From Thiobacillus sp. (lineage in GTDB: Bacteria; Pseudomonadota; Gammaproteobacteria; Burkholderiales; Thiobacillaceae): a stretch of DNA of 35,808 bases. Position 1 is the first letter of the stretch. Each line of letters starts with the position of its first letter. This document shows positions 1 to 35,808 of this stretch, piece after piece. The position numbers and the translations under genes were made by a program. Below the pieces are notes generated by a model that did not search any database, was not told where the DNA came from, and was given only the letters and a program-made list of their open reading frames with translations. Location of the stretch: positions 1 through 35,808 of the forward strand of contig JANJWF010000137.1 of NCBI GenBank assembly GCA_024709685.1, in the 5' to 3' direction.

Positions 1-349
1 TCAGGGCCAGCGGCAAGCCGACCAGCAGGGGCAGGCTGACGAACTTGGCCACCTCCATCCACGGCTCGGTCAAGGCGGCGTCGAGCGCACGCGGCAGCAT
101 CCAGTAGGTCGAAACCAGGCTCGCCAGCAGCGTAAAGGGCACGCCGTGGGCGTTATACGTGTCGAGCCGGCGCTTCAGCCGCGGCGGCAGGGCGAATGCG
201 CCAAGCACGCCGGCGCCTGCAAGCAAAGGGATCTGCACCAGCATGTGGCCGGCCATGCTGCCTTCGAGCCAGACGCGCAGCGGCGGCAGGGCGAGCACGG
301 CAACCACGGCGACGGCCACAAGGCCCGGATGGCGGTGCAAGCTGTTCAC
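1..349 (-). CDS. CtaG-like integral membrane protein, partial
   Basis: The C-terminus lies outside the window; 116 residues are visible. The GTG start overlaps the stop of the SCO/SenC gene by four bases (GTGA), so the two are translationally coupled. The visible part is very hydrophobic, with about three membrane segments and a Met/His-rich stretch (SMAGHMLVQIPLL) that recalls caa3_CtaG-type copper insertion proteins. As last gene of a CuA subunit, catalytic subunit, SenC operon it occupies the position of orf1 in the norSY-senC-orf1 clusters of ammonia oxidisers. A role in assembling the CuB or CuA site is inferred. The family call is moderate because only part of the protein can be read. 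Confidence 0.6.
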   Translation of the reverse strand, partial: MNSLHRHPGLVAVAVVAVLALPPLRVWLEGSMAGHMLVQIPLLAGAGVLGAFALPPRLKRRLDTYNAHGVPFTLLASLVSTYWMLPRALDAALTEPWMEVAKFVSLPLLVGLPLAL

Positions 350-951
350 AGCAGCGTCCTCACGTAGGTGGCGAACGCGAGCGGCTGGTCGTAGTCGGTG
401 ATCCGCGCCAGGCGCCCGGATCGATCCAGCAGGTGGATCGCGGCGTTGTGCTCGAAGCCGCCGAGGCCGTCCGGAATCACGGTGATGCCAAAAGCCGCCA
501 GCACGCTTTTCAGGTCGGCCTCGCTGCGCACCCGGGCGATGCGCCATCCCTCACCGTCCGCGCCGAAGCGGCGGCCATACGCCTTCAACTTCTCCGGCTT
601 ATCGTGTTGCGGGTCGAAGCTGATGCTGACGAGGACGAAGTCGCGCTCCAGCGCGGCCGCAGGAATGCTGTCGACGATCTGGCGAAATCCCATGCCGAGG
701 GTGCTGCACACGGTGGCGCAGCGCGTGTAGATGAATTCAACCGCCACCAGCTTGTCGGGGTAGTCCCTCAGGCTGAATATGCGGCCGTCCTGGTCTTCCA
801 GCAGTGCCGCGGGAACCGGCCTGGGATGGCTCTGTATGGCGTAGCGGCGTGCAGCCTCGGCGGTGAAGGCGGTCAATCCGTCGGTCCCGATCCACAGCAG
901 GCCGCAGCCGAGCACTGTGAACAGCAGCGCGGCGGCGAAGCTGCGCTTCAT
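346..951 (-). CDS. senC: SCO1/SenC family copper chaperone
   Basis: A 201-residue thioredoxin-fold protein with an N-terminal signal anchor (residues 4-22). SCO/SenC proteins deliver copper to the CuA site of heme-copper enzymes in the periplasm. The copper motif CxxxC is present as YTRCATVCSTLG (around residues 75-86) and the distal His is in the DRSGRLARI/IHLLD region near residue 172. The length is normal for the family. The ATG overlaps the stop of the catalytic subunit gene by four bases, and its own stop overlaps the next gene, so all four genes form one transcription and translation unit. It presumably matures the CuA centre of the subunit II encoded first in the operon. Confidence 0.9.
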   Translation of the reverse strand: MKRSFAAALLFTVLGCGLLWIGTDGLTAFTAEAARRYAIQSHPRPVPAALLEDQDGRIFSLRDYPDKLVAVEFIYTRCATVCSTLGMGFRQIVDSIPAAALERDFVLVSISFDPQHDKPEKLKAYGRRFGADGEGWRIARVRSEADLKSVLAAFGITVIPDGLGGFEHNAAIHLLDRSGRLARITDYDQPLAFATYVRTLL

Positions 952-2402
952 GTCGCGCCGCCGCGTGCGGTGCGCAGGCGGCTGGCGAAGCGCACCACGA
1001 ACACCAGCGCTGCGGCGATCACCACGGCGGCAAAAACGGAGGCGATGCGGTCATACGCCAGCCACTCCGGCAGGTGGACAGCGTAGCGGCGCGGCACGCT
1101 GGACAGGCCGCCGTAGAGGAAGGCAAACGTGAAGCCCATGCCAGCCGCGGCGAATGCCCAGAAGCTCAGCCGGTCAAGCATTCCGGCGCGGACGTGACGG
1201 CTGCCGTTGGCAAGGTAGTACATGAAGCCGAACACCATGGCGATCATCCCCAGCAGCAGATAGGTGTGGAAATGGCCCGGCACCCACAGGGTGTTGTGCA
1301 TGACGTGGTTGATCACGATGGTACCGTCCACGATGGCGGGAATCACCCCGGCAGCCCAGCCGAACATGGACAGCAGCAGCAGGCCGGACGCCATGTCCCA
1401 CTTGATCCCGGAGCGGTAGATGATCGTGAGCGCGCCATACATGGTGACCACCAGCACCGGCAGGCCGTTGAGGTAGGAAATCACCTGGCCCATGATCAGC
1501 ATCCACCTGGGCATGGCGAAGTCCATCAGCAGGTGGTGGGGGTAGATGAAGATGACCAGCACCGTCGAAGCCGTGAATGCCGCCAGGAACACCCGGTTGG
1601 ATGGCCAGGGACGCTGCGTGTAGCGCGGCAGGATTTCGTAGACGGCGATGACAGCCATGTAGATGGTCGCATTGATGAACACGTGGCCGAAGAAATAGAT
1701 CAGGTTCTTCGCCAGCAGCGGATCGATGGTGAAGCGCGGGAAGTAGAGGTTGATCAGCATCATCAACAGGATGCTCGCACCGCTCACGATCCCGATGGTA
1801 TTGACGATCAGCACCATGGTGCTGGCGACCACCGTCGGCGGCGGGCCATACTTGCCCTTGCCCAGAAACAGCTGCGGCCAGCCGAGCGCGTGCGCCAGGC
1901 TGCCATATTCGCCGATCAGCGCTCGTGCGACGTCCAGGTACAGCAGCAGAAATCCGGTTCCGATCAGCAGCAGCCCGACCATGAAGAGCGCAGCCGCATC
2001 GTTGTCCCAGACGCCCATCGAATGGCCGGGCATCGGGTAAAGAAAGGTCCAGGCGCCGGCGAACTTGCCCCAGAGTACGCCAACCAGAATCAACACGACG
2101 CCCAGCAGGAACAGCACCAGGTTGGCGATGAACAGCGCGGGCGACAGTTGGACGTACTGGCGCAGGAAGTGCCACATGATGGCGGCGCCGCCCAGTGCGG
2201 CAACCCCCACCATGCCGATGCCGTGCAGGGTCATCAGTTCGTAGAAGCGATTGGCGCCGATGGAAATGATTTGCGCCTGTTCCAGACGCATCGCGAGACC
2301 GAAAACCATCATCAGCAGCAGGATCGCCCCGGCACTGACCAGGTAGGCCAGCACGCCGGCGGTGGCGCCGGCGCGGGGGGAAGTGTGGGTCAATACGCTC
2401 AT
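948..2402 (-). CDS. B-type heme-copper enzyme catalytic subunit, probable sNOR nitric oxide reductase
   Basis: A 484-residue, roughly 12-helix subunit I of the heme-copper superfamily. Ligand histidines are visible: H60 (MTLHGIGM, low-spin heme), H240 (FFGHVF, CuB), H289-H290 (PHH, CuB) and H377/H379 (GHFH, high-spin and low-spin heme). In oxygen reductases helix VI reads HPEVY, with the Tyr cross-linked to the CuB His; here it reads HVFIN, so position 244 is Asn. Loss of this Tyr is a hallmark of NO reductases that arose inside the superfamily, and the partner genes match the norSY-senC-orf1 (sNOR) cluster of ammonia oxidisers. The alternative is a ba3-like oxidase with an altered site. The start overlaps the subunit II stop. 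Assignment as an NO reductase is inference. Confidence 0.75.
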   Translation of the reverse strand: MSVLTHTSPRAGATAGVLAYLVSAGAILLLMMVFGLAMRLEQAQIISIGANRFYELMTLHGIGMVGVAALGGAAIMWHFLRQYVQLSPALFIANLVLFLLGVVLILVGVLWGKFAGAWTFLYPMPGHSMGVWDNDAAALFMVGLLLIGTGFLLLYLDVARALIGEYGSLAHALGWPQLFLGKGKYGPPPTVVASTMVLIVNTIGIVSGASILLMMLINLYFPRFTIDPLLAKNLIYFFGHVFINATIYMAVIAVYEILPRYTQRPWPSNRVFLAAFTASTVLVIFIYPHHLLMDFAMPRWMLIMGQVISYLNGLPVLVVTMYGALTIIYRSGIKWDMASGLLLLSMFGWAAGVIPAIVDGTIVINHVMHNTLWVPGHFHTYLLLGMIAMVFGFMYYLANGSRHVRAGMLDRLSFWAFAAAGMGFTFAFLYGGLSSVPRRYAVHLPEWLAYDRIASVFAAVVIAAALVFVVRFASRLRTARGGAT

Positions 2403-2953
2403 TTATTGTCCTCCGATGGCACGGGCGTCGGTGCGACGGCCCTGATTTCGGCAAGCATGTTGTGGTGCGCAATGCCGCAGTACTCCATGCACAGCACCTT
2501 GTAGGTGCCTTCCTTGCGGAAAACCAGCTGCAGCTTGTTGACGTAGTCCGGCATGGCCTGGGTCTGGCCGACCAGGCGCATGTCCTGGTCGTAGATGCCG
2601 AAGCCGTGATTGATGTCGCCGCTGGTGACGTGGAATTCCACCGGGCGGCCGACGGTGACTTCATTGCTGCTCAGGATCCAGTACCACTGATATCCGACGG
2701 CGTCGATCACCTGGGGCTTGTTGCCCGGGTGGCGATGCGCCGCATCGTAGGGAAGCTCGGACATGGAATAGACCAGCACCGGAGTGAGCAGCAGGACCAG
2801 CGTCCAGAAGAAGCCGGTACGCAGACGATAGGCGCGCATTTGCAGGGGTGCGTATTCCGTCCACTTGCCGGCGTTCAGGGCGATGAAGGCGAACACCAGC
2901 CCCAGGACGACGGTCAGGGCGACGGTAATCTGCCAGGCGAGTTGTTGATACAC
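2399..2953 (-). CDS. CuA-containing subunit II of the heme-copper enzyme
   Basis: A 184-residue subunit II with two N-terminal membrane helices (about residues 8-28 and 45-66) and a periplasmic cupredoxin domain. The CuA ligands are complete: His in DINHGFGI and the CMEYCGIAHHNM cluster near residues 155-166 (CxxxCxxxHxxM). It accepts electrons from a soluble cytochrome c or cupredoxin and passes them to the catalytic subunit. The start is GTG, with AAAGGA six to seven bases upstream. It is the first gene of the operon and lies about 34 bases downstream of the predicted start point of the sigma-54 promoter. The small size is typical of B-type (ba3/sNOR) enzymes rather than aa3 oxidases. Confidence 0.88.
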   Translation of the reverse strand: MYQQLAWQITVALTVVLGLVFAFIALNAGKWTEYAPLQMRAYRLRTGFFWTLVLLLTPVLVYSMSELPYDAAHRHPGNKPQVIDAVGYQWYWILSSNEVTVGRPVEFHVTSGDINHGFGIYDQDMRLVGQTQAMPDYVNKLQLVFRKEGTYKVLCMEYCGIAHHNMLAEIRAVAPTPVPSEDNK

Positions 2954-2997
2954 AGACGTTCCTTTCTTTTGACGATTGCAGGCAACGCCCGATCAAA

Positions 2998-3013
2998 AGC
3001 CAGAACCGTGCCA
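2998..3013 (-). promoter_or_regulatory. Sigma-54 (-24/-12) promoter of the heme-copper operon
   Basis: Read on the minus strand the site is TGGCACGGTTCTGGCT. It matches the sigma-54 consensus TGGCACRNNNNTTGCW with the invariant GG at -24 and GC at -12 at the required 10-base spacing; the only deviation is G for the second T of the -12 element. The predicted start point is near 2987, about 34 bases before the GTG of subunit II. A sigma-54 activator gene is divergent next to it, which makes the site much more credible. Confidence 0.85.
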
Positions 3014-3099
3014 TCTTTCTATCCGATTGTTTCAAATGGAATATCTTTTTTTTCAGCAGAAACCAGTTTGTGATTCTTGTTTGTTAACGTTTAAAGTGG

Positions 3100-3114
3100 C
3101 GTTCACTCTGAACG
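3100..3114. promoter_or_regulatory. Palindrome, candidate upstream activator site
   Basis: CGTTCA-CTC-TGAACG is a perfect 6-3-6 inverted repeat, framed by two copies of GTTAAC (3083-3088 and 3122-3127). Its centre lies about 120 bases upstream of the predicted sigma-54 start point and 24 bases before the regulator start codon. That is where an enhancer-binding protein would sit to activate the operon and possibly control its own gene. It is not the GT-N7-AC spacing reported for NorR. Binding is inferred. Confidence 0.5.
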
Positions 3115-3130
3115 AACGGGCGTTAACACC

Positions 3131-4486
3131 ATGATGACAATTGCCATGCTCAAGCTGTTTCTCGACAGCCTGGAGGAGGGGGTGCTGTTTCTGGACAGGA
3201 ACCGCAAGGTGCTGGCCGTCAACCGTGCGGCCAGGCAGATGATGCGACTCGAGGACGACGAACTGGTCAACCAGTTCTGTCCCAGCATCTTCAAGGAAAC
3301 GGCATGTGCGCAGTCTTGCGAGAAACGGGGAAACTGCGCGCTGATCAGCGGCTGGACGGCAGCAGACAGCGTCCAGGACATCGTGCTGGCGTGTCCGGAT
3401 AACGTTTCCGTATTTCTGCGAATGTGGGCGATACTGCTCCCACCCGCAGATAACGTGCCGCTATATTACGCAATCATCCTGCGCGACCGCTCGCATGAGG
3501 CGGAACTGGAACAGGAAGTGGCAGAACGCCTGCAATTAGGCAGCATGGTCGGCCATGGCCCCGCCATGCAGAAGCTTTATTCGCAAATCCTGCGGGTGGC
3601 CCCGAGCAATGCGAGCGTATTGCTGACGGGCGAGAGCGGGACCGGGAAGGAGCTGGTCGCCAAGGCGCTGCACGACAATTCGGATCGCAGCAAAGGCCCC
3701 TACATTCCGGTGCACTGCGCGGCGCTGCCCGAGCACCTCCTCGAATCGGAATTATTCGGCTATGCCAAGGGGGCTTTTACCGGCGCAACCGTAGCCAAAA
3801 TCGGCCGCTTCGAGGCCGCCGAGGGCGGGACCCTGCTCCTGGACGAAGTCGGAGAAATTCCGCTGGGTACCCAGGTCAAACTGCTGCGCGTTTTGCAGGA
3901 AAAAGAGGTGGTGCGATTGGGCGAGAACAACGCCCGGCCGGTCAATGTCCGCGTCATCGCCGCCACCCACCGGAATCTGGCTGCGATGGTCGAGCGCGGC
4001 GAGTTCAGGGAAGATCTCTACTACCGGTTGCGCGTCCTCCCCCTGCATGTCCCGGCTCTGCGTGAACGCAGGGAAGACATCTCCATGCTCGCCAACAAGT
4101 TGCTCAGCGACCTGGGAAAGCAGTACAAGCGGGAAAACATGCGGCTCGCCCACGAAGCGCTGCTCGCGCTCGAAACCTACGACTGGCCAGGAAACATCAG
4201 GCAGCTGTTCAATGCACTTGAATACGCGCTGGTGCACGCGGATGGCCAGTCCATCCTTCCGCACCATCTGCCCCCCGAGATTGAGCGTGCTGCGCAACCC
4301 GCATGTAGCGTGCGTGCGCCCGAGCCCTTGGTGCGGACTTACTACCGCCCGCTGCAACCGCTTGAGAACGAGATTGAAATCATCTCGCGCGTACTGGCCG
4401 AAACGGGAGGGAACAAGGCCGAGGCTGCGCGCAGGCTGGGAATGTCACGCACCACCTTATGGAAGCGGCTCAGACAAGGCGTCTGA
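3131..4486 (+). CDS. Sigma-54-dependent activator with PAS domain and Cys cluster
   Basis: A 451-residue enhancer-binding protein. Order of parts: PAS-like sensor (about 8-120), AAA+ domain with Walker A GESGTGKE (167-174), the sigma-54 contact loop GAFTGA (214-219) and Walker B GGTLLLDEVGEI (about 233-244), then a Fis-type helix-turn-helix at the end (NKAEAARRLGMSRTTLWKRL). The PAS region holds C50-x8-C59-x3-C63-x5-C69, a plausible site for an iron-sulfur cluster, metal or thiol switch. It is divergent from the heme-copper operon and that operon has a sigma-54 promoter, so it is very likely its activator. It differs from NorR, which senses NO through a GAF domain with mononuclear iron. The start is uncertain: ATG at 3131, 3134 or 3146, with no clear ribosome site. 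Confidence 0.9.
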   Translation: MMTIAMLKLFLDSLEEGVLFLDRNRKVLAVNRAARQMMRLEDDELVNQFCPSIFKETACAQSCEKRGNCALISGWTAADSVQDIVLACPDNVSVFLRMWAILLPPADNVPLYYAIILRDRSHEAELEQEVAERLQLGSMVGHGPAMQKLYSQILRVAPSNASVLLTGESGTGKELVAKALHDNSDRSKGPYIPVHCAALPEHLLESELFGYAKGAFTGATVAKIGRFEAAEGGTLLLDEVGEIPLGTQVKLLRVLQEKEVVRLGENNARPVNVRVIAATHRNLAAMVERGEFREDLYYRLRVLPLHVPALRERREDISMLANKLLSDLGKQYKRENMRLAHEALLALETYDWPGNIRQLFNALEYALVHADGQSILPHHLPPEIERAAQPACSVRAPEPLVRTYYRPLQPLENEIEIISRVLAETGGNKAEAARRLGMSRTTLWKRLRQGV

Positions 4487-4519
4487 GTCGGCCTGCCGCC
4501 ATGCCACACGAGCCGTCAC

Positions 4520-5266
4520 TCACCGATGCACCCGCCCCGCCGCCTGCTGCAGATCCGCGCTTAGCGCTTCGCGTTCGTCGAAGACGAAGCAGTCACCCCG
4601 GTAATGTGCGCCGCCGACTTCCTCGAAATACTTGAGGATGCCGCCTTCGAGCTGATACACCCGCTCGATGCCGGTTTCTTGCATGTGGATGGCCGCTTTT
4701 TCACAGCGAATGCCGCCGGTGCAGAACGACACCACCGTCTTGCCGACGTAATCTGCGCGATGTTCGGCAAGTCGCAGCGGAAATTCGCTGAAGATGCCGA
4801 TGCCATAATCGACCGCGTGCTCGAAGCTTCCGGCGGCGATCTCGTAGTCGTTGCGGGTGTCGAGCATGACCACCGGGCGACCCTCATCGTCGCAGCCGCG
4901 GTCCAGCCACTGCTTCAGCGTGGCCGCCGCCACCGACGGTGCGCGGCCTTCCTCCGGGCGGATCAGCGGATGCTTCATGGTGATGATTTCCTTTTTCAGC
5001 CGCACCCGCATTTTTCTGAATGGCGGCTCGGCCGAGAGGCTCTTCTTGGGTTGCAGGTCCGTGAAGCGCGAATCGGCCCACAGCGTGGCAACGATGGCGT
5101 CGATCGCCTCACGCGAGCCGGCCAGGAACACGTTAATGCCCTCGGGCGCCAGCAGGATGGTGCCCTGGAGCCCCAGGCCCAGGCAGCGCCGGACGAGGTC
5201 GGCGCGCAGAGCCTCGCGATCGGACAGGGTGACGAACTTGTAGCAGGAAATATTGACGACGGACAT
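4520..5266 (-). CDS. trhO: tRNA uridine(34) hydroxylase TrhO (rhodanese domain)
   Basis: A 248-residue protein of the YceA/TrhO family, which hydroxylates U34 of tRNAs as the first step to 5-methoxyuridine or cmo5U. An N-terminal ferredoxin-like domain ([12 protein letters not shown] onward) is followed by a rhodanese domain from about residue 110. The active-site loop is [11 protein letters not shown] with catalytic C182 and C188. The ATG at 5266 is chosen because family homology begins there; an upstream in-frame extension has no similarity. It is shorter than the E. coli protein (350 residues), as in many betaproteobacteria. It converges on the sigma-54 regulator gene with 33 bases between them. 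Confidence 0.9.
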
Positions 5267-5290
5267 GATCGAGCTTTCAGCAAGGCGGGC

Positions 5291-5296
5291 ATTATA
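5291..5296 (-). promoter_or_regulatory. -10 element upstream of trhO
   Basis: A perfect TATAAT on the minus strand lies 25 bases before the trhO start codon, which would give a short leader starting near 5284. No convincing TTGACA is found 17 bases further upstream, so this is a partial promoter match. Confidence 0.45.
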
Positions 5297-5470
5297 CGAA
5301 GCTGAACTACGCGGCCCGCGGTTTTGATACCCTTCCGCCTTTCTCTTCCATTCCCAGATCATGCACGAGCGACCGACCCTCATGCTGGCGCCCGCCCGAC
5401 AAACCGCGGCCGGCTCCGCCAGCCTCGCAGCCCCGCTGCCGCAGCGCGAAAAGCGACTGCCGGATGCCGC

Positions 5471-6355
5471 ATGAAACGCGCCACCCGTTCAGCCGCTCCG
5501 GCGTCGAAGACACGCTTCAGCGATCCGCTGGCCGAAGTGCTGCGTCCCGGCCAGTCGGTCGACCTGCTGAAGGAACTGCACATCCTGACGCGCGACGGCA
5601 AGCTCAACCAGGACAGCCGGCGCAAGCTGAAGCAGGTCTACCACCTGTGCAATTTCATCGAGCCGCTGCTGACCGACGTGCTCGGCCAGCAGGACAGCCT
5701 CACGCTCGCCGACCACGGTGCGGGCAAGTCGTATCTCGGTTTCATCCTGTACGACCTGTTCCTGAAGGGCCGTCCCGGCAGCCACATCTTCGGCATCGAG
5801 ACGCGCGACGAGCTGGTGGCCAAATCGCGCGAGCTGGCGGCACGGCTGGGCTTTGCGCGCATGTCCTTCCTCAACGTCACGGTGGCGGAATCGATCACCA
5901 CCGAGGCCCTGCCGCCGCGCATCGACATCGTCACCGCCCTGCACGCCTGCAACACCGCGACCGATGACGCAATCCGCTTCGCGCTGGCCAAGGAGGCCCG
6001 CCACATCGTGCTGGTGCCGTGTTGCCAGGCCGAGGTTGCAGCCGTGCTGCGCAAGTACAAGAACGAATCGTTCGGCAAGACCCCGCTCTCGGAGCTCTGG
6101 CGCCATCCCATCCACACCCGTGAATTCGGCAGTCATCTCACCAATGTGCTGCGCTGCCTGCAACTGGAATCGCACGGCTACCAGGTCACCGTCACCGAAC
6201 TGGTCGGCTGGGAGCACTCGCTGAAGAACGAACTCATCATCGCCACCCGGAAAAATGCGCCGCGCGGGGATGCGCGCGAGCGGCTGCGGCTGATCCTGCA
6301 GGAACTTAACCTGCAGGAGCTCGAAGGACGCTTTTTCGGTCCGCAATCAGCCTGA
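5471..6355 (+). CDS. Class I SAM-dependent methyltransferase (Methyltransf_32-like)
   Basis: A 294-residue protein. A SAM-binding motif I is seen as [19 protein letters not shown] near residues 80-98, followed by a Rossmann pattern ([10 protein letters not shown]), then [12 protein letters not shown] and the motif VLVPCCQ. The HAC.TATD and PCCQ motifs are characteristic of the Methyltransf_32 group, whose better-known eukaryotic members methylate diverse substrates; the substrate here cannot be deduced. The start at 5471 (MKRATRS) is chosen because residues before it are low-complexity Ala/Arg/Pro from GC-rich DNA. The gene is divergent from trhO with about 200 bases between them. Confidence 0.75.
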
Positions 6356-6400
6356 AAACCGCCTATGCTGGGAGCAGACGGTACCTGAACGGGTGGTCGA

Positions 6401-6982
6401 ATGCGCGTTTCCGTACGGAGATTTGCCTTGGCAGCGGCGGCTCTGCTGGGCCTGCTGGCAGGTTGTGCCACGCCGCAATACCAGACCGTGGTCAGCCTCA
6501 TTCCGCCGGAGGACGCGCAGGGGCGTGCCTGCGTGCAGGACTGCGATGCAAGAAAGACCGCCTGCCAGACCGATTGCCAGAACCGCTACCAGGCCTGCGC
6601 CGAAGCCATCGAGCCGCAGGTCGAGGCGAACTACGAAGCTGCGCTGAAGCAGTATGAAATCGATCTGAAGCAATACGCCGCGGCCCTGCGGCACTACGAG
6701 ATGGAGCTGCACTTCGGATGGATGAGCAGTTATCCCTACTACTCCCCCTACCATCCTTACTATTACCCGTACTGGTGGGATCCGTGGCCGGGCCCGTATT
6801 TCCCGCCGTCCTACCGCGAACCGGCGATGCCGACCCGGGCCGGCATTCGCGCGAAGCTGGTGAAAACGAATTGCCAGGACGACTGCGGCTGCCTGCCTGT
6901 CTACGATGCCTGTTTCGTCGGTTGTGGCGGCCAGATCTTGAGGGAGACGGTGTGCATCAAGAATTGCCCGCCTGGCAAATGA
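6401..6982 (+). CDS. Cys-rich, Tyr/Pro-rich lipoprotein of unknown function
   Basis: A 193-residue predicted outer-membrane lipoprotein: the signal peptide ends with the lipobox LLAGC (Cys at about residue 22). A first Cys cluster (CVQDCDARKTACQTDC, then YQAC) is followed by a helical Glu/Ala/Gln-rich segment. Next comes a Tyr/Pro/Trp-rich stretch (YPYYSPYHPYYYPYWWDPWP) and a second Cys cluster near the end (CQDDCGCLPVYDACFVGCGG, then CIKNC). The regular Cys spacing suggests disulfide knots or metal binding. I do not recognise the family. It follows the methyltransferase gene by 45 bases and may share its transcript. Confidence 0.7.
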   Translation: MRVSVRRFALAAAALLGLLAGCATPQYQTVVSLIPPEDAQGRACVQDCDARKTACQTDCQNRYQACAEAIEPQVEANYEAALKQYEIDLKQYAAALRHYEMELHFGWMSSYPYYSPYHPYYYPYWWDPWPGPYFPPSYREPAMPTRAGIRAKLVKTNCQDDCGCLPVYDACFVGCGGQILRETVCIKNCPPGK

Positions 6983-6988
6983 ACGCCA

Positions 6989-7528
6989 TCAGGCCGACTG
7001 CAGGCGCGTCAGTCTGACAGGCACGCTTTCCGTGTCGGTGTTGAGCCAGATCTCGCCATCCTGCACCATGCATTGCAGGCGCATGCCGCGTTCGGCGAGG
7101 GCCGCCAGCGCCTGGCTCGTGTCGGCGGGCAGTTGCAGCACGGTCAGATGGGCGAATCGCGTGAGCTTGCCGGCAATCTGCTTCCACCAGACTTCGCAGC
7201 TGCTGCCGTAGCACAGCACCACGACCTGTTCGGCGCGACTGCAGGCACGGCGGATGCGCGCTTCGTCAGGCTGGCCGAGGTCAATCCACAGGGCGATTTC
7301 GCCGACCAGGTTCTTCACCCACACATCCGGTTCGTCGACATCGAACAATCCCCTGGTGAAGGCGATGCCGTCCTGGGCGTACAGGGCATAGGCCAGCACC
7401 CGTGCCATCATGCGTTCGTCGGTTTCGGAAGGGTGGCGCGCAATGGTCAGTGCGTGGTCGCCGTAGACATGGCGGTCCATGTCGGCGATCTGCAGGTCGG
7501 CTTTGTAGATGGTGGCTTTGAGCGCCAT
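6989..7528 (-). CDS. yaeQ: YaeQ family protein
   Basis: A 179-residue protein beginning MALKATIYKADLQIADMDR, almost the same N-terminus as E. coli YaeQ (181 residues). The start at 7528 is preferred over one four codons upstream because TGGAG stands seven bases before it and family homology begins exactly there. YaeQ has a PD-(D/E)XK nuclease-like fold. It was reported as a multicopy suppressor of loss of the RfaH elongation factor, but its biochemical role is unsettled. The gene converges on the lipoprotein gene with six bases between stops. Confidence 0.92.
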   Translation of the reverse strand: MALKATIYKADLQIADMDRHVYGDHALTIARHPSETDERMMARVLAYALYAQDGIAFTRGLFDVDEPDVWVKNLVGEIALWIDLGQPDEARIRRACSRAEQVVVLCYGSSCEVWWKQIAGKLTRFAHLTVLQLPADTSQALAALAERGMRLQCMVQDGEIWLNTDTESVPVRLTRLQSA

Positions 7529-7579
7529 GGTGAACTCCACGCATGCCCGGAGGGCATCAATACCCGAAGGGCATAAATA

Positions 7580-7607
7580 AAAAAACCCCGGCTAACCGGG
7601 GTTTTTT
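7580..7607 (-). terminator. Intrinsic terminator of the cold-shock gene
   Basis: A perfect 12-base inverted repeat (AAAAAACCCCGG, loop CTAA, then CCGGGGTTTTTT) lies 18 bases past the cold-shock gene stop. It has a GC-rich stem with a T run on the exit side, and would work in either direction. Confidence 0.92.
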
Positions 7608-7625
7608 CACATCAGGTCGAAAGAA

Positions 7626-7832
7626 TTACGAAACGACCTGGATGTTCGAGGCCTGCTTGCCCTTGGGGCCAGTCGTCACTTCGAAGCTGACGCGCTGGTT
7701 TTCCTGCAGGGACTTGAAGCCGCTGGAGTTGATTGCGGAGAAATGCGCAAACAGGTCTTCGCCACCGTTATCCGGGGTGATGAAGCCAAAACCTTTTGCA
7801 TCGTTAAACCACTTTACAGTACCCGTTTCCAT
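7626..7832 (-). CDS. CspA-family cold-shock protein
   Basis: A 68-residue single cold-shock domain. RNP1 (KGFGFITP, residues 13-20) and RNP2 (DLFAHFSAI) nucleic-acid binding motifs are intact. These proteins bind single-stranded RNA and DNA and melt secondary structure. AGGA stands before the ATG. The gene is monocistronic: it has its own sigma-70 promoter (7947-7975), a leader of about 108 bases and a strong terminator just after the stop. Whether it is cold-induced or constitutive cannot be read from the protein, but the long leader resembles cold-regulated csp genes. Confidence 0.96.
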
Positions 7833-7850
7833 CTTGTTTCCTATCTAGCT

Positions 7851-7871
7851 AAAAAATTGGGCGACATGCCC
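7851..7871 (-). promoter_or_regulatory. Short hairpin plus T run in the csp leader
   Basis: On the minus strand GGGCATGTCGCCC is followed by AATTTTTT. The stem is only four GC pairs. It lies 19 bases before the csp start codon and could act as a weak attenuator or temperature-sensitive structure. Function is inferred and the stem is marginal. Confidence 0.3.
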
Positions 7872-7946
7872 TATCGATCGAATTGCAAGGAAAAAGGCTT
7901 ACCAGAGGTACCGCAATTTAAAGCTTGAATCCAACAGATGGCGCTA

Positions 7947-7975
7947 TTAATAACACAGATGCCAAGAGTGTCCAA
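7947..7975 (-). promoter_or_regulatory. Sigma-70 promoter of the cold-shock gene
   Basis: On the minus strand TTGGAC (-35) and TATTAA (-10) are separated by exactly 17 bases. The start point would be near 7940, giving a leader of about 108 bases. Confidence 0.75.
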
Positions 7976-7986
7976 GCTTTTTTCAA

Positions 7987-8535
7987 TCAGTTTCCCCGCG
8001 CACGCAATATCAGGGTGTCGCCGCGCTGGGTGAACTCCAGATGCTTCAGCACGCTCATCCCCAGCAACACCTGATCGTCCGTCATTCCGGGGTTGAGGCT
8101 AGCGGGCACGCCGCGCAAATCGAACGGCCCAAACGCCAGCGCAGCCACCCGCGTGGCGCGCGTGGCGACCGTGCCATTGGCGGTGATCGACTGCTGGTGC
8201 GCGCCTGCCTCGAGTCCGAGTTCGCCCGCCAGATGCGCCGGCACCGACACCAGCGTAGCGCCCGTATCGAGCAGGAAAGTGACCGGGCGGCCGTTGATCA
8301 TGCCCGGGAACACGTAATGTCCGCTGCCGCTGCGCTTCAGCACCAGTTTGCTGCCCGGCGCGACTTGCAGCTGGCGGTTGGGGTTGTTGCGCGCCTCAAG
8401 GCTGCTGTCGAAATACAGATAGAACAGCCCCAGCACCAGCACCAGCAGGCTGGCGACCAGTGCCATCCCGCGTCCCAGCGGGCGGTGCGGGTTGGGTGTA
8501 GACAGCGGGTCGACTGATGACTCGTTTTCGTGCAT
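7987..8535 (-). CDS. Membrane-anchored retropepsin-like aspartic protease (clan AA)
   Basis: A 182-residue protein with one N-terminal membrane helix (about 24-42) and a periplasmic retroviral-protease-like domain. The catalytic motif is FLLDTGATLVSVP with D90, and the family motif DQVLLGMSVLKHLEF is near the end. This matches the small TIGR02281-type clan AA proteases that act as dimers. Physiological substrates are unknown. The ATG at 8535 is chosen; a TTG ten codons upstream has no better ribosome site. No partner gene is evident. Confidence 0.82.
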   Translation of the reverse strand: MHENESSVDPLSTPNPHRPLGRGMALVASLLVLVLGLFYLYFDSSLEARNNPNRQLQVAPGSKLVLKRSGSGHYVFPGMINGRPVTFLLDTGATLVSVPAHLAGELGLEAGAHQQSITANGTVATRATRVAALAFGPFDLRGVPASLNPGMTDDQVLLGMSVLKHLEFTQRGDTLILRARGN

Positions 8536-8692
8536 GGGCGGCGTCGGGCTGCGAATTTCGCGCAAAAAGAGTGACCCCGACTATATGCGTAGGCTCGAAC
8601 GTTTGGAAGCTGCACAATTCTCCGGACATACGGACCCCGTGTCGCGCCCGTTCGCCGGATCCGCGGCGCCTGCCAGACGTTGGCCCGAACCG

Positions 8693-9181
8693 TCAGGCCT
8701 GGAGGTGCTGCATGCGCGCCTGGCTGAAGTGGCAGTGCGGAGCGTTTTCGAAAACCTCACTGAGAAAGCGGGTCTCGATATGCAGCAGGCGTTCATGGTC
8801 GCCGGCTTCCAGGTACACGTCCGGCTGTTCCATCAGCGCATCGTCCCACACGATTTCGACCCCCCAGGCATTCGGCAGGCCCGGCACCACGCCGGGTTCA
8901 CAATCGCTGAACAGGCGCCTCACGGTCGCCTCGTCGGCCAGGCTGACTTCCATGCCGGTATCCTGTGTCAGTTTGCCGAGATGAACTTCCTGATTGGCGG
9001 GAATCATTGCCACGATCTGACAGCCCGCGCCCTCCAGCAGCACGCCCTTGGCCACGCGATCAGGGGGCACGCCCGCAGCGTGCGCCGTCTCGGTGCTGGT
9101 TTGCGTGTGCGGGTGAGCGACCAGGTCGAACGGAATCATATGCTGATCGAGAAATCGCTCCATGCGATGCAGTGCGTTCAT
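8693..9181 (-). CDS. YbaK/ProX-type aminoacyl-tRNA deacylase
   Basis: A 162-residue protein of the YbaK/EbsC/ProX fold, a family that hydrolyses misacylated tRNAs in trans. The conserved Lys is K45 in the DRVAKGVLLEG stretch, and GxxNAWGVE-type loops follow. The ATG at 9181 has AAGGAG eight bases upstream, which settles the start against a longer frame without homology. The subclass (YbaK, ProXp-ala or other) and thus the tRNA specificity cannot be assigned from sequence alone. It follows the Lon-like protease gene by 76 bases on the same strand. Confidence 0.8.
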   Translation of the reverse strand: MNALHRMERFLDQHMIPFDLVAHPHTQTSTETAHAAGVPPDRVAKGVLLEGAGCQIVAMIPANQEVHLGKLTQDTGMEVSLADEATVRRLFSDCEPGVVPGLPNAWGVEIVWDDALMEQPDVYLEAGDHERLLHIETRFLSEVFENAPHCHFSQARMQHLQA

Positions 9182-9257
9182 GGTCTCTGCTCCTTGCAAG
9201 AAACATACGGTGAACTTCAATATAGTCCACCCATCGCAAGCGATCGGGAGCCGCGCA

Positions 9258-11699
9258 CTAGCGGCGTTGTGGGCGGTCGCCGGCATGGAAATGCCGGCGC
9301 GGCAGCCTGGGATGCTCCTGCATCTGGCAGGCGTGACGGTATCCCAGCAAGGTATCCTGCGCATGTCCCAGCACGCTGCCGTGGGGATAGTGCCCCGCCG
9401 CGTTCGGCTCCCCCACCGCCACGCCGGTCAGCAGTTCGATGCCCTCGGTGACGTGGTCCGCGGCATGGACGTGGAACCGCCCCTGCGAGACCGCCTCGAC
9501 CAGACGCGGCGCCAGCATCAGGTGGCGGCGGTTTCGCGCAGGGATCAGCACGCCCTGACTGCCATCGAGGCCGGCCACCTCGCACACGCGGAACCACCCC
9601 TCGATCTTTTCGTTGATGCCGCCTACCGGCAGCACCTCGCCGTGCTGGTTGAGCGCGCCGGTGACGGCGATGCCCTGTCTGAGGGGCAGTCCGGACAGCG
9701 CCGACAGCAGCGCGTAGAACTCGGCGCACGAGGCGGAATCGCCCTCCACTTCGTGGTAGTGCTGCTCGAAAACGATCGACGCGTTGAGGCAAAGCGGCGC
9801 GAGACGGCCGAACAGGGCCGCCAGATAGTTCTGCAGGATGAATACGCCCTTGTCGTGGTTCGGGCCGGACAGCTCGACCTCGCGCTCGATGTTCAGCAGG
9901 CCGCCCTCGCCCGCGTAGGTGCGTGCCGACAGCCGCACGGGCAGACCGAAACGGTAGTCGCCAAGGTCGATCTGGGCGAGGCCGTTGAGCTGTCCCGTGC
10001 GTTCGCCATGCAGCGCGATCAGCACATTGCCCTCGGCGATTTCCTCGTGCATGCGCTGCTCGGGATAATCATGCCGCGCGGCATGGGCCGCGAGCGCCGC
10101 CTCGACGTCTTCTGCGGTGACCGGACAGGCATTCCGTGCGCGGCAGATCGCCGCGCTTTCCATCACCAGCGCCCCGGTGCGCGCGAAGATTGCACTCTCG
10201 CGTGCCTGGTCGCCGGCCTCGCGGTGCGATTCCTCGAGCAGGCGCGCCACCGCCGCCGCCGAGAAATGCGGCAAGCCGTGCTCGCGGCAGGCATGGGCGA
10301 CGAAGATCGCCGAGGCGCGGCGGGTATCGGCGCCGGCGACGAAACTGTCGGCGAAATCGACCTTGGCCCGGAAATGGCGGGCGATTTCCGGCGCCGCCTC
10401 CTGCAGTTCGTAGTATTCCTCGCGCGAGCCGATCAGCACCAGCTTGACCTCGACGTCGACCGCCTCCGGCACCAGCGACACCGCGGCGATCGGCGAGAAC
10501 GACCCGCCCGGTTCCTCGATCTGCAGCCGCCCGCTGCGCAGGAAGCGCCGCAGCTTCTCCCACACCAGCGGATCGGCCAGCACGTCGGCGAGGTGCAGCA
10601 TCAGGAAACCGCCATGTGCCTGCAGCAGGCTGCCGGCACGGATACGCGAGAAATCCGTGACCAGCACATCGCTCTCGGACTGGTATTCGATGCTGCCGAA
10701 CAGCGCACGAAACAGCGGATTCTCCTCAACGATCACCGGCGCGCCGGCCAGTCCCCCGTTGTCGACCACCAGGTTGACGCGGTAGCGCGCCAGCACCGCC
10801 TGCAACGCCTCGATCCTGACCTCTTCATCCTCGCCGCCATGGAACAGCTCAAGCTGGTCGAACACGTCGTGGGCAATCGCATCGAGCCAGGCATTGAGCT
10901 TGGCTGCGTCCTTGATCTGCTTTCTAAGCCCGCTTCGGATCGCCTGCAGCTCGCGCTCGACCAGCGGCTTGACCATCTGGCGCCTGAGTGCCGCCAGCGC
11001 CTCGTTCATCGCGCGCTCGAGCGGCTGGGTGATCTCGATGTAGCGGGTGATTTCGGCGCGCAGTTCCTGCTCGGCCTGCTCCACCGCCGTGCGGCGCTCC
11101 CTCGGCAATGCCAGCACCTCATCCTCGGTGAGCGCCTGCCCTTTCTTCCCGGTAAGGGTGAACACCATGCGTCCGGCCTCGCGGTGCAGCGAAAAGCTGC
11201 GCGCGTCGGCAAAAGTCCTCAGCGCTGCATAGTGCCGTTCCACCTCGTCTTTCCAGGCCTTCTCGATGCGTTCGCTCTCGGCCTTGCAGTCCTGCCCTGC
11301 GAGCCGCTGCGGAATGTCGCTTTGCAGGGTCTTCACCGCCTGCGCCAGCAGCTGCCGCAACAGCCGCCCTTCGCCTGCCGGCAGGCGCAGCGCCCGCGGC
11401 CGCTCGGGTGCGTCGAAGTTGTGCAGATAGCACAGGTCGGGCGGCGCCCGCCGGTTCGCCGCCGCCTCGACCATCGCCTGCCTGAGCAGCGAGGAGCGGC
11501 CGCTGCCGACCTCACCGAGCACGAACAGGTTGTAGTCGGGCTGGTCCATGCCGAGGCCGAAACGCGCCGCCACCTCGGCACGTGCCTGGCCAATCCACGG
11601 CAGCGGCTCCTCGGTCAATTCGGAGGTATCCACGAATCCCAGCGAGGCGGGATCGATGGTCAGGCGGAGGTCGGCGGGCGGCAGCGTGGCGATCGGCAT
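9258..11699 (-). CDS. Lon-family ATP-dependent protease (LonB/YcbZ-like)
   Basis: An 813-residue protein with an N-terminal P-loop (GEVGSGRSS, 62-70), a long helical coiled region (about 150-290) inserted in the AAA+ part, and a C-terminal S16 protease domain. The catalytic dyad is S655 (EVEGDSASC) and K698 (GGINEKIEGW), 43 residues apart as in E. coli Lon (S679/K722). It lacks the Lon substrate-binding N-domain, and it is longer than E. coli YcbZ because of the full P-loop region. The start MPIATLPP lies 10 bases after the stop of the pyruvyl transferase gene, so both are co-transcribed. Substrates are unknown. Confidence 0.9.
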   Translation of the reverse strand: MPIATLPPADLRLTIDPASLGFVDTSELTEEPLPWIGQARAEVAARFGLGMDQPDYNLFVLGEVGSGRSSLLRQAMVEAAANRRAPPDLCYLHNFDAPERPRALRLPAGEGRLLRQLLAQAVKTLQSDIPQRLAGQDCKAESERIEKAWKDEVERHYAALRTFADARSFSLHREAGRMVFTLTGKKGQALTEDEVLALPRERRTAVEQAEQELRAEITRYIEITQPLERAMNEALAALRRQMVKPLVERELQAIRSGLRKQIKDAAKLNAWLDAIAHDVFDQLELFHGGEDEEVRIEALQAVLARYRVNLVVDNGGLAGAPVIVEENPLFRALFGSIEYQSESDVLVTDFSRIRAGSLLQAHGGFLMLHLADVLADPLVWEKLRRFLRSGRLQIEEPGGSFSPIAAVSLVPEAVDVEVKLVLIGSREEYYELQEAAPEIARHFRAKVDFADSFVAGADTRRASAIFVAHACREHGLPHFSAAAVARLLEESHREAGDQARESAIFARTGALVMESAAICRARNACPVTAEDVEAALAAHAARHDYPEQRMHEEIAEGNVLIALHGERTGQLNGLAQIDLGDYRFGLPVRLSARTYAGEGGLLNIEREVELSGPNHDKGVFILQNYLAALFGRLAPLCLNASIVFEQHYHEVEGDSASCAEFYALLSALSGLPLRQGIAVTGALNQHGEVLPVGGINEKIEGWFRVCEVAGLDGSQGVLIPARNRRHLMLAPRLVEAVSQGRFHVHAADHVTEGIELLTGVAVGEPNAAGHYPHGSVLGHAQDTLLGYRHACQMQEHPRLPRRHFHAGDRPQRR

Positions 11700-11709
11700 G
11701 TTCTTGGGT

Positions 11710-12948
11710 TTAGGCCGGAGCGGACATATCCGGATTATTGCGCAGACCCGGAGACGGCAACAGGCCGGCCCATTGCGCCTGGCTCTCCTGGTACTGCGCA
11801 CGCAGTTGCGCGGCATTTTCCTGCAGCGCGCCTTCATGCACCGCCAGCGCCTGCATCAGTGCAGGCTCGATCCGATCGATCGCCACGCAGCGCGGCATTG
11901 CCTCCGGCTCCCAGGTTTCGGCAAACGCCGCCACCTTGCCGGGACGTGCGCCCGGCTGCGGTGGCGCCAGGCTGATCCGCGGCAGCCCGTAGGCCAGCGC
12001 GACGATGCGGCCGTGCAGGCTGCTGGTGACGGTGCCACGGCTGGCGGCGATGAGGGCGCAGATGTCCCACAGGTGAAGCGACTCAAACATCTTCGCCGTA
12101 CCGGCGGGCAGCCGGCGCACGAGTCTTTCATGGCATTGCGGATCGTCATGCCAGGGCGCGGCGCCGGCACGGAACAGGGCCACGCCCAGCCCGGTTTCAC
12201 GGCGAATGCGCACGAGTCCCCGCGCCAGCGCGTCGAGGCTGGCGTCGTCGGCGAAATCAGCGCTGAACTGGCATGCCAGATAGCCCTGCGGGAAGGCCTC
12301 CCGCAGCCTGGGCACCTCGCCCTGCCTCCGGTGTTTACCGATCTCCTCACCCCGGCATTGCGCCACCATCACCGCCGGGTCCGGGCACAGTGCCGCCTCG
12401 ATACCCTCCGACCGCAGCGCGTCTTGCGTAACGTGGTCGCGCACACTGAGCCAGTCGGCGTCCGCGAGCGCCGTCTTCACTTCCGCGCGCTGCGTGTCGG
12501 CGAGCATCGCCCATTCGACGCCGCCGACAGCGTTGAAAATCAGCTTGCCTCCGGGCGCCAGCGCCTCGCGCCCCATCACGTAGGGCATGGCGCGTGCGGT
12601 GCCGAGTTGGCGCGCCGCCCACTTTGCGCCCGCAGCCGGATCCGCGTCGTAGCGTGCGATGACGGCAGCCGCCTCGACCGCATCGAGCAGCATGACCGCG
12701 GCCTGCCAGGCGGTGCAGGTCAGCAGTTCGCCGCCCGCATGGATCAACTGGCCGGGGCGGGGCCCGGCGCCGACCCGGCTCACCCGGTGGCCGCCAAACG
12801 CCCGCAGGTCGCGCGCCGCCAAGCCGGCGACCCCGAAGGCGTGGCCCGGCAGCAGCGCCTCCAGCAGGTGCGGAAACAGCAGGTCGCCGAAGTTGTGGCG
12901 GTCAAAAGCACCGAACAGGCGGGGCGGAGATCCGGCAGCTGTCGTCAT
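11710..12948 (-). CDS. Polysaccharide pyruvyl transferase family protein
   Basis: A 412-residue protein of the PS_pyruv_trans family (CsaB/WcaK-like), which adds ketal pyruvate to surface glycans. The typical N-terminal FDRHNFGDLLFPHLLE (compare nxGDxl motifs), a central CPDPAVM and the C-terminal SSLHGRIVALAYGLP motif are visible. No other glycan genes lie nearby; the partner is the Lon-like protease 10 bases downstream. The start at 12948 (MTTAAGS) is chosen because preceding residues are unlike the family, though the ribosome site is weak. The acceptor polymer is unknown. Confidence 0.82.
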   Translation of the reverse strand: MTTAAGSPPRLFGAFDRHNFGDLLFPHLLEALLPGHAFGVAGLAARDLRAFGGHRVSRVGAGPRPGQLIHAGGELLTCTAWQAAVMLLDAVEAAAVIARYDADPAAGAKWAARQLGTARAMPYVMGREALAPGGKLIFNAVGGVEWAMLADTQRAEVKTALADADWLSVRDHVTQDALRSEGIEAALCPDPAVMVAQCRGEEIGKHRRQGEVPRLREAFPQGYLACQFSADFADDASLDALARGLVRIRRETGLGVALFRAGAAPWHDDPQCHERLVRRLPAGTAKMFESLHLWDICALIAASRGTVTSSLHGRIVALAYGLPRISLAPPQPGARPGKVAAFAETWEPEAMPRCVAIDRIEPALMQALAVHEGALQENAAQLRAQYQESQAQWAGLLPSPGLRNNPDMSAPA

Positions 12949-13055
12949 GATCGGCGCGGCCCTGCAGCCGCCGGTATAGGTTTCTTCACGCCCTCGCCTT
13001 CGCACGTCGCAGGATTTGGCACTACATTCTAGAAAATCCAGCCCATCACAGCGTC

Positions 13056-14246
13056 ATGTCCGTGAAACCCTCCCAGCCGTCCTTCTTCCTCCTCATCGCC
13101 GTCATCGGCGGACTGGCCATCTTCAGCTCCACGCTGTCGAAAACACCGGTGCTGCCACTGTTCGCGGCGTCGCTCAACGCCAGCCCGCCCGAAATCGGCT
13201 GGATCGTCGTGGCCTCGACGATCCCCGGCATCCTGGTCAGCTATCCTGCCGGCGCGCTGTCGGACTATCTGGGCAAGCGGCGCATGCTGCTGGCGTCCCT
13301 GGTCGTGTTTGCCAGCGCGCCCTTCCTGTATCTGGTCGTCGAAACCGCGTGGCAGCTGATGGCGGTGCGCTTCTACCACGGCTTCGCCACCGCGATCTTC
13401 GGCACCGTCGCCACCGCGGCGATCGCCGAGCGCTACAGCACCGACCGCGCCGCACGGCTCTCGACCTATTCCTCGGTCACCATCGTCGGCCGCTCGGCCG
13501 CCCCGTTCCTCGGCGGCGCCCTGATCTCGCTGGGGAGCTTCGATGCGGTCTACATCGCCTGCGCGATCGCCGGCGTGCTGGCGCTCGGCGCCGGGCTGCT
13601 GCTCAAAGACCACGAGCCGCGCCCGACCACGAAGCTGGAACTGCCGCGCTTCTGGGCGAGCCTCAGAACCGTGCTGCGCGACCGCGGCATCATGCTGGTG
13701 AGCACGGTCGAGGCGGCGCAGTACCTGGTGTTCGGCGCAATCGAGGCCTTCCTCACGCTGTACGCCTCCTCGCTCGGCATCCCGGCATGGCAGATCGGCG
13801 TCATCCTCGGCGTGCAGCTTCTCAGCATCGTGTTCACCAAGCCGGTCATGGGCAGCATCTCCGACCGCGTCGGCCGCCGCCGCGTCATCCTGCCGGGCCT
13901 GCTCATCGGCGCGGCGAGCGTGGCGCTGCTGCCGGTCTTCCCCAACGTCGTCGGCCTCTCCCTGCTGAGCCTGGTGTTCGGCCTCGGCTTCGCCACCGTC
14001 ACCTCGTCGACCGCAGCGCTGGTCGCCGACCTCACCCAGGACGGCCGCTTCGGCTCGTCGATGGGTGTGCTGCGCACCGTTATGGACGTCGGCCAGTCGA
14101 TCGGCCCCGTGCTCACCGGCTTCGTGGTCGGCGTCGCCGGCTACGCCAGCGCCTTCGCCCTGCTCGCGGCGATCCTGGTGGCGGCCGCGCTGATGCTCGC
14201 GCTGCTGCTCAAGGATGTGGATAAGGGGACGCCCGAGGGGCTATAG
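13056..14246 (+). CDS. MFS transporter
   Basis: A 396-residue protein with 12 predicted membrane helices. The loop 2-3 motif is present as GALSDYLGKRRML (around residues 63-75), and its counterpart in the second half is GSISDRVGRRRVI. It belongs to the drug:proton antiporter-like group by size and motifs, but the substrate is not predictable. It is divergent from the pyruvyl transferase gene, with about 107 bases between start codons, and followed after 32 bases by a Cys-rich secreted protein gene. Confidence 0.9.
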   Translation: MSVKPSQPSFFLLIAVIGGLAIFSSTLSKTPVLPLFAASLNASPPEIGWIVVASTIPGILVSYPAGALSDYLGKRRMLLASLVVFASAPFLYLVVETAWQLMAVRFYHGFATAIFGTVATAAIAERYSTDRAARLSTYSSVTIVGRSAAPFLGGALISLGSFDAVYIACAIAGVLALGAGLLLKDHEPRPTTKLELPRFWASLRTVLRDRGIMLVSTVEAAQYLVFGAIEAFLTLYASSLGIPAWQIGVILGVQLLSIVFTKPVMGSISDRVGRRRVILPGLLIGAASVALLPVFPNVVGLSLLSLVFGLGFATVTSSTAALVADLTQDGRFGSSMGVLRTVMDVGQSIGPVLTGFVVGVAGYASAFALLAAILVAAALMLALLLKDVDKGTPEGL

Positions 14247-14278
14247 TGACCAGGCCTGTTGCTCCCGAGGAGACCGTC

Positions 14279-14569
14279 ATGCACATCCCGTCCCTGCTCG
14301 CCACGCTCGCGTTCGTCACTGCCGGCTTCGCAGCGCCGGCCATCGCCGCTCCTTCACTTGATGCCCCTACGGCTGCTGCGCAAACCGAAACCCTCCCGGC
14401 CGAGGCTTGCCTCGCCAAGGCGAAAGGCAATCGCCTCGCCCAGATCGACTGCTGCAAGGGTCACAAGGGCCTCTGCGGCTGTCGCGCGGGCAAGATCGTA
14501 TGCTGTGATGGCACCGCCAGCAACGAGCCCGGATGCACCTGCCACGGTGACGATAGCCTCACACAATGA
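14279..14569 (+). CDS. Small secreted Cys-rich protein with two CC-CxC repeats
   Basis: A 96-residue protein with a Sec signal peptide ending near AIAA (residues 21-24). The mature part has nine cysteines, eight of them in two related units: CCKGHKGLCGC and CCDGTASNEPGCTC, i.e. CC-x6-CxC and CC-x9-CxC. The start at 14279 has GAGGAG six bases upstream. I do not recognise a characterised family; similar CC/CxC proteins are common as hypotheticals in proteobacteria. Metal binding or a disulfide knot are both possible. It may be co-transcribed with the MFS gene. Confidence 0.75.
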   Translation: MHIPSLLATLAFVTAGFAAPAIAAPSLDAPTAAAQTETLPAEACLAKAKGNRLAQIDCCKGHKGLCGCRAGKIVCCDGTASNEPGCTCHGDDSLTQ

Positions 14570-14594
14570 AGCGGCCTGGCCTGGCCGACTTCGT

Positions 14595-15719
14595 TCATGC
14601 CATGCTCGCCAGGGTCTTGCGGAAACGTGCCAGGGAGAATGCGAAAAGCACCGCTCCGATCACGGCGAGGCTCAGGAACTGCGGCCAGACGATCTCGAAG
14701 CCAGCCCCGCGATACAGGATGGCCTGAGACAGCGCGACGAAATGCGTGGTGGGCGCCGCCTGCATGAAGAACCGCACGCCCTCGGGCATGCTCTCCCACG
14801 GCGTCACGCCGCCGGAAAGAATCTGCAGCGGCACCAGCGTCATCATCATGAGCAGGCCGAACTGCGGCATGGTGCGCGCGGCGGTCCCGAGAAAGATGCC
14901 CATCGACGTGGTGGCGAACAGGTGCAGCGTGACACCCAGGAGGAACAGGACGCGTGACCCCTCGATGGGGATCGCCAGTGCGCCCTGCACGATGACGCCC
15001 AGGGCGAAAGCCGACAAAACCAGCACCACGAGCGCCATGGACCACACTTTGGCGCTCATGATTTCGAAGGGGGTGACGGGCATCACCAGCAGGTGTTCAA
15101 TGGTGCCATGCTCGCGCTCCCGGATCAGCGCAGCGCCCGTGAGGATGATGGACAGCAGGGTGATGCGGTCGACCAGCTCCATCACGGCGCCGAACCAGCT
15201 CTGGTTCAATTCCGGGTTGAAGCGCGCCCTCAGTTGCAGCTTGGCCGGTACGACGCTCTCGGCGCGGTGACGCTGCACGAACTCGCCCACCTCGCTGCCG
15301 ACGATGGCCTGGATATAGCTGCTGCCGGTGAAGGCCTGGCTCATGCGGGTGGCGTCCACGTTGAGCTGCAGCGCGGGCATGCGTCCGGCGAACACGTCGC
15401 GCTGGAATCCGGCAGGAATGTGAAGAGCGAAGGTGTCGAGCCCTGCGTCCATGCGCGCATCCATTTCCGCGGGAGTGATCTGGATCGGTGAAAGAAAATA
15501 CGGCGGGTAGAAGGCATCGGCGATCCGCATCGACAGCGGCGACCGGTCCTCGTCGACGATCGCAATGGGCGCCTTGTGCAGCGTCTCCGGAATCGCCGTA
15601 GCGGCGGTGTAGATGGAAACCGTGAAGGCCCAGACGATCAGCACCACCATGATCGGGTCTTGCAGCAGGCTGCGCAGTTCCTTTATCCCGAGATTGAGGA
15701 TGTTCCGCAGCACGCGCAT
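14595..15719 (-). CDS. yhhJ: ABC-2 type export permease (YhhJ-like)
   Basis: A 374-residue ABC-2 permease: one N-terminal membrane helix, a large periplasmic domain (about 45-170) and five further helices, with the REREHGTIEHLLVMPV motif typical of the YhhJ/DrrB group. It is the last gene of the cyclase-yhiI-rbbA-yhhJ run. The ATG at 15719 lies two bases after the rbbA stop; a TTG two codons earlier would overlap that stop (TTGA) and is an alternative. It likely pairs with the permease half of the fused RbbA-like protein to form the export channel. It converges on the Cys-rich protein gene. Confidence 0.9.
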   Translation of the reverse strand: MRVLRNILNLGIKELRSLLQDPIMVVLIVWAFTVSIYTAATAIPETLHKAPIAIVDEDRSPLSMRIADAFYPPYFLSPIQITPAEMDARMDAGLDTFALHIPAGFQRDVFAGRMPALQLNVDATRMSQAFTGSSYIQAIVGSEVGEFVQRHRAESVVPAKLQLRARFNPELNQSWFGAVMELVDRITLLSIILTGAALIREREHGTIEHLLVMPVTPFEIMSAKVWSMALVVLVLSAFALGVIVQGALAIPIEGSRVLFLLGVTLHLFATTSMGIFLGTAARTMPQFGLLMMMTLVPLQILSGGVTPWESMPEGVRFFMQAAPTTHFVALSQAILYRGAGFEIVWPQFLSLAVIGAVLFAFSLARFRKTLASMA

Positions 15720-15721
15720 GT

Positions 15722-18496
15722 TCAACGCGCCTGCTTGCGCAACAGAACCGTCGCCAGCGCCAGCAGAACCGGCACCGCGACGAGCAACGGGACGAACGAC
15801 GCCTGCAGGTCATCGAAACCGAGCCCCTTGGAAAAGGTGCCGCGGGCGATGGTGATGAAGTGGGTCGTGGGATACAGCTCGCCGATGACGCGCCCGCTGC
15901 CCTCCAGCGCGGTGACCGGATTGAGGAGGCCCGAGAACGTCACGGCCGGCAGCATGGTCAGCAGGGACGTACCGAACAGCGCGGCGATCTGGCTCTTCAC
16001 GAAGGTGGAGACGAGAAGGCCGAAGCCGGTCGCGACGGTGACGTAGACCAGCGCAGCGGCGGCGAGGGTCGCAAAACTGCCGGTGAGCGGCACGCCGAGG
16101 CCCCAGATGGCCAGCGCGGTCAGCAGCAGGAAGCTCGCCATCGCGAGCACGATGTAGGGGAACTGCTTGCCGAGGAGGAACTCCAGCCGGGTCACCGGTG
16201 TGACGTAGAGGTTGACGATGGAACCGAGCTCCTTCTCGCGCACCACGGCGAGTGCGGTGAGGATCGCCGGGATCAGCAGCAGCAGCAACGGAATCACCCC
16301 CGGTACGATCGCCGGCATGCTGCTCACGTCCGGGTTGTAGCGAAAGCGTGTCTCGATATTGGCCAGCCCCGCGGCCGCCGCATCGCCGTAGAACTCGCGC
16401 GACTTCGCGGTGAGCCAGTGCTGGTGCATGCCCTGCACGTAGCCACGTACCGTCTCGGCGCGCCGCGGCATGGCACCGTCGATCCAGGCGCCGATCTCCA
16501 CCTGCCGGCCGTGTGCGAGATCGCGCGCGAAACCGTGTGGAATCTCGACGGCAAGGCTGATCTCGCCGGCCCGCATGCGCCGGTCCATGTCCGCATGGCC
16601 CGAGAGTGGCGGGCGTTCCTCGAAGTAGCGAGAGCCGGCAAGATTGAGCGTGTAGTCACGGCTCACGGTCGTCTGGTCACGGTCGAGCACGGCGAAGCTG
16701 AGATCTTCCACGTCCATGCTGATGCCGTAACCCAGGACCACCATCAGCAGCGCACTGCCGAGAACCGCCATGGTCAGGCGGATGGGATCGCGCCGCAGTT
16801 CCAGCGCCTCGCGCCGGGCATAGCTGAACAGGCGCCGCAGGCTGAATCTGCTGCGATTCACAGCGGCGGCCTCGCCCGCCCCGCCCGCCGGAATTTCCTG
16901 CACGGCAAGTGGAACGCCCGCGTCCTCGCCGCTGCCCGCCGCCGCCTCGAGGTGACGGATGAACGCTTCCTCAAGACTTGTCACGCCACACGCCTGCATG
17001 ATCGCAGCCGGCGTGTCGCTCACCAGCACCTTGCCCGCATGCATCAGGGCGACACGGTCGCAGCGCTCGGCCTCGTTCATGAAATGGGTGGAGATGAAGA
17101 TGGTGACGTTGTCGCGCCGCGCCAGGCCGACCAGCACGTTCCAGAAGGTGTCGCGCGCCACCGGGTCGACGCCCGAGGTGGGCTCGTCGAGGATGAGCGT
17201 CTCCGGGCCATGGATCATCGCCACCGCGAGCGACAGGCGCTGCCGCTCACCTGGTGGCAGCGCGTCGGGCAGCGTATCCATGACGGACAGCAGGCCGAAG
17301 CGTTCGGCCATTTCCAGCGCCCGCGGTCCGACAGCGTCGGCGGGGATTCCGAACAGGCGCGCGTGCAACAACAGGTTCTGCCGCACCGTCAGTTCGCTGT
17401 AGAGCGAGAAGGACTGGGCCATGTAGCCGACGCGGCGGCGGGTGTCGAGATCGTGCGGGTCCACCGGGTGGCCGAAGAGCCAGGCTTCGCCCTCGCTGGC
17501 CGGCAGCAGGCCGGTGAGCATCTTCATGGTGGTGGTCTTGCCGCAGCCGTTGGAGCCGAGGAAACCGTAGATCTCGCCGCGGCGGATGCGGAAGCTGACG
17601 TCGTCGACGGCGGTGAAGTCACCGAAGCGCATGGTGAGATGGTGCGCCTCGATTGCGATGTCCGCGTCGCCGTCGGCCTGGCGGGGGGGGATTTCCACCG
17701 GGCGGTAGCCTGTCTGCCGCACCTCGGGCAGCAGCTTGATGAAGGCTTCCTCCAGGGTATGGCTGTCGCTCCGCGCCAGCAGGTCCTGAGGCGTACCGGT
17801 GGCAAGCACCTTGCCGGCGTTCATCGCCACCAGCCAGTCGAAGCGCGCGGCCTCCTCCATGTAGGCCGTGGCAACCAGCACGCTCATGCCGGGACGGCCG
17901 GCACGAATCCGCGCGATGAGTTCCCAGAACTGCCGTCGCGACAGCGGATCGACCCCCGTGGTGGGCTCATCGAGGATCAGCAGGTCGGGGTCGTGAATCA
18001 GCGCACAGCAAAGGCCCAGCTTCTGCTTCATGCCGCCCGAGAGCTTGCCGGCGGGGCGCTGTGCGAACGGCGCGAGCGCCGTCGCCTGCAGCAATTCCGC
18101 GATGCGGCGCTCGCGTTCGGCGCGGCCGTGGCCGAACAGGCGGCCGAAGAAGTCGACGTTCTCGAATACCGATAATGTGGGGTAGAGGTTCCTGCCGAGC
18201 CCTTGCGGCATGTAGGCGATGCGGGGGCACACGCGGCGACGGTGCCGGGGGTCCGCCATGTCGCCGCCGAGGACCTCGACCTGTCCGGCCTGGATCGCGC
18301 GGGCGCCGGCGATCAGCGAGAGCAGGCTCGACTTGCCCACGCCATCGGGCCCGATCACGCCCGTCAGCCGGCCTTCCGGCAAGTCGAGCCGGATGTCGTC
18401 GAGCGCGCACAGCTTGCCGTAGTGAAGGCTCAGGCCCTCGATGCGAATCCGCGACCCGTCCCGCCGCGCGGACGCCGCGTCTTCGCCCGCACTCAT
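15722..18496 (-). CDS. rbbA: Fused ABC exporter: two ATPase domains plus ABC-2 permease (RbbA-like)
   Basis: A 924-residue fusion. ATPase 1 (about 17-245) has Walker [10 protein letters not shown], signature LSGGMKQKL and Walker [14 protein letters not shown]. ATPase 2 (about 280-510) has [10 protein letters not shown] and [12 protein letters not shown] but a degenerate signature, LPPGERQRL. The ABC-2 permease (about 560-924) has a periplasmic loop and [17 protein letters not shown]. This is the layout of E. coli RbbA/YhiH, first reported as a ribosome-associated ATPase and encoded beside yhiI and yhhJ as here. Export of an unknown small molecule with a membrane-fusion protein is the more direct reading of the operon. 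The start overlaps the yhiI stop by four bases. Confidence 0.92.
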
Positions 18497-19569
18497 TGCG
18501 GCAGGCTCACCTGGAGACGATCGGGCCAGGCTGCAGCGGGATCGCTCAGCACATAGGCGACGCCCGGCAACCCTGTCTTGACCTTGAAAATGTGTTTCTT
18601 TAGCAGCGCCGGCGGGATCTGGGCGCGCACACGGAACATCAGCTTCTCGCGCTCACTCGCCGTTTCGACCGTCTTGGGCGTGAACTGCGCGACGTCGGCA
18701 ACGAAGGAGATCTGTGCCGGAATCACATACTGCGGCGCGGCATCGAGCACGATGCGCACATCACCGCCGATCGCCAGTCGCCCCGCCATCGCGCTCGGCA
18801 GGAAGAAGGTCATGTAGACATCGGAAAGATCGACCAGGCTCAGAACGCGGCCGCCCGCACCGACCACCTCCCCCGGTCGGGCGACGATGAACTGCACGCG
18901 CCCGTCGCGCGGCGACTTCAGCACGGCATCGTCGATGTCCGACTGGATGCGTTCGAGATTGGCCTGTGCCGCGGCCACCGCAGACTGCGTTCCATCCACC
19001 TGGGCGTGCGCGCTGGCGATTGCCGAGTCCACGGCTGCAACCTGGGCACGCGCAGCCGCTTGCGCCGCCTGCGCGCTCGCGACCCGCGTGCGCTCGTCGT
19101 CGAGCGCCTGCGGCGACAGGAAGCCCTTCGCGGCGAGATCCTCCGACCGCGAAAGGTGCGCGCGCGCCGCCCTGAGCTCCGCTTCGCGCTGCGCCACCAC
19201 CGCCTGCGCTGCCGCCTTGTCGCTCTCGCGCTGCGCAATCTGGGCGTTGGCGGTCACCACCGCGCTTTGGGCCTGCTGCAGTTGCGCCTCCGCCTGCCGG
19301 CGCTGCGCCTCGAGCATGTCGGTGTCCATCAACGCGATCACCTGGCCGGTCGTGACGAAGTCGCCTTCCTGGACCCGGACTTCCTTGAGCCGCCCGGGGC
19401 TCTGCGCAGCGATATCGATCTCGACCGCCTCGATGCGGCCATTGCCGCTGACAAGCCCGTCATCGCCCTGCTCCCGCAGGTAGCGCTGCCAGCCGAAGAA
19501 CCCGGCAGCACTTAAAACGGCAGCTGCGAGCAAGACCAGGAGCCATTTCTTCTTCTGTTGATTCGTCAT
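18493..19569 (-). CDS. yhiI: HlyD-family membrane fusion protein (YhiI-like)
   Basis: A 358-residue periplasmic adaptor: one N-terminal membrane anchor (about 9-27), a lipoyl half ([18 protein letters not shown]) and a long Ala/Gln-rich coiled-coil hairpin (about 85-210). The second lipoyl and beta-barrel part contains [19 protein letters not shown]. Such proteins link an inner-membrane exporter to an outer-membrane channel. Its stop overlaps the start of the RbbA-like gene, and no outer-membrane factor gene is in the window, so a TolC-like protein from elsewhere would complete the system. Confidence 0.92.
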
Positions 19570-19605
19570 CGCCTTTCCATGGCTGCTGTCATGCCGGCAT
19601 TGGAT

Positions 19606-21330
19606 TTACTTGCTTAGCGCCACCCACACCCCGTCCCATCCCGCCTCCGGCGGCGTCTGCCGGAACGTCGCGACCCGCTCCAGCATGACCTGGCTCGGCT
19701 TGTCGCCCGGCACATTCGCCAGGCATTCGCGGAACGCGGCCTCGGCGGCATCCCACTCCTGCGCGCGGTAGCGCGCGAGGCCTGATTCGTATGCCTGCAT
19801 CGCCTTGCGGGTCGTGTCGTCCAGTTCGTCGACGAGCGTGATCAGTTCGTACACCTTGACCGGCTCCAGCTTGCCGGCGACGCGCAGGCTGTCGATCTCC
19901 CTGAACGCGAATTCGTCGCCCGCAAGCGTGCGCGTGATTTCGCTGGCGAGGATGCGGGTACCGTAGAACTTGTTGGCCTGTTCCAGCCTTGACGCGAGGT
20001 TCACGGTGTCGCCGATGACGGTGTAGCCGCGCGAGGTCTCGGAGCCGATGTTGCCGACGGTGACTTCGCCGCTGGCGATCCCCATGCGCACGTTGACCTC
20101 GGGCAGGCCGTGGCGCATGCCGAAAAGTTCGGGCAGCGCGGCGCGGAAGGCGTCCATCTTCTTCATCTGCTCGAGCGCAGCGATACAGCCGAGCCGCGCA
20201 TGGTCGGCCGGATCGGTGAAGGGCGGCCCCCAGAAAGCCATGACCGAGTCGCCGATGTACTTGTCGACGATGCCCTGATGGTCGCGGATGACCTCGGACA
20301 TCAGCGAAAAATAGCGGTTGAGGAAGCGCACCGTGGCGTCCGGCGTGAGGCCCTCGCACATGCGGGTGAAGCCCTGCAAATCGGAGAAGAACACCGTCAT
20401 CACCTGGCGCTCGCCTCGATCCGCCGGGATACGGTTTTCCAGCAGGCTCTTCACGATGCGCGGGTCGAGATACTGGCCGAAGGTAGCGCGGATGCGCTCC
20501 TTCTCGCGCAACCCGACCACCATGTGGTTGAAGGACGTAGCGAGCGTGGCCAGCTCGTCGTGGGTGCGCACCAGAATTTCGACATCGAGGTCGCCCGCCT
20601 CGACCGCACGGGTGCCCCCCAGCAGGCGCTTGACCGGATCAACCAGCGACCGCGTGACGAGCCCGGCGAAAATGAGGCCAAGTATCGTGGCGATGGCCGT
20701 GACGATCCAGTTCAGCGTGGTCGCGCGCGCCTCCTCCGCCTTGGCCTGCTTGGCAGTGTCCTGAGTCAGCTTGTTGAGCAGGTCGGTGGTCTTCTGGATT
20801 TCGACGTCGATGGCATCCTTCTCACGCAGCAAGGCATCGCGCACGATCTTTTCCGAGCGCGGGGTGCCTTCCTGCGCCTCGATCTGGAACTGCCGGAAGG
20901 TCGCATGAAAATGCTGGCGCGAGGTCTGGATGGCTGGCAGTTCCTTGCTCAGCACCGCAAGGGTGACACGGTCGAGTTCGACGCCCTGTTCCGCTTCCGC
21001 CTCGGCCAGGAATCGCAGCGAGGAATCGACGATCTGGTCGGCGTTGATGCCGCGCATGTCGAAGGCGTTCGACTCCTTCGCAAGAAATTCAGGATCGGGC
21101 TGGGCCACCTCCATGCCCGCCATCACCCGCTCCATGTGTACCATCTGGTCGCGGATCAGGATTTCCACGCTGGCGACCTGCTGCTGCAGCGGCAGGTACC
21201 AGTCGGAGAGCGCGCGCACCTGATTGTTGAGGTGGCGGAAGTTGAGCACCGACAGCCAGGTGACGATCACCATCAGCACCAGCAGCGCCATGGTGATGCT
21301 GAAGATCTTCAGGCTGATGGGCAGTCGCAT
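19606..21330 (-). CDS. Class III adenylate/guanylate cyclase with HAMP domain
   Basis: A 574-residue membrane protein: helix 1 (about 8-28), a helical periplasmic sensor (about 30-200), helix 2 (about 207-228), HAMP (about 229-285), cyclase domain (about 300-480) and a C-terminal TPR-like tail. Catalytic features are intact: metal Asp in FFSDLQGFT, VDKYIGDSVMAFWG with the second metal Asp and the purine-binding Lys, and VNLASRLEQ with the transition-state Asn and Arg. The Lys/Asp-type purine pocket favours ATP, so cAMP is the likelier product. It lies 36 bases upstream of yhiI on the same strand and may be co-transcribed with the exporter. Confidence 0.9.
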   Translation of the reverse strand: MRLPISLKIFSITMALLVLMVIVTWLSVLNFRHLNNQVRALSDWYLPLQQQVASVEILIRDQMVHMERVMAGMEVAQPDPEFLAKESNAFDMRGINADQIVDSSLRFLAEAEAEQGVELDRVTLAVLSKELPAIQTSRQHFHATFRQFQIEAQEGTPRSEKIVRDALLREKDAIDVEIQKTTDLLNKLTQDTAKQAKAEEARATTLNWIVTAIATILGLIFAGLVTRSLVDPVKRLLGGTRAVEAGDLDVEILVRTHDELATLATSFNHMVVGLREKERIRATFGQYLDPRIVKSLLENRIPADRGERQVMTVFFSDLQGFTRMCEGLTPDATVRFLNRYFSLMSEVIRDHQGIVDKYIGDSVMAFWGPPFTDPADHARLGCIAALEQMKKMDAFRAALPELFGMRHGLPEVNVRMGIASGEVTVGNIGSETSRGYTVIGDTVNLASRLEQANKFYGTRILASEITRTLAGDEFAFREIDSLRVAGKLEPVKVYELITLVDELDDTTRKAMQAYESGLARYRAQEWDAAEAAFRECLANVPGDKPSQVMLERVATFRQTPPEAGWDGVWVALSK

Positions 21331-21357
21331 GGCGCCGGACCCGGATGCACAGGGAAT

Positions 21358-21560
21358 TTAAACCCTAGCGCACGCTGCGGTTTCGTCAAACCAGCTCCTG
21401 CAGGCGCTACGCCAGCCCTGGATGATGGAGGATCGCTCCAATTCGGTATTGGTCGATTTGTAGGTGCCGATATACGCGGCCCGGCCGTCGACGATCAGGC
21501 TTTTGCGTGAGCGCGAACCAGGCGCGCCAAGAGTGCCTCCTCGCCGGTGTCGAGGATCAC
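21358..21560 (-). pseudogene. Decayed phospholipase D (HKD motif) remnant
   Basis: This 309-base gap between cyclase and aroC holds no intact gene. On the minus strand one frame ends ARLVRAHAKA-stop, and the next frame continues SLIVDGRAAYIGTY from the same point. Joined by a one-base shift near 21501 they read HAKSLIVDGRAAYIGTY, an HxKx4D motif followed by the GT turn of phospholipase D/cardiolipin synthase proteins. The remaining frame runs on for about 35 residues to a stop at 21358 without the rest of the fold. The call rests on this one motif. The gene at the right end of the window belongs to the same superfamily. Confidence 0.45.
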
Positions 21561-21639
21561 GCTTCCGGTCTGCCGCGGCGAGCTGGGTGTCGACGATCGT
21601 CAGGGCGAGCTGACGCGCCGCATCATGAGGGAGAAAAGT

Positions 21640-22740
21640 CTAGCCGGTCTGGCCCGGCACGACCGGGGTGCCGCTCGCGACGTCGCCGCACTGCGCGCGG
21701 TGGCGCAGCGCGTGGTCCATCAGCACGATCGCCGTCAGCGCCTCGACGATCGGCGTCGCACGGATGCCGACACAGGGGTCGTGACGGCCGTGGGTCACGA
21801 CCTCGATCGGCTGGCCGTTGAGGTCGATCGAGCGGCCGGGCAGACGCATCGACGAGGTGGGCTTGATCGCGATGTGGGCGACGATCGCCTGTCCCGACGA
21901 GATGCCGCCCAGCACACCCCCGGCGTGGTTGGAAAGGAATCCGTCAGGCGTGATCTCGTCGCGGTGCTCGGTGCCGAGCTGCCGCGCGGCCTGCATGCCG
22001 TCGCCGATCTCGACGCCCTTGACCGCGTTGAGTCCCATCAACGCATGGGCGAGGTCGGCATCGAGCTTGTCGTACAGCGGTTCGCCCCAGCCGGGCGGAA
22101 CATTCTCGGCGACGACGCTGACCTTCGCGCCGACCGAGTCACCGGACTTCCGCAGCGCGTCCATGTAGGCCTCGAGCTCGGGAACGATCGTGGCGTTCGG
22201 CGAAAAGAAGGCGTTGTTGCCGATCGCGTCCCACGATTCGAAGGGGATGTCGATGGGCCCCAGCGCGCTCATGTAGCCGCGGATCACGATGCCGTATTTT
22301 TCCTTCAGCCATTTCTTGGCAATCGCACCGGCGCCGACAATGGGTGCGGTCAGCCGCGCCGACGAGCGGCCGCCGCCGCGTGGGTCGCGGAAGCCGTATT
22401 TCTGTGTGTAGGTGTAGTCGGCATGGCCGGGACGGAAGGTCTCGGCGATGTTGCCGTAGTCCTTGCTGCGCGGGTCCTCGTTACGGATCAGGAGTGCGAT
22501 CGGCGTGCCGGTGGTCCTGCCCTCGTACACGCCGGAGAGGATCTCCGCCGTGTCGGATTCGCGGCGCTGAGTGACGTGGCGCGACGTGCCGGGTTTGCGC
22601 CGATCGAGGTCGTGCTGGATGTCGGCCTCGGCCAACGCCATGCCGGGCGGGCAGCCGTCGATTACGCAGCCGATGGCAGGGCCGTGCGATTCGCCGAACA
22701 CCGTGACACAGAACAGTTTGCCGAGTGTGCTGCCAGACAT
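21640..22740 (-). CDS. aroC: Chorismate synthase
   Basis: A 366-residue enzyme that converts 5-enolpyruvylshikimate-3-phosphate to chorismate with reduced FMN, the last common step of aromatic biosynthesis. The signatures [18 protein letters not shown] (15-32), [10 protein letters not shown] (about 123-132) and the C-terminal [16 protein letters not shown] are present. The length matches the family (E. coli 361). The start [10 protein letters not shown] is where homology begins; the frame stays open far upstream by chance because of high GC. It is divergent from transaldolase. Confidence 0.97.
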
Positions 22741-22777
22741 GGGTAATGACGGAAAATGAGCCGGGGGAATGCGGCGA

Positions 22778-22783
22778 AGTCTA
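22778..22783 (-). promoter_or_regulatory. Extended -10 element upstream of aroC
   Basis: On the minus strand TGCTAGACT is an extended -10 (TG-N-TAGACT), 38 bases before the aroC start codon. No good -35 is seen, which an extended -10 promoter does not strictly need. Confidence 0.4.
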
Positions 22784-22872
22784 GCACAGGCGCGGCTTCG
22801 CACCCGAGGCGCAACGCCCGCTGAATCTGCTGTCGCTGCTATGCTTGAGCATCCCGCGTACGAGGACCGCCC

Positions 22873-23952
22873 ATGAACGCCACGCAGCACATCACCGCCC
22901 TGGGACAAAGCCTCTGGCTTGACAACCTGTCGCGCAGTTTGATCCGCGACGGCACACTGGAAAAACTGATTGCCGAAGACGGCGTGTCCGGAGTGACGTC
23001 GAACCCCTCGATCTTCCGGAATGCGCTGGCCGACAGTCCCTGGTACGCCGCCGATCTGGCACGACTGAAAGCCTGCGAACCCGACGCCGAGCGGCGCTAC
23101 GAGGCGCTGGTCATCCCCGATGTGCAGGCCGCGTGCGACCTGCTGCTGCCGGTGCATGAAGCCAGCGGCGGCAGCGACGGCTTCGTCAGCCTGGAAGTCG
23201 CACCGCGCTGGGCCTACGACGCCGTCTGCACGGTGGCCGAAGCGCAGCGCCTGTCCGCACAGGTCAACCGCCGCAACCTGCTGGTCAAGGTGCCAGGCAC
23301 CCCGGAAGGGCTGAGCGCGTTCGAGGCGCTGACCAGGGTCGGCATCAACGTGAACGTGACCCTGCTGTTCTCGGTCGGGCAGACTGAAGCGGTGTTCGGA
23401 GCCTATCTGCGCGGCCTCGCGGCACGCGCGCGTGCCGGCGCCGACGTGCGCCACAGCAGGGCGGTGGCGAGCCTGTTCCTGTCGCGCGTCGACACCCTGG
23501 TCGATGCGCAGCTGACCGCCATCGGCACGCAGGAAGCACTGCCGCTTCGCGGCCATGCAGCCGTAGCGATGGCCAAGCTCGCGTATCAACGCTATCTGGA
23601 CATTTTTCATGGCGAGGCCTTCGCCGCCCTGGCGAAGCAGGGCGCGACCCCGCAGACTCTGGTGTGGGCGAGCAGCAGCGTCAAGAACCCTGACTATCAC
23701 GATCTGCTGTACGTCGAGCCGCTGGTCGGTCGCGAAACCGTCAACACCTTGCCCGACAAGACGCTCGCCGCACTGCGCGACCACGGCAAGCCGGCGCTGC
23801 GCATCGAAGACGGGGTCGCCGAGGCCGAGGCGCAGCTTGCGGAGCTGGCGCGCCTGGGCATCGACATGGAACTGGGTGGCCATTCCCTGCAGACCGACGG
23901 CGTCGGCCTGTTCGAGGCCGCCTACCAGAAGGGGCTGCAGCAGACCTGCTGA
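22873..23952 (+). CDS. tal: Transaldolase
   Basis: A 359-residue transaldolase of the longer TalB-like/mycobacterial-type subfamily (about 360-380 residues). The Schiff-base Lys is K139 in [13 protein letters not shown]. The N-terminal [10 protein letters not shown] and the [12 protein letters not shown] motif are also intact. It transfers a dihydroxyacetone unit between sugar phosphates in the non-oxidative pentose phosphate pathway. The ribosome site GAGGA precedes the ATG. It is divergent from aroC with 132 bases between starts. Confidence 0.95.
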
Positions 23953-24102
23953 ACGCCTGCCGGAGGACAACATCCGTTTATGCAGGGTTAAAAAATCTTG
24001 AATGGACAGGTGAACCTGCCAGGAAGACGATGGTCGCTTCCACTCCGGCACTGCGCAATCGTGCCGCCTGGAATCCAGAAAATCGATACAAGGAGACACG
24101 CC

Positions 24103-24690
24103 ATGACCTATACCCGCCTGCCCACCAGCCATCTCGATAAATCGGCCGGCCTGCTGCGCCCCGCCTGCGTGCTTCCAGATCGTGTGGGGCTGGACAACCC
24201 GGCGCTCGACGTCATGACCGATTTCCGCCGCCTGACCGCCTTCATCGCCACCCCCGGCGACACCATCAGACAGGCCGAGGAACGCATGTACCGCCGCAAG
24301 GTGCGCCTGCTGTTCGTCATGGACAGCCAGGACCGCGTGGCGGGCCTGATCACCAGCACCGACATCCGCGGCGAAAAGCCACTGAAGGTCGTGCAAAGTC
24401 GCGGCATCCGCCGCGACGAAGTGCTGGCGGCCGACATCATGACCCCGGTGGACCAGCTGGAAGCAGTCGACTTCGACGACCTGTCCCACGCCCGCGTCGG
24501 CCACGTGCTCGAGACGCTCAAAGCACGCGGCCGCCAGCACGCGCTGGTGATCGAAAATGCAAGCGGCCGGCAGATGGTGCGCGGCCTGCTGTCGCTGTCG
24601 CAACTGTGCAAGCAGCTCGGCGTCACCGTCGAGACCACCGAAGTCGCCCACACCTTCATCGAAATCGAGCAGCAGTTGGTGCACGCCTGA
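24103..24690 (+). CDS. CBS-domain protein
   Basis: A 195-residue protein made of a tandem CBS pair (about 40-185): [21 protein letters not shown]-like first repeat, and [17 protein letters not shown] opening the second. CBS pairs bind adenosine nucleotides and usually regulate a partner, but no effector domain is fused here. AGGAG stands seven bases before the chosen ATG at 24103; an in-frame ATG 35 codons upstream lacks both homology and a ribosome site. It lies between transaldolase and a ThDP enzyme on the same strand, with gaps of 150 and 202 bases, so linkage is uncertain. Confidence 0.82.
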
Positions 24691-24694
24691 ACCG

Positions 24695-24727
24695 CGCCGT
24701 TGCGCCTGCCCATCCGGCGCAACGGCG
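24695..24727. repeat. 12-bp perfect inverted repeat
   Basis: CGCCGTTGCGCC and GGCGCAACGGCG flank a nine-base loop, five bases after the CBS-protein stop. The stem is strong but no T run follows, so it is either a Rho-type/processing hairpin or a terminator without a U tract. Confidence 0.6.
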
Positions 24728-24892
24728 ACTGCTCTGCGGGGCCATGCTTCGACATGCGCCTCGCCTGCGGGCCCTGCTGCCTGCCTGCGCACAATAGCCC
24801 ACGCAATTCCAGGGTTTTGTGCTCAAATCCCGGACTCCGGGCGCGCCTGAACGCGCCGAGGACGCGAGATTGCAGAACCCGAATACACGCAC

Positions 24893-26557
24893 ATGAACAT
24901 TTCCGTCAGTGAACTGATCGTCAGGTACCTGGAGCGCCTGGGGATCGACCATATCTTCGGCATGCCCGGCGCGCACGTGCTGCCGATCTATGACCGCCTG
25001 CACGATTCCAGCATCAAGAGCGTGCTGGTGAAACACGAGCAGGGCGCGGCCTTCATGGCGGGCGGCCTGGCACGCGTGTCGCAGCGGCCGTCGGCCTGCA
25101 TCGCCACCGCCGGCCCCGGTGCGACCAACCTTGTCACCGGGATCGCCAACGCCTACGCCGAGCGGCTGCCGGTGCTGGCGATCACCGGCGAGACCTCGAC
25201 CTACATCTTCGGCCGCGGCGGACTGCAGGAAAGCTCGGGCGAAGGCGGCGCCATCGATCAGGGCGCGCTGTTCGCCAGTATCACCCGCTACCACCGGCTG
25301 ATCGAGCGCACCGACTACCTCGGTCAGGTGCTGAACCAGGCCACCCAGGCACTGCTTGGGCGCGAGCCGGGGCCGGTTCTGCTGTCGGTTCCCTATAACG
25401 TGCAGAAGGAACGGGTCGACGAGGGCGTGCTCGAGCAGATTCACATCCCCGGCCAGGCAGCGGCACGCCATGCGGCATCCATCGCAGAACTCGTCGAGCT
25501 GGTGCGGAATGCGCGCTACCCGGTGATCGTCGCCGGCTACGGCTGCATCCAGGCCGGCGCGCGCGACGTCGTGGCCGCGTTCGCCGAACGCTTCGGCATC
25601 CCGGTCACCACCAGCCTCAAGGCCAAAGGCGTAGTGGCCGAGGGCACGCCCCTGTCGCTGGGCTGCCTCGGCGTGACATCCAACGACGACGCCCGCCGCT
25701 ACCTCGCCGAACACGCCGACCTGCTGGTTTTCCTCGGCGCCGGCTTCAACGAGCGCACCAGCTACCTGTGGGACGCGAAACTGCTCGCCGACAAGAAAAT
25801 CGCCCAGGTCGACCGCGATGCAACCCAGCTCGGGCGCGTGTTCCAGCCCGACGTGGCAATCTGCGACGACATCCGCGCAGTGATCGAAGACCTCGCCGCC
25901 GCGCTGGAGGCCGAGGGCATGCCGCCCAAGCGCCTGGACCGCCTCGACCGCCACCGCGCCGCCCTCGCTGGCAGGGTGAACGGCGACAAGGCCGCCCAGG
26001 ACGAGGCATTCCGCCTGATCCACCGGTTCTTCGATGGACTCGCCAGGCGCTTCCCGCGCGACGCGCTGGTGTTCGACGACAACATTGTCTTCGCGCAGAG
26101 CTACTTCGACGTTTCCGGCGGCAACCACTACTTCCCGAATTCCGGCATTTCCTCTCTCGGCCACGCCATTCCCGCGGCGATCGGCGCCCGCTGTTTTGCG
26201 ACCGACAGCCCGACCTTCGCGATCCTCGGCGACGGCGGCTTCCAGATGTGCGGCATGGAAATGATGACGGCGGTCAACTACGGCATCCCGCTCAACGTGG
26301 TCGTGATCAACAACGGCACCCTGAGCCTCATCCGCAAGAACCAGTTCCAGCTCTACGGCGAACGCTATACCGACTGCGACTTCACCAACCCCGACTTCGG
26401 CCTGCTCGCGCAGGCCTTCGGGGTCAGGCACTACCGCATCGAGACCGAGTCCGACCTCGATGCCATGTTCGCCAGCGCAGACCTGAGCGGTTCGATCAAC
26501 CTGATCGAGATCCTGCTCGACAAACATGCCTTTCCGCGTTACCTGGCGGCTCGCTAG
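24893..26557 (+). CDS. Thiamine-diphosphate enzyme, acetolactate synthase-like
   Basis: A 554-residue enzyme with the three-domain ThDP fold: N-terminal PYR domain with the activating Glu E49 (VKHEQGAAFMAGG), a central domain (about 185-325), and a C-terminal PP domain. The cofactor motif runs from GDGGFQMCGMEM to VVINNGTLSLIRKNQ (about 445-480). It resembles the catabolic acetolactate synthase/benzoylformate decarboxylase-like group annotated as ThDP-binding proteins; no small regulatory subunit gene is adjacent, which argues against biosynthetic IlvB. The exact reaction cannot be assigned. The start ATG is at 24893. Confidence 0.85.
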   Translation: MNISVSELIVRYLERLGIDHIFGMPGAHVLPIYDRLHDSSIKSVLVKHEQGAAFMAGGLARVSQRPSACIATAGPGATNLVTGIANAYAERLPVLAITGETSTYIFGRGGLQESSGEGGAIDQGALFASITRYHRLIERTDYLGQVLNQATQALLGREPGPVLLSVPYNVQKERVDEGVLEQIHIPGQAAARHAASIAELVELVRNARYPVIVAGYGCIQAGARDVVAAFAERFGIPVTTSLKAKGVVAEGTPLSLGCLGVTSNDDARRYLAEHADLLVFLGAGFNERTSYLWDAKLLADKKIAQVDRDATQLGRVFQPDVAICDDIRAVIEDLAAALEAEGMPPKRLDRLDRHRAALAGRVNGDKAAQDEAFRLIHRFFDGLARRFPRDALVFDDNIVFAQSYFDVSGGNHYFPNSGISSLGHAIPAAIGARCFATDSPTFAILGDGGFQMCGMEMMTAVNYGIPLNVVVINNGTLSLIRKNQFQLYGERYTDCDFTNPDFGLLAQAFGVRHYRIETESDLDAMFASADLSGSINLIEILLDKHAFPRYLAAR

Positions 26558-26628
26558 GATATCCGCAAACGGTTTCGGGAAACGCCGATTCGTGATCGGA
26601 CTGGTCTGAAAAGACCACACTCCGGCTG

Positions 26629-26657
26629 TTGACACGTTCGAAGCAGGCCTCAAATAT
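26629..26657 (+). promoter_or_regulatory. Possible sigma-70 promoter upstream of the ECF sigma gene
   Basis: TTGACA and AAATAT are separated by 17 bases. It could supply a basal level of the sigma-factor operon, in addition to the auto-regulated promoter 50 bases further downstream. Confidence 0.45.
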
Positions 26658-26705
26658 GTCAGCCAGTTGTTTCCCCAATCACACCGCACCCGTGCAGCGC
26701 GCTTT

Positions 26706-26733
26706 GGAACTTTCCTTCTCCAGCTTCGTTTAA
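26706..26733 (+). promoter_or_regulatory. ECF-type promoter of the sigma operon (GGAAC-16-CGTTTAA)
   Basis: GGAAC and CGTTTAA are separated by 16 bases. GGAAC is the common -35 core of ECF sigma factors. The identical pair with identical spacing stands before the porin-sox operon at 28793-28820, and the flanking bases are also alike. This repeated motif beside an ECF gene is strong evidence for autoregulation. Confidence 0.82.
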
Positions 26734-26844
26734 TCCTTAACGAAAGAGGGAACGTCACCAACCCGAGAAAGGCATGAGGAACAGCAACTCGCGTCGCGGT
26801 ATGGTTTGACCCAGCAACAGGCCGTCGATGAAACTGCATGCCGG

Positions 26845-27417
26845 ATGAGTAATAGAGAACCATGCTGCAACTGGGAACAGTTGCAGGATCACGAGTGCGT
26901 CGTGCTGTTCCAGGGCGGTGAGCAGGCTGCGTTCGCAGAACTTGTGCGGCGCTACCAGGACCGCATTTTTCGTTTCGTCCTGCGCATGACGGACTGTCGC
27001 GAAGAGGCGCTGGAATTGACTCAAGACACGATGCTCAAGGCTTTTCACGCATTGGCCGATTGGCGGCCGGATGCGACGTTTGCCACCTGGCTCTTTTGCG
27101 TCGCCAACAATGCCACCATGGACCGGTTGCGGCGCAAGAAGGTGGTTAAATACGTGCCGATCGAGGAGCACATGGATTTTCCCGACCCTGCGTCGGGGCC
27201 GGAGGACACGATGCAGTCGGCGCAGCAGTACCGTATCCTCGAGGCGGCGCTGCAGCGGGTTCACGCGGACTACCGCCAGATCCTGCTGCTGCGGGAAGTG
27301 GAAGAAATGACATACGCGGAAATAGGCGACGTCCTGGGCTTGCGCGAAGGCACGGTCAAATCCCGTATCGCGCGGGCAAGGCAGGCCCTGATTGAAATTT
27401 GCAAGGGCAAGGCCTAG
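26845..27417 (+). CDS. ECF RNA polymerase sigma factor
   Basis: About 190 residues with sigma region 2 (FAELVRRYQDRIFRFVLRM and the -10 recognition part around DTMLKAFHALADW) and region 4 (QILLLREVEEMTYAEIGDVL with the helix-turn-helix GLREGTVKSRIARAR). There is no sigma region 1 or 3, as expected for ECF factors. The next gene encodes a zinc-finger anti-sigma factor and the third a CnrX/Spy-like periplasmic sensor, so activity is probably set by an envelope signal. The start is uncertain: ATG at 26845 is chosen, and a TTG at 26806 in the same frame is possible; neither has a strong ribosome site. Confidence 0.92.
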   Translation: MSNREPCCNWEQLQDHECVVLFQGGEQAAFAELVRRYQDRIFRFVLRMTDCREEALELTQDTMLKAFHALADWRPDATFATWLFCVANNATMDRLRRKKVVKYVPIEEHMDFPDPASGPEDTMQSAQQYRILEAALQRVHADYRQILLLREVEEMTYAEIGDVLGLREGTVKSRIARARQALIEICKGKA

Positions 27418-27457
27418 AACAATCCATGGAATCTAGTCAAATCGGAAAGCAGCAATC

Positions 27458-27901
27458 ATGAAAAAACACTGCAAATGGAGCGAGGAGTTGTCCAGCTACC
27501 TCGACGGCGAACTGGGTGCAAGTTCCCGCCTGAAATTCGAGGCGCACCTTGGGAGCTGCTTCAATTGCACGGAGATGCTGGCGCAATTGCGCAACCTCCG
27601 GCACTGTTTCCAGTCCCTGCCTCAGCAGGAAGTGGGCTTCGACCTGGCGCCTGTGATCCTCGCTAATCCGGCGCACAGGGCGCGTCCAGCATGGCGGCCC
27701 TCGTTCAGTTGGTGGCAAATGCTGCCGGTTTCCTTCGCAGCCGCCGCCACGGTTTCACTGGGCGTATTCATGGGAGCCAGCCTGAGCAGCAAGCCCGACA
27801 TCGGGCTGGTTGTCCCGACCCTGGCCGTATTTGAGCCCATGCCGCCATTCGATGTTTGCGTCGCGGTGATGTCAGGGTGCTATCCAAAGGACAATATCTG
27901 A
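27458..27901 (+). CDS. Zinc-finger anti-sigma factor with one membrane helix
   Basis: A 147-residue protein with an N-terminal cytoplasmic zinc-associated anti-sigma motif, H30-x3-C34-x2-C37 (FEAHLGSCFNC), with C5 as a possible further ligand. A single membrane helix follows (about 88-108), then a short periplasmic tail ending in a Cys pair region (FDVCVAVMSGC). It should hold the ECF factor encoded 40 bases upstream at the inner membrane. Its TGA overlaps the ATG of the sensor gene (TGATG), so the two are coupled. The two periplasmic cysteines could sense oxidation or metal; that is inference. Confidence 0.88.
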   Translation: MKKHCKWSEELSSYLDGELGASSRLKFEAHLGSCFNCTEMLAQLRNLRHCFQSLPQQEVGFDLAPVILANPAHRARPAWRPSFSWWQMLPVSFAAAATVSLGVFMGASLSSKPDIGLVVPTLAVFEPMPPFDVCVAVMSGCYPKDNI

Positions 27902-28359
27902 TGAAACGTCATTGGCTTCCTGTGCTGCTGGGGTTTTCCCTGCTTCTCAACATCGGGGTGCTGGGCGCAGTGGGCTACCAGGCCTGGGCCGGCGGCGACA
28001 GTGCTTCGAACGAGCATGACCATCTGGTGAAGCACCTCAAGCTCAGCGAAGAACAGCGCACCCAGTGGCGGAAAAAAGAGGAAATATTCCTGCGGGACAT
28101 GGGCGACTATTGGGCAGAGGTTCGTTTCCACCGCGAGCGCATGATTCGAGAGATCTTCGCGCAGCAACCCGACCCTGCAGCGATCGAGGCCAGCCGCGCG
28201 GCCATCTGCCGCCTCCAGGAAAACCAGCAGCGCCAGGTCATCAAGCAGTTGATGGAAGAAAAGCAGATGCTCACTGCAACCCAGCGCGAGGCATTGGCCG
28301 AGCTCCTGGTTGAGCAGAAACCCGCTGGTTCGCTCGAGGAGCGATTGCACGGCAATTGA
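27901..28359 (+). CDS. Periplasmic metal-sensor-like protein (CnrX/Spy/CpxP type)
   Basis: A 152-residue protein with an N-terminal membrane anchor (about 5-27) and a periplasmic all-helical domain that fits the Metal_resist/Spy/CpxP group: LKLSEEQRTQWRKKEEIFLRDM, followed by two more long helices. A His-rich start of the domain (NEHDHLVKH, H39/H41/H45) could bind metal. Gene order sigma, anti-sigma, sensor recalls the cnrYXH/nccYXH nickel-cobalt systems, though the anti-sigma here is of the zinc-finger type. The start at 27901 overlaps the anti-sigma stop. The ligand is unknown; metal, misfolded protein or sulfur species are all possible. Confidence 0.75.
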   Translation: MKRHWLPVLLGFSLLLNIGVLGAVGYQAWAGGDSASNEHDHLVKHLKLSEEQRTQWRKKEEIFLRDMGDYWAEVRFHRERMIREIFAQQPDPAAIEASRAAICRLQENQQRQVIKQLMEEKQMLTATQREALAELLVEQKPAGSLEERLHGN

Positions 28360-28792
28360 ACCAGAGGAGCGGATTGCCGCGATGGCGGTCTGCTCGCTCC
28401 AGAACATGAACGATGCCGCCACCTCGACCGGTATCCTGGAGCACCATTCACTGACGTGGCGTGCCATGCGCCACCGCACTTGACCGCCCGCGCCCGCCAT
28501 CTCCCTTAGGACAGCCTGCCTATCCGACGGCGGCGGTTTCCATCCGCCGGCTACCTGTTCTGCATCGGCCTGACGATGCAGCCTGCCCTGAGCAACAGGT
28601 TGCCGCGCAACAGATGCCCGTCCGCTTGTAGTAAGAAATAACCAGGCGCCGCATCCAAAAGCAGTCGGCCAAAAACAGCTTGTCCGCATTGCCTCCGGAG
28701 CCAGCATCGGCGCGCGTTACCGGCCATTCAAGCCGCCTGTTTCAACACGCTTGCCGGGGGCACAAATTATTTTCTGGCGCCTGAAAAGAAGC
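28360..28792. other. Non-coding stretch between sensor gene and porin-sox promoter
   Basis: About 430 bases with no supported gene. A 33-codon frame at 28382 has no proper ribosome site or recognisable product. A small inverted repeat GGCGG-TTTCCAT-CCGCC near 28533 is the only structure I see. No T-tract terminator follows the sensor gene. The ECF promoter and a palindromic leader come directly after this stretch. Confidence 0.6.
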
Positions 28793-28820
28793 GGAACATT
28801 TCTTTCTTCCCCTCGTTTAA
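28793..28820 (+). promoter_or_regulatory. ECF-type promoter of the porin-sox operon (GGAAC-16-CGTTTAA)
   Basis: GGAAC (28793-28797), 16 bases, CGTTTAA (28814-28820): the same elements and spacing as upstream of the ECF sigma gene. The spacers are both pyrimidine-rich. The predicted start point is near 28827, about 60 bases before the porin ATG. Confidence 0.82.
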
Positions 28821-28824
28821 GCCA

Positions 28825-28862
28825 GTGAAGGACACGGTGTCTTCACACCAATGTTCCTTCAC
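28825..28862 (+). promoter_or_regulatory. Palindromic leader: one left arm, two possible right arms
   Basis: GTGAAGGACAC (28825-28835) can pair with GTGTCTTCAC (28837-28846, one-base bulge) or, alternatively, with TCCTTCAC (28855-28862). It begins at the predicted start point of the ECF promoter, so it could be an operator or a 5-prime RNA stem with two exclusive folds. Function is inferred. Confidence 0.4.
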
Positions 28863-28887
28863 CCAAGAAATATACGAGGAGAACGGA

Positions 28888-30390
28888 ATGCACATCAAAA
28901 GCAGTCTGGCCGCAGCGCTTGCGCTTGCCGGCCTAACATCCGGCGGGGCAAGCCACGCCACCAACTGGGTGATGGCGTACGGGACCGAGCCCGCCACCAG
29001 CACGCACCGCCTGCAGGGCGCGGTGCAACTCACCTACGAAAACAACTTCGACTGTCGGGACACGCGTGGATTTGTGGGTGGCGCAAAGGCCAACAATGGA
29101 CGGTCGGTGAACAACTGCCGCCAGGGGCCGGAACTGCAGGACGACGAATCCGGCCTTGCGCTGCAGAACCTGATGCTTGGGGTGCGGGGAAACCTGATCC
29201 CAAATCGCATCAACTATCACGTCGCTGCCAACGCCGGCCAGAACGTCGCCAACTACCATCCATACAAGACCGAGCGCGAGCAGCTGGCGAGCCTGGTCAA
29301 CGCGAGCGTGTCCTTCCACTACATCCCCGGCGTGCGGGTGCGCGCGGGCCTGCAGCAGAAGCCCGGCCCCGAGGAGCTCTACCAGGGACTGGAGGCGACC
29401 GACTACATCTTCCTCACCGACTTCGTGCAGCGCGTGCAGATCGAACGCTTCATCGACGGCAACGCCAAGAGCACCAATGCGATCCCCGGACAGGGCTACG
29501 GCTGGCAGGGAACAAAGAATGCCCAGGGCGTCGGCAGCGGCATCGGCCCCATCACCGGCAACATCTCCAGATGGGGGTATGACACGGACGTAGGTCGCGA
29601 CTGGGGGGTGCAATTCTTCGACGCCTTCAAGCGCGACAAGTGGACCCACACCTACTCGGTGATGTTCGGCAACGGCAACGGCATCCATCGTGGCGACAAC
29701 AACAGCGACAAGGACCTCAACCTCTATCTTTCCTCCGAGTACGACCTGCCCGGCGGCAAGGGCCCGCTCAAGCACGGGTTGAAACTGTACGGTTACCACC
29801 AGAAGGGCGTGCGCAATTTCGTCATCGACCCCAGCGGCAGACAGAGCCAGGATTTCGACCGCATCCGCTACGGCATCGGGGCGAAGGCGCTCGGCCACCT
29901 GTTCGGCGAAGATCGCGGCAAGCACCGCCTGGGGTTCGAGCTGATGTTCGCCGACGGCATGATCAACTACACCCCCACCGCCAACACGGCTGACGCCCCC
30001 TTCGGCGGCCTCGTCCAGTTCGCGGCAGAGGAAGGCAACAAGGCGAAGGGCATCACCCTCGACTACGGCTACTACCTCAACAAACGGTGGCAGTTCGACG
30101 TCCGCTACTCGCGCGACGACCTGCTGTACGAGCAGGCCAATGCCAACCCGGCGAAACAATACTGGACCAGCGGCGACGAGCGCATCCTGAAGTACACGAC
30201 GCTGGGCGTGAACTACTACTTCGCGCCCAAGACCCGGCTCACCTTCAACTATGAGTTCCGCAACGTCGAAGCCCCGAACCCGGCGCGCAATACCGACGGC
30301 ACCGTCAATCCCAACTCCACGATCAACGCGAACGTGGTGTCCGGCTCGGTGGGCGACCGCTTCGGCCTGCGGCTGACGCACACCTTCTAG
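28888..30390 (+). CDS. Outer-membrane porin (OprO/OprP-like beta-barrel)
   Basis: A 500-residue protein with a Sec signal peptide (cleavage near GGASHA-TN, residue 23) and alternating aromatic/polar beta strands ending in the outer-membrane signature LRLTHTF. The internal stretch GLQQKPGPEELYQGLEATDY resembles the constriction/insert region of phosphate-selective O/P porins. Two Cys in the first 60 mature residues may form a disulfide. GAGGAG stands before the ATG. It is the first gene after the second ECF promoter and 38 bases before soxX, so it probably provides anion (for example thiosulfate or phosphate-like) entry for the module; the substrate is inference. Confidence 0.82.
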   Translation: MHIKSSLAAALALAGLTSGGASHATNWVMAYGTEPATSTHRLQGAVQLTYENNFDCRDTRGFVGGAKANNGRSVNNCRQGPELQDDESGLALQNLMLGVRGNLIPNRINYHVAANAGQNVANYHPYKTEREQLASLVNASVSFHYIPGVRVRAGLQQKPGPEELYQGLEATDYIFLTDFVQRVQIERFIDGNAKSTNAIPGQGYGWQGTKNAQGVGSGIGPITGNISRWGYDTDVGRDWGVQFFDAFKRDKWTHTYSVMFGNGNGIHRGDNNSDKDLNLYLSSEYDLPGGKGPLKHGLKLYGYHQKGVRNFVIDPSGRQSQDFDRIRYGIGAKALGHLFGEDRGKHRLGFELMFADGMINYTPTANTADAPFGGLVQFAAEEGNKAKGITLDYGYYLNKRWQFDVRYSRDDLLYEQANANPAKQYWTSGDERILKYTTLGVNYYFAPKTRLTFNYEFRNVEAPNPARNTDGTVNPNSTINANVVSGSVGDRFGLRLTHTF

Positions 30391-30428
30391 ATCTGGCTCG
30401 CGACACAACACACAAGAGGAGAACATTC

Positions 30429-30917
30429 ATGCGATCAATTTTTGGAAAAGGCCTGACCGTCGCGCCGCTGCTGCTGGCCGTCGCACTCGCCGGATGCGCG
30501 GCAGAGCCAGGCAAGCCCACCCAGGCGGCGAAGGCGAAGCCCTCGGATTTTTCGGAGTGGCCCTGCATGAGCTACACGCTTGCCTGCGGCAAGATCCCGA
30601 CCCGCAAACCGGTCACGCAGGCGCTCGTCGGCCCGCTCAACGGCGACCCCGTCCGCGGCCAGGCGCTCGCCAACGAGCGCAGCAAGGGCAACTGTGTCGC
30701 CTGCCACCTGCTGAAAGGTGCGGAACAGCCCGGTTCCAAGGGACCGGACCTGACCGCCTACGGCACGTGGGGCAGGAGCGACGCGGAAATCTACGCTCTG
30801 GTCTACGACATGCGCTCGCGCAACCCGGATACCGTCATGCCGCCGGCCGGGGCCAACCAAATCCTGACTGACCAGGAACTGCGCGACGTGATCGCCTTCC
30901 TGCAGTCGTCGAAGTGA
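30429..30917 (+). CDS. soxX: SoxX, monoheme cytochrome c, predicted lipoprotein
   Basis: A 162-residue cytochrome with one heme site CVACH (89-93) and an axial Met M137 in NPDTVMPPAG, followed by LTDQELRDVIAFLQS, the usual SoxX C-terminus. The signal peptide ends in a lipobox LAGC (C23), so the protein may be lipid-anchored rather than soluble. C46 and C53 may form a disulfide. SoxX and SoxA form the heterodimer that oxidatively links thiosulfate or another sulfane compound to the SoxY cysteine. soxA starts 12 bases after its stop. Confidence 0.9.
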   Translation: MRSIFGKGLTVAPLLLAVALAGCAAEPGKPTQAAKAKPSDFSEWPCMSYTLACGKIPTRKPVTQALVGPLNGDPVRGQALANERSKGNCVACHLLKGAEQPGSKGPDLTAYGTWGRSDAEIYALVYDMRSRNPDTVMPPAGANQILTDQELRDVIAFLQSSK

Positions 30918-30928
30918 AGGAGCACAAC

Positions 30929-31855
30929 ATGGCTGGAACTCACCATTTTTCCCTGACCAGGCTTGCGCTCGCGACGCTGTGCGCCGTGGCGGTCAATACG
31001 CAGGCTGCCGACGCCGTCTACCGCGAAGCCTTCCCACGGGTAGCGATCGATCCGTCCCGGGGCGTCGCCGGCGGCGGGGATGCCGATTTCGGCGCCACGC
31101 TGCAGTACTGGCAGGACGACCAGGCGCTCGAGAAGAGCAAGCCATGGATCGGCAACCCCGAACACGAGTGGAAGCTCAACTGGAAATTCATGGACCTCGA
31201 CCACACCGACGACATGCACCCGGGATACCTCGCGCTGGAGCAGGGCGAGAAACTGTTCAAGTTCTGGGCCAAGCGCGAGCCGGCATTCCGCACCTGCCTC
31301 GGCGAAGGCAAGACCGACTTCAAGGGCCTGGCGGCAGGCTATCCCAAGTACGACCCCAAGCTGAAGAAGATCATGACCGTCGAGAGCCGGGTGGAGCACT
31401 GTGCCAAGACCGCGCTGTGGGAGGACTTCAAGCAGGGCTCGCCCGCGAACAACCAGATCTCGCTCTACTTCAAGTCGCTTTCCACCAACATGCCGATCAA
31501 GGTGGATACAAGTTCGACGGAGATCATGGATTCCTACCGACGCGGCGAGAAGCTGTTCTACACCAAGGTCGGGCAATACAACTTCTCCTGCGCGTCCTGC
31601 CACACCACGACCGGTCTGCTCGGCCAGCGCTTCCGCGGGCAGGTGCCGACTTCTCCGTTCGCGGACGCGGCGCACTTCCCGACCTACCGTGTGGGGCTGG
31701 GGGACATCGAGTCGCTACAGCAGCGCTTCATGCGGTGCAACCTGCAGGCCCGCACCAAGGGACTGCCGCCCGGCGACCCGGCCTACACCGACCTGGAAGT
31801 CTTTTACACCGTACTTTCCAACGATTACCCGGTTTCCGTGCCCTCGGCGCGGTGA
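30929..31855 (+). CDS. soxA: SoxA, monoheme form
   Basis: A 308-residue periplasmic cytochrome with a signal peptide (cleavage near TQA-AD, residue 26). The active-site heme is CASCH (221-225), and the axial Cys that becomes a persulfide is C270 in QRFMRCNLQARTKG. The first heme site of diheme SoxA proteins is lost; C123 and C158 remain as a likely disulfide, as in other monoheme SoxA. AAGGAG lies six bases before the ATG at 30929, so the start five codons earlier is rejected. With SoxX it should form SoxXA, catalysing the first step of the Sox pathway. No soxB or soxCD is found in the window. Confidence 0.92.
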   Translation: MAGTHHFSLTRLALATLCAVAVNTQAADAVYREAFPRVAIDPSRGVAGGGDADFGATLQYWQDDQALEKSKPWIGNPEHEWKLNWKFMDLDHTDDMHPGYLALEQGEKLFKFWAKREPAFRTCLGEGKTDFKGLAAGYPKYDPKLKKIMTVESRVEHCAKTALWEDFKQGSPANNQISLYFKSLSTNMPIKVDTSSTEIMDSYRRGEKLFYTKVGQYNFSCASCHTTTGLLGQRFRGQVPTSPFADAAHFPTYRVGLGDIESLQQRFMRCNLQARTKGLPPGDPAYTDLEVFYTVLSNDYPVSVPSAR

Positions 31856-31886
31856 ACCTTTACTGCAACTTCACATGGAGAACGAC

Positions 31887-32366
31887 ATGAATGAACTGAA
31901 TCAACAACGCAGAACCCTGCTGAAGGGTGGATGCGCCGCCGGCATCGTTACCCTCGCTGCAGCCTCGGGGCTGCTCGTACCGGGTCGCGTGCTTGCGGCG
32001 GAATGGAGCAAGAGCGCCTTCGAGGCCAAGAGTGTCGCCGACGCCCTCAAGGGCCTGGGAGCGGCAGATGTCGCCACGAGCAGCGACATTCTGATCAAGG
32101 CCCCCGACATCGCCGAAAACGGCTCGATGGTTCCGGTCGAAGTGACCAGCCAGATCGCCGGCACCCAGTCCATCTCCATCCTGTCGGAGAAGAATCCGCT
32201 GCCGCTCCTGGCAGCGTTTGAATTCACCGACGGCGCACAGGGTTACGTGTCCACCCGCATCAAGATGGGCCAGACCTCCAACGTTCGCGTGGTGGTCAAG
32301 GCCGGCGGCAAATATTACAGCGCGGCCAAGGAAATCAAGGTCACCATCGGCGGCTGCGGCGGCTGA
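31887..32366 (+). CDS. soxY: SoxY sulfur-carrier protein
   Basis: A 159-residue protein with a twin-arginine signal (QQRRTLLKGG, R8-R9; cleavage near VLAA, residue 38) and the C-terminal swinging arm GGCGG, whose C157 carries the sulfur intermediates. SoxY is exported folded together with SoxZ, which has no signal of its own. The start at 31887 has GGAG six bases upstream. Length and motifs are complete, so the carrier should be functional. It sits between soxA (31 bases) and soxZ (32 bases). Confidence 0.96.
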   Translation: MNELNQQRRTLLKGGCAAGIVTLAAASGLLVPGRVLAAEWSKSAFEAKSVADALKGLGAADVATSSDILIKAPDIAENGSMVPVEVTSQIAGTQSISILSEKNPLPLLAAFEFTDGAQGYVSTRIKMGQTSNVRVVVKAGGKYYSAAKEIKVTIGGCGG

Positions 32367-32398
32367 GTGCTCAAATTTAAATCAGAAAGGAATAGAAC

Positions 32399-32713
32399 AT
32401 GGCAGACATGATGAAGATCCGCACCCAGCTCTCCGGCGACGCGCTGGCAATCAAGATCCTGATGGCCCACCCCATGGAGACCGGCCAGCGCAAGGACGCA
32501 AAAACGGGCCAGTTTATCCCCGCCCATTTCATCAAGAACGTCGCCGTCGGCCTCAACGGCAAGACGGTCGTTGCAGCCCAATGGGGCGGCGCGATCTCCA
32601 AGGATCCCTTCCTTGGCCTGAAGGTGAAGGGCGCCAAGGCCGGCGACAAGGTCACGGTGAACTGGGAAGACAACAAGGGCGAAAAAAATAGCGCCGAGGC
32701 GACGGTTGGCTGA
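32399..32713 (+). CDS. soxZ: SoxZ, partner of SoxY
   Basis: A 104-residue immunoglobulin-like protein, of normal length for SoxZ. The conserved start MKIRTQLSGDALAIKILMAHPMETG and the motifs FIPAHFIKNV and GxWGGAISKDPF are present. It forms the SoxYZ heterodimer on which sulfur is carried in the periplasm and travels through the Tat system with SoxY. AAGG lies eight bases before the ATG. A strong hairpin follows the gene. Confidence 0.96.
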   Translation: MADMMKIRTQLSGDALAIKILMAHPMETGQRKDAKTGQFIPAHFIKNVAVGLNGKTVVAAQWGGAISKDPFLGLKVKGAKAGDKVTVNWEDNKGEKNSAEATVG

Positions 32714-32722
32714 CATGGCTTG

Positions 32723-32764
32723 CGGCAGGCCTGACCTCCGCTGCAAGGCGGACCGGCCCTGCCG
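32723..32764 (+). repeat. Intercistronic hairpin after soxZ
   Basis: CGGCAGGCC pairs with GGCCCTGCCG (one bulged base), with an inner stem TCCGC/GCGGA. No T run follows. It may act as a processing or stability element, or partial terminator, separating sox mRNA from the two downstream genes. Confidence 0.5.
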
Positions 32765-32808
32765 TGCAGCGTGGTAAGAATGATCAATTTTGATTCTGGA
32801 GCAGATTT

Positions 32809-33282
32809 ATGAAACAAATTTTCAAGGCAACCCTGGTCGGCTTGGCAGCAAGCCTGGCCATGTCCAGCGCGGCGGCGCTGGACATTGGCACAGACGAGCG
32901 TATGAAGCTCGTACTGCGACCGGACGAACGGCATCTGGTATTGTTCGAGATGCGCAGCTTCCTCCACACCCTGCAGGTCATCTCCGATGCGGCGCTGCGG
33001 GAGGATATGCAAGCGGTGGCGGACGCGGCGCGGAGCATGGGCAGCGGTGCTGCGAACCTGATCCCGCCGCTGACCGTGGCAAAATTGCCGCCGACCTTCC
33101 AGATGCTTGCCGGCACCGTGCATACCACGTTTGACGCGATGGCTCTGGATGCGGAAAGCCTGGGCGACCCGGTGCACACCCAGCGGCAGATGACCCAAAT
33201 GCTGCAGACATGCAACGCCTGCCATGGCATTTACCAGGTGGCAGTCGAGGAGCCCTTCCCGCGCCTGAAGAAGAAGCGTTGA
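32809..33282 (+). CDS. Cytochrome c-prime-like periplasmic cytochrome
   Basis: A 157-residue protein with a Sec signal peptide (cleavage near SAAA-LD, residue 24) and an all-helical body. The heme site CNACH (135-139) lies close to the C-terminus, the layout of class II cytochromes (c-prime/c556). Helix 1 (LVLFEMRSFLHTLQ) holds a Met that could be a sixth ligand as in c556. Cytochromes c-prime bind NO and are often linked to NO tolerance; c556 types are electron carriers. Sequence does not decide between them. GGAG precedes the ATG by eight bases. It is 95 bases after soxZ and on the same strand. Confidence 0.75.
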   Translation: MKQIFKATLVGLAASLAMSSAAALDIGTDERMKLVLRPDERHLVLFEMRSFLHTLQVISDAALREDMQAVADAARSMGSGAANLIPPLTVAKLPPTFQMLAGTVHTTFDAMALDAESLGDPVHTQRQMTQMLQTCNACHGIYQVAVEEPFPRLKKKR

Positions 33283-33289
33283 GCAGGAT

Positions 33290-33312
33290 CGGGCGCCTCT
33301 GAAGAGGCGTCC
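33290..33312 (+). repeat. Hairpin between the cytochrome and the last gene
   Basis: GGGCGCCTC-TGAA-GAGGCGTCCC forms a GC-rich stem with a stable four-base loop and one bulge. No T run follows. It may protect or process the upstream mRNA. Confidence 0.5.
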
Positions 33313-33343
33313 CGAACACAATATTCAACAAGAGGAATAAACC

Positions 33344-33826
33344 ATGAAATCCATCCTACTTTCCCTGTCCGCCGTCATGCTGGCGCTTCCCCTGACGGTG
33401 CAGGCCGCCGCGCAGGACCACCACGACCATGGCACCGCTGCACCCCAGTCCATCGAACTCAATGCAGGCAAAAAATGGGCGACCGACGACGCGCTGCGCC
33501 AGGGCATGAGCGCGATCCGTGCGCTCGCGGACGAGGCGCTGCCTGCCGCACATGCCGGCAAGATCACGCCTGCCGGCTACGATGCGCTGGCGAACGACAT
33601 CAACACGCAAATCTCGTTTATTGTCTCGAGCTGCAAGCTCGACCCCAAGGCCGATGCGCAACTCCATATCATCATCGCCGAGCTGGGCGACGCCATCGAG
33701 ACGATGGAGGGCAAACAAGCCGGGCAATCGCGCGCCATGGGGGTGGTAAAGGTTTCCAATACCCTGAACACCTACGGGAAGTATTTCGACCATAAAGGCT
33801 GGCGCTCGATCAAGCTGCCTCATTGA
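33344..33826 (+). CDS. Conserved periplasmic helical protein with N-terminal His motif (DnrO-like)
   Basis: A 160-residue protein with a Sec signal peptide (cleavage near VQA-AA, residue 20-22). The mature protein starts with QDHHDHG, a possible metal site, and continues LNAGKKWATDDALRQGMSAIRAL, a pattern I recall in proteobacterial hypotheticals sometimes labelled DnrO; the rest is helical. Function is unknown. The ribosome site AGAGGA is clear. It is the last gene of the porin-sox run and converges on rluA. A role in metal binding or cytochrome maturation would be speculation. Confidence 0.65.
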   Translation: MKSILLSLSAVMLALPLTVQAAAQDHHDHGTAAPQSIELNAGKKWATDDALRQGMSAIRALADEALPAAHAGKITPAGYDALANDINTQISFIVSSCKLDPKADAQLHIIIAELGDAIETMEGKQAGQSRAMGVVKVSNTLNTYGKYFDHKGWRSIKLPH

Positions 33827-33902
33827 TCTTTCCCGCCTCCTGCTGACCGCCGACAACACAGGCGCCAGCAGCTTGCCGCAACCCGCGCCGCCACGCTCAA
33901 GA

Positions 33903-34553
33903 TCAGAACGGCGCGGGACTCTCGAAGCCCAGTTCTTCCCCCGTCACCGGATGCACGAAACGCAGCGACCAGGCATGCAGCAGCAGGCGCTCGGCCTGGG
34001 CCTGCACGTCAGGTGGTGCGTAGAGCGCGTCGCCCAGGATCGGATGCCCCAGTTCACGCAGATGGACGCGCAACTGGTGCGAGCGGCCGGTGACCGGTTC
34101 GAGCTCGACGCGGGTGCACGAACCGGCTTCGGCCTGCCCCAGTACGCGCCAGCGCGTGAGGCTCGGCTTGCCCAGGCGGTGATCGACGATCCGCAAGGGC
34201 CGGTTGGGCCAGTCGACAATGATGGGCAGGTCGATCGTCCCCCAGCCTTGCGGCGGCGTTTCCGGCCGGCCGTCCACCACTGCGATATAGCGCTTGCTCA
34301 CCTCGCGCACGGCAAATGCCATGCTCAGCGCGCGCTGCGCCGCCGCACCCCGCGCCATCACCATCAGGCCGGAGGTGGCCATATCCAGTCGGTGCACAGT
34401 CAGGGCGTCGGGATAGCGGGCTTGCACCCGTACGGCGAGGCAATCCTGCTTGTCGGCGCCGCGCCCCGGGACCGCCAGCAGGCCGCTGGGTTTGTCGAGC
34501 ACCAACAGGGTGTCGTCAGCATAGAGAAGTTTGACGTCGGGAATGTCCGGCAA
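33903..34553 (-). CDS. rluA: Dual-specificity RNA pseudouridine synthase RluA
   Basis: A 216-residue protein that closely follows E. coli RluA (219 residues): KPSGLLAVPGR, the catalytic HRLDMATSG with its Asp, DLPIIVDWPNRP and VTGRSHQLRVH. RluA modifies U746 of 23S rRNA and U32 of some tRNAs. The start is uncertain: the frame opens with TTG at 34553 and no ATG or GTG fits before the conserved region, so TTG is given. No other gene shares its strand nearby. Confidence 0.92.
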   Translation of the reverse strand: MPDIPDVKLLYADDTLLVLDKPSGLLAVPGRGADKQDCLAVRVQARYPDALTVHRLDMATSGLMVMARGAAAQRALSMAFAVREVSKRYIAVVDGRPETPPQGWGTIDLPIIVDWPNRPLRIVDHRLGKPSLTRWRVLGQAEAGSCTRVELEPVTGRSHQLRVHLRELGHPILGDALYAPPDVQAQAERLLLHAWSLRFVHPVTGEELGFESPAPF

Positions 34554-34608
34554 GGTGGCTTGGCTGGTGCGAAGGGTCCAACCCAGATTATCCCTTGGAA
34601 TGAATGCT

Positions 34609-34637
34609 CCCTTCGCGGCGTGGGTGCCGCTCCTACA
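34609..34637. repeat. REP-like palindromic element
   Basis: On the minus strand TGTAGGAGCGGC-ACCCAC-GCCGCGAAGGG, i.e. the GTAGGAGCGG...CCGCGA pattern of REP elements known from Pseudomonas and relatives. It is a single copy in the gap between rluA and the lipoprotein gene. Such elements are moved by RAYT transposases; none is in the window. Confidence 0.7.
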
Positions 34638-34681
34638 GAGGATGTGGGCACTGACGAACGGTTGCTGGCACGAATGCGGTC

Positions 34682-35808
34682 ATGGATGATAGCCGCATGC
34701 GCTGCGATTACCGGACCGCGTTGAACTCCGCCCTACTGATCTGGGCCATCCTGCTCGCCATGCTTGCATTCATGCTGGGCGGATGCGCGAGCGGTCCCGA
34801 AACCACGGCGAGGGGGGATGCGGAGGCGCTGCTCGACCTGCACCCGGATGGCGCGTTCTACCGGGACGGGCACTTGGTGCTGCAATACAGCGTCGGTGCA
34901 GACAAGGCTTTTCTCACCGCAAGCTGGCCCGTCGACGACCTGAACCCGGACCGGCACAACTACCGTACGGCCGTGATGGACCTGGCCACGGATGCGCCGG
35001 CGACGCCCGCTGCCCTGCAGCGCGACTGGCAGCCGGTCACGCTGCAGCCATACGCCCGCTGGCAGACCTTGATGAACGCTCTGCTGGGGCGGCTAGCGCC
35101 CATGAATGCAGAAACAGGCACGCTGGTGACGGTTCAGGGAGCCGACTTCGTACTGTATCGCGACCGCGAAGGCACCCTGCACAGCACCCGCCTGGAGAGC
35201 AAGTCGGCCACCCTCCGGGTCGGCCGGCGCGTCAGCGAGGAAGCGTTTGCCGAGTTGGCCAACGACTATCTGAAGACGGAAATGGCGCAGGACGGCGGGG
35301 GCGCCGGCCCGGTACTGTTCGCGGTAGGCGAGGACGAACTGGGCGGTGCCTTCGTGCTGTTCGATTTTGCCCGCAGGCAGTCGGTGTTCATCGCACAACC
35401 GCCCAGCCCGTTGCCGCCCGGTCGGCAGTTGGGCTTTTCGCTGCGGCTGATCGATGCCCTGACGCTGCGTAGCCACGTGTTCAGTGCGTTGCAGCATCCC
35501 GTCACCATGACGAACCGGCTGTTCTGGCTGACAGCCCACTCCGGTGCCGTCCTGCTGCCGCGTGGCATCTCGGCAACCAACGAGGCACCCCCGCCGCTTG
35601 CCGGCAACGAGGAGATGGACCTGCATGCGTGGGAACAGCGGTTGGACGAGTTGGTCGGCCCCGAGCGATACCGCGGCAGCATGCAGCCGCTGATCGACGG
35701 CGAGGCCTTTTTCGTGTCGCTGGTGCAGGCGATCCAGGAGGCGCGCGAATCCGTCGACATCCGCCTCTATATTTTCGACAGCGACGACTATGCGCTGCGC
35801 ATCGCCGA
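34682..35808 (+). CDS. Lipoprotein with phospholipase D-like domain, partial
   Basis: The C-terminus lies outside the window; 375 residues can be read. The signal peptide ends with the lipobox LGGC (Cys near residue 38). An N-terminal region of about 290 residues that I do not recognise follows, and then the start of a phospholipase D/cardiolipin synthase-like domain: PLIDGEAFFVSLVQAIQEA and SVDIRLYIFDSDDYALRIA. The HKD motifs would lie beyond the edge, so activity cannot be judged. The start is ATG 34682 or 34697. A decayed fragment of the same superfamily lies at 21358-21560. Confidence 0.8.
   Translation, partial: MDDSRMRCDYRTALNSALLIWAILLAMLAFMLGGCASGPETTARGDAEALLDLHPDGAFYRDGHLVLQYSVGADKAFLTASWPVDDLNPDRHNYRTAVMDLATDAPATPAALQRDWQPVTLQPYARWQTLMNALLGRLAPMNAETGTLVTVQGADFVLYRDREGTLHSTRLESKSATLRVGRRVSEEAFAELANDYLKTEMAQDGGGAGPVLFAVGEDELGGAFVLFDFARRQSVFIAQPPSPLPPGRQLGFSLRLIDALTLRSHVFSALQHPVTMTNRLFWLTAHSGAVLLPRGISATNEAPPPLAGNEEMDLHAWEQRLDELVGPERYRGSMQPLIDGEAFFVSLVQAIQEARESVDIRLYIFDSDDYALRIA

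Follow-up and report, generated by a model that had tools for sequence, protein, structure and literature searches.

A sigma-factor-linked porin and second SoxXA–SoxYZ set in Thiobacillus, read as a putative autoregulated ECF regulon

The window, here the whole 35,808-nucleotide stretch of Thiobacillus sp. DNA that was analysed, holds a block of ten genes, all on the forward strand, in which an ECF sigma factor, an anti-sigma factor and a periplasmic sensor are followed by a porin, soxX, soxA, soxY, soxZ, a cytochrome c′/b562-like gene and a gene for a His-motif protein (Table 1). This set, originally predicted from the letters and open reading frames alone, is borne out in order, strand and family scores by the open reading frame list and by profile searches; a chance assembly can be discounted because curated cut-offs are exceeded by eight of the ten genes and four further genomes contain the block. 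The longest reading frame of the sigma gene opens at a TTG (26806), with the ATG at 26845 also present in relatives; the stop codon of the anti-sigma gene overlaps the start codon of the sensor gene (27901), and the output genes are separated by 11–95 bp throughout, with 38 bp between porin and soxX and 11–32 bp from soxX to soxZ. ‘Surface signalling’, a term used in the original prediction, was rejected in its FecIRA meaning, as the block is without a TonB-dependent receptor and its outer-membrane protein belongs to Porin_O_P.

Table 1. Genes and putative promoters of the sigma factor–porin–sox block (window coordinates).
Feature	Position	Strand	Basis
Putative ECF promoter 1, autoregulatory	26706..26732	+	GGAACTTT-N13-CGTTTA, ~110 bp 5′ of sigma start codon
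ECF sigma factor	26845..27417	+	Sigma70_r2 and r4_2
zf-HC2 anti-sigma factor	27458..27901	+	zf-HC2; one membrane helix by eye
Membrane-anchored periplasmic sensor	ATG 27901..28359	+	Metal_resist PF13801, 80.9 bits
Putative ECF promoter 2, before porin–sox operon	28793..28819	+	GGAACATT-N13-CGTTTA
Outer-membrane porin, first gene of output operon	ATG 28888..30390	+	Porin_O_P
SoxX c-type cytochrome	30429..30917	+	TIGR04485, 82.3 vs cut-off 61
SoxA	30929..31855	+	TIGR04484, 168.4 vs cut-off 110
SoxY	ATG 31887..32366	+	TIGR04488 ‘true GGCGG’, 170.7 vs cut-off 125
SoxZ, true type	32399..32713	+	TIGR04490, 134.2 vs cut-off 76
Cytochrome c′/b562-like protein	32809..33282	+	PF01322, 20.8 < cut-off 26.5; CNACH haem motif
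His-motif periplasmic four-helix protein	33344..33826	+	Invariant residues + predicted fold

A single ECF promoter motif, GGAACWTT-N13-CGTTTA, lies upstream of the sigma gene, at 26706, and again upstream of the porin gene, at 28793, a pairing reproduced by none of 100 shuffles. Across 117 family genomes the exact motif has 11 sites, all of them in the five genomes that carry the block and nine of them inside the block itself; the reversed motif, as a control, gave four matches, in four genomes without the block. A looser pattern, written after earlier matches in non-family loci had been seen, was scanned over 76 regions (1.125 Mb, short search loci omitted as redundant) and gave 17 matches, 15 at expected promoters, two at further genes of the window's genome and zero elsewhere, with a mean of 0.1 in shuffled sets. 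Both patterns were derived from sites that they recover and so fit there by construction, the tests being placement and absence elsewhere. As expected of an autoregulated ECF regulon, the same motif precedes both the sigma operon and its target and is kept across carriers, the sigma-gene copy in one relative (G081) departing from it at the last two bases. The proposal that the sensor, anti-sigma and sigma module controls its own porin and soxXAYZ gains support from this common motif, confined to the five carriers, and the linked sigma factor very probably does control these genes.

The two additional sites in the window's genome stand before a thioredoxin-fold and TolC-family pair and before an OmpR/EnvZ-like pair; the former promoter is specific to this genome, since the orthologues in the other four block genomes are without the motif, and it was ruled out as a shared regulon member. 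The strictness of the promoter code makes the regulon readable from sequence, so that further members, here these two pairs, may be predicted before experiment. A role for the motif in serving ECF factors beside distant porins was rejected (four matches in 838 kb against five in one shuffled set; one of the four is the block's own, at L122, and three lie away from the start of any porin or sigma gene). A site in G081 with one mismatch, ahead of genes identified by eye as an FNR/CRP-like regulator and a molybdopterin oxidoreductase, is not above background, because the reversed control gave six matches in five genomes, and a general 5′-UTR hairpin after the promoters was dropped, being clearly better than shuffles in only three of eight sequences.

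The predicted structure of the sensor has an N-terminal helix, and its best Foldseek matches are NccX and CnrX (4clv, 3epv, 2y3h; probability 1.00), which is consistent with the suggested CnrX likeness at the level of fold, from a weak model (pLDDT 65.6, best E 0.017). The conserved metal ligands of CnrX are His and Met; eight sensors aligned among themselves have neither an invariant His nor an invariant Cys, so that a metal site like that of CnrX is not evident. The anti-sigma factor carries two C-terminal cysteines (C134 and C141), invariant in all nine anti-sigmas examined, which are a possible thiol switch.

The SoxX of the block bears a lipoprotein signal, LAGC, and is extended at its N-terminus by a stretch containing two conserved cysteines; a strict lipobox occurs in four of 43 SoxX rows, each of them a block protein, and is also visible by eye in the G081 protein. 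A SoxX from outside the block (L068) has a looser LQAC by eye. SoxA has one CxxCH haem motif, a retained active-site cysteine (RFMRCNLQAR) and an N-terminal extension, and falls in a divergent clade whose depth is unsure because long branches meet, as the tree tool warned. In the 45 different rows compared, the haem motif, the active-site cysteine and two further cysteines are conserved throughout; the G081 soxA was left out, the requested stretch holding a stop codon and the gene running into the contig end. SoxY follows a twin-arginine-like leader (by eye) and ends in GGCGG, the true type, giving SoxXA and SoxYZ with the residues expected of a Sox system. Identity to the canonical copies of the same genome is 33% for SoxX, 27% for SoxA and 63% for both SoxY and SoxZ; the set is thus, as judged from its sequence, an extra, divergent SoxXA–SoxYZ unit, and there is good reason to expect that it carries out Sox chemistry. 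A plasmid search for SoxA relatives returned 17 records, all below 60% identity.

The original prediction had taken SoxB to be absent, which holds for the block locus and not for the organism: soxB (883 bits) adjoins canonical soxXYZA on contig C102, ruling out an organism with soxXAYZ yet without SoxB, and dsrA is also encoded. SoxCD, likewise described as absent, was sought by the soxC profile, which scored above cut-off in none of the five block genomes, an absence that is provisional because the source genome is 79% complete. Of the remaining output proteins, the cytochrome c′/b562-like protein has weak family scores and a visible haem motif. The His-motif protein belongs to no Pfam or NCBIfam family in profile searches, and 11 sequences of it share without exception an HxH, a single Cys and two more His; it is modelled as a four-helix bundle, whose nearest PDB match has an E value of 0.23.

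Carriage of the block is rare, being found in five of 117 family genomes; three relatives have it intact, and in the fourth it is divided between two contigs. The sigma trio and sox genes are conserved together in all five, as the original prediction would have it, and gene order is kept in the four relatives, including one of another genus, where the genes that flank the block in the window were not found next to it. SoxA of the block clade is missing in 112 of 117 family genomes, some SoxA-like match being present in 107, and a scan of named genomes with two peptide patterns returned only the four known relatives. SoxXA pairs of ~36–47% identity in other family genomes were rejected as the same unit, as no trio, porin or SoxYZ was found alongside except SoxYZ in L053 (tblastn with ten window proteins, E ≤ 1e-4; a number of the contigs are short); the L038, L049 and L050 pairs have in their neighbourhood genes judged by eye to be comEC-like or ABC-type.

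Outside the family, the trio was found in four other Burkholderiales among 399 genomes searched (the whole-genome order searches sampled about 300–400 genomes of the larger group), and was complete in all four non-family genomes found with the sensor. There it precedes the His-motif protein (two genomes) or DUF6448, with no sox match near it in the four genomes; the promoter pair is present in three and degenerate in one. Gene lists for these loci were drawn up with a home-made ORF score in place of a gene finder, the anti-sigma factor of two loci being found separately. The trio is placed here as a putative regulatory cassette, read as having captured a sox module.

The best explanation of the locus, to which a probability of about 0.7 is given, would be a dedicated, autoregulated ECF sigma regulon switching on a second SoxXA–SoxYZ sulfur-conjugation unit. 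At rest, the membrane anti-sigma factor, backed by the periplasmic sensor, would hold the sigma factor; an envelope cue, at first guess reactive sulfur or a soft metal that acts on the pair of invariant anti-sigma cysteines, would free it to transcribe the output operon along with its own. A sulfur anion may then enter through the porin, and lipid-anchored SoxX with SoxA would couple it to the C-terminal cysteine of the block SoxY; the SoxB encoded elsewhere, presumably shared, would hydrolyse the sulfonate group, and the remaining sulfane could pass to the reverse Dsr route, with the cytochrome c′-like and His-motif proteins perhaps handling electrons or metal.

That the sigma factor controls only itself and the porin, with soxXAYZ driven from another promoter, is improbable: the 11–95 bp gaps between output genes could hide other promoters, but those from porin to soxX and from soxX to soxZ are among the short ones, and the order is kept in four relatives, including the other genus where the flanking genes were not found. 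The nature of the cue divides the other alternatives. Soft-metal or metal-thiolate stress might be sensed, with the unit quenching periplasmic sulfane or thiol and the His-motif protein binding metal, a reading consistent with the CnrX-like fold, the paired anti-sigma cysteines, the invariant residues of the His-motif protein and its position after the trio in two non-sox genomes, and the extra motif sites before the thioredoxin-fold/TolC-family and OmpR/EnvZ-like pairs; it is held at somewhat below even odds, metal-efflux genes being missing from the block and the sensor being without an invariant His or Cys.

The sensor could instead report thiosulfate, tetrathionate or another sulfur anion for lithotrophy, the unit forming a second thiosulfate route that has a porin to itself and leads into the shared SoxB and reverse Dsr. 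True SoxY, SoxZ and SoxXA in the block, soxB and dsrA in the genome, and the Porin_O_P-family porins of relatives, which have DsrE-like proteins and, at a single locus, sox genes as neighbours, all favour this, as does the origin of two of the four relatives from ‘scnpilot’ MAGs, taken to mean thiocyanate reactors; it is nonetheless only tentatively entertained, given a sensor family named for metal resistance, a trio that elsewhere stands before non-sox genes, and the scarcity of the block-clade SoxA in a family where SoxA-like matches are common. For the regulon itself, a purpose in stress rather than in nutrition alone is close to an even call, falling slightly on the doubtful side. A more speculative extension, held to be less likely than not, is a transferable ECF/anti-sigma/CnrX-fold cassette that swaps its outputs between lineages, follows a strict promoter code and has a thiol switch of two cysteines in its anti-sigma factor; in Thiobacillaceae it would have captured a complete SoxXA–SoxYZ set, and these carriers, with their own porin and lipid-anchored SoxX, would serve as an inducible stress system that scavenges periplasmic sulfane or metal-thiolate rather than supporting energy metabolism.

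Discussions of Sox systems usually treat them as energy machinery controlled by repressors such as SoxR; some Thiobacillus-type bacteria have, beyond the ordinary one, a second partial sox set with its own pore, which a dedicated envelope-sensing sigma factor appears to switch on. If true, a Sox subset under such a sensor would mean carrier chemistry used on demand, and the block offers a testable handle on why sulfur oxidisers retain extra soxXA and soxYZ.

The arrangement of ECF trio, porin and soxXAYZ was not found in the open-access literature searched, and its parts have separate precedents. In the metal-sensing CnrYXH and NccYXH systems of Cupriavidus metallidurans, sensor, anti-sigma and ECF sigma factor share one operon, in a gene order that differs from the block's. 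The block resembles them in combining an ECF sigma factor, a membrane anti-sigma factor and a membrane-anchored periplasmic sensor, probably in one operon to judge by spacing, and tentatively in the predicted sensor fold (at pLDDT 65.6). It differs in having porin and soxXAYZ rather than cation efflux as output, and no His or Cys is common to all eight sensors compared. ECF control of sox is, on the available text of one report, already known: in Arcobacter butzleri an ECF sigma2 activates the sox operon, affecting soxCDXYZA and soxB together (PMC3445524). The block is alike in its predicted ECF activation of sox genes and unlike in its adjacent sigma factor, sensor and porin with an extra-copy soxXAYZ subset, that text mentioning no linked CnrX-like sensor or porin (PMC3445524). 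Sinorhizobium meliloti RpoE4–sorT, a small ECF regulon of two operons for sulfite oxidation that answers thiosulfate and taurine, likewise has its sigma operon directly upstream of the target sulfur-oxidation operon; its sigma factor is of the ECF26 group, its output is the sulfite dehydrogenase SorT in place of Sox carriers, and no CnrX-like sensor is mentioned in the text available (PMC3511301). In Thiobacillus thioparus, described in the portion of the report available as having truncated soxXYZAB plus dsr, the likeness, shared with the Kelly–Friedrich Sox system, lies in the catalytic residues of SoxXA and SoxYZ, in a genome that encodes soxB and dsr and, for the truncated set, in soxCD not being found (here by the soxC profile), whereas the block is a second, divergent XAYZ set with soxB outside the operon (PMC5248467).

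Profile searches confirm the genes that the original prediction placed at 26845-33826, in a draft genome (G000) of 2.55 Mb, 195 contigs and 79% completeness in which the window forms contig C43. NCBIfam profiles assign the SoxY to the 'true' GGCGG type. Elsewhere in the window, a HAMP and adenylate/guanylate cyclase domain protein adjoins an HlyD/ABC export set.

Features of the block, its putative promoters and other sites mentioned in the text
Feature	Position	Strand	Basis or remark
ECF sigma factor	within 26845-33826	+	profile searches
zf-HC2 anti-sigma factor	within 26845-33826	+	profile searches
Metal_resist-domain sensor	within 26845-33826	+	profile searches
Porin_O_P porin	within 26845-33826	+	profile searches
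SoxX, SoxA, SoxY, SoxZ	within 26845-33826	+	each above NCBIfam equivalog cut-off
Cytochrome c'-like protein	within 26845-33826	+	Pfam score under cut-off; CNACH motif visible
Last block protein (His-motif)	within 26845-33826	+	without assigned family
Promoter before sigma gene	26706		GGAACTTT-N13-CGTTTA
Promoter before porin	28793		GGAACATT-N13-CGTTTA
Motif site before thioredoxin-fold gene (L136)	C87:21020-21046		exact motif
Motif site before 48-residue frame (L135)	C35:17029-17055		exact motif
HAMP/cyclase domain protein	19609-21330	-	

The window soxXAYZ is, on sequence comparison, an additional, paralogous set. Contig C102 encodes a second SoxZ in the canonical order soxX-soxY-soxZ-soxA-soxB, and identities between window and canonical proteins are 33% for SoxX, 27% for SoxA and 63% for both SoxY and SoxZ. 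The absence of SoxB claimed originally thus holds for the block locus but not for the organism, whose soxB lies beside the canonical genes and scores 883 bits; no soxC exceeds the cut-off in this 79% complete genome or in its four block relatives (0/5), while dsrA does so in 5/5 block genomes. Two dsrA copies above the curated cut-off are present within G000 (contigs C134 and C144), and likewise in G061 and G081.

Searches of 117 Thiobacillaceae genomes with the window SoxA (E up to 1e-10) returned some SoxA-like match in 107, with scores above 550 bits in five only: G000, G060, G061, G116 and G081. The association of the sigma/anti-sigma/sensor trio with porin and soxXAYZ is conserved, all ten genes being retained in unchanged order in G060, G061 and G116; in G081 the block is split across two contigs, with the break inside soxA. 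A TPP-enzyme gene upstream is common to G060, G061 and G081, and rluA downstream to G081, the G060 and G061 contigs stopping soon after the block. In G116, which belongs to a different genus, the 17-19 kb surrounding the block yielded neither gene, so the block would occupy another location there, as if movable as a unit.

The five block SoxA proteins form one clade (support 99/98) in a tree of 45 sequences, on a long branch of the kind against which the tool warns; all 45 retain the haem Cys/His, the active-site Cys and another two Cys. All five block SoxX proteins carry a lipoprotein signal, four by a strict pattern (among 43 rows) and the fifth by eye; a looser signal may be present in the SoxX of L068, a locus outside the block. 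A further SoxA clade of seven rows comprises L053, which has soxXAYZ, L068-L072 and L143; in L069, L070, L071 and L072 the contig stops in or right after soxA, as if assembly broke at a repeated soxYZ copy. SoxXA pairs without an adjacent SoxYZ match are found in many Thiobacillaceae (L009-L033, and larger loci L038-L067), retaining the active-site Cys and haem motif; three with genes listed lie near comEC-like or ABC-type genes. Given family knowledge and the retained residues, the block SoxXA pair would load SoxYZ, and SoxB and Dsr, both being encoded elsewhere in the genome, would complete the reaction.

The most secure element of this reading is control by the neighbouring sigma factor, predicted from the promoter motif GGAACWTT-N13-CGTTTA, which matches the window exactly twice and none of 100 dinucleotide shuffles. 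Across the 117 family genomes, 11 exact sites are confined to the five block carriers, nine of them within the block; the G081 sigma promoter, deviating at its final two bases, is outside these nine. The reversed motif gave 4 matches, in 4 block-less genomes. Only exact sites were used, because allowing one mismatch raises the reversed control to 6 matches over the five block genomes. Of two extra G000 sites, one precedes a gene pair for a thioredoxin-fold and a TolC-family protein, in that order, and the other a 48-residue reading frame accompanied by an OmpR-like regulator and EnvZ-like kinase. Chance is a poor explanation for these two sites, since the 112 family genomes without the sigma factor have no exact match; the four block relatives lack the thioredoxin-gene site, so the two are at best lineage-specific regulon members.

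Among 399 Burkholderiales genomes, six match the sensor profile at E up to 1e-9. Two of them are G000 and G081; the remaining four lie outside Thiobacillaceae, and in each of these four sigma, anti-sigma and sensor are consecutive by tblastn. The non-family sensors exceed the Metal_resist cut-off in 4/4 and the anti-sigmas the zf-HC2 cut-off in 3/4, G429 falling just under (21.2 vs 22.2). No SoxX, SoxA, SoxY, SoxZ or porin match (E up to 0.01) occurs in the four 14-19 kb regions; the gene after the trio encodes the His-motif protein in G291 and G170, making it common to the sox output and two non-sox outputs, and DUF6448 in G429 and G492 (L192 and L194), a family for which a word search of an open-access library found no paper. 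By eye, nitrate-reductase-like genes lie upstream in L192, and a similar membrane-fusion/ABC transporter set adjoins the His-motif protein in L180 and L181 and lies near the trio in L192. Promoter pairs both fitting GGAACWT-N14-CGTTNA are present in G429, G291 and G492 and degenerate in G170. Over 76 regions (1.125 Mb) this pattern has 17 matches, 15 at expected promoters and 2 at the additional G000 genes; shuffled sets average 0.1. Having been drawn up after the sites were known, the pattern is informative in its absence of matches elsewhere. Trio and promoter pair are read here as one regulatory cassette, with an output varying by lineage.

As to the cue, metal or redox stress and a sulfur anion are both tentative candidates. 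The AlphaFold sensor model is weak (pLDDT 65.6); Foldseek places NccX and CnrX of Cupriavidus metallidurans first among its matches, followed by CpxP, ZraP-type and Spy chains; by sequence, the PDB yields a VirG-like protein only (E 0.026). The likeness to CnrX/NccX would thus be one of predicted fold, and a metal site like that of CnrX is not apparent, since the eight sensors compared have no invariant His or Cys. The anti-sigma retains, in 9/9, the zinc-motif C5, H30, C34 and C37 and the C-terminal C134 and C141; the latter pair, positioned after the predicted membrane helix, would therefore be periplasmic, where a thiol, sulfane or soft-metal signal might act on it.

The porin's cargo, on balance, may be sulfur compounds. 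Porin matches occur in 32/399 Burkholderiales genomes (E up to 1e-10), including G000 and G081, the remaining 30 having 28-43% identity to the window porin, and 14 of 19 fetched distant-porin regions contain a sigma-like reading frame. A DsrE-like protein precedes the porin in L104 and L111, where the Pfam cut-off is passed, and in L120, assigned by likeness; in L116 the porin lies with soxY, soxZ, soxA and genes for SoxB-like and DsrE-like proteins, divergent from an ECF sigma gene. Divergent ECF sigma, DsrE-like protein and Porin_O_P-type porin recur as a Burkholderiales grouping in these four loci. The examined part of L103, nearest of the distant porins (43%), has neither a sigma nor a DsrE-like neighbour, and the block motif is missing at the expected places in the distant-porin loci.

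No description of the block arrangement was found in searches of an open-access library. Control of sox genes by an ECF factor is already described in Arcobacter butzleri (PMC3445524). A two-operon, sulfur-related ECF regulon is likewise described for S. meliloti, where the output is sulfite oxidation (PMC3511301). With canonical soxXYZAB, no soxC over the cut-off and dsrA present, the genome itself resembles the pattern reported for Thiobacillus thioparus, a truncated Sox system together with dsr (PMC5248467).
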